DNA of 64,000 nt from Propionibacteriales bacterium (GTDB lineage: Bacteria > Actinomycetota > Actinomycetes > Propionibacteriales > Nocardioidaceae). Position 1 is the first letter of the stretch, and every line of letters starts with the position of its first letter. The stretch spans positions 1 to 64,000 of the forward strand of contig JAPLCB010000006.1 in NCBI GenBank assembly GCA_026392455.1. Direction: 5' to 3'. The notes under the pieces are model-generated. The model was not told the origin of the DNA, searched no databases, and saw only the letters and a program-made list of their open reading frames with translations. This document shows positions 1 through 64,000 of this stretch, piece after piece. Both the position numbers and the translations under genes were made by a program.

Positions 1-1127
1 CAGAGGTTTCCGAGGTTCTCGCTGCTGGTCGGTCCGCCTTGGTCGTAGGGGTGGGTGTGGTCCTTCTGGCAACCCCTCGCGGGTTTGTCGCAGTGCGGGA
101 ACACGCACGTCCGGTCGCGGAGCTCGAGGTGCTCCTTGAGGTTGTCGGGGACGACGTAGCTGGTTGCCGTGACCCGTTCCGCCAGATCGATGACCGGCTT
201 GATGGTGACCTTCACGTCGGGTTGGGCGCACCAGCCGGCGACTTGGGTCTGGGTGAGCAGGTGCCCGCCACCGTTCTCGACCCACGCGGTCGGGTTGGTG
301 GTGTCGGCGGGCAAGTGCACGTAGAGCGTCACCGCCCGGCCGGTCCCCGGAGCGCTGGAGGTTTCGCCGCGGGCCAACCGTCCTAGTGCCATCGCACGCC
401 GAGCGTCCAGAGATGCTTCGCAGCCTTGGTCCTTCAGGACCTGGGCTTCCTGGTCGAGCCTGGCGTCGAGGTCCAGGGCGTCGGCGAGGTCCAGGGCTCC
501 GTAGACGCTGCTGGTGCCCTGGAACGACACCTGTCGGTGGTCGACCACAACCTGGGGCCTGCTGACGTTGTCAGCAAGGTCCTGGACGTAGTCGGGCATC
601 ACCGCGGCGATCGTCTCGTCGATCATCTTCTGGGTGGCTGCAGCGCTGAGCTTCCCGGCCAGAGGCGCGATCCGGGTGTCGAGGTCCAACACGGCGTCCT
701 CGGGGAGGATCGTGGTTTCCCGAGCGATGCGGCGGCCCTTGAACGTCGGGAGCGTCCCGGCCTGGATCCGGGCGTAGACGGCCGGGAGGCGGTGGGCGAG
801 CTCGACGGCATCGGCCAGGTAGGCGCGGCCGCCGTTGGTGGTGGTCCCGATCACGGCGGCGAACTCCGCGACACACCCCCGTCCGATCAGGGGTGCACCC
901 TCGCCGGTCAGGGTGATCGGGGTGTCGCCCCAGGTCTCGGCCAGATCCTCGTCCTCGACCGCGTGCAACGCCGCCCACTCGACGGCGGCAGCGAGCTTGC
1001 GGGCCTCAGCGGCGTGGGCGTCGACCTGCGCGGCGCGGGCTCCGGCGAGCACGGCAGCAGCCGCCAGCGACCGTCGCGGCTTGCGCCGGCGTGCGGTCGG
1101 AGGGAGGTTCAGGTCGTTGTCGAGCAT
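1..1127 (-). CDS. DUF222 / HNH endonuclease family protein (13E12-like), 3' end cut by window edge
   Basis: An uninterrupted frame from ATG at 1127 runs off the left edge, giving about 375 residues. The N-terminal part looks like DUF222: an Ala/Arg-rich helical start, then a block ending in TFKGRRIARETTILP. The last visible residues form an HNH nuclease core, CVFPHCDKPARGCQKDHTHP, with paired Cys and the DHTHP histidines, followed by GGPTSSENLGNL. Such proteins occur as multicopy families in actinobacteria and their role is unsettled (mobile nuclease or housekeeping). It starts about 100 bases from a cluster of short repeats. The call to family is secure; the biological function is not known. 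Confidence 0.88.
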   Translation of the reverse strand, partial: MLDNDLNLPPTARRRKPRRSLAAAAVLAGARAAQVDAHAAEARKLAAAVEWAALHAVEDEDLAETWGDTPITLTGEGAPLIGRGCVAEFAAVIGTTTNGGRAYLADAVELAHRLPAVYARIQAGTLPTFKGRRIARETTILPEDAVLDLDTRIAPLAGKLSAAATQKMIDETIAAVMPDYVQDLADNVSRPQVVVDHRQVSFQGTSSVYGALDLADALDLDARLDQEAQVLKDQGCEASLDARRAMALGRLARGETSSAPGTGRAVTLYVHLPADTTNPTAWVENGGGHLLTQTQVAGWCAQPDVKVTIKPVIDLAERVTATSYVVPDNLKEHLELRDRTCVFPHCDKPARGCQKDHTHPYDQGGPTSSENLGNL

Positions 1128-1227
1128 GGGTCCAACGTTACGGACGACCACCGACAGAAACGGGGCCAGAACACCCCAGATCGTCTCGTAATGCGAGATG
1201 GGTGTCGGATTCTTTTCGGGTGCGGGG

Positions 1228-1334
1228 GTTTCGAGGCTCGCTGCGCTCGCACCTCAACCAGCAGGCGGGGGACGGCGCTGCGCTCGCACCTCAACCAGCA
1301 GTGGGTAGCGAGAGTCCGCGCACCTCAACCAGCA
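1228..1334. repeat. Cluster of three copies of a short CACCTCAACCAGCA repeat
   Basis: The core CACCTCAACCAGCA occurs three times: the longest copy at 1228-1263 (beginning GTTTCGAGGCTCGCTGCGCT), a second at 1275-1300 and a shorter third at 1317-1334. The same element appears at 41095-41130 inside a coding sequence and, as an inverted pair, at 61854-61891. It lies between the start of the DUF222/HNH gene and the 3' end of a secreted-protein gene. The copies become progressively shorter from left to right, as if partially duplicated. Confidence 0.85.
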
Positions 1335-1419
1335 AGGGGCGCAGAGAGCGTTCACCAGTCGAGCCGAGGCCGGAAACTGGCTGGCCCCGCGGGGTTCTTC
1401 CGCGTCGGCCGACGACAGG

Positions 1420-2400
1420 TCAGCGAACGACGGTGACCGACAAGATCCGTGACGTCGCGGGCAGGACGCTGCTGCTGCCGGCGTACCGGGCGGTCAGCTT
1501 GCGGATTCCGGTTCGCGGCAGCGTGACGTAGACGATCCGGCGCCCGTTGTCGGCCGGTCGCATCGCGAACGTCAGCCGGGCAACGGTGCCGTCCTTGATC
1601 ACGACGGTGCCGGTTCGTGGTCCTGCCGACGCGAGGGTCACGGTCATCTTCACCCGGGTGCCGACCCGGGCCTTGGCCGTGGTGGTCCGGGACAGTCCGA
1701 CCCGGGAGGTGGCCTTGGTGATCACGATGCCGGCGGTGTCGGTCACGGTCGGGGCGCCGCCGGAGACCGGGTCGAAGACTGCTTGGACGGTGTGGCTCCG
1801 TACCGCGAGCGAAGCCGGCAGCCGGAAGGTGTGCGCCAACGGTCCGGTGGTGCTGGTGTAGATCGGCGTCGGGTTGCCGTCCAGGGTGACGTTCAGGGTT
1901 CCCGGTGCGTCGGTGGTGGTCACCGTGACCGTGGGCCGCGCGGCGTAGCTGGCGGTCGCGGCGACGGTGACGTCGACGACCGGGGTCGTCAGGGCGACCT
2001 GCACGAACGAGGCCGCGTTCGGGTCGCTCATCTGGGCCTCGTCGAAGGTAGCGGTGCAGGAGGCCACCACCCCCAGCTCGGCGCCGGCGCTGAACTGGCT
2101 CGCCAGGTCGACACCCCGGCTGAAGTCGCCGAGCTCGTCCGCGACCCAGCCGCTGTTGTCGCTGTCGAGCTCGATCGGTTGCGGACCGCCCATGGTCGGG
2201 AAGATTCGGATCGACACCGGCGAGGCAGCGGCGCACCCGGTTCCGGTGACGGTCAGCGTCCCGTCCACCGCGACCGGGTTCGGGGTCACGGACGTGATGG
2301 TCGGTGGCCCGCCCTCGGCGTGGGCCGGGCCGAGCCCGCCGATCCCGAGAAGGGCCGCGAGGCCGAGGGTGGTCACGAGCGTGGGCCGGCGGGAGTTCAT
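1420..2400 (-). CDS. Secreted protein with Ig-like (Big_5-type) domains
   Basis: A 326-residue exported protein. The start is taken at MNSRRPTLV, followed by a hydrophobic segment and HAEG, which reads as a Sec signal peptide. The frame is open 24 codons further upstream but that extension is not signal-like. The mature part opens with PPTITSVTPNPVAVDGTLTVTGTGC, an IPT/Ig-like strand pattern, and ends with an Ig-like repeat (VGLSRTTTAKARVGTRVKMTV and onward) common in actinobacterial surface proteins. No catalytic motif is seen. It lies downstream of another Ig-like secreted protein on the same strand but behind a strong terminator, so it is probably transcribed separately. Confidence 0.7.
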   Translation of the reverse strand: MNSRRPTLVTTLGLAALLGIGGLGPAHAEGGPPTITSVTPNPVAVDGTLTVTGTGCAAASPVSIRIFPTMGGPQPIELDSDNSGWVADELGDFSRGVDLASQFSAGAELGVVASCTATFDEAQMSDPNAASFVQVALTTPVVDVTVAATASYAARPTVTVTTTDAPGTLNVTLDGNPTPIYTSTTGPLAHTFRLPASLAVRSHTVQAVFDPVSGGAPTVTDTAGIVITKATSRVGLSRTTTAKARVGTRVKMTVTLASAGPRTGTVVIKDGTVARLTFAMRPADNGRRIVYVTLPRTGIRKLTARYAGSSSVLPATSRILSVTVVR

Positions 2401-2453
2401 ACCCTTCTTAGTCGGCCTGCTTCCGGTCTTTCGTAACGTTTCGGGGAGGCAAA

Positions 2454-2489
2454 ACCGGGGTGACGCAGCCACAGCCGCGTCACCCCGGT
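2454..2489 (-). terminator. Rho-independent terminator
   Basis: Perfect 13-bp inverted repeat, ACCGGGGTGACGC at 2454-2466 and GCGTCACCCCGGT at 2477-2489, with a 10-base loop. Read on the minus strand it ends in TTTT, just past the stop codon at 2503, so it terminates the secreted-protein gene upstream. Confidence 0.9.
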
Positions 2490-2502
2490 GCCGGCGGTCA
2501 TC

Positions 2503-4044
2503 TCAGGAGCTGGTGACCGTCCCCCCGTTGGTCACGGTCAGGCCCGAGGTCTCCTGGCAGCTCGCTGCGATCGGCTTCTGGGCAGCGTTGGTGCTGTTGT
2601 AGCTGACCTTCCAGGAGAAGGACCCGGACGTGGTCTGCGCTGTCGTGTTCGACGTCCCGACCGTCTGCGGTGAGGTCCCCGAGACCGGCACCGTCGTGGT
2701 GTAGACCGAGGTGCCGCTGCAGTCCGCTGAGCGGTACAGCGTGAACGTCACCGAGCCGGCCAGGTTGCCGCCGGCCGGGGCCGTGAGCGTGGCCGAGTCG
2801 TTCGGCACCCAGGTCTGCGTCGTGGTCAGCGAGACCGGGACGGCCTGGATCACGAAGCACTCGGTCGCCAGGGTCGAGTCGCTGGACCCCGGGATCCCGT
2901 TCGCGGGGTCGCCGCTGAACTCGGCGCGCCAGCAGTAGCGCCCGGGTTCGGTGACCGTCGCGACCGGAGAGGTCACGGTGACCGGGTACGACGTTCCGCT
3001 GAGCGCGACCGCTGGCGCGACGAGGTCGCCGCCGGTGTCGCAGACACCCGGCAGGTCGACCTTGCAGAGGTAGAACTTCACCGAGCCGGCCGGGGTCGCC
3101 GTACCGCCGACGAGGCCGACCGTGGCGGTGTCGGTGACGGTGGTCCCGTTCGCCCCGAGGGCGAGGCCCTCGTTGGGGATCGCGGTGACGCCGTCGCCCT
3201 GCTTCGGCACCGTGGTGGTGGTCGACGTGCAGTTGCTGATCGGCGGGGCCTGCTTGAGGATCGTGTCCTTGTAGTCCGCGGAGTCGGAGTTTCCGGTGAC
3301 GGTGCTCGGGATCGTGTTGGCGAACGACCGGCACGCCTTGCTGCCGCCGAAGACGGTAGTGGTCAGGTTGATCGCCGCCTCACCCCGGAACCCGTCAGCG
3401 CTGTAGGCAGCCTGGCCCTGGGCGGCCGTGAGCAGCACCGGAGCGCCGAGGACCAGGTTGGGCTTCACGCCGCTCCAGGTCCGGACGTACAGGTCCTTGC
3501 TGCCGCCCTGCTGGTCCCAGAGCAGGATGAAGTCGCCCCCGTTGCGGTTCTTCCACGGGTTGCAGGTGTTCGTGAGCGAGGCTGCCGTGGCCGTGTCGTA
3601 GGCGCAGGCCACCGGGGCGGCGTCCTTCATGAACTCGTAGGCGATGAAGCCGCTGCCGCTGTTGGCGTCGCGTTCCCAGGCGAAGTACAGCCAGTCGTCA
3701 CCGGTGCCGCCGTCCTTGCCGGTCTTCAGCCACGCCTGCCGCAGGTCGACCTGGCCGTTGGGGTTCGTCAGCCCGAGGGCGGGCAGGGGTGCGTTGTGGA
3801 TGACGCCGATCTTGGTCGAGCTGGAGTTCAGCGGGCCGAGCTCCTTGGTAGCGCCGGAGGGGTCCGGCAGGACGGTCGGGACCGGCGTGCCGGGGACGAT
3901 GCCGTCGATCTCGAACGGTCCGGCGGCAACGCCGGACGACATCGCGGGGATCAGGGCGGCACTGAGGCCGAGGGTCAGGGCTGCGGCGAGGCCGACCAGC
4001 TTGCGGCGTCGACTCACCGAGGGGAGGTGGGCGGGAGCTTTCAC
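2503..4044 (-). CDS. Secreted Ig-like repeat protein
   Basis: About 513 residues. I chose the GTG at 4044 because AAAGGA lies eight bases before it; an ATG at 4083 in the same frame would place that ribosome-binding site inside the gene. The N-terminus is KAPAHLPSVSRRRKLVGLAAALTLGLSA, a typical signal peptide. Residues up to about 270 form a globular part beginning FEIDGIVPGTPVP and containing GDDWLYFAWERDAN; this resembles uncharacterised actinobacterial exoproteins. The rest is two Thr/Val-rich Ig-like modules (KFYLCKVDLPGVC, TFTLYRSADCSG). No enzyme motif is visible. It is probably a wall or matrix protein. Confidence 0.7.
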   Translation of the reverse strand: MKAPAHLPSVSRRRKLVGLAAALTLGLSAALIPAMSSGVAAGPFEIDGIVPGTPVPTVLPDPSGATKELGPLNSSSTKIGVIHNAPLPALGLTNPNGQVDLRQAWLKTGKDGGTGDDWLYFAWERDANSGSGFIAYEFMKDAAPVACAYDTATAASLTNTCNPWKNRNGGDFILLWDQQGGSKDLYVRTWSGVKPNLVLGAPVLLTAAQGQAAYSADGFRGEAAINLTTTVFGGSKACRSFANTIPSTVTGNSDSADYKDTILKQAPPISNCTSTTTTVPKQGDGVTAIPNEGLALGANGTTVTDTATVGLVGGTATPAGSVKFYLCKVDLPGVCDTGGDLVAPAVALSGTSYPVTVTSPVATVTEPGRYCWRAEFSGDPANGIPGSSDSTLATECFVIQAVPVSLTTTQTWVPNDSATLTAPAGGNLAGSVTFTLYRSADCSGTSVYTTTVPVSGTSPQTVGTSNTTAQTTSGSFSWKVSYNSTNAAQKPIAASCQETSGLTVTNGGTVTSS

Positions 4045-4439
4045 GGGAGTTGTCCTTTGCGTTCGGGCAGATTGACGTGCCACTGGTCATCCGCATGGAC
4101 GACGCCGAGGTACGACGCGTCCACCCCGAACTTGCGGAACCGCAACTCCCCCCGGGCGGCACGCCTGGTCCCCGTTGCCATTCGGACGTTGGCACCGGGA
4201 CGCGGGTCTCGCAAGAGCCCGGCGACTGTCCGGAACCGGGTCCGTGATGCCGCAGGAGGCGCTCGCACCGCGCTCACCTGCGCGAACGCGGAAGGCCTGC
4301 CGGAATTGCCGGTTCCGGAACCGGACCAGATTGGTCTGGGCGGTTCCGGAACATCGCATTTTCTGTCTAGACCGAACGCCCGGACCAGTGACACTTTCGT
4401 GTCGACCGGCCCGGGCGCGGGGTCATCTCAGGGGCGTTC
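4045..4439. other. 395-base noncoding region with a perfect 16-bp palindrome
   Basis: No convincing gene lies here. The minus-strand promoter of the secreted-protein gene at 4044 must be in this stretch. CCGGTTCCGGAACCGG at 4309-4324 is a perfect palindrome, and its core GGTTCCGGAAC recurs at about 4341-4351. Either could be a regulator-binding site or part of an RNA stem. No partner regulator can be named. Confidence 0.5.
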
Positions 4440-5663
4440 TCAGGGTCGGGCAGTGCCCCGCCGGGAGGTCCGGACGACGGCCGCACCGGCCAGCGCCGTG
4501 AGCAGTCCGGCGGGGATCATCCAGCCGGCGACGCCTCCGGTGTTGGGCAGGACCGACGCGGGCGAGACCTCGGCGGCGACGACCGGTCCGGCCTGCGGGG
4601 CCTCGGCGGCCGGCTCCTGGCCGTCGTCCTCGCTGGGGGGAGCCACGCACGGTTCGGACGCGGGGACCTCCGGGGTGACGACGACCTGGGTGACCGAGCC
4701 CGGGATGACCAGGACCTGCTGGGCCTCGGTGTCGGTGATGGTGACCTCGGAGCCGTCGACCTTGGTCCAGCCGTCACCGTCCGGGGCCAGCGCCGAGGTG
4801 GCCGTGGTCTCCTCGCTCTCGGTGCGGGCGACCCGGGTAGCGCCGGTGGGGGTCGTTCCCGCCGGGATCGTCTCGGCCCACCCGGTCTCGGTGACCGCGT
4901 CGTAGTGGCGGGTCTTGCCGGCGAACCAGCCGTTGCCCGCCGGCTGGGAGCCGTCGGTGGTGGTGTACTCGGTGCTGCTGGCACCCGCCCGCTGGTCGTG
5001 CGGGCCGGACCACGGGGATCCCGGGTTCTCGACGGCCCAGAGCGATTCCTCGTGGGTGACGGCCTTGACGGCAGGCTTCCCCGGGATCTCCGGAACGTCG
5101 ATGACCCAGCGGGTGCCGGTCACGGCCGGCTTGATGATCTCCAGCTTGGTGTTCCCGGTCTTCACCCAGCCCTTGCCGTTGCCGTTCTGCGCGCCCCAGT
5201 CGTCGCTCTCCCACCGGAGGTCGTCGGTGACCTGGTGCCGGTACTCGGCCAGGAGCTGGGTCACCGCGGGGGTGATCTCGTAGGTCTCCTCGTGGCGGAC
5301 CGCCGGAGTGGGCGGGACTGCGGGAACGGCGGGGACGTCGACGACGATCTTGGTGAAGAGGTACTCGATCGGGCCGGTGACCTCGCGGCCCCAGTCGATC
5401 TCGGTCCGGGCCTCCTTCAGCACGCGGACGAACTCGAGCTCGTCGACGTTCCGGTCGCGGGCCCAGAGCCACTCGGTATGGGCGACCGCCGGCACGGTGT
5501 CGAAGACCGGGTCGACGACCACGGTCCGGGTGACGGCGGGGACGGCCGGCAGGCCGCAGTCACGGGCATCGCCCGGAGCGGCCGTGGCCGGTGACGCGAG
5601 GGTGATCGTCGAAGCGACGGCGGCGGCAGCGAGACCGGCGGTCATGAAGCGAGTGCGAAGCAT
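4440..5663 (-). CDS. LPXTG-type (LPNTG) cell-wall-anchored surface protein
   Basis: A 407-residue precursor. MLRTRFMTAGLAAAAVAST... SPATAAPG is a signal peptide. LPNTG at about residue 372 is followed by a hydrophobic span (WMIPAGLLTALAGAAVV) and a basic tail (RTSRRGTARP), the full sortase sorting signal. The body has degenerate repeats built on VPAV(P/K)AV followed by H(T/E)E(W/S/T)-type segments (HTEWLWA, HEETYEI, HEESLWAVEN), seen in actinobacterial surface adhesin-like proteins. GAGG lies eight bases before the ATG. No sortase gene is in the window, so anchoring would depend on one elsewhere. The ligand or role is unknown. Confidence 0.82.
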   Translation of the reverse strand: MLRTRFMTAGLAAAAVASTITLASPATAAPGDARDCGLPAVPAVTRTVVVDPVFDTVPAVAHTEWLWARDRNVDELEFVRVLKEARTEIDWGREVTGPIEYLFTKIVVDVPAVPAVPPTPAVRHEETYEITPAVTQLLAEYRHQVTDDLRWESDDWGAQNGNGKGWVKTGNTKLEIIKPAVTGTRWVIDVPEIPGKPAVKAVTHEESLWAVENPGSPWSGPHDQRAGASSTEYTTTDGSQPAGNGWFAGKTRHYDAVTETGWAETIPAGTTPTGATRVARTESEETTATSALAPDGDGWTKVDGSEVTITDTEAQQVLVIPGSVTQVVVTPEVPASEPCVAPPSEDDGQEPAAEAPQAGPVVAAEVSPASVLPNTGGVAGWMIPAGLLTALAGAAVVRTSRRGTARP

Positions 5664-5726
5664 GGGGTGGACCTCTTCCATCCGTGGACTGTGCGGTTGA
5701 AGGAGATAACGCACTGCGGAATCGGA

Positions 5727-5745
5727 AGTTATGGGGCAAATAACT
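5727..5745. promoter_or_regulatory. Inverted repeat upstream of the LPNTG gene
   Basis: AGTTAT at 5727-5732 and ATAACT at 5740-5745 form a 6-bp dyad with a seven-base spacer in unusually AT-rich sequence. It lies about 65 bases upstream of the surface-protein start and just beyond the fdhF-like stop codon. It could be an operator. No dedicated regulator is adjacent. Confidence 0.3.
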
Positions 5746-5755
5746 CAAATCATGC

Positions 5756-8050
5756 TTAGTTGGACATCGGATCCTCGGCGCGAGGCACCAGGCGGACCAG
5801 CACGCTCTTCGACGTCGGGGTGTTGCTGCCGACCGCCCGGGACCCGAGCGGGACCAGCGGGTTCGTCTCCGGGTAGTACGCCGCCGCCGAACCGACCGGC
5901 GTCGCGTACTCCACGACCCGGAACGAGTCCGCCCGACGCTCGCGGTCGTCACCGTCCCAGGTGGCCACCAGGTCGACATACTGGCCGTCGGTCAGGCCGA
6001 GGCGCTCGATGTCCTGGCGACTGACGAAGACCACCCGGCGCCCGTTCTTGATGCCGCGGTACCGGTCGTCGAGACCGTAGATGGTGGTGTTGAACTGGTC
6101 GTGGCTGCGCAGGGTCTGCAGCACCAGGTGACCGTCAGGGACGTCGAGGCCGACGAGCGGCCCCGCGGCGAACCGCGCCTTTCCGGTGATGGTCGGGAAG
6201 ACCCGGCCGTCGCGCGGGGGGTGCGGCAGGGTGAAGCCGGCCTTCGTCTGCACCCGCTCCTCGAAGGCCTCGAAGCCCGGGACCACCCGGGTGATGTGGT
6301 CGCGGATGACGGCGTAGTCGGCCCGCAGCCCGGCCCAGTCGATCCGGGCGCCGCCGTGGCCGTCTCGTCCGCGGAACGTCGCCTCGGCGAGACCGGTGAC
6401 GATCGCGACCTCCGACCGCAGCTCGGGGCTCGCCGGGGCGAGGCGTCCACGGGAGGCGTGCACCGCCGACATCGAGTCCTCGACGGTGACGAACTGCGGC
6501 CCGCCGGCCTGCGCGTCGGTCTCGGTGCGCCCGATCGTCGGCAGGATCAGCGCGGTCCGGCCGCAGGACAGGTGCGAGCGGTTCAGCTTCGTCGAGACTT
6601 GCACGGTCAGCTCGGCCCGTCCCATCGCCTCCCGGGTGACGAGGGTGTCCGGTGCGGCCTGGACGAAGTTGCCGCCCAAGGCGATGAACACCTTGGCTCG
6701 CCCGTCGGCCAGTGCCTCGATCGCCTCGACGGTGTCGAAGCCGTGGGCCCGCGGCGGCTCGAAGTCGAACTCCGCAGCGAGGGCGTCCAGGAACGCCGGC
6801 GGGGGCTTCTCCCAGATCCCCATCGTCCGGTCGCCCTGGACGTTGGAGTGTCCGCGCACGGGGCAGAGGCCGGCACCGGGCTTGCCGATGTCGCCGCGGG
6901 TCAGCGCCACGTTGACGACCTCGCGGAGGGTGGCGACCGAGTTGCGGTGCTGGGTCAGGCCCATCGCCCAGCAGTAGACGGTCGCCTTCGAGTCCGCGAT
7001 CATCCGCGCTGCCTCGGTGACCTGGTCGCGGCTCAGCCCGGTCAGCTCCTCGACCTGCGCCCAGTCCAGCGCGGCCACCTCGCGGCGCCACTCGTCGAAG
7101 CCGTCGGTGTAGGCCGCGACGAACTCGTGGTCGATCGCGTCCCACTCGACGAGCAGATGCCCGATGGCCCGGAACAGCGCGTGGTCGCCGTTGAGCTTGA
7201 TCGGCAGGTGGACGTCGGTGAGGTCGGTGCCGTGGCCGATCACTCCGCGCGGGGTCTGCGGGTTGCGGAAGTTCGTCGACCCGGCCTCGCGCAACGGGTT
7301 GATCGTCAGGATCCGGGCGCCGCGCTTCTTGGCGATCTCCAGGGCCGTGAGCATCCGGGGGTGGTTGGTGCCGGGGTTCTGGCCGGCGATCACGATCAGC
7401 TCGGCGGCGTACAGGTCGGTGAGGTGGACGCTGCCCTTGCCGATCCCGATGGCGTCACCGAGAGCGACCCCGGTGGACTCGTGGCACATGTTCGAGCAGT
7501 CGGGCAGGTTGTTGGTGCCGAAGGCGCGGACGAACAGCTGGTACGCGAAGGCGGCCTCGTTCGACGCGCGCCCCGAGGTGTAGAAGACGGCCTCGTCGGG
7601 GGAGTCCAGGGCGTTGAGGTGCTCGGCGACCAGGGCGAAGGCGTCGTCCCAGCTGATCGGCTCGTAGTGGGTGCCCCCGGGGCGCTTCACCATCGGGTGC
7701 GTGATCCGGCCTTGCTTGCCGAGCCAGAACTCGTCGTGCTCCTCGAGCTCGCCGATGCTGTGCCGGGCGAAGAACTTCGGGCCGACCCGCTTGAGGGTGG
7801 CTTCCTCGGCGACGGCCTTGGCGCCGTTCTCGCAGAACTCGGCGGTGTGCCGGTGCTCGGGGTCGGGGTCTGGCCAGGCGCAGGACATGCAGTCGAAGCC
7901 GTCGACCTGGTTGAGGCGGCTCAGCGTCCGAGCCGTCCGGGTCGGGCCCATCTGCTTCACGGCCTGCTGCAGCGAGATCGCGACGGCACGGGTGCCGGCG
8001 GCGTGGTCCTGGGGCGGTCCGACCTCGAGGTCAGGCTCGTCGTGTCCCAT
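5756..8050 (-). CDS. FdhF/YdeP family molybdopterin oxidoreductase (formate dehydrogenase alpha-like)
   Basis: 764 residues, the usual size for the YdeP-type branch of the formate dehydrogenase alpha family. FDCMSC (Cys54, Cys57) and Cys73 replace the longer N-terminal 4Fe-4S motif of classic enzymes. CSNMCHESTGVALGDAIG sits where the molybdenum-ligand region is expected. The C-terminal part has the MGD-binding molydop_binding-type block (LQTLRSHDQFNTTIYGLDDR). The natural electron donor or substrate of this branch is not established; acid-stress and formate roles are known for relatives. It is divergent from fdhD with only 17 bases between starts, which supports a molybdoenzyme needing FdhD-dependent cofactor sulfuration. 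Confidence 0.87.
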   Translation of the reverse strand: MGHDEPDLEVGPPQDHAAGTRAVAISLQQAVKQMGPTRTARTLSRLNQVDGFDCMSCAWPDPDPEHRHTAEFCENGAKAVAEEATLKRVGPKFFARHSIGELEEHDEFWLGKQGRITHPMVKRPGGTHYEPISWDDAFALVAEHLNALDSPDEAVFYTSGRASNEAAFAYQLFVRAFGTNNLPDCSNMCHESTGVALGDAIGIGKGSVHLTDLYAAELIVIAGQNPGTNHPRMLTALEIAKKRGARILTINPLREAGSTNFRNPQTPRGVIGHGTDLTDVHLPIKLNGDHALFRAIGHLLVEWDAIDHEFVAAYTDGFDEWRREVAALDWAQVEELTGLSRDQVTEAARMIADSKATVYCWAMGLTQHRNSVATLREVVNVALTRGDIGKPGAGLCPVRGHSNVQGDRTMGIWEKPPPAFLDALAAEFDFEPPRAHGFDTVEAIEALADGRAKVFIALGGNFVQAAPDTLVTREAMGRAELTVQVSTKLNRSHLSCGRTALILPTIGRTETDAQAGGPQFVTVEDSMSAVHASRGRLAPASPELRSEVAIVTGLAEATFRGRDGHGGARIDWAGLRADYAVIRDHITRVVPGFEAFEERVQTKAGFTLPHPPRDGRVFPTITGKARFAAGPLVGLDVPDGHLVLQTLRSHDQFNTTIYGLDDRYRGIKNGRRVVFVSRQDIERLGLTDGQYVDLVATWDGDDRERRADSFRVVEYATPVGSAAAYYPETNPLVPLGSRAVGSNTPTSKSVLVRLVPRAEDPMSN

Positions 8051-8067
8051 CTCGTTAGGGTAGTCGT

Positions 8068-8919
8068 ATGACCACCGTCGACCAGCCCGGCTCTGCCCGG
8101 GCCCGACGGCCGGGCCCCACGGTGCGGACCCGGGTCGTCGAGGACCGCGCCGGGGACCTCACCCGTCACGAGGACCGGTTGGCGACCGAGGAGCCCCTGG
8201 AGATCCGGCTGTCCTGGCCGGGCGCCCCGGCCGAGCGGCTGGCGGTCACGATGCGGACGCCGGGCCACGACTTCGAGCTCGCGGTCGGCTGGCTGGTCCA
8301 CGAGCGCGTCATCGTCCCCGAGCAGCTCGTGTCGGTCGCGTACTGCACCGACGCCGACCTCGCCCCGGTCGAGGAGTTCAACGTCGTCACCGTCACGGTG
8401 GCCTCGTCCCCGGCGTACCTCCCGGCGGCGCGTGCGGTCAGCTCGGCCTGCGGCGTCTGCGGCACCACCTCGATCGGCGACGCGTTGCGCGAGGTGGGTG
8501 CGACCGGGCGGTCCACGGTGGTCCCGCTCCCGCTGGTCCGCACGTTGCCGGGCCGGCTGCGCGAGCACCAACCCGGCTTCGACCGGACCGGGGGCCTGCA
8601 CGCCGCCGGGCTCTTCGATGCTGGCGGCGCCGCGCTGGTGGTCCGCGAGGACGTCGGTCGGCACAACGCCGTCGACAAGGTCGTCGGGTCCCGGGTGCTG
8701 GCCGGTACGCCGGTCGGGCCGGTCCTGGTGCTCAGCGGTCGGATCGGGTTCGAGTTGGTCCAGAAGGCTGCCGTGTCCGGCGTCGAGGTGATCGTCGCGG
8801 TCGGTGCGCCGACGTCGTTGGCGGTGTCCCTGGCCGACGAGGCCGGGATCGGGTTGGTCGGCTTCGCCCGCGACGACCGGTGCGTCGTGTACGCCGGTCC
8901 CGAGCGCTTCGGGCTCTGA
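8068..8919 (+). CDS. fdhD: Formate dehydrogenase accessory sulfurtransferase FdhD
   Basis: 283 residues, full length for FdhD. The paired cysteines used for sulfur transfer to the molybdenum cofactor lie in SSACGVCGTTS (Cys128 and Cys131). The C-terminal half has the conserved GGLHAAGLFDAGG and EDVGRHNAVDKVVG blocks, then LSGRIGFELVQKA. It acts in the cytoplasm, moving sulfur from a cysteine desulfurase to the bis-MGD cofactor of formate dehydrogenase-type enzymes, here presumably the divergent FdhF/YdeP protein. The 17-base gap between the two start codons must carry overlapping promoters, or near-leaderless transcripts. Confidence 0.94.
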   Translation: MTTVDQPGSARARRPGPTVRTRVVEDRAGDLTRHEDRLATEEPLEIRLSWPGAPAERLAVTMRTPGHDFELAVGWLVHERVIVPEQLVSVAYCTDADLAPVEEFNVVTVTVASSPAYLPAARAVSSACGVCGTTSIGDALREVGATGRSTVVPLPLVRTLPGRLREHQPGFDRTGGLHAAGLFDAGGAALVVREDVGRHNAVDKVVGSRVLAGTPVGPVLVLSGRIGFELVQKAAVSGVEVIVAVGAPTSLAVSLADEAGIGLVGFARDDRCVVYAGPERFGL

Positions 8920-9003
8920 GGCTCGCTTGGCTCGCACCTCTTCGGCAGGCGCCCGGGCTGGATCGGGTGGAACATCGTCCAGCGGGCCTGACATCCTGGT
9001 GCC

Positions 9004-9402
9004 ATGCGTTTCTCCGAAGCCGAGCTGACCGCTGCCGTGAACGGCGTCGCCAAGGCGGCCTTCGCCGCGGGGTCCAAGGAGATCCGCAAGGGGAAGGTGG
9101 ATCTCGACCAGGCGTGGGCGGACCTCGGGGGCTTCGGGCGCTACCAGCTGCTCGAGCCGCTCGGGTCGACGGTGCTGCCGATCCTGGCTGCGCTCCCGGA
9201 CGTCCCGCGAGTGGTCGGGGAGCGTCCGACGTTCACCAGCGCGCAGCTGCGCGAAGCGGTCGAGGCGCACACCGGTGACGACGGTGGCCGGTTGCGCCGC
9301 AAGGCCGAGCTGCTGGCCACCACGGCGCTGGTCCAGGCCGCGCTGGCGGCGATCCCGCCGTACGCCGACCCGGAGACGCTGGTCATCCCCGACTCGCTCT
9401 AA
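9004..9402 (+). CDS. Hypothetical protein
   Basis: 132 residues, soluble, Ala/Leu-rich, beginning MRFSEAELTAAVNGVAKAAFAAG. I do not recognise a domain. It has strong GC codon bias like its neighbours, so it is probably real. Its stop overlaps that of the convergent hydrolase gene by four bases. Between it and fdhD (8920-9003) is a degenerate version of the short repeat found elsewhere in the window (GAGGCTCGCTTGGCTCGCAC). Confidence 0.6.
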   Translation: MRFSEAELTAAVNGVAKAAFAAGSKEIRKGKVDLDQAWADLGGFGRYQLLEPLGSTVLPILAALPDVPRVVGERPTFTSAQLREAVEAHTGDDGGRLRRKAELLATTALVQAALAAIPPYADPETLVIPDSL

Positions 9403-10265
9403 CCCAGCTGCTCGCTGATCCTCTGGGCCAGCAGGGCCGGCGCCTCGATCGAGGGCCAGTGCCCGACCCCGGGCAGCGCGACCACGGTGGTGCTCGGCCG
9501 CAACGCCTTCATCCGGTCCGTCATCGCGAGCACGGCGATCGGGTCCTCGGTGCCCCAGACCAGGGCCAGCGGTCCGTCGAAGTCCACGAACCCGGTCGTC
9601 CAGCGGTCCTGGTGCACCCGGCGCTCCTCGATGTAGCGGATCAGGCGTGGCATCAGCCGGTCCCCGCGGTCGTGCCGGATCGCCGCGATCAGGGTGTCGA
9701 TCGCCCCCGCGGGTGCCGGTGCTGAGCGCGCGAAGCTCTCGCCGAGGCTGCGGCGCAGGACGAAGGTGGGCATCGAGAAGGACGAGACCCGGTCGGGGAG
9801 CCTCAGGGTGAGCCGCTGCCCTCGGGTGAGCTGGGCCTGGTCGATGAAGATGGATCCGTTGGTCAGGACGATCTGCTCGAGGTCGAAGCCCAGGGTGCCG
9901 TTGTTCGCGCGATGGGCCAGCTCGGCGGTGACGGTGTCCCCCATGTCGTGGGCGACGATCCTGCAGCGACCGGTCCCGAGCTGGGCGAGGAGGGCCTCGA
10001 CGATGTCCGCCTGGTCGAACAGCGAGTACGACGCGGTCGGGGACTTGTCCGAGAACCCGTAGCCGGGCAGGTCGAACGCGATCACCCGGCCACCCAGCAG
10101 GTCGACGACCTCCGCCCAGTCGAAGGACGATCCGGGGAAGCCGTGGATCAGGACGGTGGTGGGTCCGGTGCCGGTGTCGTGGACGAAGACGTCGCGGCCG
10201 GCCACCGAGTGCACCTTCCCGCCGTCTCGCCAGGCCTGCAGGGCAGCCAGCGTGGAGGAGGTCAT
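9399..10265 (-). CDS. Alpha/beta hydrolase (epoxide hydrolase / haloalkane dehalogenase-like)
   Basis: 288 residues from ATG 10265 (a GTG five codons upstream is possible). The fold signature is clear: oxyanion HGFPGSSFDW at 41-50, then AHDMGD, where Asp107 stands at the nucleophile elbow instead of Ser. This is the pattern of epoxide hydrolases and haloalkane dehalogenases rather than esterases. WGTEDP and GVGHWPSIEAP provide the acid region and catalytic His. The substrate is unknown. It is divergent from an amidohydrolase gene, with 68 bases between starts, and may share control by the palindrome there. Confidence 0.85.
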   Translation of the reverse strand: MTSSTLAALQAWRDGGKVHSVAGRDVFVHDTGTGPTTVLIHGFPGSSFDWAEVVDLLGGRVIAFDLPGYGFSDKSPTASYSLFDQADIVEALLAQLGTGRCRIVAHDMGDTVTAELAHRANNGTLGFDLEQIVLTNGSIFIDQAQLTRGQRLTLRLPDRVSSFSMPTFVLRRSLGESFARSAPAPAGAIDTLIAAIRHDRGDRLMPRLIRYIEERRVHQDRWTTGFVDFDGPLALVWGTEDPIAVLAMTDRMKALRPSTTVVALPGVGHWPSIEAPALLAQRISEQLG

Positions 10266-10298
10266 GGCTGATGCTCGCACACGTCGGACGACAAGGTC

Positions 10299-10333
10299 TT
10301 GACAGTTAGAGACCGATCGGTTGCAATGTTTCC
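10299..10333 (+). promoter_or_regulatory. Sigma70-type promoter with TetR-like palindrome, leaderless transcript
   Basis: TTGACA (10299-10304) is a perfect -35. TGCAAT (10322-10327) is a fair -10, at the ideal 17-base spacing. The spacer holds ACCGATCGGT (10312-10321), a perfect palindrome placed to block RNA polymerase. The ATG at 10334 falls where transcription should begin, so the mRNA is likely leaderless. The operon ends in a TetR gene, the obvious candidate ligand-responsive repressor. Confidence 0.75.
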
Positions 10334-12109
10334 ATGACCTCTTCTGGGAGCTTCGACTCGATCATCAAGGGCGGCCGCGTCTTCGACGGCAGCACCGGAC
10401 CGTCTGCGGTCCTCAACGTCGGCGTGCGCGACGGACGGGTCGTCGCGGTGTCGAAGGAACCGCTCGACGAGACCGGCTGTGCACGGGTCATCGACGCGAC
10501 CGGCAAGTGGGTCACCCCGGGCATGGTCGACATCCACACCCACTACGACGTCGAGATCCTGGACGGTCCCGCACTGGCCGAGTCGGTCCGGCACGGGATG
10601 ACCACGATCTTCCTCGGCTCCTGCTCGCTGTCGACGGTGCACGTCGACCCGACGACCGCCGGGGACATCTTCGGCCGGGTCGAGGCGATCCCGCGCCGGC
10701 ACGTGATCGAGGCCGTGGAGCAGCACGGGTCGTGGACCTCGGCGGCCGAGTACGCCGACTACATCGACTCCTTGGCGCTGGGTCCGAACATCGCCGCCTT
10801 CATCGGGCACTCCGACCTGCGTGCCTCCGAGATGGGTCTGGACCGGGCCACCACGAAGGGCGTCCGGCCGACCGAGCGCGAGCTCGCCGGGATGGAGGCC
10901 AAGCTCTCCGAGGCGCTGGACGCCGGCTTCCTGGGGATGTCGGCCCAGGAGCTCCTCTTCGACAAGCTCGACGGCGAGGTGTGCCGGTCCCGGACGCTGC
11001 CGTCGACGTACGCCAAGGGGCGCGAGCGCCGTCGGCTCTACAAGCACCTGCGCAAGCGTGACCGGGTGCTGCAGGCCGGGCCTGACATCGGCAACCCGAT
11101 GAGCTTCGCCGGGCTGTTCTCGGCCTCCACCGGGATCGGCCGCAAGAAGCTCAAGCTCAGCCTGCTCTCGGCGGCCGACCTGAAGGCGAACAAGTTCGCC
11201 ATCAAGATCATGGGCCCGACCTCCGCGGCCGTGAAGAAGCTCGGCGGGGACCTCAAGTGGCAGCACCTGCCGGTCCCGTTCGAGGTGTACGCCGACGGCA
11301 TCGACCTGGTCATCTTCGAGGAGTTCGGGACCGGCGCTGCCGCACTGCACCTGGCCGACGCCGTCGAGCGGATGCGGCTGCTCCAGGACGAGGAGTACCG
11401 CCGCAAGTTCCGCAAGGACTACGAGAACAAGTTCGGGCTGCGGGTGTGGCACCGCGACTTCTTCGACGCCGACATCACCGAGTGCCCCGACGACTCGGTG
11501 ATCGGCAAGACCTTCGGACAGGTCGGCACCGAGCGCGGCGGGCTGCACCCGGTCGACGCCTTCCTCGACCTGGTCGTCGAGCACGGCACCAAGCTGCGCT
11601 GGCGTACCACGATCTCGAACTACCGGCCCGAGGTGCTCAACCAGCTCAGCGTCCTGGACGGGATCCAGATGGGCTTCTCCGACGCCGGGGCGCACCTGCG
11701 CAACATGGCCTTCTACAACTTCGGCCTGCGCTTCCTGCGACGCGCGCACGACGCCGAGCAGGCTGGCAGGGCGTTCATGACGATGGAGCACGCGGTCCAC
11801 CGGCTCACCGGTGAGCTGGCGGACTGGTACGGGCTGGACGCGGGCTACCTCCGGGTGGGCGACCGGGCCGACCTGGTGGTCCTCGACCCGGCTGCGCTCG
11901 ACGACGACCTCGACAGCTACCACGAGAACCCGGTCCCGGCCTTCGACAACCTGCCGCGGATGGTCAACCGCAACGACCGGGCCGTGAACGCGGTGTTCGT
12001 GGGCGGCGAGTACGTCTTCGGGGACGGGGTCGCCGCCGACGTGCTCGGGTCGAAGCGGACCGGCCGGTTCTTGAGGGCTGGCCTGAAGGCCGGTCAGAAG
12101 GTCTCGTGA
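10334..12109 (+). CDS. Amidohydrolase family protein (N-acyl-D-amino-acid deacylase-like)
   Basis: 591 residues. The N-terminal beta sandwich is followed by TPGMVDIHTHYD (His68, His70), the HxH metal site of the amidohydrolase superfamily. FSDAGAHLRN near the C-terminus carries the metal/catalytic Asp. The closing LRVGDRADLVVLDPAAL block is typical of D-aminoacylase-like enzymes (AtzF/DAA group), which cleave amide bonds; the true substrate cannot be told. Transcription appears leaderless from the promoter at 10299. The stop overlaps the GTG of the downstream TetR gene (GTGA), so the two are translationally coupled. Confidence 0.85.
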   Translation: MTSSGSFDSIIKGGRVFDGSTGPSAVLNVGVRDGRVVAVSKEPLDETGCARVIDATGKWVTPGMVDIHTHYDVEILDGPALAESVRHGMTTIFLGSCSLSTVHVDPTTAGDIFGRVEAIPRRHVIEAVEQHGSWTSAAEYADYIDSLALGPNIAAFIGHSDLRASEMGLDRATTKGVRPTERELAGMEAKLSEALDAGFLGMSAQELLFDKLDGEVCRSRTLPSTYAKGRERRRLYKHLRKRDRVLQAGPDIGNPMSFAGLFSASTGIGRKKLKLSLLSAADLKANKFAIKIMGPTSAAVKKLGGDLKWQHLPVPFEVYADGIDLVIFEEFGTGAAALHLADAVERMRLLQDEEYRRKFRKDYENKFGLRVWHRDFFDADITECPDDSVIGKTFGQVGTERGGLHPVDAFLDLVVEHGTKLRWRTTISNYRPEVLNQLSVLDGIQMGFSDAGAHLRNMAFYNFGLRFLRRAHDAEQAGRAFMTMEHAVHRLTGELADWYGLDAGYLRVGDRADLVVLDPAALDDDLDSYHENPVPAFDNLPRMVNRNDRAVNAVFVGGEYVFGDGVAADVLGSKRTGRFLRAGLKAGQKVS

Positions 12110-12702
12110 CCGCGGAAGCGGTCGGTCGCCGTACCCAGGCCGAACGGTCGGCGAGCACGCAGGCCGCGCTGGTCGAAGCCACCATCGAGACGATCCAGGA
12201 GCTCGGGTACCACCGGGCGTCGCTGGGGGAGATCTGTGCCCGGGCCGGGGTGTCGAAGGGTGGCCTGTTCCGGCACTTCGACTCCCGCCTCGACCTCGTG
12301 GTCGCGGCGGCGCAGGAGGTCGGTCGCCGCCACCTCGAAGGGTTCCGGTCGCTGGGGCCCGCCACCATCGAGGAGCAGCTGGTCTTCGCCCGGAGCCGGG
12401 CCCGCGCCGACATCAACGCGGTCTGGTTCGAGCTGCTGATCGCGGCCCGGACCGACGAGCACCTGCGCGAGCAGCTCACCCCGGTGGCGATCTGGCTCTA
12501 CGACAACATCGAGGAGCTCGCGCTGGCGTCGACGCTGGCGCAGAAGGTCGAGCCCGGGCTGGCCCGGCTGGCCGCCACCTCGGTGGTGCACATGTTCGAC
12601 GGCGAGGCTGTCATCCGGGCGGTGCTGCCACGGCCGGCGGACGAGGAGGCCCGGCTGGCAGGGGCGGTCGCGCTGTTCGAAGGTGTCGCGGACCAGGGTT
12701 AG
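12106..12702 (+). CDS. TetR family transcriptional regulator
   Basis: 198 residues. The N-terminal HTH is clear: TQAALVEATIETIQELGYHRASLGEICARAGVSKGGLFRHF. The C-terminal ligand domain is family-typical but not informative. The GTG start overlaps the amidohydrolase stop codon. As the second gene of that operon it is the likely repressor acting at ACCGATCGGT in the operon promoter, giving negative autoregulation; this is inferred from position. Its stop overlaps the stop of the convergent mazF-like gene. Confidence 0.88.
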   Translation: MTAEAVGRRTQAERSASTQAALVEATIETIQELGYHRASLGEICARAGVSKGGLFRHFDSRLDLVVAAAQEVGRRHLEGFRSLGPATIEEQLVFARSRARADINAVWFELLIAARTDEHLREQLTPVAIWLYDNIEELALASTLAQKVEPGLARLAATSVVHMFDGEAVIRAVLPRPADEEARLAGAVALFEGVADQG

Positions 12703-13016
12703 CGGGGGAGTTCCTCGACGGCGAGGTCGAAGGCTTCGACCAGGGCTTGGGCCAGCGTCGGCTCCTGCTCGTCGAGGAGGAATCCGACGAGGCGACCGAC
12801 CTGCGATCTCCGAACGGTCACCAGGTTGTCGCACGACGCCACGCAATCCGCGTCGAGTCCGTTGGCCGGTCCGAGGGGGACTTCGGTCCGCAGCCCCCGG
12901 ATGCGGGAGGTGATCGGAGCAACCGTCACCTTCGTCATCTCGGCTCGGGCGGATTCCCGAGTCAGGATGACCGCGGGCCGGGTCTTGTCGACCTGGACGA
13001 GGTGGATGGCCCGCAT
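12699..13016 (-). CDS. MazF/PemK-like toxin (endoribonuclease)
   Basis: 105 residues. MRAIHLVQVDKTRPAVILTRE gives the PemK/MazF barrel start with the conserved RPAVILTR, and VTVAPITSRIRGLRTEVPLG follows as in family members. Toxins of this family are sequence-specific mRNA interferases neutralised by a paired antitoxin. The ATG overlaps the stop of the upstream gene (TGATG), the standard antitoxin-first arrangement. The C-terminus is acidic and short. The pair lies between operons with no other mobile-element trace. Confidence 0.87.
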   Translation of the reverse strand: MRAIHLVQVDKTRPAVILTRESARAEMTKVTVAPITSRIRGLRTEVPLGPANGLDADCVASCDNLVTVRRSQVGRLVGFLLDEQEPTLAQALVEAFDLAVEELPR

Positions 13017-13286
13017 CAGTCGATATCCAGCGGATCCGAGGCGCCGTGGGCGATCCACACGTCCAGCTCAGGATCGTCATCGCCTTGCTCGCGGTAGATG
13101 CGTGCGTCATGCTCGGCCGCCAGCTGGCGCTGGTACTTCATCAGTGCTTTCACCACCACGGCCGCCCGGGACTTCTCGCCACCGGCGACGCGCTCGTCGA
13201 GGAAGGCGACCAGGTGTTCGGGCAGTCGGACGGCGATCTGGGTGCTCACGGGATCGATGGTACCGATCTGGGATGCAGTCGTCATG
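13016..13286 (-). CDS. MazE-like ribbon-helix-helix antitoxin
   Basis: About 89 residues if the ATG at 13286 (MTTASQIGTIDPVSTQ) is used; a GTG at 13249 (VSTQIAVRLPEHL) is equally plausible. STQIAVRLPEHLVAFLDERVAGG is a ribbon-helix-helix DNA-binding segment. The acidic tail EQGDDDPELDVWIAHG would wrap the toxin. It is translationally coupled to the toxin gene by TGATG. RHH antitoxins usually autorepress their operon; no clear operator was identified. Confidence 0.82.
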
Positions 13287-13336
13287 GATCCAGCATCGAC
13301 TGCCACGCGACGTGTCACAACCGATGATCCACAGTC

Positions 13337-13837
13337 TCAGGCTGCCTCGCGGACCTCGAGCGGCGGCGACCACCGGAGTGCCGGAGTGTGGGGGTGGTGC
13401 GGCTCCAGGTGGAGCTCCGTCCGTTGCAGCCGGCGGGCCAGCAGCCAGACGCCCCAACCGACAGCCGTGGCCGGCAGCGTGGCGATCACCAGGTACCAGC
13501 CGATCGGATCCGGAAGGTGGGTGACGGCGGTCTTCCCGGTGAGCTCGAAGACAGCCAGGACGGCGGCCGCCCAGACGAATCCGCCGATCGTGGTCCGGGC
13601 TACTGCGCCGCTCAGGGTCCGGTGCTGGGTCGCGGCCGGGATGCCGGCGACCGAGGCGATCCCCGCGGTCGCCAGGTAGAACCAGAGGTTCCAGCCGAGG
13701 GTGAAGCCGGTGACGGCTCCGGAGACCGCTGCGCACCCTGCGGTCTCCCAGGCCCGACGTGCCAGCGAGCACTCGGTGAAGAACCGCTGGGGCGGTCGTC
13801 CCAGGGTGTGGTGGAGAAGGCGTCGGGCTGTCGTCAT
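13337..13837 (-). CDS. Hypothetical integral membrane protein
   Basis: 166 residues with about four hydrophobic segments: AAVSGAVTGFTLGWNLWFYLATAGIASVAG, GGFVWAAAVLAVFELTG, and WYLVIATLPATAVGWGVWLLA near the C-terminus. The His/Pro-rich tail HLEPHHPHTPALRW could bind metal, but this is only composition. I do not recognise the family. It stands alone, downstream of pckG on the same strand and beyond that gene's terminator. Confidence 0.6.
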   Translation of the reverse strand: MTTARRLLHHTLGRPPQRFFTECSLARRAWETAGCAAVSGAVTGFTLGWNLWFYLATAGIASVAGIPAATQHRTLSGAVARTTIGGFVWAAAVLAVFELTGKTAVTHLPDPIGWYLVIATLPATAVGWGVWLLARRLQRTELHLEPHHPHTPALRWSPPLEVREAA

Positions 13838-13884
13838 GGCGATGAACCCATCGGCGGGGCTGTCCCGGTCCTGAGCCGGAACGG

Positions 13885-13921
13885 CAGAACCCCCGGCCAG
13901 CGAGGCTGACCGGGGGTTCTG
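13885..13921 (-). terminator. Terminator of pckG
   Basis: CAGAACCCCCGG at 13885-13896 pairs perfectly with CCGGGGGTTCTG at 13910-13921 around a 13-base loop, 20 bases past the pckG stop codon. There is no long T run, but the stem is strong. Confidence 0.85.
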
Positions 13922-13940
13922 ACCGACGTACGGGTGAGGC

Positions 13941-15779
13941 TCAGACCTCGTTCTCGAGGGCGGCGGTGACGCGTCGGTGCGCCTCCCAGATCTCCTCGGG
14001 CAGCCGCTCGAAGGACTTGAGGTGCTCCTCGCGGTAGCCCATCTCCTGCTTCCAGCGGTCGACGTCGATGGTCAGGATCGCCTCGAGGTCCTCGTCGCTG
14101 ATGTCGACGCCCTCGAGGTTGAGCTCCTCGCGGGTCGGGATGATCCCGACGGCGGTCTCCCGGCCCTTGACCTCGCCGTTCTTGAGCTGCAGCAGCCACA
14201 GCAGCGGGCGCAGGTTGTCGCGGTACCCGGGCCACCGGAAGTGACCGTCCTCGGGGTCGCGCTGGAACCAGTTGACGTGCGCGAAGATCGGCTGCTCGGT
14301 CGCCGCGCCGACGACGTTGAGGTAGTGCTGCGCGTAGTCGCCCTCGCCGTACGCCATGAACGGGCGGTTGGACATCGGGTCGTAGCGCAGGACGCCCTCG
14401 GTGCCCTCGGCCGCGGCCGTCGCCTCGGCGCCCAGGGTCAGGCCGTCGTACACGCCCTCGGCGAGGTCGTGGATGGCCCGGACCAGCGGCTCGCGGTCAC
14501 GGGTGCGACCGCCGAAGATGATCGCGTCGATCGGGACGCCGGTCGGGGCGTCGTAGTCCTTGGCGATGTTCGGGACGTTGTCCAGGGTGGTCGTGAAGCG
14601 GCTGTTCGGGTGCGCCCACGGCGAGTCGTCGTTGTGCTCGCGGTCGGCGATCGCGTTGCCGAGCCAGTCGACCCAGCCGTGGACCTCGGCCGGCGGCTGC
14701 GGGGTGCGGCCCTCCCACCAGACCTCGTGGGTGATGGTGTTGTAGGCGATGTTGGTGAAGATGGCGCCCGTGCCGGGCGCGATCGACTCCAGGGCGGTCG
14801 GGTTGGTGCCTTCGTTGGTGTCCTTGGCGACACCGAAGACGCCGTACTCCGGGTTCATGCCGTAGAGCTTGCCGCTGGCCTCGTCGACCCAGAGCCAGGC
14901 GATGTCGTCGCCGTAGAAGGAGACGTGGTACCGGTCGCCGAGGACGTCCGGGGCCAGCATCATCGCGAGGTTGGTCTTGCCCGAGGCGCTCGGGAAGCCG
15001 CCACAGATGTGGTAGTCCTTCCCGGTCTCCTTGTCGTGGATCCCGATGAGCATGTACTGCTCGGCGAGGAACTTCCCCGAGACCCAGCCGTCGTACGCCG
15101 CCTGGCGCAGACCGTGGGCGATCTTGCCGAGCAGCGCGTTGCCGCCGTACGACGAGCCGTAGTGCAGGATCGTGCGCTCGTCGGCGACGGTGACGAAGTA
15201 GCGGGAGTCCTCCGGGGTGCCCTGGCCCAGGTTCTCCAGGTCGCCGGTGACGTGCACGGCGCGGACGAACTGGTTCGGGTCCTCGAGGTCGTTGATGTAC
15301 TGAACGCCGACGCGGGCCATCCGGATCATGTGCAGCACGACGGTGCGGCAGTCGGTCAGCTCGACGCCGGTGGCCCACGGGGCGAGCGCGTTGCCGACCG
15401 GAGCCATCAGGTAGGGGATGACGTACATGGTCTTGCCGACCGAGGCGCCGGTCATGTTCTTCTTCTGCAGCGCGGTCATCTCGGCAGCGTCGCGCCAGTT
15501 GTTGTACTCACCCTTGTCGCTCGGGCGGCTGGTCGCGACGACCGTGCGCTCCTCGGAGCGCGCGGTGTCCTTGTGGTAGCTGCGGGAGTAGTACAGGCCC
15601 TCGCCGGCCGGCTCGAGCTCGCCGGCCTCGAGGCACTCGGCGATCAGGCGGGCGTCGTCCGCGGGGGATACGACCTCGATGTTGGCGGCCCCGGTGAGCT
15701 CGGCCCAGTACGCGACGTACTCGCGGACCTTGGGGTTGGTGACGCCAGCGGCGTCCAGGGCGGTGTTGACGTCAACCAT
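13941..15779 (-). CDS. pckG: Phosphoenolpyruvate carboxykinase (GTP)
   Basis: 612 residues, full length. It converts oxaloacetate plus GTP to phosphoenolpyruvate, GDP and CO2, linking the TCA cycle with gluconeogenesis in the cytosol. YGGNALLGK (about 211-219) and the P-loop region GGFPSASGKTNLAMM (260-274) are the hallmarks. The residue before GKT is Ser266, where the well-known enzymes of vertebrates and mycobacteria have a reactive Cys (SACGKT). RYDPMSNRPFMAYGEGDYAQHYLN also matches the family. GAGGAA precedes the ATG. It is flanked by a strong terminator and is monocistronic. Confidence 0.95.
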   Translation of the reverse strand: MVDVNTALDAAGVTNPKVREYVAYWAELTGAANIEVVSPADDARLIAECLEAGELEPAGEGLYYSRSYHKDTARSEERTVVATSRPSDKGEYNNWRDAAEMTALQKKNMTGASVGKTMYVIPYLMAPVGNALAPWATGVELTDCRTVVLHMIRMARVGVQYINDLEDPNQFVRAVHVTGDLENLGQGTPEDSRYFVTVADERTILHYGSSYGGNALLGKIAHGLRQAAYDGWVSGKFLAEQYMLIGIHDKETGKDYHICGGFPSASGKTNLAMMLAPDVLGDRYHVSFYGDDIAWLWVDEASGKLYGMNPEYGVFGVAKDTNEGTNPTALESIAPGTGAIFTNIAYNTITHEVWWEGRTPQPPAEVHGWVDWLGNAIADREHNDDSPWAHPNSRFTTTLDNVPNIAKDYDAPTGVPIDAIIFGGRTRDREPLVRAIHDLAEGVYDGLTLGAEATAAAEGTEGVLRYDPMSNRPFMAYGEGDYAQHYLNVVGAATEQPIFAHVNWFQRDPEDGHFRWPGYRDNLRPLLWLLQLKNGEVKGRETAVGIIPTREELNLEGVDISDEDLEAILTIDVDRWKQEMGYREEHLKSFERLPEEIWEAHRRVTAALENEV

Positions 15780-15882
15780 GGGAGCTCGTTCCTCGTATGT
15801 GTCTGCGGGGCGCGACCGAGGTTAACAGCGCGCGGCCTTTGTCGACACCTGTGCCCATTTCTGGACGGTGCGACGCGCGCCA

Positions 15883-16233
15883 CTACTCGGGCAGCTGGTC
15901 GGCCCGGTCGGCGACCAGAGCATCGGGTGCGCTCAGCCGCCACGCTTCGAAGGTCAGCTCGGCGAGCTCGTCGCGCTCGACCTTCGCCAGGTGCACCACG
16001 ACCCAGCCGAAAGCGCCCGAGGTGTACTGGATCTCGAAGACGTCAGGGCGTTCGGCGACGAGCATCAGCTGCTCGGTCAGGGTCTGCTTCAGCCCGACCG
16101 TGCTCGTCGCCGGCCAGAGGTAGCCGAAGGCCTGGCCGGCAACGTCGAACCGGATCCACTTCCCTGAATCGCGCTGGCCGACCTCGGGCAGCTGTGCCGC
16201 CAGGTCGGTGAAGTCGTGGAGGGTGCAGGACAT
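15883..16233 (-). CDS. MmcQ/YjbR family protein
   Basis: 116 residues, a single small alpha/beta domain matching the YjbR/CyaY-like fold family (MmcQ, formerly DUF419). It has a central GKWIRFDVAGQAFGYLWPA strand pair and the terminal VVVHLAKVERDELAELTFEAWRLSAP. Family members are called DNA-binding by fold similarity, with little functional proof. It is separate from the downstream toxin pair. The start is ATG 16233; no clear upstream promoter was identified. Confidence 0.75.
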   Translation of the reverse strand: MSCTLHDFTDLAAQLPEVGQRDSGKWIRFDVAGQAFGYLWPATSTVGLKQTLTEQLMLVAERPDVFEIQYTSGAFGWVVVHLAKVERDELAELTFEAWRLSAPDALVADRADQLPE

Positions 16234-16263
16234 GCGGGGGAGTCTGGCAGGGCCGACCGACGC

Positions 16264-16653
16264 TCAGGCGGGGGCGAGGACCTTGATGCCGAGATCCCGC
16301 GCCGACTCGGCCATCCGGTGGTCGTAGGTGACGATGGCGTCGACGCTGGCCTGAACGGCCGCGGCCAGGTGAACCGCGTCCAGCGATCTGAGGTGGTGTC
16401 CCGGAAGGTAGCCCGCCTCGCGGAAGGTCGATCGGGGCGTCTCGACGAGATCGATGAACTCCAGAGCCGCAGTTACCTGTTCGTAGGTGAGGTCCGGGTT
16501 GCGGGGGACCGCTCGCAGCATCTCGGTCTCCAGCAGCCAGCACCCGACAAGCTGAGGATCGGCGTCGTCGATCGTCTTGGCGAGCGCGGCAGACTCGGGT
16601 TCGTTGAGTGCGATCTTCAGTGCGGCAGAGCTGTCGACGTACCACCGACTCAT
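16264..16653 (-). CDS. vapC: PIN-domain toxin (VapC-like ribonuclease)
   Basis: 129 residues. The acidic PIN residues are all present: Asp7 (WYVDSSA), Glu42 (LLETEML), Asp92 (SLDAVHLAAA) and Asp111 (TYDHRMAE). VapC toxins are Mg-dependent RNases that cleave tRNA or rRNA. The start codon overlaps the antitoxin stop (ATGA), so translation is coupled. Confidence 0.9.
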   Translation of the reverse strand: MSRWYVDSSAALKIALNEPESAALAKTIDDADPQLVGCWLLETEMLRAVPRNPDLTYEQVTAALEFIDLVETPRSTFREAGYLPGHHLRSLDAVHLAAAVQASVDAIVTYDHRMAESARDLGIKVLAPA

Positions 16654-16901
16654 CGGTCGCCGCCGCGCAGATCGTCGAGGATCTCTTCGCTGGTGATGGA
16701 CGAGGTGATCCGGGGGAACTCGGACAAGGGACCTCGCCTCGTCGCAGGGCGGTCGATCTTGAGATCGGACGGCACGCTGTACGGGACGATCCGCGCGATC
16801 GGTACTCCGTGCCGGGTGACGACGTACGTCTCGCCGTCCTCGACCCCGCGCATGATCTCGGCGTTGTCGTTGCGCAGCTCGCGCTGGCTGATCGTCTTCA
16901 C
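16650..16901 (-). CDS. vapB: Phd/YefM-type antitoxin of the VapBC-like pair
   Basis: 83 residues from GTG 16901. KTISQRELRNDNAEIMRGVEDGETYVVTRHGVPIARIVPY is the Phd/YefM DNA-binding domain, and the tail SITSEEILDDLRGGDR binds the toxin. The GTG is chosen because the family starts at this MKTISQRELR block. A TACACT -10 ends seven bases upstream, implying a leaderless transcript. Two TGTAGC boxes lie just upstream and are a likely autoregulatory site. Confidence 0.88.
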   Translation of the reverse strand: MKTISQRELRNDNAEIMRGVEDGETYVVTRHGVPIARIVPYSVPSDLKIDRPATRRGPLSEFPRITSSITSEEILDDLRGGDR

Positions 16902-16908
16902 GGGGTCA

Positions 16909-16926
16909 AGTGTAGCGCTGTGTAGC
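16909..16926 (-). promoter_or_regulatory. Promoter -10 and tandem operator of the vapBC pair
   Basis: TGTAGC occurs at 16911-16916 and 16921-16926, exactly ten bases apart, one helical turn. On the minus strand the first box overlaps the -10 TACACT (plus-strand 16909-16914). Antitoxin dimers bound side by side would cover the promoter. The -35 is not clear. Confidence 0.55.
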
Positions 16927-17047
16927 ACAATTTCTAGAAGTACGGAGCCCTCTGATCTTCTGGGAACAAGAGGGCAAAGGTGCCGTGTTCCGCGTCGGCG
17001 CGCAACCGCGCTTCCACAGGTCCGAGGCTCTACCAGCAGTTGGGCTG

Positions 17048-18295
17048 CTAGTAGGAGACCGGCTGCACCTTGATCCCGTTGAGCCAGCCGGACCGCAGCC
17101 GCTTCTCGGGCCCGGTCCGGGTGATGCCCGGCGCCAGGTCGGCCAGTGCGTCGAAGATCATCCGGATCTCGGTCCGGGCCAGGTTGGCGCCGATGCAGTA
17201 GTGCGCGCCGTGGCCGCCGAAGGCGAGGTGGGGGTTCGGGTCGCGCAGGATGTTGAAGGTGTGCGCGTCGGTGAAGACGTCCTCGTCGTAGTTCGCACTG
17301 GCGTAGAAGAGGCCGACCCGCTGGCCGGCGAGGACCTCGACGCCGCCGACCTCGGTGTCCTCCAGGGCGGTGCGCTGGAAGGAGGTCACCGGGGTGGCCC
17401 ACCGGATCACCTCGTCGACCATGGTGCTCGGCCGCTCCCTGACCCACAGGTCCCACTGGTCGGGGTGGTCGAAGAACGCCTTCATGCCGTGGGTGGTGGC
17501 GTTGCGGGTGGTCTCGTTGCCGGCGACGGCGAGCGCGATCACGAAGAAGCCGAACTCGTCGTCGGTCAGGCCGCGCCCGTCCACGTCGGCGTTCACGAGC
17601 TTGGTGACGATGTCGTCGCGCGGGTTCTCGCGGCGGTCCGCGGCGAGCATCATCGAGTACATCAGCACCTCGGCCGCGGCGGCCGCGGGGTCGTTGTCCT
17701 CGCGTGCCAGGTCGGCGTCCTCGGCCCCGGTCATCTGGTTGGTCCAGTCGAAGATCTTCTGGCGGTCCTCGGCCGGTACGCCGAGCATGTCGCCGATCAC
17801 CTCCAGCGGGAACTGGGAGGCGACCTGGTCGACGAAGTTGCCGCCGCCGGTCGCGACCGCGTCGGCGACGATCCGGCGGGCCACCAGATCCAGGCCCTCC
17901 TCCAGTGCGTTGATCGCGCGCGGGGTGAAACCGCGGCTGATGATCGAGCGCAGCTGGGTGTGCTCGGGCGCGTCCTGGTTGATGATCACCACCTGGGTCA
18001 TCTCGATCGACTCCCGGGTCGAGGTCTCCGGGTTCCGGATGATCACCCCGTTCTCGCGGCTGGAGAAGACCTTGTTGTTCTTGGAGACCGCCAGCACGTC
18101 AGCATGCTTGGTCACCGCCCAGTAGCCGGTCCCGGAGGCCTCGGACATGCCGGCCCGGGCGTTGGCAGGTTGCTCGACCCAGAACACCGGCTGGCTGCGT
18201 CGCAGGGCCGCGAATTCGTCGTACGGGACGCCGGCGAGGTTGGTGTCGGGGTCGGTGAAGTCGAACCCGGTCGGGATGATCGGTGCGGAAGTCAT
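17048..18295 (-). CDS. Cytochrome P450 (CYP125/CYP124-like)
   Basis: 415 residues. The I-helix AVAGNETTRNA with NETTR in place of G(A)ETT, the ExxR helix EVIRW, and heme loop FGGHGAHYCIGANLAR (Cys367) are visible. The AGNETTRN and GAHYCIGANLAR pairing resembles steroid side-chain and branched-lipid hydroxylases CYP125, CYP142 and CYP124, so a lipid or sterol substrate is plausible but unproven. No redox partner is adjacent. It is divergent from a TetR gene with an operator-like region between. Confidence 0.88.
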   Translation of the reverse strand: MTSAPIIPTGFDFTDPDTNLAGVPYDEFAALRRSQPVFWVEQPANARAGMSEASGTGYWAVTKHADVLAVSKNNKVFSSRENGVIIRNPETSTRESIEMTQVVIINQDAPEHTQLRSIISRGFTPRAINALEEGLDLVARRIVADAVATGGGNFVDQVASQFPLEVIGDMLGVPAEDRQKIFDWTNQMTGAEDADLAREDNDPAAAAAEVLMYSMMLAADRRENPRDDIVTKLVNADVDGRGLTDDEFGFFVIALAVAGNETTRNATTHGMKAFFDHPDQWDLWVRERPSTMVDEVIRWATPVTSFQRTALEDTEVGGVEVLAGQRVGLFYASANYDEDVFTDAHTFNILRDPNPHLAFGGHGAHYCIGANLARTEIRMIFDALADLAPGITRTGPEKRLRSGWLNGIKVQPVSY

Positions 18296-18300
18296 GGTGC

Positions 18301-18352
18301 GACCATACAGATCAAGACTTCTGTATGTACATAGTTGCGAAAGTGTATGGTC
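18301..18352. promoter_or_regulatory. Divergent P450/TetR operator region
   Basis: GACCATACA (18301-18309) is mirrored by TGTATGGTC (18344-18352). Inside them CATACAG (18304-18310) pairs with CTGTATG (18321-18327). The three CATAC/GTATG half-sites lie between the P450 start (18295) and the TetR start (18358), so both promoters could be controlled from here. Confidence 0.65.
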
Positions 18353-18357
18353 GGCGC

Positions 18358-18963
18358 ATGCGCACGCACGGCTGGAACGGCAGTCCGCCCCAGGATGCCG
18401 ACGAAGCCCGGGCCCGGATCCTGGCAGCCGCCCGGGCTCGGCTCGCCGCAGCCGGCAGCACCCACATCTCCGAGGTCGCCGAGCTGCTGGGCGTCACCCG
18501 GCAGACCGTCTACCGGTACTTCCCCACGACCGACGACCTGCTGAACGCTGCCGCGACCGAGGCGGTCACCGAGCTCGAGGGCCAGCTCGTCCAGCACGTG
18601 ATCGACCACCTGGCCCGAACCGGAGGCGACGCCGCGGACGCCGCGGTCGAGATCGTTGCGTACGTCTACGAGCACCTGCGGGGAGACCCGGCCCTGAACC
18701 GGCTGGTCGCTCCGGGCCGGATCACCGCGACGGTGGCCGGGCTGACCACCCCGTCGGCGATCGCGCTGGGACGCGCGTGGTTGACCAGCTTCCCGGTGGA
18801 CTGGACGGCGATCGGGCCGGGGGACGAGGCCCAGGCCGAGCTGGTCGAGCACCTGCTGCGGACGCTGCAGTCGTTCGTCCTCGACCCGGGCGAGCCCGGA
18901 CGCTCCGGCCCCCAGCTGCGGGCCTACCTGCAGCGTTGGCTCGCGCCCGCCCTACGCGGCTGA
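18358..18963 (+). CDS. TetR family transcriptional regulator
   Basis: About 201 residues from ATG 18358; an earlier ATG in frame at 18283 would run back through the operator and into the P450 gene. The HTH is EARARILAAARARLAAAGSTHISEVAELLGVTRQTVYRYF. It is divergent from the P450 and probably represses it through the CATAC/GTATG boxes. The 3' end overlaps the convergent PAP2 gene by 12 bases. Confidence 0.85.
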   Translation: MRTHGWNGSPPQDADEARARILAAARARLAAAGSTHISEVAELLGVTRQTVYRYFPTTDDLLNAAATEAVTELEGQLVQHVIDHLARTGGDAADAAVEIVAYVYEHLRGDPALNRLVAPGRITATVAGLTTPSAIALGRAWLTSFPVDWTAIGPGDEAQAELVEHLLRTLQSFVLDPGEPGRSGPQLRAYLQRWLAPALRG

Positions 18964-19938
18964 GTTCCGGCGTTCCCACCAGGACGCGGCCACCATCACC
19001 AGACCGGCCAGCACGCCACCGGCGAGGACGTCGATGACGTAGTGCTCGCCGAAGTACACCAGTGCTGTCGACATCGCCAGCGGGTAGAGCAGCAGCAGCC
19101 AGCGCCAGCCGCTCTGCAGCCGCTGGATCGCGTAGAACGCGATCAGGAAGGTCACCCCGGCATGCAGGGACGGCATCGCGGCCACCTTGTTGCCGACCCC
19201 CTGGAGGATGATGTTCGCGCGCTCCAGGCCGATCGCGGAGAACCCGCGGCTGGTGATCCGGTGGACCTCGGGGGTGAGGCCTTCGTCCGAGGCCATCCAC
19301 GGGGGTGCCATCGGGTAGAGGAAGTAGATGAACAGGGCGGCGAAGTTGAGCCCGATGTAGCGGCGCATCCAGCGCTTCCAGGACTCCCGGTTGCGGACCC
19401 AGAGCACCGCCGCGATGGTCAGGCCGAGGAAGAAGTGGGTCCCGTAGGTGATGCTGAAGAACAGGTCGTACCAGTGCGTCGGCGTCTCGGTCACGCACGG
19501 GACCGCGCACCACGCGTGCTGCAGCTGCTCGGTCGGCAGCTGGTCGCCGAACCCGAACGTCCGGCTCAGCCAGCGGTCGACGTCGATCGGCATCTGCTTG
19601 TGCACCGGTACGCCGAGGTTGTCGGCCAGCGCCCGGCTGAAGTAGTAGACCGTTAGTCCGGCCAGGACCGGCCACCAGTCCGCCGGGAACCTGCGGTGGT
19701 AGGACCAGGGCGCGTCGATGTTCCAGGCGATGCCAGCGGCCCAGATCCAGAGGAAGACCCCGATCGGGTCGTTCGGGAAACCGATGAACGCGGTCCACAG
19801 CACGAACGCGCCGACGTAGACGACCATCGCTCGGAGCCGGTGGGCCCGGCTGGTGAACGGCTTGTCGGCTCCGGAGACGGCGGTCTTCGAGGGCTCGCGC
19901 TCGTCGAGCCCGGATCCGAGCTCGACTTCACTGGACAT
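18952..19938 (-). CDS. PAP2-superfamily integral membrane phosphatase (inositol phosphorylceramide synthase-like)
   Basis: 328 residues with about six membrane segments. The PAP2 catalytic residues lie in KVAAMPSLHAGVTF and YFGEHYVIDVLAG (second His and Asp). Members hydrolyse or transfer phosphate on lipid headgroups at the membrane face. The long loop between the first segments (DVDRWLSRTFGFGDQLPTEQLQ) is typical of the AUR1/IPC-synthase-like bacterial subgroup, often found near lipid genes. The substrate is unknown. The 72-base gap upstream shows no special feature. Confidence 0.8.
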   Translation of the reverse strand: MSSEVELGSGLDEREPSKTAVSGADKPFTSRAHRLRAMVVYVGAFVLWTAFIGFPNDPIGVFLWIWAAGIAWNIDAPWSYHRRFPADWWPVLAGLTVYYFSRALADNLGVPVHKQMPIDVDRWLSRTFGFGDQLPTEQLQHAWCAVPCVTETPTHWYDLFFSITYGTHFFLGLTIAAVLWVRNRESWKRWMRRYIGLNFAALFIYFLYPMAPPWMASDEGLTPEVHRITSRGFSAIGLERANIILQGVGNKVAAMPSLHAGVTFLIAFYAIQRLQSGWRWLLLLYPLAMSTALVYFGEHYVIDVLAGGVLAGLVMVAASWWERRNSAA

Positions 19939-20010
19939 GCGCGGAAGTCTAGACAGAACCCGTTGGTCTCGAATGCGATTTCACGCCTTGGTCCGTTCAC
20001 CTGCGCGTGC

Positions 20011-20871
20011 TCAGGAACCCGCGGGGAACGGCACTCCCATCGGGTTGCCGGCCGGGAGCGACCCGGCCCGGGCGATCGCCCGCGCCAGGCCGCCGAGCAC
20101 CTGGCGGACCAGGGCGCCCTCGGCCTCCAGCAGCGCGGTCGGACCGCTGGCCAGCCGGTCGGTGTCCGCCTCGATCCTGGTCCTCAGGTCGCGGCCGGTC
20201 CCGGTCAGCCCGCGGCCGCCCGGCTCCAGCAGTCCCCGGGCGGTCAGGCTGTCGGCTGCGGCGTCCCACTCGGCGTCGGTCCAGCCGCGGTTCGGCTGCA
20301 GCGTCTCCCGGGCCAGCGGGCCGTCGGCGACGTGGGTGATCGAGGTCTCCAGGCCGGACAGTCCGGCCAGCGTCGCCGCGAGGACGTGCCCGTCACCGCG
20401 GTGCTCGCGCAGCGCGGTCGCGGCCCACCAGAGCCGCCCTGCCAGGTCGTCGGGGACGTCCACGTCGACCCAGGCAGCAGCCAGCGCGCGACCGTCGTAC
20501 GAGGCGGCTTCGGCTGCCCGGACCAGCAGGTCGGCGACCCGCCGGGCATCGGCGAGGCTGCCGTCGGAGATCAGCGGGTGCAAGGTGCGGGACACCGCCT
20601 CGAGCCGGCTCGCGACCGCCTGGGCGGGGGTGATCCGTGACCACACCTTCGGGAGGGCCTTCGCCACCATCTCCGGGGCGAAGCCGAAGAAGAGTGCGGT
20701 CACCGGTGCGGCGGCGACGGCCCCCAGCGGTGCGGCCCGGCCGGCGAAGTAGCCGTTCCAGAAGCCGTGCAGACCGGCGTCGGCCAGGCAACCCGAGACG
20801 GCCGGGTCGAAGTAGACGATCGCGTGGACCGGTTCGTAGTGCGACCAGAGGTCGCGCTCGGGGCTCAGCAT
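20011..20871 (-). CDS. SCO6745 family protein (winged-helix-like)
   Basis: 286 residues starting MLSPERDLWSHYEPVHAIVYF. It has the SCO6745-like pattern of a helical N-terminus (GFWNGYFAGRAAPLG, VTALFFGFAPEMVAKALP) followed by a winged-helix-like C-terminus (WTDAEWDAAADSLTARGLLE and TGTGRDLRTRIE). The family is actinobacterial, of unknown function. The ATG lies inside the end of the upstream AhpD-like gene (seven-base overlap), so the two are coupled. Confidence 0.75.
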   Translation of the reverse strand: MLSPERDLWSHYEPVHAIVYFDPAVSGCLADAGLHGFWNGYFAGRAAPLGAVAAAPVTALFFGFAPEMVAKALPKVWSRITPAQAVASRLEAVSRTLHPLISDGSLADARRVADLLVRAAEAASYDGRALAAAWVDVDVPDDLAGRLWWAATALREHRGDGHVLAATLAGLSGLETSITHVADGPLARETLQPNRGWTDAEWDAAADSLTARGLLEPGGRGLTGTGRDLRTRIEADTDRLASGPTALLEAEGALVRQVLGGLARAIARAGSLPAGNPMGVPFPAGS

Positions 20872-21650
20872 CCTTCGAGGACGGTCGGTTCGAGCACCGT
20901 GAGGTTGCCGTCGAGGTCGGTGGTGAACAGCTCGACCCCGTCGGCGACGGTGGCCGCGTCCGCGCCGAGGGCGACCGCGATCTTGTTCGCCGCGTTCCGC
21001 ATCACGTCCAGGACCACCTCGAGGACCTCCGCCTCGGTCAGGTGCGTCCGCGCCGCGGCCACCGTCTCGTCGGTGACCGCGTCCGGGGTCAGCACCAGCG
21101 CGTCGACCAGGCCGAGGGCAGCCTTGGTTGCCGGGGGCAGATTGCTGGACGGCCAGTCGTCGACGGCGTCGAAGTCCTCGTCGCGGGCACCGTCGGCGAT
21201 CGCGTCCTGGCTGCGCCGGGACTTGCAGACGGCGCAGTCGTGCAGTCGGGCACCGCGCAGGCGGACCAGCTCGGTGGTGGTCAGGTCGAGGTGCCGCAGT
21301 CGGGCGACCGCGCTCATGAACGACTCCAGCAGGGACCAGCTGTCGCCGTCGTACGGGACGGGGGCGGGCCAGCTGCCAGCGCCGAGCACGGCGTCCAGGA
21401 CCGAGCGGACCCGGGGGACGAAGTCGGCGACGTAGATCTCCTGGACGACGGCGAAGGCGCGGTCGCCGGTCGCGGCGTAGAACGCAGCCCGTTGGCTGCC
21501 GTCGGTCGCGGCGACGTCCAGGCCGAACTGGTCGGCGAACTCGGCCACCGCCGGGTCCTCGCGAGGAGGTCTCGGCAGCCCCGCGATCTGGTCGAAGATC
21601 CCGGCGACCTCGGGGAAGGTGGCAGTCAGGGCCTCGCGTCCGGTGCTCAT
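20865..21650 (-). CDS. Carboxymuconolactone decarboxylase / AhpD-like protein
   Basis: 261 residues. HDCAVCKSRR (Cys139, Cys142) is the CxxC active site of AhpD-type peroxidase-linked proteins. It is embedded in the helical CMD fold (LTTTELVRLRGARLHDCAVCKSRRSQD). AhpD-like proteins reduce peroxides through thiols, but many relatives are unassigned. It forms a two-gene unit with the SCO6745-family protein. It is divergent from a small membrane-protein gene, with 36 bases between starts. Confidence 0.75.
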   Translation of the reverse strand: MSTGREALTATFPEVAGIFDQIAGLPRPPREDPAVAEFADQFGLDVAATDGSQRAAFYAATGDRAFAVVQEIYVADFVPRVRSVLDAVLGAGSWPAPVPYDGDSWSLLESFMSAVARLRHLDLTTTELVRLRGARLHDCAVCKSRRSQDAIADGARDEDFDAVDDWPSSNLPPATKAALGLVDALVLTPDAVTDETVAAARTHLTEAEVLEVVLDVMRNAANKIAVALGADAATVADGVELFTTDLDGNLTVLEPTVLEGC

Positions 21651-21686
21651 CGGCCAAGGGAACCATGAACCTGGCAGACTCAGGGC

Positions 21687-21911
21687 GTGTTCACATCGCT
21701 GGGTCAGGTGCCGTTCGGGGTGTGGTGCGGCGCGGCCGTGATCGTGGCGGCGGCCTGGATGCAGGACGGTTGGGGCTTCGTGCTCGGGATCCTGATCATC
21801 GGATTCACCACGTTCACCCACCTCTACGCCCAGAACCGCCCCGACGAGGGTGAGCAGGTCGACGACGGTGAGGACGACGGTTGGGGCGCCGCGGAGGACC
21901 CGCAGCCGTAG
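21687..21911 (+). CDS. Small membrane protein
   Basis: 74 residues from GTG. There are two close hydrophobic segments, VPFGVWCGAAVIVAAAWM and WGFVLGILIIGFTTFTHLYA, then an acidic tail (DEGEQVDDGEDDGWGAAEDPQP). I do not recognise the family. The short leader and GTG start suggest a leaderless or nearly leaderless mRNA. Confidence 0.6.
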   Translation: MFTSLGQVPFGVWCGAAVIVAAAWMQDGWGFVLGILIIGFTTFTHLYAQNRPDEGEQVDDGEDDGWGAAEDPQP

Positions 21912-22064
21912 GCCCGCTGGCCACCCGCTGTCCACTGCGCCCGACTTCGGGCGAACGTCCGCTGTTCCCACACCGAGGCGTCGGTGCCGGTTCACCCTGC
22001 GTTCGCTCGTGGCTGTGACGTTCGGCTTGCCCTGCTGACGTCTTGATACCCGAGGTCGCACCTG

Positions 22065-25061
22065 ATGCACACCTTCCGCACTCGTTTGGTCGTTCCCGCC
22101 CTGATCGGCCTCGCCGCGATCCTGGCCGCTGGTCTGGTGCTGGTCACCCCGGCCTTCGCCGCCGACGGCGACGTGCGGATCAACGAGTTCTCCTCCAACA
22201 ACCCGGACTTCATCGAGCTGATCAACACCGGCACGGCTCCGGTGGACCTCGCCGGGTGGGTCCTGAAGGACAACTCGGAGACGAACTCGTACACGTTCCC
22301 GGCCGGCAGCAGCATCGCCGCCGGCGCGATCAAGGGGATCAGCGGCGAGGGTGTCGAGTTCCTGTTCGGCCTCGGGAACGGGGACGCGGTGCGGCTGTTC
22401 GCGCCCGGAGGCACCGTCGTCGACTCGTACGTCTACCCGGGTCACCCGCCGGCCGGCAAGAGCTACAGCCGCTGCCCGCAGGGGACCGGGCCGTTCGTCA
22501 CCACCGGCAACGCCACCAAGGGACTGCCCAACAACTGCGTGGTCGCACCGGTGACGCCGAACGTCACCATCAACGAGGTCGAGTCCAACGGCGACCAGGT
22601 CGCGGACTGGGTCGAGCTGAGGAACAACGGCACCACCGCGGTGGACGTGTCCGGCTGGAAGATCCTGGACAACGACCCGGCGCACACCTCGACCCCGGTC
22701 GTCGTCCCCAACGGCACCAGCATCCCGGCCGGTGGCTACTACGCCATCTACACCGAGATCGCGCAGACCCCGGGCTTCGGTCTCGGAGGCGCGGACAGCG
22801 CCACCCTCTTCCTGCCCAACGGCAGCACCCAGGTCGACTCCTACGCCTGGACCGTCCACGCGGCCACGACCTACGGCCGCTGCCCCGACGGCACCGGTGC
22901 CTTCACCACGACCACGACGTCGACCCGTGGCCTGGCCAACGCCTGCAGCCCGGTCCGGATCAACGAGGTCGAGTCCAGCGGCGGTACGCCCGGTGACTGG
23001 ATCGAGCTGAAGAACATCAGTGCCGCGCCGGTCAACCTCGGCGGCTGGTCGGTCAAGGACAGCGGCGAGTCGCCGTACACGATCCCGAGCGGTACGACGA
23101 TCGCCGCCAACGGCTACCTGGTTCTCGACGAGGCGCAGTTCGTCTTCGGTCTCGGCGGGGCCGACGCGGTCCGACTCCTCGACACCACCGGCACGCTGGT
23201 CGAGTCGTACGCCTGGACCACGGCCGCGCTGCAGACCTACGGCCGGTGCAAGGACGGCGTCGGTGACTTCAAGGACACCAGGGCATCGACCAAGGGTGCT
23301 GCCAACTCCTGCCCCGGCCTGGAGACGACGCCGTGGCCCGGTGACCAGACCGTCACCACCGCCGACCTGTCGGCGACCTTCCTGCAGGACCTCTCCGGGC
23401 TGACCTTCGACCCTGCCGACCCGGACGTGCTCTGGGCCGCGCAGAACAAGAAGGGCACCCTCTTCAAGCTAGTCCGCGACGCCAGCAACACCTGGGTCCC
23501 GGCGGCGGGATGGCCCAAGGACCCGAAGTACACGGCCACACCGACCTCGGTCAACGGCCCCGACACCGAGGGCCTGACCATCGGTCCGGACGGTTTCGTC
23601 TACCTGGCCTCCGAGCGGAACAACGACGCCAGCGGCGTGAGCCGGATGTCGGTGCTGCGCTTCGACCCGAACGCGACCGGGTCGACGATCCTGCCGACGT
23701 CCGAGTGGGACCTGACCAGCAAGATCCCGGCGGCGGGAGCGAACCTGGGCCTCGAGGGCGTCGCGTTCGTGCCGGACAGCTACCTGGTCGGCAACGGCTT
23801 CAAGGACGAGAGCACGAATGCTCCGTACAACCCGGCGACCTACCCGGCCCACGGGTCCGGGCTCTACTTCGTCGCCGTGGAGGACACCGGTGACCTGATC
23901 GGGTTCGCGCTCGACGCCGACGGAGTCACCTCGCACAAGATCGCTACCATCGACAGTGGCTTCGAGCACCTCGCCGACGTCAACTTCGACCCCGAGCGCC
24001 AGCGCCTCTGGGCGGTCACCGACGACACCCACGACGGCAAGACCTCGCAGCTCAAGATCGACGCCTCCGGGGCCTTCGTCGTGGACACCGCCTTCGATCG
24101 CCCGGCCGGGATGCCGAACCTCAACAACGAGGGTCTGGCCATCGCGCCGCAGTCGCGCTGCGTCGCCGGCAAGAAGGAGGTCCTCTGGTCCGACGACGGC
24201 GACACCGGCGGCAACTCCCTGCGGCGCGGCACCATCAACTGCACCGTGCCTGCCGCCCAGAACGTCACCTTCACCTCGATCCCGCAGTCACCGGTCGTCG
24301 GCGGCACCTACGCGGTGACGGCCACCGGGGGTGGCTCGACCAACCCGGTCGTGATCTCGGTCGACCCGCTCTCCCTCGGGTCGTGCTCGATCACCGGCAC
24401 CGTGGTCAGCTTCCTGCACACCGGGGAGTGCATCGTCCGGGCGACCCAGGCTGCGGCGCAGGGCTACCTCGCGGGCGCTGCTGTCCAGACGGTGATCATC
24501 GCCAAGGCGGCACAGCAGATCTCCTTCGCGCAGCCCGGCGACACGACGTTCAGCGCTGCCAGTGTGCCGCTGACGGCGTCCGCGGACTCCGGACTCGCGG
24601 TCGCGTTCGCCTCGGTGACGCCGGACGTCTGCGTGATCGACGGCGCGTCGGCCCGCCCGGTGGCGGCCGGCACCTGCACCGTCACGGCGACCCAGGCGGG
24701 CAGCGACGACTACCTCGCCGCCGAGCCGGTGTCGCGGTCGCTGACGGTGGCCAAGGCGCCGATCGTGGTCACCACGAGGTCGACCTCCGGGCTGGTCAGC
24801 CTGCTGACGCTCAAGATCACCTACACCAGCACCGTGAAGTCGGTGATCACCGGCCTCCCGGTCCCCGGGGTGGTCGTCACCACCCGGATCGACGGCGGCG
24901 CGCCGACCAGCGGCTGCAAGGCGACCACCAACGCCAGCGGTGTCGCGACCTGCACCGTGGGCCCGGTCTCGATCGCGCTGGGGGTCAACTACAAGGCGTC
25001 CGCAGCCGAGTCGGCGAACCACCTCGCCGGGACGGGAAGCGCGTTCATCGGTCTCTTCTGA
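22065..25061 (+). CDS. Large secreted lamin-tail-domain protein with beta-propeller-like region and Ig-like repeats
   Basis: 998 residues. A signal peptide (MHTFRTRLVVPALIGLAAILAAG... AFAA) precedes three lamin-tail (LTD) domains beginning about residues 36, 165 and 297. Each starts with an RINE(F/V)(S/E)S-type strand and includes a Gly-Gly-Ala-Asp turn. From about 425 to 725 is an esterase-like phytase/propeller-type segment (GLTFDPADPDVLWAAQ, EGLTIGPDGFVYLASER). The rest is Ig-like repeats with FAQPGDTTFSAASVPLTASA typical of MBG/Big modules. LTD proteins are often exported nucleases or adhesins, but no nuclease domain is seen. GAGG lies upstream of the ATG. Confidence 0.82.
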   Translation: MHTFRTRLVVPALIGLAAILAAGLVLVTPAFAADGDVRINEFSSNNPDFIELINTGTAPVDLAGWVLKDNSETNSYTFPAGSSIAAGAIKGISGEGVEFLFGLGNGDAVRLFAPGGTVVDSYVYPGHPPAGKSYSRCPQGTGPFVTTGNATKGLPNNCVVAPVTPNVTINEVESNGDQVADWVELRNNGTTAVDVSGWKILDNDPAHTSTPVVVPNGTSIPAGGYYAIYTEIAQTPGFGLGGADSATLFLPNGSTQVDSYAWTVHAATTYGRCPDGTGAFTTTTTSTRGLANACSPVRINEVESSGGTPGDWIELKNISAAPVNLGGWSVKDSGESPYTIPSGTTIAANGYLVLDEAQFVFGLGGADAVRLLDTTGTLVESYAWTTAALQTYGRCKDGVGDFKDTRASTKGAANSCPGLETTPWPGDQTVTTADLSATFLQDLSGLTFDPADPDVLWAAQNKKGTLFKLVRDASNTWVPAAGWPKDPKYTATPTSVNGPDTEGLTIGPDGFVYLASERNNDASGVSRMSVLRFDPNATGSTILPTSEWDLTSKIPAAGANLGLEGVAFVPDSYLVGNGFKDESTNAPYNPATYPAHGSGLYFVAVEDTGDLIGFALDADGVTSHKIATIDSGFEHLADVNFDPERQRLWAVTDDTHDGKTSQLKIDASGAFVVDTAFDRPAGMPNLNNEGLAIAPQSRCVAGKKEVLWSDDGDTGGNSLRRGTINCTVPAAQNVTFTSIPQSPVVGGTYAVTATGGGSTNPVVISVDPLSLGSCSITGTVVSFLHTGECIVRATQAAAQGYLAGAAVQTVIIAKAAQQISFAQPGDTTFSAASVPLTASADSGLAVAFASVTPDVCVIDGASARPVAAGTCTVTATQAGSDDYLAAEPVSRSLTVAKAPIVVTTRSTSGLVSLLTLKITYTSTVKSVITGLPVPGVVVTTRIDGGAPTSGCKATTNASGVATCTVGPVSIALGVNYKASAAESANHLAGTGSAFIGLF

Positions 25062-25079
25062 CCGGCCGGCGGCCGCTGA

Positions 25080-26522
25080 TCAGGTGATCGAGTGGTCGAC
25101 CCAGGCACCGGAAGCGCCGGCGACGTCGTGCAACCGGGAGTTGGCGTCGCCGGTCCGCGGCACCCCGTACGTCGAACCGATCGCCTGGCACGCGGCGGCA
25201 GCCTGGGCGGCGGGGACGGCTGCGGTCACGGTCCAGGTGGCGCCGCTCAGGCACGCGGCCGGACGAACCTCGGTGCACGGCGATGCGATCCACCGGCCGT
25301 CCGCACCCAGCGCGGTGCACCCGCCGGCGCCGGCGCGCGGCTCGTCCGGGGCCCAGCTCCACAGCGTCGACTGGATCCGTCCGTCCTCGGGCAGCAGCTG
25401 GTCGAAACCGAACAGGTTCACGCCGCAGTTCGTCATCGCCTCGACCTTCTCCGGTGACAACCCCTCGGGGTTCACCGGAGGCCGCTGCGGGTCGAGCAGC
25501 GTCGAGACCAGGGTGGAGTCCTCGAAGTACCGCACCACCTGCTGGGCGTACACGCCCGGTCCGTAGGTCGCGTCGCACGCCGGGAATGCCCGGTACGCGG
25601 ACGCCTGTCCGCTCTCCACGTGGGCGCTGCTCCAGTCGAAGACCGCACTGGACCAGCCCGGTGCGCAGGACCCGACCAGGACCACCCGGGCGCCCGCCGC
25701 GCGGACGTCGTCGCGCGAGGTTCCCAGCGGGAGCGGCACGCACCCGTTCGCCGCGCGGTCGGCCGGGTTCGGTCGGTAGACCAGGCTGGTGCCGTTCGGT
25801 CGCTTCAGCACCGCGGCCAGCGTGCTCAGGATCGAGGTGTACGCCGCCGGATCCTTCACCGCGTCCTCCAGGTACAGCAGGATCACCGCGTCGCTGTTGG
25901 CGGGAGCGTTCAGCCAGGTGGCGATCTCCGGGAGCACCTTCGCGAACGACGATTCCGTGGTGCACCCGAGGTTGCCGACCTCGGCGCCCTGGCCGTGGCA
26001 GACGGTGACGACCTTCGGACCCAGCAGGCCGAGAATGCCGGGGACGTAGTGCAGGTCGAGCTCGAGCGAGCGGACGTCGATGTCGAGCTGCTGGGTCAGC
26101 GACAGCTGCTGGTTGGAGTCGGCCCGCGACACCGTGAACGGGTAGGACAGGCCGTTGAACGAGTTGTGGGTTCCGATCCACTGCACGTCACGGAAGGCGA
26201 CCGGATCGCTCAGCTCGTACTGGAACTGGGCGGTGCGGTGCACCCAGGACGACCGGTACGCGTCCCGCGCTGCCTGGGTGACGCTGTGTGCCAGCGGCAG
26301 GGAGCAGAGGGTGTCGGGGATCCCGGCCCGCCGGCACTCCGCTCCGACGGCGTCGAAGGTCTTGCCCAGCGCCACGCAGGGGATCGCGATCGGGCTGATC
26401 GCGTCGCACGGGGCTGTCGGGGACGGTGCCGCCGCGGTACCGGCGGACGGGGTGACGGCCAGGAACATTCCGGCCGCGATCAGGGCCGCGACGACGGCGC
26501 GGAGAAACCTGGGAGGGGTCAT
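25080..26522 (-). CDS. Secreted phosphatidylinositol-specific phospholipase C-like protein
   Basis: 480 residues, signal peptide MTPPRFLRAVVAALIAAGMFLAVTPSAGTA. FRDVQWIGTHNSFNGLSYPF carries the first catalytic His of the PI-PLC X fold, and DIDVRSLELDLHYVPG with VVTVCHGQGAEVG supplies the acidic pair and second His region. The last 80 residues, with paired Cys (AACLSGATW... AAAACQAIG) and GAWVDHS, resemble a C-type-lectin-like tail; this is weaker. It may act on phospholipid or glycosyl-PI outside the cell. AAGGTGG precedes the ATG. It is convergent with the lamin-tail gene. Confidence 0.78.
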   Translation of the reverse strand: MTPPRFLRAVVAALIAAGMFLAVTPSAGTAAAPSPTAPCDAISPIAIPCVALGKTFDAVGAECRRAGIPDTLCSLPLAHSVTQAARDAYRSSWVHRTAQFQYELSDPVAFRDVQWIGTHNSFNGLSYPFTVSRADSNQQLSLTQQLDIDVRSLELDLHYVPGILGLLGPKVVTVCHGQGAEVGNLGCTTESSFAKVLPEIATWLNAPANSDAVILLYLEDAVKDPAAYTSILSTLAAVLKRPNGTSLVYRPNPADRAANGCVPLPLGTSRDDVRAAGARVVLVGSCAPGWSSAVFDWSSAHVESGQASAYRAFPACDATYGPGVYAQQVVRYFEDSTLVSTLLDPQRPPVNPEGLSPEKVEAMTNCGVNLFGFDQLLPEDGRIQSTLWSWAPDEPRAGAGGCTALGADGRWIASPCTEVRPAACLSGATWTVTAAVPAAQAAAACQAIGSTYGVPRTGDANSRLHDVAGASGAWVDHSIT

Positions 26523-26545
26523 CGGGCCACCTTGGCACCGACGTA

Positions 26546-26557
26546 TGACCCAGGTCA
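26546..26557. promoter_or_regulatory. Dyad upstream of the PI-PLC-like gene
   Basis: TGACCCAGGTCA has 5-bp arms TGACC and GGTCA around CA, about 25 bases upstream of the PLC start codon on the minus strand. ACGAAC/GTTCGT flanks an A run next to it. Either could control the PLC promoter. Confidence 0.3.
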
Positions 26558-26583
26558 CACGAACGGGTCAAAAAAGTTCGTCG

Positions 26584-26925
26584 TCAGACCGCGGCGGACT
26601 CAGCGCCGTCGTCGGGCGCTTCCAGCAGCCCCGCCCGGTCCGCCAGCACCTCGAACAGCGCCGTCGCGAACGGCGGGATGCTGGCGATGGCGGCCAGTGC
26701 CGTGGTCCGCAGCGACCAGCGGAACGCGGTGCGGGCCACCAGGGTGGCGAGCAGGTAGGCCAGGAAGATGCCGCCGTGGATCGGGCCGAAGATCTTCACG
26801 CCGATCTCGTTGCCGTCGGCCGGGACGTACTTGAAGTACATCCCGATCAGCAGGCCGAGCCAGGAACAGGCCTCGGCGAAGGCGACGGCGCGGAACAGCA
26901 GACGGACGCGGGCGGGATCGTTCAC
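26584..26925 (-). CDS. DUF3817 integral membrane protein
   Basis: 113 residues, three to four membrane spans, with the family motif FGPIHGGIFLAYLL at the centre and VAFAEACSWLGLLIGMYFKY before it. Function is unknown; relatives are widespread in actinobacteria. A 38-residue membrane peptide gene ends 22 bases upstream on the same strand, so the two probably share a transcript. Confidence 0.85.
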   Translation of the reverse strand: MNDPARVRLLFRAVAFAEACSWLGLLIGMYFKYVPADGNEIGVKIFGPIHGGIFLAYLLATLVARTAFRWSLRTTALAAIASIPPFATALFEVLADRAGLLEAPDDGAESAAV

Positions 26926-26947
26926 GCCGTCACGGTAGCCGCAGGAC

Positions 26948-27064
26948 TCAAGACTCCTTGAGCCGGTCGCTGACGGCGCCGGCGGCGATGGCGACCAGCG
27001 GGATCCACAGCGGCACCAGCATGAACATCATGATCGGGGCGAAGGCCTTGATGAGCTCTCCCAC
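26948..27064 (-). CDS. Small membrane peptide (38 residues)
   Basis: GTG at 27064 gives VGELIKAFAPIMMFMLVPLW, continuing IPLVAIAAGAVSDRLKES. It has one hydrophobic helix with a charged C-terminus. GAGAGGAAAG six bases upstream is a near-ideal ribosome-binding site. It lies between a PucR-type regulator gene and the DUF3817 gene, in the same orientation. I recognise no family. It is too short for standard gene callers but has better initiation signals than most genes here. Confidence 0.65.
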   Translation of the reverse strand: MGELIKAFAPIMMFMLVPLWIPLVAIAAGAVSDRLKES

Positions 27065-27144
27065 GGTCTTTCCTCTCGTCGTCGGATCGATACGACGAGC
27101 CTGTGCTCCGGTGGGTCTCGGAGGTACGTGCCCGGCGCACCAGA

Positions 27145-28434
27145 TCAGCCGCGAGCGTTGTGCTGGGGCACCAACACCGGGAGCGCCGCCGTGCCCAACC
27201 AGCGACAGGCGATCAGGGCCAGCTCCAGGTCGAGCCGGTCCTCGTCGAGGCCCCGTCCTCGTGCCTCGACCGCCCGGTCGACCCGGTACTTGACCGTGTT
27301 CTTGTGGAGGTGGACCAGCTGAGCGGTCGCGGCGAAGCTGTTCCGCGTCGACAGGAAGACCCGCAGGGTCTCGCGCAGACGCTCGGCGCTCTCGGTGTCC
27401 TCGGCGAGGCCGCCGAGGGTGTCTCCGACCAGGCGCCGGGTGCTCTCCAGGTCGACCGCGAGCAGAGCGGCCGCTCGCACCTCGGCCTGGCTGAAGGCGG
27501 TCACCGCGGCAGCGCGGTCCTGGGCCAGCGTCGCGACGTACTGGGCCCGGAGTGCATCGAGGTGGGACTGCCGGAAGCCTTCCGGACCGGCACCCGGGGC
27601 CCCGAGCGCGATCCGGACACCGTCTGCGGCCAGGTCGCCGGTGTCGGGCTCCCCGGTCCACCGGGTGCTGCGTCCCAGCGGGATCCAGCCCCAGGCCGTT
27701 GCCCGGTCCTGGGCGGCGAACAGGGGCTGGCCGGTGCTGCCCAGCGACCGGGCCAGCCGGATCAGCAGCCGCTCCAGGTCCCGCAGCTCGCTGGCCGAGT
27801 CGTCGTCCGCCTGCCACAGCACGACGCCGACGTGGTGCTGGCGCAGCCGGTAGCCCAGGGCTGCCTCCGCTGCGCCGACGTCGAGGGCCTGGGCATCGAT
27901 GAGGTCGGCCAGGATCGCGGCCCGGACGGTGTTCCGGTTCGCCAGCCAACGCTCGCGCTCGGCCTCGTAGATGACCAGGACCTGCTCGGAGACCGCGTCG
28001 ATGTAGCGGAAGGTGATCGCGGTGAACGTCTGCCCCGCGGTGTAGGCGACCAACGGGTCCGGCTCCTCCGCGGCGATCCGGTCCAGGCTCCAGGCGAGGG
28101 CCTGCTCCTGCCCGAGCCGGTACGCCCGCAGCAGAGCGGTCGAGGAGATGCCTCGCTGGGCGAGACGGCGGGCGTACTCGACCGCTGCCGGGGGTGCCTG
28201 GATCTCCGCGGGAGCGAGGTCGTAGCGGACGACCTGGGCGACGGTCTCCAGGTTGCTCTCGATGCTGGCCCGGAGCATCTCGAGGATCACCTGGTCGCCC
28301 TGGAGCTCGGTGATGGCGCCGGCCAGGACGCCGTACAGGTCCTGCGAGAGCTGGGTGAGGTTGCCCGACATCCGGTCCGCCGTCGCGGTGACACGGGCAG
28401 CCGTGCGACTGGCGAAGTCGTCCTCAGAGGTCAT
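27145..28434 (-). CDS. PucR family transcriptional regulator
   Basis: 429 residues. The C-terminal PucR HTH reads VFLSTRNSFAATAQLVHLHKNTVKYRVDRAVEARGRGL; the central part is a GGDEF-like/PucR sensory region. There is no N-terminal PucR ligand domain with a known ligand signature. Members are activators or repressors of purine, amino-acid or lipid genes. It is divergent from the DUF3556/CrtI-like gene pair, with about 120 bases between starts, and is their most likely regulator. Confidence 0.85.
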   Translation of the reverse strand: MTSEDDFASRTAARVTATADRMSGNLTQLSQDLYGVLAGAITELQGDQVILEMLRASIESNLETVAQVVRYDLAPAEIQAPPAAVEYARRLAQRGISSTALLRAYRLGQEQALAWSLDRIAAEEPDPLVAYTAGQTFTAITFRYIDAVSEQVLVIYEAERERWLANRNTVRAAILADLIDAQALDVGAAEAALGYRLRQHHVGVVLWQADDDSASELRDLERLLIRLARSLGSTGQPLFAAQDRATAWGWIPLGRSTRWTGEPDTGDLAADGVRIALGAPGAGPEGFRQSHLDALRAQYVATLAQDRAAAVTAFSQAEVRAAALLAVDLESTRRLVGDTLGGLAEDTESAERLRETLRVFLSTRNSFAATAQLVHLHKNTVKYRVDRAVEARGRGLDEDRLDLELALIACRWLGTAALPVLVPQHNARG

Positions 28435-28519
28435 GCTTCATGGTGGCAGACCAAAGGATCGGCCGAAACTGTCCCGAGGAGTCGATAAAATCGTCTGCTT
28501 GTTGTTTCCCGAGCACAAT

Positions 28520-28547
28520 GTCAACGGAGTCGGCGGCGCTCTAGTCT
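28520..28547 (+). promoter_or_regulatory. Probable promoter of the DUF3556 gene
   Basis: TGTCAA (28520-28525) and TAGTCT (28542-28547) with 16-base spacing. The ATG at 28555 lies seven bases past the -10, so the mRNA is probably leaderless. Confidence 0.45.
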
Positions 28548-28554
28548 CAGCCTC

Positions 28555-30402
28555 ATGGGATTCCTTACGCCGAGCGAGCAGCCCGTCGAGCCTGCCGTCT
28601 TCCTGACACTGCCGCTCAGCGAACGCGTCCGGATCCTGGCCACGCACTGGGTGGACGACGGCTTCGGGACGCCACGGGTGCTGCACGTCGTCTACGTGCT
28701 GAAGATGCTCGGCCTGTACTTCGGGGTCGGACTGGCGATCACCTCGTGGACGACCGCGGGCGTGGACTTCACCGACGCGAGCACCTGGTTCGACAACATC
28801 GTCGTCTACCAGAAGCTGGCGATCTACCTGATGCTGCTCGAGGTCCTCGGGCTCGGCGGAGCGTTCGGACCGTTGTGCGGGCACTTCGCGCCGATGATGG
28901 GCAACGTCCGCTACTGGCTCCGCCCGGGAACGTTGCGGATGGCGCCGTGGCCCACCCGGGTTCCGGGCACCGGGGGTGACGAGCGCACGGTCTTCGACGT
29001 GCTGCTCTACCTGGCGGTCCTGGCCGCGCTGGTCTACCCGCTCGCCGTCCAGGCAGATCCGGTGCTCAACCTCCCGGCGGGCACGGGCCCCCAAGAGCTG
29101 GTGCCGGCGTACGCGTTCATCCCGATCCTGGTCGCGATGCCGCTGATGGGTCTGCGGGACAAGGTGATCTTCCTGGCAGCCCGCTCCGAGCAGTACCTGC
29201 CGATCATGCTGTTCTCCGCGACCCTCGGCGCGATCGCGCTGCAGTCCGACGCCTCGGCGGGCGACTTCCTCGACCTGGTGGTCGCCTTCAAGATCATCAT
29301 CTGCGTCGTCTGGATCGGTGCCGGAACCTCGAAGCTCGGGCTGCACTTCTCCAACGTGGTCCCGGCGATGGTCTCCAACCAGCCCGGCCAGCCGCAGTTC
29401 CTCAAGCGCGCCCACTACCGCTCGTTCCCCGAGGACCTGCGGCCCAGCAGGCTGGCGTTCTTCATGGCGCACGTCGGCGGCACCACGATCGAGATCCTGA
29501 TCCCGCTGACGCTGCTGCTGACCACCAACAACACGATCGCGATGCTCGGGGCGATCGCGATGCTGCTGTTCCACATCTTCATCACCTCGACGTTCCCGCT
29601 CGCCGTGCCGCTGGAGTGGAACGTCTACTTCGGCTACATCGCGATCGTGCTCTGGGGTGGCTTCGGGGACGGCTTCGACGCGTCGGTCTACAACATCTGG
29701 GAGTTCGACAAGCCGCTGCTGCTGATCCCGGTCTTCGCCCTCCTGCTGTTCGGACCGGTCCTGGGCAACCTGCGCCCCGACCTGGTCTCCTTCCTGCCCT
29801 CGATGCGCCAGTACGCCGGCAACTGGGCCTCGGCGATCTGGTTGATGAAGCCTGGGGTGGAGGCGCGGCTCAACGAGCTGCCGCTGGTGGAGAACCAGAT
29901 CGACCAGCTGCAGCGGATGCTGCCCACGCCGTACGAGAAGGACGACGCGGAGATGACCTTGCAGAAGGTCACCTCGTGGCGGGCGCTGCACAGCCAGGGA
30001 CGCGGTCTCTTCTCGGTCGCGCGCACCCACCTCGACGACATCGAGTCGCGCACCATCCGCGACGGTGAGTTCGTCTGCAACACGGTCCTCGGCTGGAACT
30101 TCGGCGACGGGCACCTGCACGACGAGCGCATGGTCGCGGCCATCCAGAAGCGGCTGAACCTGGCGCCCGGGGACCTGGTGGTCGCCTACTGCGAGTCGCA
30201 GCGCACCCCGTGGCTCAACCCGCCCCAGGAGTACCGGGTCATCGACGCTGCCCTCGGAGTGGTCGAGCGCGGCACCTGGAACGTCTCCGACTGCGTCGCC
30301 GAGCAGCCGTGGCTCCCGAACGGACCGGTCCCGCTGACGACGACCTGGACCGCGCCGGCGTACGTTCGTCAGCAGACGCTGACGACCGGTCAGACGACCT
30401 GA
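28555..30402 (+). CDS. DUF3556 transmembrane protein
   Basis: 615 residues, about ten membrane spans in the first two thirds. MGFLTPSEQP..., THWVDDGFGTPRVLHVVYVLKM, FGPLCGHFAPMMG and YWLRPGTLRMAPWPTRVPGT match what I recall of DUF3556 proteins of mycobacteria and relatives. The soluble C-terminal third (from about 430) has WNFGDGHLHDE and AYCESQRTPWLNPPQEYRVIDAALGVVERGTW. Function is unknown. It lies directly upstream of a CrtI-like FAD oxidoreductase with 10 bases between, so they likely act together, perhaps in lipid or isoprenoid metabolism. Confidence 0.85.
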   Translation: MGFLTPSEQPVEPAVFLTLPLSERVRILATHWVDDGFGTPRVLHVVYVLKMLGLYFGVGLAITSWTTAGVDFTDASTWFDNIVVYQKLAIYLMLLEVLGLGGAFGPLCGHFAPMMGNVRYWLRPGTLRMAPWPTRVPGTGGDERTVFDVLLYLAVLAALVYPLAVQADPVLNLPAGTGPQELVPAYAFIPILVAMPLMGLRDKVIFLAARSEQYLPIMLFSATLGAIALQSDASAGDFLDLVVAFKIIICVVWIGAGTSKLGLHFSNVVPAMVSNQPGQPQFLKRAHYRSFPEDLRPSRLAFFMAHVGGTTIEILIPLTLLLTTNNTIAMLGAIAMLLFHIFITSTFPLAVPLEWNVYFGYIAIVLWGGFGDGFDASVYNIWEFDKPLLLIPVFALLLFGPVLGNLRPDLVSFLPSMRQYAGNWASAIWLMKPGVEARLNELPLVENQIDQLQRMLPTPYEKDDAEMTLQKVTSWRALHSQGRGLFSVARTHLDDIESRTIRDGEFVCNTVLGWNFGDGHLHDERMVAAIQKRLNLAPGDLVVAYCESQRTPWLNPPQEYRVIDAALGVVERGTWNVSDCVAEQPWLPNGPVPLTTTWTAPAYVRQQTLTTGQTT

Positions 30403-30412
30403 TGGGGTGCGC

Positions 30413-31846
30413 ATGACCAGAGCCGTCGTCGTCGGCAGCGGGCCCAACGGTCTGGCTGCCGCGGTCCGGCTGGCCCAGGCCGGCCTCGAGGTGACCGTGC
30501 TCGAAGCTGCCGACGTGGCCGGTGGCGGCACCCGGACCAGCGAGCGGATCGTTCCCGGACTGCTGCACGACGACTGCTCGGCGTTCCACCCGACCGCGAT
30601 CGCCTCGCCGTTCCTCAGCTCCCTGGACCTGGCCGCGCACGGCCTGGTCTGGAAGTGGCCCGAGGTCGACTTCGCGCACCCGCTCGACGACGGCCGGGCC
30701 GGGATCGTGACCCGGAACATGGCCGAGACGGATGCGACCATCGGCGCTGACGCCCGTTCGTGGCACCGGGTCTTCGAGCCGCTGGTCCGGACTTTCGACA
30801 AGATCGTGGTGGATGCCTTCGGCCCGGCTGTGCACCTGCCGCGGCACCCGGTCGCGTTCGGCAGGTTCGGGCCGCAGGCGCTGCTGCCGGCCACCTGGAC
30901 GATGAAGCACTGGAAGGACGACCCGGCGCGAGCCCTGTACATGGGGGTTGCTGCGCACGCCTTCGGCCGGCTCGACACACCCCTGAGCGGTTCGGTCGGG
31001 ATGCTGCTGGGCACCGCTGGTCACGCCGTCGGCTGGCCGGTCGCCGAGGGCGGATCGATCTCGATCGCCCGGGCGCTGACCGGCTTGCTGGAGTCGCTCG
31101 GTGGCACGGTGCGGACCGGGATCCGGGTCACCTCACGGGCCCAGCTCAACGAGGTGCTCGGGTTCGAACCGGAGGTGGTGCTGCTCGACCTGGCTCCGTC
31201 CGCGGTCCTCGACCTGTACGGGGACCTGCTGCCGGGACGCGTCCGCCGGGCGTTCGGCCGCTGGCAGTACGGGCCCGCGGTGCACAAGGTTGACTACGCC
31301 ATCGACGGCGACGTGCCCTGGACCAACGAGGACTGCCGTCGGGCAGGGACCCTGCACCTGGGTGGGACCGCCGAGGAGATCGTCGCGGTGGAGGCAGCGA
31401 CCGCCCGCGGCGAGATGCCCGAGCGTCCGTTCGCACTGATCGGGCAGCAGTACCTGGCCGACCCCACGCGCAGCGCCGGTTCGATCAATCCGCTCTGGGC
31501 CTATGCGCACGTTCCCGCGGGGTACACCGGCTCGTCCGAGGATGCGACCGAGGCGCTGACCGCGCAGATCGAACGGTTCGCACCGGGGTTCCGGGACCGG
31601 ATCGTGGGGACCTACGTCCGGTCGGCGAGCGAGATGGCGGCGTACAACGCGAACTACGTGGGTGGCGACATCGGCGCCGGCGCGAACACGGCCCGGCAGA
31701 TCGTCTTCCGCCCGCGAGCCGGGCTCAACCCCTACAAGCTGGGCATCCCCGGGGTCTACCTCTGCTCCTCGGCCACGGCCCCCGGCGGTGGGGTGCACGG
31801 CATGTCCGGCTTCAACGCCGCCGAGACCGCCCTCAAACACCTCTGA
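30413..31846 (+). CDS. FAD-dependent phytoene dehydrogenase-like (CrtI-type) oxidoreductase
   Basis: About 477 residues from ATG 30413; a GTG two codons earlier is possible. The dinucleotide-binding motif VVGSGPNGLAAAVRLAQAGLEVTVLEAADVAGGGTRT opens the protein. The C-terminal GVYLCSSATAPGGGVHGMSGFNAAETAL is the FAD-binding closure of CrtI/BDR-type desaturases and isomerases. It is probably co-transcribed with the DUF3556 gene. No phytoene synthase or carotenoid cluster is nearby, so a carotenoid role is not supported. The stop codon abuts a repeat island. Confidence 0.87.
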   Translation: MTRAVVVGSGPNGLAAAVRLAQAGLEVTVLEAADVAGGGTRTSERIVPGLLHDDCSAFHPTAIASPFLSSLDLAAHGLVWKWPEVDFAHPLDDGRAGIVTRNMAETDATIGADARSWHRVFEPLVRTFDKIVVDAFGPAVHLPRHPVAFGRFGPQALLPATWTMKHWKDDPARALYMGVAAHAFGRLDTPLSGSVGMLLGTAGHAVGWPVAEGGSISIARALTGLLESLGGTVRTGIRVTSRAQLNEVLGFEPEVVLLDLAPSAVLDLYGDLLPGRVRRAFGRWQYGPAVHKVDYAIDGDVPWTNEDCRRAGTLHLGGTAEEIVAVEAATARGEMPERPFALIGQQYLADPTRSAGSINPLWAYAHVPAGYTGSSEDATEALTAQIERFAPGFRDRIVGTYVRSASEMAAYNANYVGGDIGAGANTARQIVFRPRAGLNPYKLGIPGVYLCSSATAPGGGVHGMSGFNAAETALKHL

Positions 31847-31982
31847 CCGGGCGCAGATGTCCCGCCCAGGTACGCCGACCGGGCGCAGATGTCCCGCCCA
31901 GGTACGCCGACCGGGCGCAGATGTCCCAGCGAAGTGGGACATCTGCGCCCTCTCGGCGTTGTTCGGCGGGACATCTGTGCCC
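31845..31982. repeat. Repeat island of GGGCGCAGATGTCCC units, direct then inverted
   Basis: A 32-bp unit is repeated exactly at 31845-31876 and 31877-31908, with a third partial copy from 31909. The 15-mer GGGCGCAGATGTCCC (31913-31927) is mirrored perfectly at 31936-31950 and nearly at 31968-31982. Layout is three forward, two reverse. It fills the whole gap between convergent stop codons of the CrtI-like gene and the gamma-carbonic anhydrase gene, so it could also end both transcripts. Confidence 0.9.
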
Positions 31983-31990
31983 GCTCGGGG

Positions 31991-32518
31991 TCAGAGCGGG
32001 GTGATCCCGACCAGGTGCCGCTGCGCGAGCTCCTGGTAGTACGGCGGGTTGCCGACGAGCCAGAACTCGGCCATCGACCCCGCCTCGATCGGACGCTTCA
32101 CCTGGGCCGGTGAGCCGGCTGCCAGAACTCCGTCGGGGATCTGGGTACCCGGCGTGAGCAGCGAGCCGGCCGCGATCAAGGACCCGGCACCGATGACGAC
32201 GTCGTCGAGCATGGTGCTGCCGTTGCCGAGCAGCGCGCCTTCACCGACGAGGGCTCCGTGGACCACGCAGCTGTGCGCCACGGTCGCGTTCGCGCCGATC
32301 TCGACCGTGGTCCCGGGGGCGCCGTGCACCACCGAGTTGTCCTGGATGTTGGCGCCCTCGCGGACGATGATCGTGCAGATGTCGGCCCGGAGCACGGCGC
32401 CGTACCAGACGCTGGCGCCCTTCTCGACGGTCACGTCACCGATCAGGGTCGCGGTCGGTGCGACGAAGGCCTCGGGGTGCACGGTCGGGCTCGCACCCTC
32501 GAACTCGAATAGATTCAC
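31991..32518 (-). CDS. Gamma-class carbonic anhydrase family protein
   Basis: 175 residues of left-handed beta-helix hexapeptide repeats. The three zinc histidines fit the family: His65 (VVHGAP), His82 (VAHSC) and His87 (VVHG), with Arg44 and Asp46 (VLRADI). Such trimers hydrate CO2 or act as acyl/transferase-like scaffolds; activity is not guaranteed. No operon partner is evident. The start codon is close to a small open frame in the same direction. Confidence 0.87.
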   Translation of the reverse strand: MNLFEFEGASPTVHPEAFVAPTATLIGDVTVEKGASVWYGAVLRADICTIIVREGANIQDNSVVHGAPGTTVEIGANATVAHSCVVHGALVGEGALLGNGSTMLDDVVIGAGSLIAAGSLLTPGTQIPDGVLAAGSPAQVKRPIEAGSMAEFWLVGNPPYYQELAQRHLVGITPL

Positions 32519-32527
32519 GAGCGCAGG

Positions 32528-32623
32528 TTACTGCCCGGGATCGTTCGTCGGGACGGTCTCGCCCTCCTGCTCAGGCTGGCCGGCGGGTTCAGTCTCCGGG
32601 ACGCGCTGGGCAGGGATCGACAT
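32528..32623 (-). CDS. Possible 31-residue peptide
   Basis: ATG 32623 to TAA gives a Pro/Glu-rich peptide (MSIPAQRVPETEPAGQPEQE...). It fits the gap between the cyclic-nucleotide-binding gene and the carbonic anhydrase gene on the same strand. The ribosome-binding site is poor and there is no known family; it may be noncoding. Confidence 0.25.
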   Translation of the reverse strand: MSIPAQRVPETEPAGQPEQEGETVPTNDPGQ

Positions 32624-32638
32624 GGTGGACCCGTGGGC

Positions 32639-33067
32639 TCAGTCGCTCGAGTCTTGCTTCAGGCGCTCCTCGGTGGCCCCGGTGAGGGCCGCGGAGAAGT
32701 GCGGGATCTTGGCGTTCAGCTCGGCCACCGTCTCGGCAGTGAAGTGCAGCGCCTCGAGCGGCGTCTCGCTGACCACGGTCGCCGAGCGGAGCTTGTGGTT
32801 GACCAGGGCCATCTCGCCGACCAGGTCGCCGGCGCCGACGCGCGCAACCTCGTCGCCGCCGCGGCGGACCGAGACCTCACCGGAGAGGATCAGGTAGGCC
32901 TTGTCGGCGGGGGTGTTCTCGGACATCATCGCCCAGCCCTCGGGGACGGTCAGGTACGTGGCTGCCTCGACGACCATCTTGATCTCGTCGTCGCTGAACC
33001 CGCTGAAGCGGTCCAGCTTCGCGAGCTGCTTGATCCGCGTGTTGTCGCCGGACTCTTTGCCGAACAT
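32639..33067 (-). CDS. Cyclic nucleotide-binding domain protein (CRP-like sensory domain only)
   Basis: 142 residues. It has a cNMP-binding barrel: LDRFSGFSDDEIKMVVEAA, a PEGWAMMSENTPADKAYLILSGEVSV core and GAGDLVGEMALVNHKLRSATV, the phosphate-binding cassette. There is no helix-turn-helix, so it is a stand-alone sensor rather than a regulator of CRP type. Actinobacteria often have such proteins with unknown partners. The Arg usual in the cassette is present in LRSATV. Confidence 0.85.
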   Translation of the reverse strand: MFGKESGDNTRIKQLAKLDRFSGFSDDEIKMVVEAATYLTVPEGWAMMSENTPADKAYLILSGEVSVRRGGDEVARVGAGDLVGEMALVNHKLRSATVVSETPLEALHFTAETVAELNAKIPHFSAALTGATEERLKQDSSD

Positions 33068-33175
33068 CCACAGACTCCTCTCGTGGCGGCCGGAGCCGCG
33101 CAGGGTGTCCCCCCTGCAGGTGATTCTGTTGGCTACGTCGGCACTTGTCCATCACCGAGTCCACGCGGCGTCGGG

Positions 33176-33763
33176 CTAGATCCCGTTGTTGAAGATGCCC
33201 TTGCCCTCGCCGCCGTACAGGGCGATGCCGAGGGCAACCACCAGAGCGACCAGCCAGAGCCGCTCGAGCACGGTTCGGGTGGCCCGGCTGGTGAGGAGCT
33301 CGCGGGCCCGGCGGGGCTCGACGGTGAGACTCAGGACCAGGACGCTGATCCCGGCGACCGCAGCCACCAGGGCTGCCGAGAAGGTCCCCCAGACCCAGCC
33401 GAAGCTCAGCGGGAAGCCGACCAGGGCAGCGGTACCGAAGTGCTCGTCGGGCCCGATGATCCGCGCCGGGCCGATGAAGAAGCTCAGGCCGATCCAGAAG
33501 GCGAGCACGATCGTCCAGGCCGTCCGGGCCGGGCGGCTGAACCGACGGCGTTCGAACCAGAGCAGCACCGTGAGCGCGTACGGCGGACCCCCGACCAGCC
33601 AGCCGATGAAGAGCCAGCCGTTCTTGGTGGTGGGCGTGCGCTGCAGCACCAGGGCGATGTCTTCGCTGTACAGCAGGCCGAGGACGAGCCAGCCGAGGGA
33701 GAACACCGCAACGGCGATGCCGAAGCGCCTCAGATCGGACCGGTCGGTCCGGGATCTCGCCAT
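33176..33763 (-). CDS. Hypothetical integral membrane protein
   Basis: 195 residues, about five hydrophobic spans (FGIAVAVFSLGWLVLGLLYSE, WLFIGWLVGGPPYALTVLLWF, AWTIVLAFWIGLSFFIG, FSAALVAAVAGISVLVLSL, LWLVALVVALGIALYGGEG). I do not recognise a family. The dyad just upstream could regulate it. Between it and the next gene, cyclic-nucleotide-binding, is a 108-base gap with no clear feature. Confidence 0.6.
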   Translation of the reverse strand: MARSRTDRSDLRRFGIAVAVFSLGWLVLGLLYSEDIALVLQRTPTTKNGWLFIGWLVGGPPYALTVLLWFERRRFSRPARTAWTIVLAFWIGLSFFIGPARIIGPDEHFGTAALVGFPLSFGWVWGTFSAALVAAVAGISVLVLSLTVEPRRARELLTSRATRTVLERLWLVALVVALGIALYGGEGKGIFNNGI

Positions 33764-33783
33764 GGGGCGAATCTACTGGTAGC

Positions 33784-33798
33784 CGGACATCGTGTCCG
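33784..33798. promoter_or_regulatory. Perfect inverted repeat upstream of the membrane-protein gene
   Basis: CGGACA TCG TGTCCG: 6-bp arms with a 3-base spacer, about 20 bases upstream of the start at 33763. It is a possible operator. It also lies in the 260-base region before the secreted protein at 34023. Confidence 0.4.
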
Positions 33799-34022
33799 AA
33801 TCGCGGTGTTCAGGAGCGTCATGGCGAGCACCGGCCCGAGGTTTGTCATGAAATCGGGTGAATGTCGCGACCACTGGCCCAGATCGTTAGCAAATCGGTC
33901 TAGCCCTGTTCGGCCAGAAGTCGGAGGCAGTGCTTAGTTTCGAAGAAGAACGTTCCGAAATTCGGGGACCGGCGCCGTTGTCGACGGGTCGGTCAGGTTC
34001 TCTCACGAGAGGTTCTCCCACC

Positions 34023-35780
34023 ATGTCTCCAACTCATCACAGCGCAAAGCACCGCGCGATGAAGTCACTGCGGGTGCCGGTCGGCGTCGTCGTCGGCGCC
34101 GTGGTCGCCGCAGGTCTGGTGATCGGTACCGCGCCGGCCCAGGCGGCCACCAAGGTCGTCACCGCCAACCTGGTCGACCAGTCCGAGACCCGGGCCACCG
34201 GGCACAACGTCTTCGCCGGCGGCAAGGTGCGCGTCTACACCGAGGGTGCGACCAGCACCGACAAGGCTGCTGGCTACTTCGACGTCAACCGCACCCTGAA
34301 CGCGGTCGCGGCCGTCGAGCCGACGATGTCCTGGGACCCCAACATCGGCCCGAACCTGACCCGTCCGGGGCTGCAGCTGAAGGTCGACTTCAACGCTGAC
34401 GGCAACATCGACGGCATCCTCGTCGGGGAGCCGACGTACGCCGACGGCACGGCGCTCTACGGCAACGACTGGTGGGCCTCCAACGGGTCCAAGCAGTTCG
34501 TCAAGGACGGTGCCCCGTCGCACACCGGTGGCTTCGGCTCCGACAACCACGGGACCCTGGCGCAGTGGAAGGCGAACTTCCCGGCCGCCCGGGTGATCCA
34601 GGGCGGTTGGTCGCTCGGCTCCGGCGCCAAGGGTGACGGCTTCATCAACAACTTCGTGATCGCCGGTGACACCTACACGTTCGCGGCCGCGCCGGCGCTG
34701 ACCAGCGCGGTGCTGTCCCAGGCCGACGTCAACACGACCGAGACCCGCGCCCAGGGGACCAACACGTTCCTGCCGACCGGAGGCATCGAGATCCAGACGG
34801 TGCTCGCGCCGAACCCGAGCCTGGCCAAGTCGGCCGGGTACTTCTCCACCGGTGGGTTGCCGCTGAGCCAGGCCGGCGAGCCGTCCCTGGACTACAGCAA
34901 CTACGCGGGCGCGCTGCTCCCGTCGACCCAGCTCGTCGTCGACTTCGACAACGACGGCACCGCCGACGGGATCCTTGTCGGTGAGCCGAAGTACGCCAAC
35001 GGCACTGTGCTCTACGGCACCGACTGGTGGCTGTCGAACGGCTCCTCGGTGTTCGTGAAGGCGGACGCCCCGCAGCACGGCGGCGGTTTCGGGTCCGACA
35101 ACCACGGCCAGCTCTCGGAATGGCGCGGGGTCTTCCCGAACGCCAAGGTCCTGGCGGCCGGTTGGTCGCTCGGGTCCGGGGTCGAGGGTCACGGCGTGAT
35201 CAACGCGATCACCGTCGGCTCGACCCGCTACACGTTCGTCGGCACCCCGCCGAACGTTGCCCCGACGGCTGCTCCGGTCTCCGCGACGACGGCGTTCGGG
35301 ACGGCCAAGACGGTCACCCTCGCGGGAGCGGACGCTGATGGCGACCCGCTGGTCTACACGGTCGGCACCACCCCGAACGGCACCGTCTCGCTGGCCGGGG
35401 ACCAGGCGACCTTCACGCCTGCGTACGGGTTCAGCGGGACGGCTTCCTTCGGTTACACCGTCAAGGACGCCGGACACGCCGCGGTCGCGAGCTCGGTGAC
35501 GATCACGGTCGGCGCACCTCCGGTCGACGACGGGTTCGTCGTCACGGTGACCAAGGGCGGGACGGCGACGAAGCCGACCGTGACGCTCTCCGGGAAGACC
35601 AACGCGCCGCTGCCGGTCTCCGGGAGCATCCAGGTCCTGGAGAACGGGGTGAAGCTGAAGGGCAGCAGCGTGATCGGCCGCAGCTTCTACATTCCGCTCG
35701 GTACCGAGACGGTGGGTACCCACGTCTACGTGATCACCTACGCGGGCAAGAGTGCCACCGTCGTCGTGCAGGTCCCCTGA
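34023..35780 (+). CDS. Secreted protein with duplicated DxDxDG-bearing module and Ig-like/Cadherin-like domain
   Basis: 585 residues. A long n-region plus MKSLRVPVGVVVGAVVAAGLVIGTAPAQAA makes a signal peptide. Two homologous modules of about 185 residues follow (roughly 45-220 and 225-420). Each contains a calcium-loop-like DxxxDGxxDG (DFNADGNIDG and DFDNDGTADG), a ILVGEP(T/K)YA strand and a GGFGSDNHG block with a W-rich neighbourhood. The C-terminus holds a Big_9/cadherin-like domain (DADGDPLVYTVGTTPNGTVSL) and an Ig-like end. GAGAGG precedes the ATG. Function is unknown; a calcium-stabilised exoprotein is an inference. Confidence 0.72.
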   Translation: MSPTHHSAKHRAMKSLRVPVGVVVGAVVAAGLVIGTAPAQAATKVVTANLVDQSETRATGHNVFAGGKVRVYTEGATSTDKAAGYFDVNRTLNAVAAVEPTMSWDPNIGPNLTRPGLQLKVDFNADGNIDGILVGEPTYADGTALYGNDWWASNGSKQFVKDGAPSHTGGFGSDNHGTLAQWKANFPAARVIQGGWSLGSGAKGDGFINNFVIAGDTYTFAAAPALTSAVLSQADVNTTETRAQGTNTFLPTGGIEIQTVLAPNPSLAKSAGYFSTGGLPLSQAGEPSLDYSNYAGALLPSTQLVVDFDNDGTADGILVGEPKYANGTVLYGTDWWLSNGSSVFVKADAPQHGGGFGSDNHGQLSEWRGVFPNAKVLAAGWSLGSGVEGHGVINAITVGSTRYTFVGTPPNVAPTAAPVSATTAFGTAKTVTLAGADADGDPLVYTVGTTPNGTVSLAGDQATFTPAYGFSGTASFGYTVKDAGHAAVASSVTITVGAPPVDDGFVVTVTKGGTATKPTVTLSGKTNAPLPVSGSIQVLENGVKLKGSSVIGRSFYIPLGTETVGTHVYVITYAGKSATVVVQVP

Positions 35781-35801
35781 TCGGGGCCTGACGGCATAGC
35801 G

Positions 35802-35835
35802 GAACTCCGCACGGGCAGCCGTCCGTGCGGAGTTC
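35802..35835 (+). terminator. Rho-independent terminator
   Basis: GAACTCCGCACGG (35802-35814) pairs perfectly with CCGTGCGGAGTTC (35823-35835), followed by TGTTT. It ends the secreted-protein transcript and separates it from the downstream operon. Confidence 0.9.
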
Positions 35836-35850
35836 TGTTTCCGGCCACGA

Positions 35851-35893
35851 CTAAAAGTCAGGCTTGACTGTTTGTTGTTTTAGCCCTCAGGAT
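35851..35893 (+). promoter_or_regulatory. Promoter and nested operator of the catabolic operon
   Basis: CTAAAA (35851-35856) pairs with TTTTAG near 35878-35883. Inside is AGTCAGGCTTGACT (35856-35869), a palindrome with a single mismatched pair. TTGACT (35864-35869) is a strong -35 and CAGGAT (35888-35893) a possible -10, putting the start of transcription at or near the GTG at 35900 (leaderless). TetR-type autoregulation is the likely reading. Confidence 0.6.
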
Positions 35894-35899
35894 GTTCCG

Positions 35900-36517
35900 G
35901 TGACGACCACCCGGGTGTCCCAGGAGGAGCGGACGCGTGCCATGCGGCTGCGGCTGCTCGAGGCGACCGTCGGCTGCCTCGCCGAGCACGGTTGGGCCGG
36001 TACGTCGACCACGCTGATCTCCCAGCGGGCCGGCGTGAGCCGCGGTGCCCAGCTGCACCACTTCCCGACCAAGAACGACCTGGTCGTCGCTGCGGTCGAG
36101 CACCTGGCCCTGGTCCGGCGCGACGAGCTCGCCCAGGCAGCGGCGACCCTGCCGACCGGTCGGCGCCGTACCCGGGCGGTGCTCGAGATGCTCGGTGAGC
36201 ACTTCACCTCCGACGTCTTCGTCGCGGCTCTCGAGCTCTGGGTGGCAGCCCGGGCCGACCAGGCCCTGCTGGCCGCCCTCGGGCCGTTCGAGCAGACCAC
36301 CGGTCGCGAGACCCACAAGCTCACCGTCGCGATGCTCGACGCCGACGAGTCCCAGGCCGGTGCACGCGAGCTGGTCCAGGCGACCCTCGACCTCATCCGC
36401 GGTCTCGGACTGGCGAACACGATCAGCAACGACCGGGCCCGGCGTTCGAGGATCCTCGACCGCTGGGCCGTCGTGCTGGAAGAAGAACTGCCCCGCAGGA
36501 ACAAGGAGAGCTCGTGA
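35900..36517 (+). CDS. TetR family regulator of the Atu-like operon
   Basis: 205 residues from GTG 35900; an upstream ATG would lie inside the promoter dyad. The HTH is LRLLEATVGCLAEHGWAGTSTTLISQRAGVSRGAQLHHF. As the first gene of a tightly coupled operon, with a palindrome over its own promoter, it is the likely acyl-CoA- or substrate-responsive repressor. Its stop overlaps the GTG of the next gene (GTGA). Confidence 0.88.
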   Translation: MTTTRVSQEERTRAMRLRLLEATVGCLAEHGWAGTSTTLISQRAGVSRGAQLHHFPTKNDLVVAAVEHLALVRRDELAQAAATLPTGRRRTRAVLEMLGEHFTSDVFVAALELWVAARADQALLAALGPFEQTTGRETHKLTVAMLDADESQAGARELVQATLDLIRGLGLANTISNDRARRSRILDRWAVVLEEELPRRNKESS

Positions 36518-37302
36518 ACCAGAGATCCAACCCGGTGCTGGAGGGCGTTCTCGCCGACCTCACGGCCGAGGGCGACGCGCTGGAGGCCCTGGTCGCCGGT
36601 CTCGACGAGGCCGGCTGGCGGACCGCCACTCCGGCCGAGGGCTGGGACATCGCCACCACGATCGCGCACCTGGCCTGGACCGACGAAGCGGCGATCATCG
36701 CCGGGACCGACAAGGAGGCCTGGGACGAAGGAGTCCTGCGAGCCTTCGAGGACCCCGAAGGCTTCGTCGACACCGCAGCGGCCGAAGGTGCTGCCCAGCC
36801 CGGAGCGGACATCCTCACCTGGTGGAAGAACGGCCGGCCCGCCCTGGCCACGATGCTGCGCGAGTACCCCGAGGGGCAGAAGCTGCCCTGGTTCGGACCG
36901 CCGATGAGCCCGGCCTCGATGGCGACCGCGCGGTTCATGGAGACCTGGGCGCACGCCCTGGACATCCATGAAGCTGTCGAGGTGACCTACCAGCCCACTG
37001 ACCGGATCCGGCACGTGGCCCACCTGGGAGTGCGGACCCGGAACTTCTCCTTCGGGGTCCACGAGCTCGCCGCGCCGACCGAGGAGTTCCGGATCGACCT
37101 GGTCGCGCCGTCGGGAGAGGTCTGGTCCTACGGGCCCGAGGACGCGGCCCAGACGCTGACCGGGTCGGCGTACCACTTCTGCCTGCTGGTCACCCAGCGG
37201 GCGAACCGTCGCGACCTCGACCTGGTCGCGAACGGGGCCGACGTGGATCGCTGGCTCGACATCGCCCAGGCGTTCGCCGGCCCGTCGGGGAAGGGCCGTT
37301 GA
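36514..37302 (+). CDS. TIGR03084 family protein (maleylpyruvate isomerase/DinB-like)
   Basis: 262 residues. TPAEGWDIATTIAHLAWTDEAA is the DinB/MDMPI metal-binding N-terminal segment (His of IAHLAW). ARFMETWAHALDIHEAVEV supplies further His ligands (WAHALDIHE). The C-terminal domain ends in VANGADVDRWLDIAQAF. The TIGR03084 family is thiol- or metal-linked, but its reaction is not known. Coupled to the TetR upstream and the AtuA-family gene downstream (TGATG). Confidence 0.87.
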   Translation: MNQRSNPVLEGVLADLTAEGDALEALVAGLDEAGWRTATPAEGWDIATTIAHLAWTDEAAIIAGTDKEAWDEGVLRAFEDPEGFVDTAAAEGAAQPGADILTWWKNGRPALATMLREYPEGQKLPWFGPPMSPASMATARFMETWAHALDIHEAVEVTYQPTDRIRHVAHLGVRTRNFSFGVHELAAPTEEFRIDLVAPSGEVWSYGPEDAAQTLTGSAYHFCLLVTQRANRRDLDLVANGADVDRWLDIAQAFAGPSGKGR

Positions 37303-39059
37303 TGACCGCCGCTCGGATCGGCCCAGCCCGAATTGGTCCAGCCCGCATCGGAAACTGCTCCGGCTTCTACGGCGACCGGCTCACCGCGATGCGGGAGATG
37401 CTCGAAGGGGGCGAGCTGGACTACCTGACCGGTGACTACCTCGCCGAGCTGACGATGCTGATCCTGGGCAAGGACCAGCTCAAGGACCCGAGCCTCGGCT
37501 ACGCCCGCACGTACGTCGCCCAGGTGGCCGACTGCCTCGGGCTCGCGCTGGAGCGCGGGGTCAAGCTGGTCGCGAACGCTGGCGGCCTGAACCCGGCCGG
37601 GCTCGCGGCGAAGCTCACCGAGGTTGCGACGGTGCTCGGCCTCGACGCGAAGATCGCGTACGTCGACGGCGACAACCTGGCGCCGCGCGCTGCGGAGCTC
37701 GGTCTGGGCAACGCCCTGACCGCGAACGCCTACCTGGGAGCCTTCGGGATCGCCCGTGCCCTGGACGAGGGTGCCGACATCGTCGTCACCGGCCGGGTCA
37801 CCGACGCCTCGGTCGTGGTCGGGCCCGCGATCGCGCACCACGGCTGGACGCGGACCTCGTACGACGAGCTGGCCGGGGCGGTGGTCGCCGGGCACGTGAT
37901 CGAGTGCGGGACCCAGGCCACCGGCGGGAACTTCTCCGGCTTCCTGGACCTGCCGCGCGACGCCACCCCGCTCGGCTTCCCGCTCGCCGAGGTCGCCGCG
38001 GACGGCTCGTTCGTGGTCACCAAGCACGCCGGAACCGGCGGCCGGGTCTCGGTCGACACGATCACCGCCCAGCTCGTCTACGAGATCCAGTCGACCCTCT
38101 ACCTGGGCCCCGACGTGACCACCGACCTGACGTCGATCCGGCTCGAGCCCGACGGTGCCGACCGGGTGCGGGTCAGCGGTGTGGTCGGCATGCCGCCGCC
38201 GGAGCGGCTCAAGGTCTGCGTCAACGAGCTCGGTGGGTTCCGCAACCAGATGGAGTTCGTGCTTACCGGGCTCGACATCGAGGCCAAGGCCGCGTGGTTG
38301 CGGACCCAGCTCGACGAGCGGCTGGCCGCGAACCCGCCCGCCAGTGTCGACTGGTCGCTGGGTGCCCTGCCGCTGCCCGACGCGGACACCGAGGAAGGTG
38401 CCTCCTGCCTGCTGCGGGTCACCGTCAAGGCCCCGTCCGCCGATGCGGTGGGCAAGACGTTCACGGCCGCTGCGGTCGAGCTCGCCCTGGCGTCGTACCC
38501 GGGCTTCACGCTGACAGCGCCGCCGGGCCGGGGGTCGCCGTACGGGATCTACCGACCTGAGTACGTCGACCGGTCCGAGGTCACCGAGAAGGTGCACCTG
38601 TGGGACGGGACCGAGCTCGTGATCGAGGCTCCGGCGACCGCGGTCGAGCTGCCGTCCGTCGTGGCCGTGGTCGACCCGTTGGCCGTGCCTGCCGACGCGC
38701 CGACCTCGGTGCACCCGCTGGGGACCTTCGTGCACGCCCGTTCCGGGGACAAGGGCGGCGACGCGAACGTCGGGCTCTGGATCGGACAGGCTGCCGGTGC
38801 CGCTGCTGATCTCCGCGAGCAGCGGATCGCCTGGCTGCTCCGCCTGATCACCCCGGACGCGATCCGCACGTTCCTGCCCGAAGCCGCCGGCCTAGCGGTC
38901 GAGGTCTACCCGCTGCCGAACCTCGGCGGCGTGAACGTCCTGATCCGTGGGCTGCTCGGCGACGGTGTCGCTGCAAGCACCCGGTTCGACCCCCAGGCGA
39001 AGGCCGTCGGGGAGTGGCTGCGTTCCCGGCACGTCCACATCCCCGAGGAGCTCTTGTGA
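37302..39059 (+). CDS. AtuA-family (DUF1446) acyclic terpene utilization protein
   Basis: 585 residues. RIGNCSGFYGDRLTAMREMLEGGELDYLTGDYLAELTM is the DUF1446/AtuA N-terminus. The C-terminus contains HARSGDKGGDANVG, the AtuA-like C-terminal domain, fused here in one chain. AtuA is required for citronellol/geraniol degradation in Pseudomonas but its reaction is unresolved. The N-terminus has tandem RIGPA RIGPA RIGN units (15-bp repeat), not the usual single RIGN. ATG 37302 overlaps the previous stop. Confidence 0.9.
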   Translation: MTAARIGPARIGPARIGNCSGFYGDRLTAMREMLEGGELDYLTGDYLAELTMLILGKDQLKDPSLGYARTYVAQVADCLGLALERGVKLVANAGGLNPAGLAAKLTEVATVLGLDAKIAYVDGDNLAPRAAELGLGNALTANAYLGAFGIARALDEGADIVVTGRVTDASVVVGPAIAHHGWTRTSYDELAGAVVAGHVIECGTQATGGNFSGFLDLPRDATPLGFPLAEVAADGSFVVTKHAGTGGRVSVDTITAQLVYEIQSTLYLGPDVTTDLTSIRLEPDGADRVRVSGVVGMPPPERLKVCVNELGGFRNQMEFVLTGLDIEAKAAWLRTQLDERLAANPPASVDWSLGALPLPDADTEEGASCLLRVTVKAPSADAVGKTFTAAAVELALASYPGFTLTAPPGRGSPYGIYRPEYVDRSEVTEKVHLWDGTELVIEAPATAVELPSVVAVVDPLAVPADAPTSVHPLGTFVHARSGDKGGDANVGLWIGQAAGAAADLREQRIAWLLRLITPDAIRTFLPEAAGLAVEVYPLPNLGGVNVLIRGLLGDGVAASTRFDPQAKAVGEWLRSRHVHIPEELL

Positions 39060-39066
39060 GTCGTGT

Positions 39067-39094
39067 CGGTTTCACGCCAGCTGGTGTGAAACCG
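39067..39094. promoter_or_regulatory. 28-bp near-perfect palindrome between atuA-like and acyl-CoA dehydrogenase genes
   Basis: CGGTTTCAC (39067-39075) mirrors GTGAAACCG (39086-39094) and the centre CCAGCTGG is itself a palindrome, with one mismatched pair. Outer GTCGG/CCGAC extends it. A second hairpin, ACAGCC/GGGCTGT, follows by 39124. It is inside a transcribed operon, so it may be an RNA processing or attenuation hairpin, or a mobile intergenic element. Confidence 0.7.
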
Positions 39095-39162
39095 GGCCGA
39101 CAGCCTGTTGCAGCGGGCTGTTCCGTCAGAAACGTGCAGTTGACCCCGACGAGGAGAACGCC

Positions 39163-40305
39163 ATGACCTTCTACACCGAGGACCGCCTCGCCCTCCAGGC
39201 GAGCGTCCGGACCTTCGTCGAGCGGGAGATCGTGCCGCACCTGCAGGAGTGGGAGGACACCTGCGAGATCCCGCGGTCCCTGCACCAGGTGGCGGCCAAG
39301 GCCGGCATCCTGGCGCTCGGTTTCCCCGAGGAGGCCGGCGGTGAGGGCGGCGATCTGGCCGACATGACAGCCATGCAGGAGGCGTTCTTCGCAGCGGGGG
39401 GTTCCTCGGGCCTGGCCGCCGGGCTCTTCACGCACGGGATCGCGTTGCCGCACATCATCGCCAACGGCAGTGCCGACCTGGTCGACCGCTACGTCCGTCC
39501 GACCCTGGCCGGCGACCTGATCGGGTCGCTGGCCGTCACCGAGCCGGGCGGCGGGTCCGACGTCGCCGGGATCACCACGACCGCGGTCCGTGACGGGGAC
39601 TACTACGTCATCAACGGCGCCAAGACCTTCATCACCTCCGGCGTCCGCGCGGACTTCGTCACCACCGCGGTCCGCACCGGTGGGCCCGGGCACGCCGGCA
39701 TCTCGCTGATCGTCGTGGACAAGGGCACCCCCGGTTTCACCGTCGACCGGTCACTGCAGAAGATGGGCTGGCACTGCTCGGACACCGCCGAGCTCGCGTA
39801 CGTCGACGTCCGGGTGCCCGCGGCCAACCTGGTCGGTGCTGAGAACTCGGGTTTCTACCAGATCGCCGAGCAGTTCGTCGTCGAGCGGATCGGCCTCGCG
39901 GTCCACGGGTACGGCGTCGCCGGGCGCGCTCTCGACCTCACTGCCCAGTACTGCCGGGACCGGGAGACCTTCGGCAAGCCGCTGATCGCCAACCAGGTCG
40001 TCCGGCACAAGCTCGTCGAGATGCGGCGCCTGGTCGAGATCTCGCGCAGCTACACCCACGAGGTGATCGCCCGGCACGTTGCCGGTGAGAACGTGATCGC
40101 CGAGGCGTGCCTGGCCAAGCAGACCGCGGTCGAGGCCTGCGAGGCCGTCGTCGACGCGGCCGTCCAGCTGCACGGCGGCGCCGGGTACATGCACGGAACC
40201 GAGGTCGAGCGGCACTACCGGGACTCCCGGATCCTGCCGATCGGCGGCGGCGCCACCGAAGTCCTCACCGACCTTGCTGCACGACTGTTGGGATACGCAT
40301 CATGA
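39163..40305 (+). CDS. Acyl-CoA dehydrogenase
   Basis: 380 residues. Alpha-helical N-domain, LAVTEPGGGSDVAGITTTA FAD-binding strand, TFITSGVRAD, and C-terminal helices with RDRETFGKPL and QLHGGAGYMHGTEVERHYRDSRI. FAD-dependent oxidation of an acyl-CoA at C2-C3. In medium-chain enzymes the catalytic Glu lies in a YEGT segment; here that site reads GGGATEVL, so the base must be elsewhere, as in isovaleryl-CoA-type enzymes. GAGGAG precedes the ATG. The operon suggests a branched/isoprenoid acyl-CoA substrate. Confidence 0.9.
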   Translation: MTFYTEDRLALQASVRTFVEREIVPHLQEWEDTCEIPRSLHQVAAKAGILALGFPEEAGGEGGDLADMTAMQEAFFAAGGSSGLAAGLFTHGIALPHIIANGSADLVDRYVRPTLAGDLIGSLAVTEPGGGSDVAGITTTAVRDGDYYVINGAKTFITSGVRADFVTTAVRTGGPGHAGISLIVVDKGTPGFTVDRSLQKMGWHCSDTAELAYVDVRVPAANLVGAENSGFYQIAEQFVVERIGLAVHGYGVAGRALDLTAQYCRDRETFGKPLIANQVVRHKLVEMRRLVEISRSYTHEVIARHVAGENVIAEACLAKQTAVEACEAVVDAAVQLHGGAGYMHGTEVERHYRDSRILPIGGGATEVLTDLAARLLGYAS

Positions 40306-41936
40306 CCACTGCTCCGGACGTCGAGCTCGTCGAGCCGCTCTCCCGTCGCGAGTCCATGCTCGCCAAGATCGCGGACCTCGACGCCGAGCACGCCAAGGCC
40401 GTCCTCGGTGGTGGCGAGAAGGCGATCGCCCGGCACCACCAGCGCGACAAGCTGCTCCCGCGGGAGCGGATCGAGCTGCTGATCGACCCCGGTACGGCGT
40501 TCCTGGAGCTGTCTCCGCTGGCCGGCTGGGGATCGGACTTCGCCGTCGGCGCCAGCGTCGTGACCGGCATCGGCGTGATCGAGGGCGTCGAGTGCCTGAT
40601 CACCGCCAACGATCCCACCGTCAAGGGCGGTGCGTCGAACCCGTGGACGCTCAAGAAGGGCTTCCGGGCCTCGCAGATCGCCGAGGAGAACAACCTCCCC
40701 ACGGTGGCGCTGGTCGAGTCCGGTGGTGCTGACCTGCCCACCCAGAAGGACATCTTCATCCCCGGCGGCAAGATGTTCCGCGACATCACCCGGTCGTCGG
40801 CGGCCCGGGTCCCGACGATCGCCCTGGTCTTCGGCAACTCGACCGCGGGTGGCGCCTACATCCCCGGCATGAGCGACTACACCGTGATGGTCAAGGAGAA
40901 GGCGAAGGTCTTCCTCGGCGGCCCGCCGCTGGTGAAGATGGCCACCGGTGAGGAGTCCGACGACGAGTCGCTCGGTGGCGCCGAGATGCACGCGCGCACC
41001 TCGGGCCTCGCCGACTACCTCGCGGTCGACGAGTACGACGCGATCCGGATCGGTCGGCGGATCGTCGGTCGGTTGAACCAGCAGAAGAAGGGCGGTTTCG
41101 AGGCTCGCTCCGCTCGCACCTCAACCAGCACGGTCGCCTTCGCGGAGCCGGAGCACGACCCCGAGGAGCTGCTCGACCTGATCCCGACCGATCTGAAGGA
41201 ACCCTTCGACCCGCGCGAGGTGATCGCTCGGATCGCGGACGGTCGCAGTGCGACCAACGGTGCCGTGTTCGACGAGTTCAAGCCGCTCTACGGCAACTCG
41301 TTGGTCACCGGGTGGGCGAAGATCCACGGCCAGCAGGTCGGCATCCTGGCCAACGCCCAAGGGGTGCTCTTCTCCGAGGAGGCCCAGAAGGCGACCCAGT
41401 TCATCCAGCTCGCCAACCAGATCGACGTACCGCTGCTCTTCCTGCAGAACACCACCGGCTACATGGTCGGCGCGGAGTACGAGCAGGGCGGGATCATCAA
41501 GCACGGGGCCCAGATGATCAACGCGGTCAGCAACTCCAAGGTCCCGCACATCACCGTGGTGATGGCGGCGTCGTACGGCGCCGGCAACTACGGCATGAAC
41601 GGGCGCGCGTTCGACCCGCGGTTCCTGTTCACCTGGCCGAGCTCGAAGTCAGCCGTGATGGGCCCGGCCCAGCTGGCCGGGGTGCTGGAGATCGTCGCCA
41701 AGCAGTCGGCCGAGTCCAAGGGACAGGTCTTCGACGCGGAGGGCTTCGGCGCTGTCAAGGCGATGGTCGAAGCGCAGATCGAGGAGCAGTCGATGCCGTA
41801 CTTCCTGTCGGGGATGGTCTACGACGACGGCGTCATCGACCCGCGGGACACCCGCACCGTCCTGGGCATCTGCCTGTCCGTGATCAACAACCGCCCCGTC
41901 GAGGGCACGGACCGCTTCGGCGTCTTCCGGATGTGA
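40302..41936 (+). CDS. Acyl-CoA carboxylase beta (carboxyltransferase) subunit
   Basis: 544 residues with N- and C-terminal crotonase-fold carboxyltransferase domains: GIGVIEGVECLITANDPTVKGG, VFGNSTAGGAYIPGMSDYTVMV (acyl-CoA loop), and FLQNTTGYMVGAEYEQGGIIKHGAQMINAV with AASYGAGNYGMNGRAFDPRFLF. The type resembles geranyl-CoA/methylcrotonyl-CoA carboxylase beta (AtuC/LiuB). Residues 265-276 are encoded by a 36-bp copy of the intergenic repeat and are an extra 12-residue insert (GFEARSARTSTS) in the inter-domain linker. ATG overlaps the preceding stop (ATGA). Confidence 0.92.
   Translation: MTTAPDVELVEPLSRRESMLAKIADLDAEHAKAVLGGGEKAIARHHQRDKLLPRERIELLIDPGTAFLELSPLAGWGSDFAVGASVVTGIGVIEGVECLITANDPTVKGGASNPWTLKKGFRASQIAEENNLPTVALVESGGADLPTQKDIFIPGGKMFRDITRSSAARVPTIALVFGNSTAGGAYIPGMSDYTVMVKEKAKVFLGGPPLVKMATGEESDDESLGGAEMHARTSGLADYLAVDEYDAIRIGRRIVGRLNQQKKGGFEARSARTSTSTVAFAEPEHDPEELLDLIPTDLKEPFDPREVIARIADGRSATNGAVFDEFKPLYGNSLVTGWAKIHGQQVGILANAQGVLFSEEAQKATQFIQLANQIDVPLLFLQNTTGYMVGAEYEQGGIIKHGAQMINAVSNSKVPHITVVMAASYGAGNYGMNGRAFDPRFLFTWPSSKSAVMGPAQLAGVLEIVAKQSAESKGQVFDAEGFGAVKAMVEAQIEEQSMPYFLSGMVYDDGVIDPRDTRTVLGICLSVINNRPVEGTDRFGVFRM
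41095..41130 (+). repeat. Repeat copy inserted in frame in the carboxylase beta gene
   Basis: 36 bases from GTTTCG through CACCTCAACCAGCA match the element at 1228-1263 in all but one base (GCTCC versus GCTGC). Its length is a multiple of three and it leaves the frame open, giving residues 265-276. The position is the linker between the two carboxyltransferase domains. Confidence 0.93.
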
Positions 41937-43927
41937 TGAGAGAAATGACTATCCAGCGAATCCTGGTCGCGAACCGAGGCGAGATCGCCCGACGCGTCTT
42001 CACCACCGCCCGACGTCTGGGGATCGGCACCGTCGCCGTCTACTCCGACGCAGACCGCGACCTGCCCTTCGTGGGTGAAGCCGACCTCGCGGTCCGGTTG
42101 CCCGGCAGCACCCCCGCCGAGACCTACCTCCGCGGCGACCTGGTCATCGAGGCGGCGCAGAAGGCCGGCGCGGACGCGATCCACCCCGGCTACGGCTTCC
42201 TGTCGGAGAACGCCGACTTCGCCCGGGCCGTGATCGACGCCGGGCTCACCTGGATCGGCCCGACCCCGGACTCGATCGACTCGATGGGCTCCAAGATCGC
42301 GGCCAAGAAGCTGATGGCCGATGCCGGCGTCCCGGTCTTCGGCGAGATCGAGCCGGCGGCCGCGACCGAGGCCGACCTGCCGCTGCTGGTCAAGGCGTCC
42401 GCCGGGGGTGGTGGTCGCGGCATGCGGATCGTCCGCGACCTCGCCGACCTTCCCGGTCAGGTGCAGCTCGCCTCCGACGAGGCGGCCTCCGCGTTCGGTG
42501 ATGCGACCGTCTTCTGCGAGCCGTACCTGGAGAACGGGCGGCACGTCGAGGTCCAGGTCGTGGGCGACACCCAGGGCAACGTGCTGGTCCTCGGTGAGCG
42601 CGACTGCTCGCTGCAGCGCCGGCACCAGAAGGTCGTCGAGGAAGCACCGGCGTTCGGGCTGACCGACGAGACCCGACGGACCTTGCACGACGGCGCGCGC
42701 CTCGCGGCCGCGGCGATCGGGTACGTCGGCGCCGGCACCGTCGAGTTCATGGTCTCCACCGCTCCGGGGGGCGACAAGGTCTCCTTCCTGGAGATGAACA
42801 CCCGCCTCCAGGTCGAGCACCCGGTCACCGAGGCGGTCTTCGGCATCGACCTGGTCGAGGCGCAGATCCGGGTCGCCGAGGGTGGGACCGTCCCGAAGGC
42901 CCCGAGCGACCCGCGCGGGCACGCCGTCGAGGTCCGCCTGTACGCCGAGGACCCGGCAGCGGATTACCAGCCGCAGAGCGGTGTCCTGGACACCTTCGAG
43001 ATCGGGTGCGAGTCGGAGTTCACGCCGTTCCTGACCTACGGCAGCCGGCTCGACAGCGGCTTCGTGTCCGGCAGCGAGGTCAGCACCCACTACGACGCGA
43101 TGCTCGCCAAGGTCATCGTCTGGGGTCCCACCCGCGAGGCTGCGTTCCGCACCCTCGCCGGGATCCTGGAGCGCGCCCGGATCCACGGGCTGGTGACCAA
43201 CCGCGACCTGCTGGTCCGGTTGCTCCGTGACGCCGACGTGCTCGCCGGAGACATCAGCACCGACTTCCTCGGCACCTTCGACCTGGCCGGTGCGGTCGCC
43301 GACACCACGACCGCGGCCCAGGCCGCAGCCGTGGCCCTGGCGGAGGCCGAGCGCGCCGCGCGGACCGTCCAGCAGGCGATCCCGGTCGCGTGGCGCAACG
43401 TCGTCTCGCAACCGCAACGCACGGTGCTGGCACCGTTCGGCGGCGGTGACGACCTGGTCGTGGAGTGGTACGGCGGCCGCAACGGGTATGCGTTCCCGGC
43501 CGACGGAACCTCCGTCATCCTCGCCAGCCCGACCGAGGTCGTGCTCGAGGTCGACGGCGTCCGGGTCGCGCACAGCGTCCGGATCGTCGGCACCGGCGTG
43601 CACGTCGACTCCGGTCGCGGCGCCGCCTCGTTCCGGGTGCAGCCCCGGTTCGTCGACCCGGCTGACCAGGTCAGCGCCGGATCCTTGCTGGCGCCGATGC
43701 CCGGCACCGTGATCGCGGTTCCGGTGGAGACCGGTGCCGAGGTCGAGGCGGGTCAGACCCTGCTCGTCCTCGAGGCGATGAAGATGCAGCACTCGATCAG
43801 TGCCCCTGGTGACGGCGTCGTGGAGATCGCCGTCAAGGTGGGTCAGCAGGTTTCCGCGGGCGACGTGCTCGCTGTCGTCCAGAGCAGTGCCCCCGCAGAG
43901 GTTTCCGACGAAGGAGAAGAAGCATGA
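41936..43927 (+). CDS. Biotin-dependent acyl-CoA carboxylase alpha subunit (biotin carboxylase + BCCP)
   Basis: 663 residues from ATG 41936, overlapping the beta stop (TGATG); ATG 41945 three codons on is also possible. The N-terminal biotin carboxylase has the ATP-grasp motif SAGGGGRGMRIV and EERDCSLQRRHQK-type segment GERDCSLQRRHQKVVEEAPA; NTRLQVEHPVTE is conserved. The C-terminal BCCP domain carries the biotinyl Lys616 in LEAMKMQHSI. Carboxylates biotin with ATP and bicarbonate, then passes CO2 to the beta subunit. AtuF/LiuD-like. Confidence 0.94.
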   Translation: MREMTIQRILVANRGEIARRVFTTARRLGIGTVAVYSDADRDLPFVGEADLAVRLPGSTPAETYLRGDLVIEAAQKAGADAIHPGYGFLSENADFARAVIDAGLTWIGPTPDSIDSMGSKIAAKKLMADAGVPVFGEIEPAAATEADLPLLVKASAGGGGRGMRIVRDLADLPGQVQLASDEAASAFGDATVFCEPYLENGRHVEVQVVGDTQGNVLVLGERDCSLQRRHQKVVEEAPAFGLTDETRRTLHDGARLAAAAIGYVGAGTVEFMVSTAPGGDKVSFLEMNTRLQVEHPVTEAVFGIDLVEAQIRVAEGGTVPKAPSDPRGHAVEVRLYAEDPAADYQPQSGVLDTFEIGCESEFTPFLTYGSRLDSGFVSGSEVSTHYDAMLAKVIVWGPTREAAFRTLAGILERARIHGLVTNRDLLVRLLRDADVLAGDISTDFLGTFDLAGAVADTTTAAQAAAVALAEAERAARTVQQAIPVAWRNVVSQPQRTVLAPFGGGDDLVVEWYGGRNGYAFPADGTSVILASPTEVVLEVDGVRVAHSVRIVGTGVHVDSGRGAASFRVQPRFVDPADQVSAGSLLAPMPGTVIAVPVETGAEVEAGQTLLVLEAMKMQHSISAPGDGVVEIAVKVGQQVSAGDVLAVVQSSAPAEVSDEGEEA

Positions 43928-45090
43928 CCGTCACCCCGTTCACCGAGTCCGACGAGCTCACCGCCCTGCGTGAGGCGGTCTCCAAGCTGGCCGGCAGCTA
44001 CGGCCACAGCTATGTTGCGGAGAAGACCCGCAACGGCGAGAAGCTCACCGAGCTCTGGCAGGACATGGGCAAGCACGGGTTCCTCGGCGTGAACATCCCC
44101 GAGGAGTACGGCGGCGGCGGTGGCGGCATGGCCGAGCTGTCCGCGGTCCTGGAGGAGCTGTCCGCGGCCGGGGCCCCGCTGCTGATGATGGTGGTCAGCC
44201 CGGCGATCTGCGGCACGATCATCGCCCGCTGCGGCACCGAGGCCCAGAAGCAGCACTTCCTGCCGCGGATCGCCGACGGGTCGATGATCATGGCGTTCGC
44301 GATCACCGAGCCGGATGCCGGCTCGAACAGCCACCAGATCACCACCACCGCGACCCGCGACGGTGACGAGTGGGTGCTGACCGGTCAGAAGACGTACATC
44401 TCCGGGGTCGACGAGGCCGACGCGATCCTGGTGGTCTCCCGGACCGCGGATGCCAAGACCGGCAAGCTGAAGCCCGCCCTGATCGTCGTACCGACCGATG
44501 CCAAGGGCCTGGAGCGCCAGGTGATCCCGATGGACTTCCATGCGCCCGAGAAGCAGTTCACGCTCTTCTTCGACAACGTCCGGGTGCCTGCGGACGCCTT
44601 GGTCGGTGACGAGGACGGCGGCATCTGGCAGCTGTTCGCCGGGCTCAACCCCGAGCGGATCATGGGGGCAGCGATGTCGCTCGGGATGGCCCGGTACGCC
44701 CTGGGCAAGGCGGTGGACTACGCCAAGACCCGCAAGGTCTGGAAGGACGTCATCGGCACCCACCAGGCGATCGCGCACCCGCTCGCGAAGTCCAAGATCG
44801 AGCTCGAGCAGGGCCGGCTGCTGATGCAGAAGGCTGCGGCGCTCTACGACGCCGGGGACGACGCCGGGGCTGGCGAGTACGCGAACATGGCCAAGTACGC
44901 CGGCGGCGAGGTGGCGTGCAACACCCTCGACGTCGCGGTCCACTCCCACGGCGGCAACGGGCTCGCCCAGGAGTACGGTCTGGGCAACATGCTGCTGGCT
45001 GCCCGGCTGGGCCGGATCGCCCCGGTGAGCCGGGAGATGATCCTGAACTTCATCGCGATGCACAGCCTGGGTCTCCCCAAGTCCTACTAA
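43924..45090 (+). CDS. Acyl-CoA dehydrogenase (second in operon)
   Basis: 388 residues. FAITEPDAGSNSHQITTTA, TGQKTYISGVDEAD and IPMDFHAPEKQFTLFFDNVRVP are acyl-CoA dehydrogenase hallmarks, with the C-terminal SHGGNGLAQEYGLGNMLLAARLGRIAPVSREM. It differs strongly from the first paralogue and could act on the carboxylated or shortened intermediate; this is inference. ATG overlaps the stop of the carboxylase alpha gene. After its stop comes a repeat block, so the coupling in the operon ends here. Confidence 0.88.
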   Translation: MTVTPFTESDELTALREAVSKLAGSYGHSYVAEKTRNGEKLTELWQDMGKHGFLGVNIPEEYGGGGGGMAELSAVLEELSAAGAPLLMMVVSPAICGTIIARCGTEAQKQHFLPRIADGSMIMAFAITEPDAGSNSHQITTTATRDGDEWVLTGQKTYISGVDEADAILVVSRTADAKTGKLKPALIVVPTDAKGLERQVIPMDFHAPEKQFTLFFDNVRVPADALVGDEDGGIWQLFAGLNPERIMGAAMSLGMARYALGKAVDYAKTRKVWKDVIGTHQAIAHPLAKSKIELEQGRLLMQKAAALYDAGDDAGAGEYANMAKYAGGEVACNTLDVAVHSHGGNGLAQEYGLGNMLLAARLGRIAPVSREMILNFIAMHSLGLPKSY

Positions 45091-45098
45091 GTCGAGAA

Positions 45099-45173
45099 GG
45101 GCCTGACACGCGGTTCAAACGGGCCTTGTGTTCGTGTCAGGCCCCGCTCGAGTGCGTGTTAGGCCCTACTCAA
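45099..45173. repeat. Intergenic repeat of AGGGCCTGACACG-type words
   Basis: GGGCCTGACACG (45099-45110) is mirrored perfectly by CGTGTCAGGCCC (45133-45144), then AGGCCCTACTCAA at 45161-45173. The 13-mer AGGCCCTACTCAA recurs exactly at 58072-58084. It lies between the second acyl-CoA dehydrogenase and enoyl-CoA hydratase genes and could fold as a 12-bp hairpin in the transcript. Confidence 0.75.
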
Positions 45174-45186
45174 CGAAAGACGAGCC

Positions 45187-45933
45187 ATGACTGACGAGCT
45201 GGTCCACTACGAGGTGCAGGACGGGGTCGCGACGATCACCCTGGACTCGCCGCACAACCGGAACGCGCTCTCGCGCCAGCTGATCGAAGAGCTGTTCGGC
45301 CGGCTCGAGATCGCGGCCGACGACGACGAAGTCCGGGTGGTCGTGCTGCGCTCGGCCGACCGGGTGTTCTGCTCCGGGGCCGACCTCTCGGAGGCGGCGA
45401 CCGGGTCGATGACCGAGGGGGCCGGCGCGCTCGTCGAGCTCCAGCGGGTGATCCTCACCCATCCCAAGCCGGTGATCACCCGGCTGGCCGGGCCGGTCCG
45501 GGCCGGGGGCCTGGGGATCGTGGCGTCCAGCGACCTGGTGCTGTGCAGCGACGACGTCACCTTCGCGCTCACCGAGTCCAGGCTGGGGTTGGCTCCGGCG
45601 GTGATCTCGCTGACGCTGGTCCCGCGCCTGAGCAGCCGGGCGGCGTCCGACGTGTTCCTCTCCGGTCGCACCTTCGACGCGGCCGAGGCCGCAGCGATGG
45701 GTCTGGTCACCCGGGCCGTTCCGGCCGCCGAGCTCGACGACGCCGTCGCGGCCACCTGCGGCGAGCTGCTCAAGGCGCACCCCCAGGGCCTGCGCGAGAC
45801 CAAGAAGGTGCTGGCCCGGGACGTGCTGGCCTTCCTGGAGGCGAACGCGGACGACATGGTCGCCCTCAGCGCCAGGCTCTTCGGGTCCGACGAGGCGCGC
45901 GAGGCGATGGTCGCCTTCCTGACCAAGAAGTAG
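45187..45933 (+). CDS. Enoyl-CoA hydratase/isomerase family protein
   Basis: 248 residues, crotonase fold. TLDSPHNRNALS and FCSGADLSEA with the oxyanion-hole GLGIVASSDLVLCSDDVTFALTESRLGLAP. Hydrates an enoyl-CoA in beta-oxidation, consistent with being the last gene of the catabolic block (AtuE/LiuC-like). It has its own AAAGACGAG ribosome-binding site, as the gap upstream is 96 bases of repeat. The stop is two bases from the next convergent gene. Confidence 0.9.
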   Translation: MTDELVHYEVQDGVATITLDSPHNRNALSRQLIEELFGRLEIAADDDEVRVVVLRSADRVFCSGADLSEAATGSMTEGAGALVELQRVILTHPKPVITRLAGPVRAGGLGIVASSDLVLCSDDVTFALTESRLGLAPAVISLTLVPRLSSRAASDVFLSGRTFDAAEAAAMGLVTRAVPAAELDDAVAATCGELLKAHPQGLRETKKVLARDVLAFLEANADDMVALSARLFGSDEAREAMVAFLTKK

Positions 45934-45934
45934 G

Positions 45935-46537
45935 TCAGGAGTAGAGGCGCGGCCCCAGCGTCAGGGTGCGCCCGGCGGGTTGGGCGGTGAGGCCGTCGTC
46001 GGCGTACCGCTTGTCGCCGTAGGTGTTCGACATCCCCGCGCCGGCGCGGATCCAGGTGGGGTTGCCGACACAGCTGCGGGGGACCGAGATCAGCGCGGTG
46101 TTCAGGTCGTAGTCCAGCTTCCAGGCCAGGGTGCACCGGGGGCTGCTGCCGGACGCCGTGTACAGCGCGGGGTCGCCGCGCCACGCGCGGGTGGTGGCGT
46201 AGAGGTCGACCTCGTAGGACCGGGTAGGGGTCCGGAACTGGACGACGTGGAAGTGGTCGACGCCGACCCGGTTGAGCTCGACGTACTTGATGAAGACCCG
46301 GATCGCGGTCTTGGTGTGGGTGACCTGGACGGTCCGGATGTCGCCCATGGTGCGCTTCTTGGCGGCGCCTCCCGGCAGCACCTGGTCGCCGGCGACGCGG
46401 ACGAAGACGATGTCCCCGGTCGTGTCGGTCGTGGTCGCGCGGTTCGGCAGCGACGCCGACTGGGCCACGGAAGCGGTTACGGGCACCAGGAGTGCACAAC
46501 CGAGGGTGGCGAGCGCGAGGGCGCGAGCGAGCTTCAT
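45935..46537 (-). CDS. Secreted protein of unknown function
   Basis: 200 residues. MKLARALALATLGCALLVPVTASVAQSA is a signal peptide. The mature part DTTGDIVFVRVAGDQVLPGG... FIKYVELNRVGVDHFHVVQFRTPTRSYEVDLYATT has the beta-rich look of small actinobacterial exoproteins; two Cys (RCTLAWK, RSCVGNPTW) could form a disulfide. No catalytic motif. Convergent with the enoyl-CoA hydratase; a separate P450 lies upstream on the same strand. Confidence 0.65.
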   Translation of the reverse strand: MKLARALALATLGCALLVPVTASVAQSASLPNRATTTDTTGDIVFVRVAGDQVLPGGAAKKRTMGDIRTVQVTHTKTAIRVFIKYVELNRVGVDHFHVVQFRTPTRSYEVDLYATTRAWRGDPALYTASGSSPRCTLAWKLDYDLNTALISVPRSCVGNPTWIRAGAGMSNTYGDKRYADDGLTAQPAGRTLTLGPRLYS

Positions 46538-46584
46538 GGAACCTCCGGGTGCGAACGGACCCCCACGGTCCGGGTACGTCGACT

Positions 46585-47823
46585 TTAGAGGTGCGTGACC
46601 GGAAGGCTCAACCAGCCACGCACGAACGCGGACTGGTGGCGGGTCCCGGCGGACTCGTCGACGGTGATCGCCGGGTGCCGGGTGAGCAGCTCCTCGAGCG
46701 CGACCCGGGCCTGCAGGCGGGCCAGGTGGGTGCCGATGCAGAAGTGCGGTCCGCTGCTGAAGGACAGGTGCCGGGTGATCTCGCGTCGGATGTCGAGGAG
46801 GTCTGCGGTCGGACCGAACTCGCGGGGGTCCCGGTTGCCGGCGGCGTAGAGCATCATCACCTTCTCGCCGGCCGGGATGGTGGTGCCGCCGACGGTGACG
46901 TCCGCGGTCGTCGTCCGGGCCAGGCCCTGGACCGAGGACTCCAGGCGGAGGAACTCGATCAGCGCGCCGGAGATCTGGGTCGGGTCGTCGACCAGGAGCT
47001 GGCGCTGGTCGGAGGCGCTGCCCAGCAGGGTGACCGCGTGCGAGATCAGGCTGGCGGTGGTGTCGCTGCCGCCGGCCACCACGACGAAGCAGAACCCGAG
47101 GATGTCCCAGTCGGAGAGCTGCTGGGCCTCGCCGTCCGGCCCCGGGACCGAGGCCGCGACCAGCGCGCCGAGCAGGTCGTCGGTGGGCTGCGACCGGCGG
47201 GCGGCGATGGCCCCCGAGAAGTACTCCATCATCTCGGCCATCGCTGCGAGCGCTGCGCCTCCCGAGCTCCCGGCAGCGTCCAGGGCGAAGCCGTCGTTCT
47301 GGAGCTGGGTCAGGGCGTGGACCCACGGGGCGAACCGGTGCTGGTCGGCGAGCGGGATCCCGAACAGCTCGGCCAGCACGTACGTCGGGATGGTGCTCGA
47401 GAAGTGCAGGTGCAGGTCGACCGGCTCGCCGTCGGACCACCGGCGTTCCAGCTCGGCGATCCGGTCCCGAACGAACCTACGGATCCGGTCCTCCAGCACG
47501 GTGACCCGCTTGGGGGTGAAGCCACGACCGATCAGGCTGCGCAGCTGGGTCTGCACCGGTGGGTCCAGCATCACCATCGTCGGCGGGATGCCGAGCTGGC
47601 CGATCTCGTCGGCGAAGAACGTCAGGCCCTGGGCCGACGAGAACAGGTCGGGTCTGCGGACGGCATCCCAGATGTGCTCGAACCGGGAGAGCGCCCAGAA
47701 GCCGGGGGCCCTGCCGTCGGCGGGGTGGTGGTGCACGGGCTCGTTCTCGCGCAGCCAGGCGAAGGCGGGGTAGGGGTCGGCGAGGAAGGCGACGTCGAGC
47801 GGGTCGTACACCGGGGCGGTCAC
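46585..47823 (-). CDS. Cytochrome P450
   Basis: 412 residues from GTG 47823 (AGAAGG seven bases upstream). I-helix FVVVAGGSDTTASLISHAV, ExxR EFLR, heme loop FSSGPHFCIGTHLARLQ (Cys362). An ordinary soluble bacterial P450 with no ferredoxin gene nearby. Divergent from a TetR gene, with a CTAACG/CGTTAG dyad between. Substrate unknown; the pairing with a TetR is like the P450-TetR pair at 17-19 kb, but the two P450s are in different branches. Confidence 0.87.
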   Translation of the reverse strand: MTAPVYDPLDVAFLADPYPAFAWLRENEPVHHHPADGRAPGFWALSRFEHIWDAVRRPDLFSSAQGLTFFADEIGQLGIPPTMVMLDPPVQTQLRSLIGRGFTPKRVTVLEDRIRRFVRDRIAELERRWSDGEPVDLHLHFSSTIPTYVLAELFGIPLADQHRFAPWVHALTQLQNDGFALDAAGSSGGAALAAMAEMMEYFSGAIAARRSQPTDDLLGALVAASVPGPDGEAQQLSDWDILGFCFVVVAGGSDTTASLISHAVTLLGSASDQRQLLVDDPTQISGALIEFLRLESSVQGLARTTTADVTVGGTTIPAGEKVMMLYAAGNRDPREFGPTADLLDIRREITRHLSFSSGPHFCIGTHLARLQARVALEELLTRHPAITVDESAGTRHQSAFVRGWLSLPVTHL

Positions 47824-47833
47824 GCGGAACCTT

Positions 47834-47868
47834 CTAACGGTCTTTGTTAATAGAGGTCTCGTTAGTAT
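47834..47868. promoter_or_regulatory. P450/TetR divergent operator with -10 box
   Basis: CTAACG (47834-47839) pairs with CGTTAG (47860-47865). TAGTAT (47863-47868) is a -10 for the TetR gene, whose GTG at 47877 lies eight bases on, so its mRNA is likely leaderless. TTGTTAATAG lies between the arms. Confidence 0.55.
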
Positions 47869-47876
47869 CTGGAACT

Positions 47877-48476
47877 GTGGCCCGCGACGCAACCCAGACC
47901 CGAGCACTGCTGCTCCGAGCGGGGGAGAAGTACTTCGCCCGTGACGGGGTCGCTGGGGCGAAGCTCAGCGACATCGTCCGCGAGGCGGGTCAGCGCAACG
48001 ACTCCGCGGTGGGCTACCACTTCGGCTCGCGGGAAGGCCTGCTGGTCGCGATCGTCGAGCAGCACATGGCGGCCATGGAGGCGCGCCGCGAGGCGCCGCG
48101 GGACGGCGCCGACCTGCACGAGGTGGTCCGGACCATCGTCGGTCCCACGGCGGACCTGCTGGAGACGCCGGAAGGGCGCGACTTCCTCCGGATCACCGAG
48201 CAGCTCGCGGCCTGGTCCGGGGTCGGGGCCGGGAAGCCCAACGCCGTTCTCGTCGGCACCACCATCGGGCTCCAGCTGGAACGCCTCGACGCGCTGCTGG
48301 TTCCCCGGTTGGGCCGGGCACTGGCCCGCGAGCGGGCGGCCTTGATGGTCACCTTCCTGACCGGCGCCCTGGCCGAGCGGGCGCGTTCCCGCGATCGAGG
48401 CGACCGCCAGCGGCTCGGACACGATGGTTTCGTCGACAACCTGGTCGATGTCCTCACCGGGGGGCTCGCGGCCTGA
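47877..48476 (+). CDS. TetR family transcriptional regulator
   Basis: 199 residues from GTG 47877. HTH: TRALLLRAGEKYFARDGVAGAKLSDIVREAGQRNDSAVGYHFGSREGLL. Longer SAVGYHF recognition helix with DS in the turn. Divergent from the P450, so the probable repressor of it through the CTAACG/CGTTAG arms. Followed by a strong bidirectional terminator. Confidence 0.85.
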   Translation: MARDATQTRALLLRAGEKYFARDGVAGAKLSDIVREAGQRNDSAVGYHFGSREGLLVAIVEQHMAAMEARREAPRDGADLHEVVRTIVGPTADLLETPEGRDFLRITEQLAAWSGVGAGKPNAVLVGTTIGLQLERLDALLVPRLGRALARERAALMVTFLTGALAERARSRDRGDRQRLGHDGFVDNLVDVLTGGLAA

Positions 48477-48494
48477 GTGCCCAGAACACGGAAA

Positions 48495-48522
48495 GGCCCC
48501 TCCCCGGTGCCGGGGAGGGGCC
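48495..48522. terminator. Bidirectional terminator
   Basis: GGCCCCTCCCCGG (48495-48507) and CCGGGGAGGGGCC (48510-48522), perfect 13-bp stem with a 2-base loop, nested in outer CACGG/CCGTG arms. Sits between two convergent genes, TetR (+) and DUF4394 (-). Confidence 0.9.
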
Positions 48523-48545
48523 GCTCCGTGCTCGTGCTGCTGCTC

Positions 48546-49574
48546 TCAGGGAGCAGGCGTGTCGACAGCGATATCGATCACGGTGTTGTTGAAGAAGTTG
48601 CCGACCGAGGTCAGCGCGCCGGTGGTCAGGTCGACCGTGGACAGGTTCACCACCGGGTACGAGCGCGCCTTGGCCAGGCCCAGGGTCGCGAGGAGGGCCT
48701 CCACCGGGTTGGCGGGGATCGCCTGGACGACGTTGTTCTGGGTGGCCAGGTAGGCCGTGTTGACGCCGCCGACGGTGTTGATGTCCAGGCCGGAGACCGG
48801 TCGGCCGTTCAGCGCCAGCGGGACCGGGACGGTCTGGGTGCCGTTGTTCGGCGGGTTCTGCAGCGTCAGCTGCGACTTGGCCGCGTCCACGTTGTAGAGC
48901 GCGGTCGCGCCACCGGTGGTCGCGACGTTGTTGGTGTAGGCCGAGGCCTCGATGCCGGTCGCCGTCACCCCGGCGTAGTTCAGGGCCAGGTCGGTGAAGG
49001 TGTCGCCAGCGACGCGGTTGACCGAGGCCACCACGCGATCGCTCGGCAGCGCCCGCAGGTTCTGGCCGGTGTCGCTGGTGATCCGCAGCGCGTCCGCCGA
49101 CGGGTTGAAGTCGACGCCGAAGCGGGAACCGGACAGCTGCGTGGGCGTGGTCGTCCCGACGGCGACCAGGTCGAACGCCTTGGTCGCCACACCCGTGGCC
49201 GGCGTGATCGTGTACGCCGTTCCGGATCCGCTGGCGTTCTTCACCACGGCGTAGAGGGCTCCGGTCTTGGGCCGCTCGTCGATGCCGACGATGCTGGCAC
49301 CGGCCGGGATCCCGGAGATCGCCTTGGCCGACGACTGCGACGGGTTGGCCAGCGAGAACGTGGTGATCTCGCCGTTGGACGTCAGGGCGAAGCCGAACGG
49401 TGCCACCGGCGGGCCGGACGGCTTGGCCGGGGCGCCGACCGTGGGATTGACGGTGATGATCGGGTCGCTCGCGGCCTGGGCGGGGCCGCCGACCAGGAGG
49501 GCGGCGCTGGCGAGACCGACGGTGGCCGCGGCAGCGAGGCTGCGCACCAGGGCGGAGTGGGAGGTGAGGGGCAT
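48546..49574 (-). CDS. DUF4394 secreted protein
   Basis: 342 residues. MPLTSHSALVRSLAAAATVGLASAALLVGGPAQAA is a signal peptide. The mature part FGFALTSNGEITTFSLANPSQSSAKAISGIPAGASIVGIDERPKTGALYAV and NVDAAKSQLTLQNPPNNGTQTVPVPLALNGR match the DUF4394 beta-propeller family. GAGGACC precedes the ATG. Function unknown; DUF4394 proteins are usually exported and may bind surfaces. Convergent with the TetR gene across a terminator. Confidence 0.82.
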   Translation of the reverse strand: MPLTSHSALVRSLAAAATVGLASAALLVGGPAQAASDPIITVNPTVGAPAKPSGPPVAPFGFALTSNGEITTFSLANPSQSSAKAISGIPAGASIVGIDERPKTGALYAVVKNASGSGTAYTITPATGVATKAFDLVAVGTTTPTQLSGSRFGVDFNPSADALRITSDTGQNLRALPSDRVVASVNRVAGDTFTDLALNYAGVTATGIEASAYTNNVATTGGATALYNVDAAKSQLTLQNPPNNGTQTVPVPLALNGRPVSGLDINTVGGVNTAYLATQNNVVQAIPANPVEALLATLGLAKARSYPVVNLSTVDLTTGALTSVGNFFNNTVIDIAVDTPAP

Positions 49575-49791
49575 GGTGGTCCTCTGCTTGGAGTGGGAGG
49601 TGACAGGTCGAGGGTAGGAGCCGCGGCGGACGTCACAAGGCCTGGTCTGGTCAGCACACCCGGGTCCCAATCCGTCCGTTGCAGGGCGTCGAATACCTGC
49701 CCTGACCGCGGTGCTCGGGGACTGCGACGTAGGCGCGCCCGATTGCGCGGATGTCCGCGCACCAGCCCGTCTCGCCTGAGATCCTGACCTC

Positions 49792-50892
49792 ATGCACCGC
49801 GCTCGGATCGGAGCCCTCACTGCGGCGCTGGCGCTGCTGCTGGCTGCGTTGGCGGTGCCGCGCGGTGCCGCCCCCACCAGTCCGGCGTCGGGCGTCGTCG
49901 CGTCCCCGGTGGCGGCAGCAGTGCCGTCGGCCCTGGTCCCGGTCGAGTTCGGCGCGCCGTCGGCAGCGTGCCGTTCCGGCCTGGTGGCGTTGACCTTCGA
50001 CGACGGGCCCTCGGCGTCGGTCACCCTGGGGCTGGTGCGGACGTTGAAGCGTCTGGACGTCCCGGCAACGTTCTTCATGGTCGGTTCGCGGGTCCGGTCC
50101 GCGCCGGCGACGGCCCGAGCCGTGCAGCGCGCCGGATTCAGCGTCGCGAACCACACCTGGTCGCACCAGCAGCTGACCGCTCTCGGCGACCGGGCCGTCC
50201 GCCGGGAGCTGGCCCGGACCCGACGGGAGTTCACGGCCCAGAAGCTGGTGGCCACCAGTCTGATGCGCCCGCCGTACGGCGCCACCAACCGGCGGATCCG
50301 CCGTGACGTGAGGGCGTTGGGCCTGTACCCGGTGCTCTGGTCGATCGACTCCCTGGACTGGACCGGCGGCAGTCCGCGGCGGATCGCCCACCGGGTGATC
50401 GCCGGGCTGCGCCGTCACGGCACCAACGTGGTCCTGCAGCACGACGGCATCACCAATTCGCCGAGCTCGGCCAAGGCCGTTCCGCTGATCGTGGCGCGGG
50501 CCCGGCAGCTGGGGTACTGCTTCGCGGCGCTCGGGCCGAAGGGCGGGGTCGCGCCCCCTCGCCCGGTGGTCCGCGCCACCGCGCTCCCCGGCACCGAGGA
50601 CGGGCCCGCGCCGGTCCGGATCCGACTCCAGCTGGACCGACCGACGACCCGGTCCGTGCGGGTCCGGCTGCAGACGGTCTCCGGTTCAGCGAGGGCGGGC
50701 ACGGACTTCACCCCGGCCAACCGGACGGTGATCTTCCCGCGCGGGGTCCGGACGGCGTGGATCACGGTCCCGGTGGTCGACGACGACCTCGTCGAGGGGG
50801 CCGAGGACCTGCGGGTGGTGCTGGACCGGCCGTACGGAGTCACCCTGACCCGGCGCGAGGTGCTGGCCACGATCTTCAGCGACGACGGCTGA
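49792..50892 (+). CDS. Polysaccharide deacetylase (CE4) with C-terminal Calx-beta domain
   Basis: 366 residues. Signal peptide, then the CE4/NodB domain: LTFDDGP (Asp70, Asp71), NHTWSH (His121, His125), RPPYGATN and LQHDG. Removes N- or O-acetyl groups from chitin, peptidoglycan or similar glycan outside the membrane. From about 265 the chain is a Calx-beta module (AGTDFTPANRTVIFPRGVRTAWITVPVVDDDLVEGAEDLRVVL), an unusual C-terminal partner for a deacetylase. The MOSC gene lies convergent, 14 bases on. Confidence 0.87.
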   Translation: MHRARIGALTAALALLLAALAVPRGAAPTSPASGVVASPVAAAVPSALVPVEFGAPSAACRSGLVALTFDDGPSASVTLGLVRTLKRLDVPATFFMVGSRVRSAPATARAVQRAGFSVANHTWSHQQLTALGDRAVRRELARTRREFTAQKLVATSLMRPPYGATNRRIRRDVRALGLYPVLWSIDSLDWTGGSPRRIAHRVIAGLRRHGTNVVLQHDGITNSPSSAKAVPLIVARARQLGYCFAALGPKGGVAPPRPVVRATALPGTEDGPAPVRIRLQLDRPTTRSVRVRLQTVSGSARAGTDFTPANRTVIFPRGVRTAWITVPVVDDDLVEGAEDLRVVLDRPYGVTLTRREVLATIFSDDG

Positions 50893-50906
50893 CCGTCACA
50901 GCACGG

Positions 50907-51701
50907 TCACAGCACCGTCAGGGGGTCACCGACGGTGATCACGCCGGTCCCGAGCGGAACCAGCGCGATCGCGAACCAGGTCGCCTGCTCGGACAGCCGG
51001 TGCCGGGCCAGTGTCCGGATCGGTTCCTTGGTCGAGGTCAGGTCGACGGGATCGATCGTCGTCATCACGCAGCGGTCGACCCGCCTCGGGGCGCGGAAGG
51101 TGACCTCGCCGATCCGGAGCCCGGACCAGCCGTCCTCCTCGAACGGGACGTCGCCGTCGATCACGAGGTTGGGCCGGAACCGGTCCATCGGCACGGCGGC
51201 GACCGGGGTCTCGCCCCGCTCCAGCGCGCCGTGGGTGATCCAGTCGTTCAGCTGCCGCAGCGAGGCGGACGAGGCCAGTGTCACCGGCCCGCTGTCGGGG
51301 TACGGCGTCTGGTCCTCGCACCAGACCAGGCGCAGACCGGTCCGACCGGTGGCCCGGCCCAGCCAGTCGTGGGTCTCGTCGTCGGCCGGGCGGCCGGTCA
51401 GGTCGTGGCCGTGCATCCGGACCGGGACCCGTTCGCCGGTCGGGGCGCTGACGTCGAGGACGTCCAGCCCGGGGGCTCGCAGTCGCAGGCCGGCCAAGCC
51501 GGCCTCGGTCTCCGGGGTGTCGGCGACCACGTGGAACAGGCCGCGCAGCTCGCGGGCACTGACCAGGTTCCCGGCAGCGTCGACCACCATCCAGCGACGG
51601 TCCCCGGCCAGGCCGTCGGGCCGCACCACCGCCGAGCCGACCGGGCGGATCGCGGTGCTCTTGACCGGGTGCAGGGCGATCCCGGTCAGGGTCAGGCTCA
51701 C
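50907..51701 (-). CDS. MOSC domain protein
   Basis: 264 residues from GTG 51701, which overlaps the aminotransferase stop (GTGA). GIALHPVKSTAIRPVGSAVVRPDGLAGDRRWM is the MOSC N-terminal beta-barrel, and the C-terminal MOSC domain contains MDRFRPNLVIDG and DRCVMTTIDPVD. Such proteins bind sulfurated molybdenum cofactor (mARC/YcbX-like). No reductase partner is adjacent; a molybdoenzyme gene lies far away at 5.8-8 kb. Confidence 0.88.
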   Translation of the reverse strand: MSLTLTGIALHPVKSTAIRPVGSAVVRPDGLAGDRRWMVVDAAGNLVSARELRGLFHVVADTPETEAGLAGLRLRAPGLDVLDVSAPTGERVPVRMHGHDLTGRPADDETHDWLGRATGRTGLRLVWCEDQTPYPDSGPVTLASSASLRQLNDWITHGALERGETPVAAVPMDRFRPNLVIDGDVPFEEDGWSGLRIGEVTFRAPRRVDRCVMTTIDPVDLTSTKEPIRTLARHRLSEQATWFAIALVPLGTGVITVGDPLTVL

Positions 51702-52906
51702 CCGAGCCAGTCCGAGAGTCGATCGAGACCGCGCTCGATCTCCGGTGCGCTGCCGGCGAACGAGAACCGGACGTACCGGTGGCCGTGGACGGTGTCGAAG
51801 TCGATCCCGGGAGCGACCGCGACGCCGGTGCCGGCCAGGAGCTGCTGGCACCAGGCATGGCTGTCGTCGGTGAGGTGCCCGATGTCGGCGTACGCGTAGA
51901 AGGCGCCGTCCGCGGGGGCGAGCCGGTCGATGCCGAGTCGCGCAAGCCCCTCGAGCAGCAGGGACCGGTTGCCGGCGTACCGGACGATGTGCCCTTCGAG
52001 CTCGCGGTACGCGTCGTCGGTGAACGCAGCCACGGCGGCGTGCTGGGAGAGCACCGGGGGACAGATGGTGAAGTTCCCGGTCAGGACGTCGACCGGGCGG
52101 CGCAGGTCCTCGGGGACGAGCATCCAGCCCAGTCGCCACCCGGTCATCGAGAAGTACTTGGAGAACGAGCCGAAGATGATGCCGGTGCGCGAGGTCTGCC
52201 ACGCCGAGGAGGTGTGGCTTCCAGGCAGGCCGTGCCGGCCGTCCTCGACCGGCACGGGGTAGGTGATGCCGTGGTAGATCTCGTCGGAGATCAACCGGAC
52301 CCGGTGGTCCTCGCACCAGCGTGCGATCGCCGCCAGCTCGTCGGCCGCGATCATCGTGCCGGTGGGGTTCGCCGGCGAGGCGATCACCACCCCGGCGATC
52401 GGTCCGGGGACCGCCGCGATGGCGTCGACGGTCGGCTGGAACCGGGTCTCCGGGCCGCAGTCGATCTCCACCACCTCGCACCCGAGCGCGGTCAGCACGT
52501 TGCGGTAGCAGGGGTAGCCCGGCCGGGCCATCACCACCCGGTCGCCGGGCTCGAACGCCGCCAGGAAGGCCAGCAGGAAGCCGCCCGAGGAGCCGGTGGT
52601 AACGACCACGTCGTCCGCGGTGACATCGATCCCGGAGGTGCGCCGGTGGTGGTCGGCGATCGCGGTACGCAGCTCCGGGATCCCAGTCGCGACGCTGTAG
52701 CCGAGCAGGTCCTCGTCGAGCAGCCGCTTGGCCTCCTCGCGCACCGCGCGCGGGGCCCCGGTCGACGGCTGACCGGCGACGAAGTTGACCAGGTCGCCGT
52801 GGCTGGCCGCGCGGCGCTGCGCCGCCGCCAGCAGGTCCATGACGTGGAACGGCGGGACGTTCGCCCGGCTCGCCACCTGCCACTGCTGTGCCGCTCGGTC
52901 TGTCAC
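51698..52906 (-). CDS. Class I/II PLP-dependent aminotransferase
   Basis: 402 residues. PLP Lys250 in SFSKYFSMTGWRLGW; SPANPTGTMI (Asn) and SDEIYHGITY (Asp208, Tyr211) complete the fold-type I site. It may transaminate an aliphatic or aromatic amino acid; the exact substrate cannot be told. Its stop overlaps the GTG of the MOSC gene, giving a two-gene operon, but no functional link is evident. Confidence 0.9.
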   Translation of the reverse strand: MTDRAAQQWQVASRANVPPFHVMDLLAAAQRRAASHGDLVNFVAGQPSTGAPRAVREEAKRLLDEDLLGYSVATGIPELRTAIADHHRRTSGIDVTADDVVVTTGSSGGFLLAFLAAFEPGDRVVMARPGYPCYRNVLTALGCEVVEIDCGPETRFQPTVDAIAAVPGPIAGVVIASPANPTGTMIAADELAAIARWCEDHRVRLISDEIYHGITYPVPVEDGRHGLPGSHTSSAWQTSRTGIIFGSFSKYFSMTGWRLGWMLVPEDLRRPVDVLTGNFTICPPVLSQHAAVAAFTDDAYRELEGHIVRYAGNRSLLLEGLARLGIDRLAPADGAFYAYADIGHLTDDSHAWCQQLLAGTGVAVAPGIDFDTVHGHRYVRFSFAGSAPEIERGLDRLSDWLG

Positions 52907-52992
52907 CGGCTCAGGCTAGACGGTCAGGACGGTCCGCGCCGAGGCCGGCGCTCGTGAGCACCGGGGTCATACCAGCGCCGGCAGGGACGCGA

Positions 52993-53021
52993 TTGATTCA
53001 GCCGGCCGGGATTGGTATAGC
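52993..53021 (+). promoter_or_regulatory. Probable promoter of the secreted-protein gene at 53123
   Basis: TTGATT (52993-52998) and TATAGC (53016-53021) at the ideal 17-base spacing, leaving a leader of about 95 bases before the ATG, which has AGGGAG upstream. Confidence 0.55.
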
Positions 53022-53122
53022 CCGACCGCCCCAGCACCGCCCCAGAACGTTTGAGAAGGACCAGACCTGCCTAACCCAGGGTGTGCGGTCAGCGTGGCCG
53101 CAGCACAACCCAGGGAGATCCC

Positions 53123-53683
53123 ATGTTCAAACGTCTCACCGCACTGCTCGCCGGGGCGGCGCTCGTCGCGATCGCCTCCGTCTCGCTCGGTACGTCGGCC
53201 CAGGCTGCGCCGAGCCCCAAGTCCAACCCGTTGCTGTGCTTCGACGGGGCGTCCGAGGGGTCCGGGAACGGCACCTGCGTCCGCCAGGGCAGCTCCTTCA
53301 CCCTGACCAACCCCGAGCCTGGTGACTACTCCGGCGTCTACGTCGAGAACCAGAGCCTGGGCGGGCTGCCGGTACGCAGCCTGGTCCTGTCCTACACGTA
53401 CGCCGGAACGGTCGGCGGCGGCTCGCCCCGGATCTCGGTGCCGCTGGCCGGCGGCGGCTACGCCTACGTCGACGCTGCCTGTGACGCCAACCTCGACGGC
53501 GTGGTGAACCTGGCGGAGCCGGGCTGCATCATCTCCGACAGCAACGGCTTCTACGGCCTGGCGGCCGACTACACCGGCGTCACCGGAACCAGCTACGCCT
53601 TCATCGTGGCCGACCAGCCGGGCACCGTGGTGGTCAGCGAGATCAAGCTGGGTCGCACCCCTCCGGGAAAGAACAAGGGCTGA
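53123..53683 (+). CDS. Secreted hypothetical protein
   Basis: 186 residues. MFKRLTALLAGAALVAIASVSLGTSAQAA is a clear signal peptide. The mature part has a Cys pair (LLCFDG and GTCVRQ), an Ig-like LVLSYTYAGTVGGGSPRISVPLAGGGYAYVDAACD stretch and DANLDGVVNLAEPGC, an EF-hand-like or dockerin-like loop with a second Cys pair. It is small, exported, beta-rich, of unknown role. AGGGAG lies well placed upstream of the ATG. Confidence 0.68.
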   Translation: MFKRLTALLAGAALVAIASVSLGTSAQAAPSPKSNPLLCFDGASEGSGNGTCVRQGSSFTLTNPEPGDYSGVYVENQSLGGLPVRSLVLSYTYAGTVGGGSPRISVPLAGGGYAYVDAACDANLDGVVNLAEPGCIISDSNGFYGLAADYTGVTGTSYAFIVADQPGTVVVSEIKLGRTPPGKNKG

Positions 53684-53695
53684 CAAGCGCCTTGC

Positions 53696-53731
53696 GCGGC
53701 CGGGAGGCGTGCTGCCACGTCTCCCGGCCGC
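53696..53731. terminator. Terminator between convergent genes
   Basis: GCGGCCGGGAG (53696-53706) pairs with CTCCCGGCCGC (53721-53731), perfect 11-bp stem. It serves the secreted-protein gene (+) and the Sco gene (-), whose stop codons flank it. No T run. Confidence 0.75.
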
Positions 53732-53740
53732 TGGCCGGCC

Positions 53741-54385
53741 TCAGCTGTTCGGGCCCCGCAGGCGCTCGGGCTTCTCGTCGATCAGGAACCGGAAGTCGTC
53801 GGCGAACTGCGCCGGTGAGGTCTCGGCCCCCCAGAAGATCGGGGCCTCGTGCTTCGCGTTGATCCCGAAGATCTGGGTGCCGTGGCTGTTCGGGTCGTAG
53901 CCGCCGCTGGGCAGCTGGTCGCCGGCGTCGACGAAGACGTGCAGCGGTTCGGCGACCTTCCCGACGGTCGCCAGGTCGCTGGTGAGGCCGAGGTAGGACG
54001 GGTTGAACCGGCCGAGGTAGTCCTTCAGCACCGCCGGGGTGTCCCGCTTCGGGTCGGTGGTGATGAAGACGAGCTCGATCTGGGCCTGCTGCTCGGGGGT
54101 CAGCCGGGTCAGGGCCGAGGCGATCGCGGAGAGCACTCCGGGACAGATGTCGGGGCACTGGGTGTAGCCGAAGAAGACCAGGGTCAGCGCCTTGGTGGTG
54201 TCCTTGCTCATCGACCACGGCCTGCCGTCGTCGGTGGTGAGCGCCACGTCGGAGACCCCGTACGGCGGGTCGACCACGGTGCCTGCGAGATCCACGGACC
54301 TCGGACTGCTGCCGCAGCCGGTGAGGACGAGCAGGGCGAGCAGCGCGCCAGCCATCGCGGTCGCGGTCAGTCTGAGCCGGTTCAT
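53741..54385 (-). CDS. SCO1/SenC family copper-binding lipoprotein
   Basis: 214 residues. Lipobox LVLTGC (Cys24) after the signal segment. The copper site is FFGYTQCPDICPG (Cys77, Cys81) and the partner His is in DPNSHGTQIF. Members insert copper into the CuA centre of cytochrome c oxidase or act as thiol redox proteins at the outer face of the membrane. Its ATG overlaps the stop of the TlpA-like gene, so the pair is one operon. Confidence 0.9.
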   Translation of the reverse strand: MNRLRLTATAMAGALLALLVLTGCGSSPRSVDLAGTVVDPPYGVSDVALTTDDGRPWSMSKDTTKALTLVFFGYTQCPDICPGVLSAIASALTRLTPEQQAQIELVFITTDPKRDTPAVLKDYLGRFNPSYLGLTSDLATVGKVAEPLHVFVDAGDQLPSGGYDPNSHGTQIFGINAKHEAPIFWGAETSPAQFADDFRFLIDEKPERLRGPNS

Positions 54386-54924
54386 CGCAGTTCCAGTGCT
54401 TTCAGGATGTCGTCGCGGGACTTGAACTCCCCGATGTGGACGGCGACCACCTGGCCGTCCCGGATCAGGACCGACGAGGGCACCGAGTTGAACGGCACCC
54501 GACCGTCGAGCTCCAGGGCCATCTTGGCGTCGCCGTCGAGCCAGTTGGGATAGGTCACCCCCGCCGTGCGGAGGGCTTCGAGGGCGTTGTCCTTGCTGCG
54601 CTCCCGGCTGAAGCCGATCACGTGCAGCCGCCCGCCCGCAGCCACCTCCTGCAGCAGCGGGAGCTCCTTCTTGCAGGGGGGGCACCAGGACGCCCAGATG
54701 TTCACCAGGACGGGCTTCCCGTCGGCGGCGGTGGCGCCGTCGATGACCGGCTCGGCGGTGGGCAGGTCGATCGCGACCGGGTCGACCCTCGACCAGCCCA
54801 GGGCTGCTCGCGACTGCGCCTGCCCCGGCGTGCCGTCGACGTAGGTCCCGCTGTCGCAGCCGGTGGTCGCGAAGCCGGCTGCGAGCACGAGGGCGGCAGC
54901 GAGCAGACGGACGGGGTGCGGCAC
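54382..54924 (-). CDS. TlpA/ResA-like thiol-disulfide lipoprotein
   Basis: 180 residues from GTG 54924. Lipobox FATTGC (Cys23). WASWCPPCKKE (Cys81, Cys84) is the thioredoxin-fold active site. It likely reduces disulfides of cytochrome c or the Sco protein encoded after it (four-base overlap). Together they are a copper/cytochrome-oxidase maturation pair at the outside of the membrane. Confidence 0.9.
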   Translation of the reverse strand: MPHPVRLLAAALVLAAGFATTGCDSGTYVDGTPGQAQSRAALGWSRVDPVAIDLPTAEPVIDGATAADGKPVLVNIWASWCPPCKKELPLLQEVAAGGRLHVIGFSRERSKDNALEALRTAGVTYPNWLDGDAKMALELDGRVPFNSVPSSVLIRDGQVVAVHIGEFKSRDDILKALELR

Positions 54925-54959
54925 CCCGAGATCGTAGCCGCGGGGCCCAGGAGGCCTGA

Positions 54960-56414
54960 TCAGTCGGTCAGGCCGGCCGCGTGCCGCCCGGCGCGACGAC
55001 CGAAGTAGGAGCCTTCGGCCAGCTGGGTGCCGGACGCGTAGCTGGCTCCCGTCTGGGCGATGTTCGCGGCACAGGCGCCCGCGGCGTACAGGCCGGTGAT
55101 GATGCTGCCGTCCTCGGTCTGGACCTGGCCGTCCTTGGTGCAGCGCATCCCGCCGAGGGTGAACCCGGCGTACAGGGCCTTGCCGAGGGTCAGGTCGTAG
55201 GCGCCCCACGGGCCGGTGTCCTGAGGAGCGATCCAGTCGGGGTGCTTGTGGAACTCCGGGTCGACGCCGTCGTGGGCGTGCTTGTTGTAGCTGCCCAGCG
55301 TCTCGACGAGGTTGCCGGCCGGGATGCCCAGGGCGGTCTCCATCTCCTCGACCGTCTCCCACCCGTCGATGAACGGGCAGAGCGGCATCGACGGGTGCTC
55401 GATGTGCACCGAGTCGACGATCAGGTACGCCTTCTGCTCGGGCTGGTGCATCACGTGGTAGCTCGTCCGGGAGTGGTAGCTGTCCTCGGCCACGAAGCGC
55501 TTGCCGTCCTTGTTGACCACGATGCCGGTGACCAGCTGGGACGGCGGGTAGAACGGCGCGGTGATGAACGGCTCGTCCATGAACTTCAGCTGGGCGCCGA
55601 CCGACCTGCCCAGGCGCAGGCCCAGCCCGTCGTCGTAGGTGTTGCCGAGCACGAACAGCTTCTCGCCCAGGGCAGGGGTGTTCTCGGCGACCATGTCGGG
55701 GTTCATCACGAAGCCGCCGGCGGCCACGATCACGGCCTTCGCGCGGATCGCGCCGGTCTCGGTGAACTTCTTCCAGGCCACGCCGATCACGGCGTCGTCC
55801 TGCACGACCAGGTTGGTGGCCCCGGTCTCGTAGCGGACCTCGACGCCGGCTTCGGTGAGCCGCTCGTTGAGCAGGTCCATCACCATCTGGGTGCCGCCGG
55901 TGTCGCCGGGGACCGGGACCTTGTGGCCGCGCGGTGCCGGGACCGCGGCGTCGCGGTACGGGTAGACCTTCTCGTTGCCGGTGAACATCAGGCCCTCGGT
56001 GTTGGGCTGGATCACGGCCTTGCCCGGGAAGTAGCTGCGCTCGAACTCGAACCCGAGTGCCTCCACCCAGTTGAAGTGCTCGACGGAGTCGTCGCAGAAG
56101 ACCCGGATCTTGTCCGGCTCCGGCTCCTCGCTGACCGCGACCAGGTACTTGTACATCTCGTCGGCGCTGTCCGCGTGCCCGGTCGCCTCCTGCACGGCGG
56201 TGCCGCCGCCGAGGTAGAAGTGGCCGCCGGACATCGCGCTGGTACCGCCGTACACGGCAGCCCTCTCCAGCAGGATCACCCGCGCCCCGGACCGGGCGGC
56301 CTCGAGGGCCGCGCAACCGCCGGCGATGCCGAAGCCGATCACGAGGACGTCGGTCTCCTCGGTGTCGTCGGCGAGGGTGGCAGCAGGCAGGACGGCAGGC
56401 AGTGCGGTGCTCAT
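54960..56414 (-). CDS. FAD-dependent fumarate reductase/3-ketosteroid dehydrogenase-like flavoprotein
   Basis: 484 residues. DVLVIGFGIAGGCAALEAARSGARVILLERAAVYGGTSAMSGG is the FAD-binding motif of the succinate dehydrogenase/fumarate reductase flavoprotein superfamily; ITGLYAAGACAANIAQTGASYASGTQL closes it. Members include 3-ketosteroid delta-1-dehydrogenases and related steroid/lipid oxidoreductases; substrate not proved. A KstR-like box upstream (56436-56449) supports steroid or lipid regulation. Confidence 0.87.
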   Translation of the reverse strand: MSTALPAVLPAATLADDTEETDVLVIGFGIAGGCAALEAARSGARVILLERAAVYGGTSAMSGGHFYLGGGTAVQEATGHADSADEMYKYLVAVSEEPEPDKIRVFCDDSVEHFNWVEALGFEFERSYFPGKAVIQPNTEGLMFTGNEKVYPYRDAAVPAPRGHKVPVPGDTGGTQMVMDLLNERLTEAGVEVRYETGATNLVVQDDAVIGVAWKKFTETGAIRAKAVIVAAGGFVMNPDMVAENTPALGEKLFVLGNTYDDGLGLRLGRSVGAQLKFMDEPFITAPFYPPSQLVTGIVVNKDGKRFVAEDSYHSRTSYHVMHQPEQKAYLIVDSVHIEHPSMPLCPFIDGWETVEEMETALGIPAGNLVETLGSYNKHAHDGVDPEFHKHPDWIAPQDTGPWGAYDLTLGKALYAGFTLGGMRCTKDGQVQTEDGSIITGLYAAGACAANIAQTGASYASGTQLAEGSYFGRRAGRHAAGLTD

Positions 56415-56434
56415 GGGGGAAGCCTAAGCGGAAA

Positions 56435-56450
56435 CTAGAACAAGTTCTAG
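56435..56450. promoter_or_regulatory. KstR-like operator (TAGAACAAGTTCTA)
   Basis: CTAGAAC and GTTCTAG flank AA in a 16-bp dyad, 22-36 bases upstream of the flavoprotein start. This matches the TnnAACnnGTTnnA consensus that KstR uses in mycobacterial cholesterol catabolism. A KstR is not encoded in this window. Confidence 0.75.
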
Positions 56451-56527
56451 GGCGTCTCGCGCACGATCGGTGCCTCACGGACCGATAGACTGCTGTTCAC
56501 AGCCCCCATCGCCGAGGTGCCGTTCTC

Positions 56528-58021
56528 GTGACACTCGACGTCCACACCCTCAACCAGGGTCTCCTGGCGGGCACGGGTGTGCTGCTGGTGGCGATCCTGG
56601 CCGTGCGGGCATCGACCGGAGCCGGACTTCCGAGTCTGCTGCTGTACCTGCTGATCGGCGTCGGCATCGGCGAGTCCGGGCTCGGGGTGGCGTTCTCCGA
56701 CGCCGAGCTCGCGAACGCACTGGGCTTCGCGGCCCTGGTGGTGATCCTCGCCGAGGGTGGGCTGACGACGAAGTGGCCCGAGATCCGGCCGGTGCTCCGG
56801 ATCGGCACCTCCCTGGCCACGTTCGGAGTGGTCATCTCGGTCGGGATGATGGCGCTGTTCGCCCACGTCGCCCTCGGGCTGAGCTGGGAGCTCGCGATCC
56901 TCCTCGGCGCGGTGACCTCGCCGACCGATGCTGCCGCGGTCTTCTCGGTACTGCGACGGGTGCCCCTGCCGCGCCGGTTGAACTCGATCCTGGAGGCGGA
57001 GTCCGGGCTCAACGACGCTCCCATCGTGGTGCTGGTGACGCTGGTCAGCGTCGGTAGCAGCCACGGCCTGGCGTACTCGGCCGGAATGGTGGTCTTCGAG
57101 CTGGCGGTGGGTGTGCTCGGCGGCCTGGCGATCGGGTTCGGGGGCGCCTGGTTGATGCGGCGTGCGGCGCTCCCGTCCTCCGGCCTCTATCCGCTCGCCG
57201 TCCTGTCGATCACGGTTTTCGCCTACGCCTCGGTGGCGAGCATCCACGGCTCCGGCTTCGCGGCGGTCTACGTAGCCGCGCTGGTCCTGGGGAACTCCGA
57301 GCTTCCGCACCGGGCTGCCACCCGCTCGTTCGCCGAAGGGATGGCCTGGCTGGCCCAGATCGGGCTCTTCGTGATGCTCGGGTTGCTGCTGTCGCCCGGC
57401 CGGCTGTCGTGGGAGGTCGTCGGACTGGCCGTTGCGGCCGGGTTCTTCCTGACGTTCGTGGCCCGCCCGCTCTCGGTACTCCTCGCTGCCGCAGCCCAAC
57501 CGATGGCGTGGCGGGAGCTGACCTTCATCTCCTGGGCCGGCTTGCGCGGGGCCGTTCCCATCGTCTTCGCGACGATCCCGCTGTCCGAGAACGTCACCGA
57601 CGCCGACCGCCTCTTCGACATCGTCTTCGTGCTCGTGGTGATCTACACCTTGATCACGGCCCCGACGTTGCCGTTGGTGGCCCGGGTGCTCAAGGTGGCC
57701 CGACGCAGCGAGCCCCGTGACCTCGACGTCGAAGCGGCGCCGCTGGAGCGGATCGCGGCCGATCTGCTGATGGTCACGATCTCGCCGAAGTCGTTGATGC
57801 ACGGCGTCGAGGTGGCCGAGCTGCGGCTGCCCAAGGGGTCCTCGGTCTCGTTGGTCGTCCGCGACGGGACGACCCTCGTTCCGTCGGACCGGACCGTGCT
57901 GCGCCGCGGCGACGAGCTGCTGGTCGTCACGACGCGCAAGTCCCGGGAGGCCACCGAGAACCGGTTGCGGGCGGTGTCGCTCGGCGGTCGCCTGGCCCAG
58001 TGGCACCGCCACGTCGAATAG
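56528..58021 (+). CDS. Potassium/proton (CPA1/NhaP2-type) antiporter with RCK-C domain
   Basis: 497 residues, about twelve membrane spans. SPTDAAAVFSVLRRVPLP and LESGLNDAPIVVL-like EAESGLNDAPIVVLVTL carry the conserved charged residues of monovalent cation/H+ antiporters. The C-terminal HGVEVAELRLPKGSSVSLVVRDGTTLVPSDRTVLRRGDELLVV is an RCK_C (TrkA-C) regulatory domain. GAGGTG precedes the GTG. Exports potassium or sodium in exchange for protons. Its TAG stop begins the repeat block downstream. Confidence 0.88.
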   Translation: MTLDVHTLNQGLLAGTGVLLVAILAVRASTGAGLPSLLLYLLIGVGIGESGLGVAFSDAELANALGFAALVVILAEGGLTTKWPEIRPVLRIGTSLATFGVVISVGMMALFAHVALGLSWELAILLGAVTSPTDAAAVFSVLRRVPLPRRLNSILEAESGLNDAPIVVLVTLVSVGSSHGLAYSAGMVVFELAVGVLGGLAIGFGGAWLMRRAALPSSGLYPLAVLSITVFAYASVASIHGSGFAAVYVAALVLGNSELPHRAATRSFAEGMAWLAQIGLFVMLGLLLSPGRLSWEVVGLAVAAGFFLTFVARPLSVLLAAAAQPMAWRELTFISWAGLRGAVPIVFATIPLSENVTDADRLFDIVFVLVVIYTLITAPTLPLVARVLKVARRSEPRDLDVEAAPLERIAADLLMVTISPKSLMHGVEVAELRLPKGSSVSLVVRDGTTLVPSDRTVLRRGDELLVVTTRKSREATENRLRAVSLGGRLAQWHRHVE

Positions 58022-58105
58022 GGCCTGCCGCGCGCTCCATAAGGGCCCTACGCGGCGAAAGCCCCATCAGAAGGCCCTACTCAAGCGTGCGGCGGGCCCC
58101 TTTCG
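58019..58105. repeat. Intergenic repeat of AGGGCC-type words, second copy
   Basis: Starts with the antiporter stop codon (TAG in TAGGGCCTGCC). It contains AGGGCCCTACGCG, the 13-mer AGGCCCTACTCAA (58072-58084, identical to 45161-45173) and GCGGCGGGCCCCTTT. GGGCCTGCCGC and GCGGCGGGCCC can pair. Fills the gap between convergent genes. Confidence 0.75.
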
Positions 58106-58110
58106 ACGGA

Positions 58111-59106
58111 TCAGGCGAACGCGTCGAGGCCGGTCTGCTCGGCCGACCAGAGCCAGAGCCGGGCGGCGTCGGCCGGGTCCTTCGCGTGCGGGAAGACGCC
58201 CAACGCCTGCCCGGTCACCCGGTCGTCCGGGTCGGCCACCGGCGCCACGTCGCAGTCCTCCAGGTACAGCCCGCCCAGCCCGTCCAGCATCGGCGAGGTG
58301 GCGCCCCAGGCCGCCGTCGCAGCGCCCGCTTCAGGGGACTTGAACTCCGGCATCAACGGCTTCCCGTCGCTGCCGTAGGTGAGCAGGTCCTCCATGTCGG
58401 CTGCCTTCAGGTGCCGGCCCAGCGGCGTCAGGATCGCGCCCGGGTGCAGCGCGAAGGCCCGGACGCCGTGGGTAGCCCCGAGCCGGTCCAGCTCGACGGC
58501 GAACAGCACGTTGGCGGTCTTCGACTGCCCGTACGCCTGCCACTTGTCGTAGCCCCCGGTGAACGCCAGGTCGTCCCAGCGGATGCCGGAGAACTGGTGC
58601 CCGCCCGAGGACACGCTGATCACCCGGGCGCCGCGTCCGGAGAGATCCGCGGCGAGCAGCGGCCAGAGCCGGTTGACCAGCGCGTAGTGGCCCAGGTGGT
58701 TGGTGGCGAGCTGGAGCTCCCAGCCCGGCCCGACGTGCTCCTCGGGAGTCGCCATCACGCCGGCGCTGTTGATCACCAGGTCCAGGGGGCGGCCGTCGGC
58801 GAGCACGGCCTCGGCGTACGCCGCGACGCTGGCCTGGTCGGAGAGATCCAGGGCGCCGGTCGTCACCCGACTGCACTGCTCCCCCACGGTGGCCGCCAGT
58901 GCCTCGGCCGCCACCGCCGGACGCCGTGCCGGCACCAGCACCTCATCGATCCCGGCCGCGACGAGGGCGCGCACCATCTCGATCCCGATCCCGGAGTAGC
59001 CGCCGGTGACCAGGGCGCGCTTGCCGGACAGATCGATCCCGGCGAGCACCTCGGTCGCGGTGGTGTGCAGCCCGAAGCCCGAGCCGAGCGGCCTCTGCTC
59101 GGACAT
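58111..59106 (-). CDS. Short-chain dehydrogenase/reductase (WW-domain-oxidoreductase-like)
   Basis: 331 residues. NAD(P)-binding TGGYSGIG (34-41), NSAGVM, catalytic Ser in ISVSSGGHQFSG and AYGQSK (Tyr, Lys). The ATG overlaps the stop of the upstream SDR gene (TGATG). Oxidises or reduces an alcohol/ketone; substrate unknown. Distal gene of a three-gene operon with the SDR and DUF1214 genes. Confidence 0.87.
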   Translation of the reverse strand: MSEQRPLGSGFGLHTTATEVLAGIDLSGKRALVTGGYSGIGIEMVRALVAAGIDEVLVPARRPAVAAEALAATVGEQCSRVTTGALDLSDQASVAAYAEAVLADGRPLDLVINSAGVMATPEEHVGPGWELQLATNHLGHYALVNRLWPLLAADLSGRGARVISVSSGGHQFSGIRWDDLAFTGGYDKWQAYGQSKTANVLFAVELDRLGATHGVRAFALHPGAILTPLGRHLKAADMEDLLTYGSDGKPLMPEFKSPEAGAATAAWGATSPMLDGLGGLYLEDCDVAPVADPDDRVTGQALGVFPHAKDPADAARLWLWSAEQTGLDAFA

Positions 59107-59954
59107 CACGTGCCGGCCGGGAAGTTGACGTCCTTGGTGACGGCTTCCCACTCGTCGATCGAGGCGGTCAGCTGCGCGATCTTCTCCCGGACGGCCTTGA
59201 GCACGTCGTGCCCGAGCAGCAGCCGCAGCGGCGGAGCCTCCAGGGTGGTCAGCATCAGGACCGCGTCGGCGACCTTGCGCGGATCGCCGGGCAGATGGTC
59301 GGCGAACTGCTTGATCAGGTCCTTGCGGACGGCGACGTCGTCGGCGTACGCGTCGATCGGGGCGCTGGACTCGTGCATCGACCGGCTCGCCCAGTCGGTG
59401 CGGAAGCCGCCCGGTTCGACAGCGCTGACCTTGATGCCGAACGCGCCGACCTCCTTGGACAGGGCTTCGGTGAGGCCCTCCAGGGCGAACTTGGTCGAGG
59501 AGTAGAACGCGTTGGGCGGGTTCGCGACCAGCCCCGTCATCGAGGAGATGTTGATGATGTGCCCGCTGCCCTGGGCCCGCATCCCGGGCAGGACGGCTTG
59601 GATCGCGTCGACCACCCCGAAGTAGTTGGTGTCGAAGAGCGCCCGGATCTCGGCGTCCTCACCCTCCTCGACGGCGGACAGGTAGCCGTAGCCGGCGTTG
59701 TTCACCAGGACGTCGATGCCGCCGAACGACTCGGTGGTGGCGGCGACCACGGAGCGGATCTGCTCCCGGTCGGTGACGTCCAGGGCCAGGGCCAGGGCAC
59801 CCGGACCGAAGTCGTCGACGAAGTCCTGCACCGTCTCGACCTTGCGGGCCGTGACGGCGACCTGGTGCCCTGCCTCCAGAGCCACCCGGGCGATCTCCCG
59901 CCCGATCCCGGTCGAGCAGCCGGTGATCAGCCAACGCTTCTGCTCGTTGCTCAT
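59106..59954 (-). CDS. Short-chain dehydrogenase/reductase
   Basis: 282 residues. TGCSTGIG (10-17), NNAGYG, NISSMTG and AFYSSTK. Classical SDR, likely an alcohol or 3-hydroxyacyl reductase. Overlaps the DUF1214 gene (start ATG 59954 inside the upstream stop region) and the next SDR gene. Confidence 0.9.
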   Translation of the reverse strand: MSNEQKRWLITGCSTGIGREIARVALEAGHQVAVTARKVETVQDFVDDFGPGALALALDVTDREQIRSVVAATTESFGGIDVLVNNAGYGYLSAVEEGEDAEIRALFDTNYFGVVDAIQAVLPGMRAQGSGHIINISSMTGLVANPPNAFYSSTKFALEGLTEALSKEVGAFGIKVSAVEPGGFRTDWASRSMHESSAPIDAYADDVAVRKDLIKQFADHLPGDPRKVADAVLMLTTLEAPPLRLLLGHDVLKAVREKIAQLTASIDEWEAVTKDVNFPAGT

Positions 59955-61225
59955 GCGACGACACCTTCCGGAAGACGGTTCGCCACGTAGCCGGTCTGGC
60001 GCTCGATCAGCTGGTCGAGCCGGCCGGCCGCGTCGACCCGGGCGATGTCGGGGAGCTCGGCGTCGAGGTCGTCGAGGTCGATGACCCGGCCCGTGGCGGC
60101 CAGGTCCTCGGTGGCGCCGCCGGGACCGAACTCGGCCATCCGCAGGGTCAGGAAGCCTTCGCGCAGACCGTCGGAGTCGATCCAGTTGTGCACGCCGGGG
60201 TTGTCCGGTCCGATCACGTAGGTGTAGGTGCCGTCCTCGTTGGGCTTCGACTGCGCCTTGTTCAGCGACCCGGTCGAGCCGTAGATGTCGAGCGTGGTGC
60301 CCCACAGGTTGCCCAGCGGCACGGTGAAGTACTCAGCCCCGCCGTCGCTGACGTCGACGACGAACGCCTGCCCGGGCTGCAGGTCGAAGCGCCCGGCGAC
60401 GTACACCTGGCCGACCATCGCGCCGTGCTGGTTGGCGGTCCAGGCCAGCGAGAAGTGGTTGGCCGGGGACTTCGACATCCCGTAGCTGAGCTTGCCGGTG
60501 AAGTCGGCGAAGTGCGCCATCATCGCGGCGGTCCTCTCGGCCTGCTCGTCCAGCGTCAGTGCCGGCCTGCTCGGGGCTCCGCCCAGACGCTCGATGGTGA
60601 TCTCGTTGGGCTGGTCGTTGCTCCAGTCCAGGAGCACGTCGCGGATGTAGAACTCGTGCGCTTCGGGGGTCGACTGGATGTGGTTGCTGCGTCCGCCCTT
60701 CTCGCTCGCGTCGACGGTGATCTCGTAGCTCCCGTCAGCCGCGACCTCCATCCGCCGGCCGTCGACCACGTCGATGGTGCCCATGTGGGCGTTCCAGAGG
60801 GTGAAGTAGTTCTCGGTCATCCGGTGCTCGCCGACACGACCGCGGATCACGTACTTCTCGTCACCGGCGATCGGGATCACCCGGTACACCGAGTCCGGGT
60901 TGTCGATGCCCCACCGGGTGCCGGGGATCCGCTGGCCGTCGACCTCGTGGGCGAGCCGGGTGATGCAGGTGACCTTGGGACGCAACGGGTCGGAGTTGCT
61001 CGACCAGACCGCCGCGGAGAACATCACCTCCTCGTACGCCGCGTTGAACCGTTCGCGCATCGCGTCCGACGGCTTGGCGCGGGCGAGCCAGGTCTCGGCG
61101 ACGTCGCGGTACGCCGCCCGCACGGTCGGGTGCTGGATCAGCTCGAGGGCCGCAAGCTCGTGCGCGTGCTGCTCGGCGGTGGCAACGGGGTGCGGGGGGA
61201 GGTGCGGCGAGGGGGCGTGGGACAT
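59951..61225 (-). CDS. DUF1214 domain protein
   Basis: 424 residues. Contains the DUF1214-type C-terminal domain (YTYVIGPDNPGVHNWIDSDGLREGFLTLRMAEF) and an N-terminal DUF1254-like helical part. FTLWNAHMGTIDVVDG lies between. Function unknown; DUF1214 proteins often accompany lipid or steroid enzymes. First gene of an operon with two SDRs and divergent from a TetR through a perfect palindrome. Confidence 0.8.
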   Translation of the reverse strand: MSHAPSPHLPPHPVATAEQHAHELAALELIQHPTVRAAYRDVAETWLARAKPSDAMRERFNAAYEEVMFSAAVWSSNSDPLRPKVTCITRLAHEVDGQRIPGTRWGIDNPDSVYRVIPIAGDEKYVIRGRVGEHRMTENYFTLWNAHMGTIDVVDGRRMEVAADGSYEITVDASEKGGRSNHIQSTPEAHEFYIRDVLLDWSNDQPNEITIERLGGAPSRPALTLDEQAERTAAMMAHFADFTGKLSYGMSKSPANHFSLAWTANQHGAMVGQVYVAGRFDLQPGQAFVVDVSDGGAEYFTVPLGNLWGTTLDIYGSTGSLNKAQSKPNEDGTYTYVIGPDNPGVHNWIDSDGLREGFLTLRMAEFGPGGATEDLAATGRVIDLDDLDAELPDIARVDAAGRLDQLIERQTGYVANRLPEGVVA

Positions 61226-61256
61226 GGACGGAAACGTAACAGGAATCTCCGGAAAA

Positions 61257-61270
61257 TGTCAGTACTGACA
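61257..61270. promoter_or_regulatory. Perfect 14-bp palindrome between DUF1214 operon and TetR
   Basis: TGTCAGTACTGACA is fully self-complementary and lies between the DUF1214 start (61225) and the TetR start (61289). It is a good TetR-type operator for the divergent pair. Confidence 0.75.
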
Positions 61271-61288
61271 AACTGGTATTCTGCCACC

Positions 61289-61849
61289 GTGAACAAGTCG
61301 GAGCGGACCCGGACGGCGCTGCGTCAGACCGCCTTGCGCCACTTCGTCGCCGACGGTTTCGAAGGGGCGAGCGTGGTCGCGATCGCGTCCGAGGTCGGCG
61401 TCACCGAGCGCACCTTCTACCGGCACTTCGCCACCAAGGACGAGGTCCTCTTCGCCGACCTGGTCGAGGGACTGGAGTGGTTCCGGACCGCCGTCAGGGC
61501 CCGGCCGCCGGAGGAGAACCTGGCCCGCTCCGTCTACGAGTCGTTGCGTTCGGCCCCGACCGACCCCCGGCTGCTGGTCGAGATCGCCCGGTTGCGGCAC
61601 GAGCTGCTCAGCCCGGAGCGGATCGAACGGGTCTTCCGGGACCGCCAGGCTGCGATGGCCACCGAGCTGCGGGCCCTGCTGGTCGAGCGCGGCACGCCGG
61701 AGCTCGCGGCCGCCGTACGGGCCGAAGCGCTGGCGGGTGCTGTCTTCGCCGCGGTCGCGGTGTGGAGCGACGGCCCGGACCCCCACGACCTGCGCGCCCT
61801 GGGACCACTGACCGAGGAAGCTCTCGACCAGGTCCGCCCCCTGCTCTGA
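61289..61849 (+). CDS. TetR family transcriptional regulator
   Basis: 186 residues from GTG 61289; frames open further upstream would cross the operator. HTH: ALRQTALRHFVADGFEGASVVAIASEVGVTERTFYRHFATKDEVL. Divergent from the DUF1214-SDR-SDR operon and probably represses it and itself at TGTCAGTACTGACA. The stop is followed at once by the hairpin repeat at 61854. Confidence 0.87.
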   Translation: MNKSERTRTALRQTALRHFVADGFEGASVVAIASEVGVTERTFYRHFATKDEVLFADLVEGLEWFRTAVRARPPEENLARSVYESLRSAPTDPRLLVEIARLRHELLSPERIERVFRDRQAAMATELRALLVERGTPELAAAVRAEALAGAVFAAVAVWSDGPDPHDLRALGPLTEEALDQVRPLL

Positions 61850-61853
61850 CCCA

Positions 61854-61891
61854 GCTGGTTGAGGTGTGGCCGCGCTCGCACCTCAACCAGC
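61854..61891. repeat. Inverted pair of the short repeat forming a hairpin
   Basis: GCTGGTTGAGGTG (61854-61866) is perfectly mirrored by CACCTCAACCAGC (61879-61891). The right arm is the same word found at 1250-1334 and 41117-41130. It separates the convergent TetR and sulfotransferase genes and supplies the sulfotransferase stop codon. It may terminate both. Confidence 0.88.
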
Positions 61892-63076
61892 ATCGGGACG
61901 GAACCGAGCCTCGTACGCGGCGAACCGCTCCTTGATCTGGCCGGCAGTCAGGCCGTAGGTCTCGGGCTGGTAGTCGGGACGTCCGGTCTCCCGGGGTCGG
62001 CGGGCCAGCCAGTCGCGCATCGAGCTCTCCGCCGCCGCCACCAGGTCCACGCCGATCGCGTCGTACACCCGCGCGACCGAGCCGATCGGCTCGCGGACGG
62101 CGTCCTCGAAGGCGACGTCGGTGACCAGGCCCGGGTCCGTCCGCGCCCACGCCGCCCGGGTCGCCAGGGCCCGGTCGTTGGTCCACCCCATCCGCCCGAT
62201 CCACTCGGACCCGACCCGGTGCAGGTCGACGTGGTCGGAGTGCATGCCGTGCAGGACCGCGTTCAGACTGGCGCCGGAGCCGATCGACTCGACCGGGTCG
62301 CGGTGCAGGTGCACCACGTGCAGGTCGGGGAACTGCGCCCGCAGGGTGTCCAGGTAGCCGAGGTGGGCGGGCGTCTTGAGTACCCAGCGACCGATCTCCT
62401 CGCCGCGTTGCCGTTTCTGCCACTGCAGCAGCTGGAGCATCTCGTGCAGGTGCCCGTACGCCGGAGCGAAGTCGGCCTGGTCGAGGAACTGCCGGTACGC
62501 CGGCAGGTGCGCCCCCGACTCCGGCACGTGCGAGAGGAAGGCGGCGTCCAGGAAGACGATCTCCTCCTCGGCCTCGAGCACGTACATCGGGTGGATCGCG
62601 AACAGGTCGGGCATGAACTGCCTCGTCTGCTCCTGGCGGGTCAGCGCCGAGGCGATCCGCGGGTCATCCTCGGCGCTCGGTCCCTGGGAGAACGTGAAGT
62701 CCAGTCGCGGCGCCGGGCTGATCACCTCCCACCCGTGGGCGCAGGTGAACCGTCGGTCCGCGGCGAGCAGCCGCTGCATCAGCGTGGTACCGCTGCGCAT
62801 CATGCCGACCACCACGACCGGGGCCTGGATGACCTCGTCGGCGATCTCGGGGAACCGTCGCCGCCACTCGGTCGCGCGCAACCGCATCCGCAGGTGGTGC
62901 ACCAGCCCGGCGCGGATGATGTGCGCCCCCATCTCGGAGAGGTCCGCGCCGAGGTAGTCCTCGGCGAGCACCCCGAGCGGCTCGGTGAAGGACCAGGGTC
63001 CGAAGTCGTCGAGCGACTCCTTGGTCCGTGCGGCCTCGATCAGGGCAGTTGGCGAGAAGTCCGTACGCAGGTCCAC
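61883..63076 (-). CDS. Sulfotransferase family protein
   Basis: 397 residues. The PAPS 5'-phosphosulfate-binding loop is VVVGMMRSGTTLMQRLL (91-98 core GMMRSGTT), and HLHRDPVESIGSGASL is the 3'-phosphate-binding region. Transfers sulfate from PAPS to an alcohol, likely a lipid or sterol-like acceptor. The final codons read PDAG then TGA, where GCTGGTTGA is the reverse complement of the repeat, so the C-terminus is set by the element. Divergent from an NTF2-like gene. Confidence 0.88.
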   Translation of the reverse strand: MDLRTDFSPTALIEAARTKESLDDFGPWSFTEPLGVLAEDYLGADLSEMGAHIIRAGLVHHLRMRLRATEWRRRFPEIADEVIQAPVVVVGMMRSGTTLMQRLLAADRRFTCAHGWEVISPAPRLDFTFSQGPSAEDDPRIASALTRQEQTRQFMPDLFAIHPMYVLEAEEEIVFLDAAFLSHVPESGAHLPAYRQFLDQADFAPAYGHLHEMLQLLQWQKRQRGEEIGRWVLKTPAHLGYLDTLRAQFPDLHVVHLHRDPVESIGSGASLNAVLHGMHSDHVDLHRVGSEWIGRMGWTNDRALATRAAWARTDPGLVTDVAFEDAVREPIGSVARVYDAIGVDLVAAAESSMRDWLARRPRETGRPDYQPETYGLTAGQIKERFAAYEARFRPDAG

Positions 63077-63099
63077 GCGCGAAACCTATGCTCCCGACC

Positions 63100-63543
63100 A
63101 TGGACAGTGCGCGCAAGATCGAGAATCTGCTCTACACCTACGCCGAGCGGATCGACGCCGGTGACCTCGACGGGGTCGCCGAGCTGTTCACCCACGCCAC
63201 CATCTTCGGGCAGGAGAACGGCCCGCCGGAGACCCAGTTCGTGGGGAAGGAGGGCGCCGCGAAGATGTACGGGATGTCGACCCGTCTCTACGAGGACGAC
63301 GGGACCCCGAAGACCAAGCACATCACCACGAACGCGATCATCACGGTCGACGACGAGGCCGGGACGGCTACCTGTCGCTCGTACTACTGCGTCGTCCAGG
63401 CGACCCCGGCGCTGCCGCTGCAACCGATCATCGCCGGTCGCTACCACGACACCTTCCAGGTCGTCGAGGGTCAGTGGTGGTTCGCGACCCGGACCTTGTT
63501 CGTGGACCTGATGGGGGACCTCAGCCAGCACCTCAAGTGGTAG
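63100..63543 (+). CDS. NTF2-like / SnoaL-like protein
   Basis: 147 residues from ATG 63100 (MDSARKIENLLYTYAERIDAGDLDGVAELF); an in-frame ATG four codons upstream (63088) is possible. The NTF2 fold is typical of SnoaL-like/limonene-epoxide-hydrolase or ring-hydroxylating beta subunits. Here it has RYHDTFQVVEGQWWFATRTLFVDLMGDLS at the end. Only 23 bases separate it from the divergent sulfotransferase start, so a shared promoter region is compressed. Confidence 0.82.
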   Translation: MDSARKIENLLYTYAERIDAGDLDGVAELFTHATIFGQENGPPETQFVGKEGAAKMYGMSTRLYEDDGTPKTKHITTNAIITVDDEAGTATCRSYYCVVQATPALPLQPIIAGRYHDTFQVVEGQWWFATRTLFVDLMGDLSQHLKW

Positions 63544-63546
63544 CGG

Positions 63547-64000
63547 CTACTCGCAGGTGACGACCGGCTCCGGCAGCTTGATCCGCCGCGGGGCGCCGGC
63601 CTTCAGAGCCCGGAACTTGTCCCCGATGATCACGTTGACGCCCGGACCCAGGAGGTCCTTCTCGTCGTCGACCACGATCTTCGCGCTCTTGCCGAAGCTG
63701 AGCGCGACCAGCTTTGCCTTGGTGGTGTCGGTCGCCTTGGCGTGGATCTCGGCGAAGGGCACCTCGGCGTCGCTGGCGTTGCCGATCGCCCCGGGCTGGA
63801 AGTTCCGGTTCTCGAGCAGGTTCAGGGTCGCGGTCGCGCGGCCCTTCTTCTTGCCGGCGTTGTAGACGCTGACCACGACCTGGTCGGAGCGCAGGTCCTC
63901 GACCTTGATGGCCACCTGGCCGGCCCCGCAGGTGACCACGTCGTCGACGACCGGGGTCACCGCGACCGGATCGTCCTCGATCGGTGCGGTGGCGGCGTTG
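63547..64000 (-). CDS. LytR C-terminal domain-like protein, 5' end cut by window edge
   Basis: The frame stays open to the right edge. Visible: about 150 C-terminal residues with VSVYNAGKKKGRATATLNLLENRNFQPGAIGNA and LVALSFGKSAKIVVDDEKDLLGPGVNVIIGDKFRAL, the LytR_C pattern. Such proteins are usually membrane-anchored and act at the wall. The N-terminus is outside, so the anchor and start are unseen. Stop 63547 nearly touches the NTF2-like gene stop. Confidence 0.7.
   Translation of the reverse strand, partial: NAATAPIEDDPVAVTPVVDDVVTCGAGQVAIKVEDLRSDQVVVSVYNAGKKKGRATATLNLLENRNFQPGAIGNASDAEVPFAEIHAKATDTTKAKLVALSFGKSAKIVVDDEKDLLGPGVNVIIGDKFRALKAGAPRRIKLPEPVVTCE

What the first reader, a model, noticed from the sequence alone, without database searches (positions are those of the whole stretch)
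1..1334. DUF222/HNH gene beside a cluster of the mobile-looking repeat
The densest cluster of this repeat (three copies) sits about 100 bases from the start of a DUF222/HNH gene. Multicopy HNH proteins and short palindromic repeats recall the pairing of REP elements with REP-associated transposases, where the protein mobilises the repeats. A possible HNH-driven dispersal system is speculative but testable.
Basis: inference. Interest (0 to 1): 0.65.

Follow-up and report, generated by a model that had tools for sequence, protein, structure and literature searches.

The report
Palindromic repeats tied to HNH genes
In some actinobacteria, a family of short hairpin repeats scattered around the genome sits again and again right in front of copies of one nuclease-type gene with a DNA-damage-type promoter, which suggests (but does not prove) that this nuclease spreads the repeats.

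Summary
In detail: one full and two half repeats lie about 100 bp before the ATG of a DUF222/HNH gene that runs off the contig. In this genome (G000), 6 of 7 five-prime and 5 of 6 three-prime ends of near-identical gene copies carry the repeat in inverted arrangement. By the exact 13-mer, 10 of 13 ends lie within 500 bp of it; background 1.4%. The eight diverged DUF222 loci have none within 4.8 kb. Five other genomes show an upstream excess, 11.5-fold over more distant DNA, in distant DUF222 subfamilies with their own repeat variants. The repeat is a REP with fixed ends and a varying, compensating inner hairpin. At 10 of 10 alignable sites sister genome G015 lacks it, so REPs probably moved recently. 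No Y1/RAYT transposase was found in 11 genomes. The genes carry a published DNA-damage promoter motif. Against a strict pairing: copy numbers do not correlate (rho 0.17), and several genomes amplify DUF222 without this REP. Best reading: a REP-RAYT-like pairing with an HNH protein; action on the repeat is untested.

The parts
1..1127 (-). DUF222/HNH gene, 5' part; runs off the contig end. Near-identical 5' parts stop at six other contig ends
1135..1156 (-). DNA-damage type promoter motif TGTCGGTG-N8-TAACGT, 7 bp before the ATG
   Evidence: consensus tTGTCRgtg-8nt-TannnT read in a passage of PMC5656591
1184..1198 (.). short palindrome TCTCGTAATGCGAGA between promoter and REP, found in the six REP-linked 5' copies of G000 (one with a base change)
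1227..1263 (+). complete REP, GGTTTCGAGG...CACCTCAACC plus conserved AGCA tag
1276..1300 (+). half REP (3' half with AGCA tag)
1316..1334 (+). half REP, more degenerate (2 mismatches)
41094..41130 (+). complete REP lying in frame inside an acyl-CoA carboxylase beta-subunit-like gene (40302-41936)
   Evidence: carboxyl transferase PF01039
61853..61892 (+). double-ended REP palindrome between a TetR-like gene (+, ends 61849) and a sulfotransferase-like gene (-, ends 61883)
   Evidence: the two gene names are read from the translations, not from a family search

Best explanation
The 36-mer is a REP: a short hairpin repeat with fixed ends (GGTTTCGA...CTCAACC plus a 3-4 base tag), a two-base bulge (TC) and a free inner stem. 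It belongs with certain subfamilies of DUF222-HNH genes. The unit is REP (or REP array) - short leader - DNA-damage promoter - DUF222-HNH gene - stop; in G000 it also has inverted REPs right after the stop. I propose that the nuclease, made after DNA damage, recognises REP hairpins or their tag and nicks or cuts there, and that repair copies REPs, and at times the whole unit, to new places. In logic this resembles REP and RAYT, with an unrelated enzyme, and may be gene-conversion-like rather than cut-and-paste. Shown here: the association, its placement and (mostly) its orientation, its recurrence in distant subfamilies, REP presence/absence against a sister genome, the promoter motif, and no match to Y1 transposases in 11 genomes. 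Inferred: that the nuclease acts on the REP, the copying route, and induction by damage.
For: G000: 6 of 7 five-prime flanks and 5 of 6 three-prime flanks (4 of 6 with the exact 13-mer) carry the REP in inverted arrangement. 10 of 13 ends lie within 500 bp of a 13-mer cluster, background 1.4%. With 15 clusters per 200 kb taken as 7.5% of gene gaps (one gene per kb assumed), 6 of 7 has a tail of 1.2e-6. The eight diverged G000 DUF222 loci lie 4.8-99 kb from the nearest 13-mer. Among 35 G000 REP clusters compared (looser core; all contig-end clusters I held plus 25 others), DUF222-HNH recurs at 10 and no other family at more than a few. Other genomes, REP within 1 kb upstream of the DUF222 match: G008 10 of 14, G253 9 of 13, G165 19 of 20, G110 5 of 15, G286 4 of 9, G021 1 of 2. 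The nearest REP has the G000 orientation in 39 of those 48 (G110 only 2 of 5). REP density in five genomes: 120 in 67.7 kb upstream against 22 in 145.8 kb further away. Nocardioides halotolerans L066 shows the same layout. In a tree of 103 DUF222 proteins the label 'REP upstream' needs 13 changes, 11 forced (gains or losses), and is scattered over distant subfamilies. REP inner stems compensate (G253 pairs 14-25 and 15-24). G000-type REPs are absent from G015 at 10 of 10 alignable sites (the single 13-mer of G015 lies on another contig). Y1_Tnp found in 0 of 11 genomes. Promoter core in 66 of 103 upstream regions, strict form in 25; background 0.023 core and 0 strict per 450 bp. Published: REP13E12 loci, written as 'REP13E12/HNH endonuclease/DUF222' in PMC10589994, rank among the most gene-converted loci of M. 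tuberculosis (PMC13061034, passages), which fits a nuclease that provokes copying.
Against: DUF222 genes amplify without this REP upstream in G007 (0 of 7 loci; one REP inside a gene), G020 (0 of 6), G033 (0 of 5) and G006 (0 of 3). REP-linked genes are not clearly more recent duplicates than unlinked ones (46 against 24, p 0.19). Copy numbers do not correlate. G428 has 49 generic REPs and one DUF222 match, with a REP inside the gene but none upstream. One near-identical G000 five-prime half (C6 start) and one three-prime half (C9 start) lack REPs. Three-prime REPs are uncommon outside G000 (12 of 73 loci), so REPs are not general terminal repeats. Orientation is mixed in G110 and G165. Paralogues are not independent, so within-genome p-values overstate the case, and the genomes were partly chosen for being REP-rich. 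The unlinked genes share the promoter, so it says nothing about REPs. The structure prediction failed (pLDDT 39).
Confidence: 0.5

Rival explanations
1. Hitch-hiking: DUF222-HNH units spread by their own route (for instance gene conversion or homing), REPs are moved by some other host process, and REPs that once landed upstream are simply copied along with the gene.
For: Amplified DUF222 clades without REPs upstream (G007, G020, G033). Sharp homology borders next to promoter and stop in the REP-less C6/C9 halves, and at the stop in the six G253 loci printed.
Against: Linkage recurs in distant subfamilies, with differing REP variants. Two separate DUF222 clades within G165 are both linked. DUF222-HNH is the only gene family found at many of the 35 REP clusters compared. 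No other mobiliser was found, though only Y1_Tnp was searched.
Confidence: 0.22
2. Regulation: the REP array is a binding or insulating site that controls the DUF222-HNH gene, for example autoregulation or a terminator against read-through, and is kept there by selection rather than placed by the enzyme.
For: Placement just upstream of the promoter and mostly constant orientation (39 of 48). REP between convergent genes at 61853.
Against: 25 of the 35 G000 REP clusters compared are not beside DUF222. Array length varies from 1 to 7 within 2 kb between copies. Unlinked DUF222 genes keep the same promoter without REP.
Confidence: 0.15
3. Tolerated landing sites: REPs moved by an unknown agent pile up next to young, dispensable genes such as DUF222 copies because nothing selects against them there.
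For: REPs also enter a variable protein loop and a gap between convergent genes.
Against: Upstream bias over downstream (48 of 73 loci within 1 kb upstream of the match; 12 of 73 within 600 bp after the stop; the two windows differ in size) and orientation bias. Diverged DUF222 copies in G000 have none.
Confidence: 0.1

Closest known systems
REP elements with RAYT (REP-associated tyrosine transposases), PMC2817692 (part of the abstract and passages)
   Same: Short imperfect palindromes with a short conserved tag on one side, dispersed and clustered in arrays, lying next to a gene of nuclease type; several REP variants with preserved pairing; in G000 inverted REPs on both sides of the gene.
   Different: The enzyme is DUF222-HNH; no Y1/HUH match in 11 genomes. 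The tag is AGCA or ACC, not GT(A/G)G. Outside G000 the REPs lie mostly on the 5' side. The gene is multicopy.
REP13E12 / 13E12 repeat family of mycobacteria (DUF222/HNH)
   Same: Multicopy DUF222/HNH genes; listed as repetitive elements (PMC10589994, passages) and as gene-conversion hot spots (PMC13061034, a preprint, passages).
   Different: No link to short palindromic repeats appears in the passages read. Genus g26 of the class sample, which I take for mycobacteria (names are not given), has only 0-2 matches of the GGTTTCGA...CTCAACC pattern per genome.
HNH homing endonucleases
   Same: HNH nuclease gene that spreads to many places; gene-conversion-like borders (C6/C9 halves).
   Different: The proposed target is a dispersed hairpin, not one unique site. 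Recalled comparison, not tested.
MITE / insertion sequence pairs
   Same: Short elements without a gene beside longer units with a gene that share end sequences (G000).
   Different: In G253 and G008 mainly the 5' end bears the repeat; no target duplication could be established; transposase families other than Y1 were not searched. Recalled comparison.

Membership tests
RAYT-REP system | gene encodes a Y1 (IS200/IS605-like) tyrosine transposase | tested here: not met
   PF01797 0 of 11 genomes including G000 and G008; controls ring in 5 of 14
[quoted passage not shown]
   G000: 6 of 7 five-prime and 5 of 6 three-prime flanks, but no single copy could be read through; elsewhere mostly 5' only: 12 of 73 loci in the six REP-linked genomes have a REP within 600 bp downstream
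RAYT-REP system | REP with GT(A/G)G head | tested here: not met
   conserved tag is AGCA in 45 of 54 distinct G000 contexts, ACC-type in G008, G110, G253, G286
REP elements in general | short palindrome, tens to hundreds of copies, clustered, mostly between genes | tested here: met
   87 13-mers in 49 clusters in G000; 161 in G008; hairpins; location was checked only for the window copies and some neighbours, one copy being in frame inside a gene
DUF222 (PF02720) | profile score over the curated cut-off | tested here: met
   40.1 bits against 24.4 in the genome search; but not returned by default hmmscan
HNH endonuclease (PF01844) | HNH domain over the curated cut-off | tested here: met
   23.1 bits against 21.4 in the intact C6 copy; the truncated window protein reaches 15.1
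Classical insertion sequence | terminal inverted repeats and target-site duplication | tested here: inconclusive
   inverted REPs at both sides in G000; contig breaks prevent pairing the two sides of one copy
LexA-independent (PafBC/ClgR-type) DNA-damage regulon | promoter tTGTCRgtg-8nt-TannnT | tested here: met
   strict form (without the first t) in 7 of 7 near-identical G000 copies; 25 of 103 loci strict and 66 of 103 core elsewhere; expression not testable here

The most novel reading that the evidence does not exclude
DUF222-HNH (13E12-type) proteins are a large, previously unrecognised class of DNA-damage-induced enzymes that disperse hairpin repeats and copies of their own genes by a nuclease-driven copying route unrelated to known transposases. 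Each subfamily would recognise its own variant of a shared REP superfamily, GGTTTCGA...CTCAACC.
Probability: 0.35. Interest if true: 0.88.

Novelty: new variant of a known kind. Interest (0 to 1): 0.74.

Why it matters
REPs are common, but as far as I recall their mobiliser is known only for the RAYT type. A second, unrelated gene partner would show that REP-plus-enzyme pairing arose more than once. It would also give the multicopy DUF222/HNH genes of actinobacteria a testable role (a 2026 preprint, PMC13061034, says the M. tuberculosis REP13E12 regions 'lack defined biological function'), and tie their activity to DNA damage.

Tried and rejected
General terminal inverted repeats: attractive from G000 alone, rejected as a general rule because G253 and G008 have REPs mainly on the 5' side.

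Homing into pre-existing REP clusters only: not general, because the G253 units printed end at the stop codon with unrelated DNA and no REP beyond (0 of 13 downstream). It remains possible for G000 and G165. The site next to mscL at the C8 end (gene name recalled from the translation) holds short REPs in G019 and G016, none seen by eye in G008, G021 and G015, and REPs plus the gene in G000; this does not decide it.

Recent-duplicate test: REP-linked genes were expected to have closer paralogues; not significant (46 against 24, p 0.19).

Copy-number correlation: not significant. The class-wide DUF222 counts could not be used because at most about 5 candidates per genome were scored.

Named-genome scan with the window protein gave a single locus, N. 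halotolerans. Plasmids: 1 record (Georgenia, 33% identity); phages: none. Rfam: nothing in the window. NCBIfam: only sub-threshold matches. Structure prediction with a two-row alignment failed (pLDDT 39.3), so no fold search was run. A regular expression for HNH residues was too strict for some subfamilies and its counts are not used. A first regular expression for the carboxylase loop found nothing and was corrected.

Conserved hairpin next to the promoter: differs by lineage and is not found in many loci; noted only.

Literature: 10 searches. None of the listed titles or abstract starts reports a link between DUF222/HNH genes and short palindromic repeats in actinobacteria; this covers only that library and only listings. 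Passages were read in PMC10589994, PMC2817692, PMC13061034 and PMC5656591; a term search in PMC3733652 returned no passage. No paper was read in full.

Full report
OBSERVATION. The window starts at the first base of contig C11 of a 3.55-Mb, 11-contig genome, G000. A minus-strand gene starts with ATG at 1127 and runs off the contig. Two more copies lie at 41094-41130 and 61853-61892. The 13-mer core occurs 87 times in G000, the reversed control 0 times, in 49 clusters.

THE GENE IS MULTICOPY AND BREAKS THE ASSEMBLY. I read 21 of the 22 contig ends (the end of C7 was not taken). Seven stop inside the 5' part and six inside the 3' part of near-identical copies of this gene. Six of the seven 5' flanks carry one to several REPs in the same place and orientation, ending about 100 bp before the ATG. 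Five of the six 3' flanks carry a REP just after the stop, pointing the other way. The exceptions are the C6 start (5' half) and the C9 start (3' half), where homology to the other copies stops next to the promoter and the stop codon. With the exact 13-mer, 10 of 13 ends (6 of 7 and 4 of 6) lie within 500 bp of a cluster; a random position has 1.4%. The copies are duplicates of each other, so the binomial value (8e-17) overstates the case. The eight diverged DUF222 loci in G000 lie 4.8 to 99 kb from the nearest 13-mer, and no generic REP lies within 1 kb upstream of any of the 9 internal loci tested. The internal copy on C6 (87% identical in protein) has a diverged palindrome of the same outline in the same place, seen by eye. 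I compared 35 REP clusters of G000 with each other after masking REPs (looser core than the 13-mer; all contig-end clusters that I held plus 25 others). DUF222-HNH recurs at 10. Of the others, the most connected locus resembles four others.

OTHER GENOMES. A generic pattern GGTTTCGA-N(4-34)-CTCAACC was counted in 393 genomes of the class. 116 have at least one match, and 25 have at least five, by my count from the listing. All 25 have DUF222, against 268 of 393 overall (Fisher p 7e-5, not corrected for ancestry). I fetched 100 DUF222 loci from 13 other genomes, chosen by their DUF222 match and not by repeats, though several genomes were chosen for having REPs: G008 14 of 30 matches, G020 6 of 24, G007 7 of 17, G033 5 of 9, G006 3 of 12, G019 3 of 3, G021 2 of 8 (matches as), G110 15 of 15, G286 9 of 9, G253 13 of 13, G428 1 of 1, G334 2 of 7, G165 20 of 28 (matches as; fetched). 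No DUF222 loci of G193, G168, G213 or G028 were fetched, though these have REPs. A REP lies within 1 kb upstream in G008 10, G253 9, G165 19, G110 5, G286 4 and G021 1 of these loci, and in none of G020, G007, G033, G006, G019, G334 and G428 (pattern with GGTYTCGA and CTCRACC). The nearest upstream REP has the G000 orientation in 39 of 48 (all in G008, G253, G286, G021; 13 of 19 in G165; 2 of 5 in G110). In the five genomes with the most links, density is 120 REPs in 67.7 kb upstream against 22 in 145.8 kb further away, 11.5-fold. Counting REP copies per gene gap as an upper bound for chance (one gene per kb assumed), the tails run from 2e-5 to 1e-20 per genome. Nocardioides halotolerans, the one named genome found, has two REPs upstream of its DUF222 gene in the same orientation.

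THE LINK IS OLD OR RECURRENT. A tree of 103 DUF222 proteins (101 of the 109 loci held, the rest dropped as short or N-containing, plus one G000 contig-end copy and N. halotolerans) needs 13 changes of the label 'REP upstream', 11 of them forced, against 34 for shuffled labels (quick method, long branches flagged; gains and losses are not told apart). Linked genes lie in distant subfamilies: two clades within G165, two within G286, and separately G253 and G110, G008, G000, G021 and N. halotolerans. Several amplified clades have no REP of this type upstream (G007, G020, G033), so DUF222 amplification does not need it.

THE REPEAT. The outer part GGTT-TC-GAG...CTC-AACC is fixed. The inner stem varies with compensating changes within one genome: in G253, 6 distinct forms of one length, G-C/T-A at pair 14-25 and C-G/T-A at 15-24; in G165 several different stems. 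For G000 and G008 the folding program prefers other pairings, so the drawing is an interpretation there. The element ends in a short tag: AGCA follows in 45 of 54 distinct G000 contexts, ACC-type in G008, G110, G253 and G286.

RECENT MOVEMENT. G015 is the nearest of the 58 relatives by the carboxylase gene (93% protein identity). In a 200-kb stretch that is largely collinear, 15 G000 clusters were seen. Twelve were tried and ten could be placed by both flanks; none of the ten shows a G000-type REP in G015, whose single exact 13-mer lies on another contig. By eye, six are clean gaps, one is complex, and at three G015 has a palindrome of its own (GTCTCGACAGGCTCGAC). The REP at 41094 lies in frame in a carboxylase gene, in a variable loop where several relatives carry other palindromes. 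Absence in G015 could in principle be loss; the clean gaps make gain likelier.

PROMOTER. Just before the ATG lies TGTCGGTG-N8-TAACGT, which fits the published LexA-independent DNA-damage consensus (PMC5656591, passages read). All seven near-identical 5' halves have it. Among 103 other upstream regions (6 of 109, all G008, dropped for N runs) 25 have the strict and 66 the core form, against 0 and 0.023 expected per 450 bp. REP-linked and unlinked genes share it.

NO RAYT. Y1_Tnp (PF01797) was found in 0 of 11 genomes; the same search rings in 5 of 14 control genomes. Other transposase families were not searched.

MECHANISM. The simplest account is that the HNH protein of a linked subfamily acts on its REP and that repair spreads REPs and, at times, the unit. 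The passages read of the preprint PMC13061034 say REP13E12 loci of M. tuberculosis are among the most gene-converted loci (87 events), which fits. The step 'enzyme acts on REP' is inference. Rivals and their weights are given in their sections; hitch-hiking is the strongest.

RESULTS AGAINST. Copy numbers: rho 0.17 (58 genomes), 0.39 (24 same-genus genomes), neither significant. Linked and unlinked genes do not differ in closest-paralogue identity (p 0.19). G428 has 49 REPs and one DUF222 match without a REP upstream. REPs on both sides are regular only in G000. Orientation is mixed in G110 and G165. The structure model is unusable.

VERDICT.

Noticed in passing
41094-41130; L197-L219: The same variable loop of the acyl-CoA carboxylase gene carries different palindromic inserts in different relatives (for example GTCATACG...CGTATGAC-like ones in G006, G011, G017; short GGTTTCGACAGGCTCAACC in G001). 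A permissive protein loop seems to collect each genome's own repeats.
   Followed up: partly
31845-31991; also start of contig C4 (L052): A second palindromic repeat family (GGGCGCAGATGTCCC), tandem and inverted in the window, also at a contig end of G000; not found in 200 kb of C4 or of G015.
   Followed up: partly
1184-1198 and upstream of the promoter in L097-L196: Small palindromes differing by lineage lie 20-60 bp upstream of the DNA-damage promoter of a number of DUF222 genes; possible operator.
   Followed up: partly
L056 (C6 start) and L062 (C9 start): Two near-identical gene halves without REPs, with homology ending next to the promoter and the stop codon, as a gene-conversion tract would.
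   Followed up: no
L077, L101, L103 (G008): Short REPs appear to be read in frame inside DUF222 genes themselves, as GSTT-type peptides.
   Followed up: no
L237-L246 (G015): At three collinear sites with a REP cluster in G000, G015 has its own palindrome instead: same spots, species-specific repeats.
   Followed up: partly
P0001: The DUF222 profile scores 40.1 bits in the genome search but is not returned by default hmmscan; annotation pipelines may miss this subfamily.
   Followed up: no
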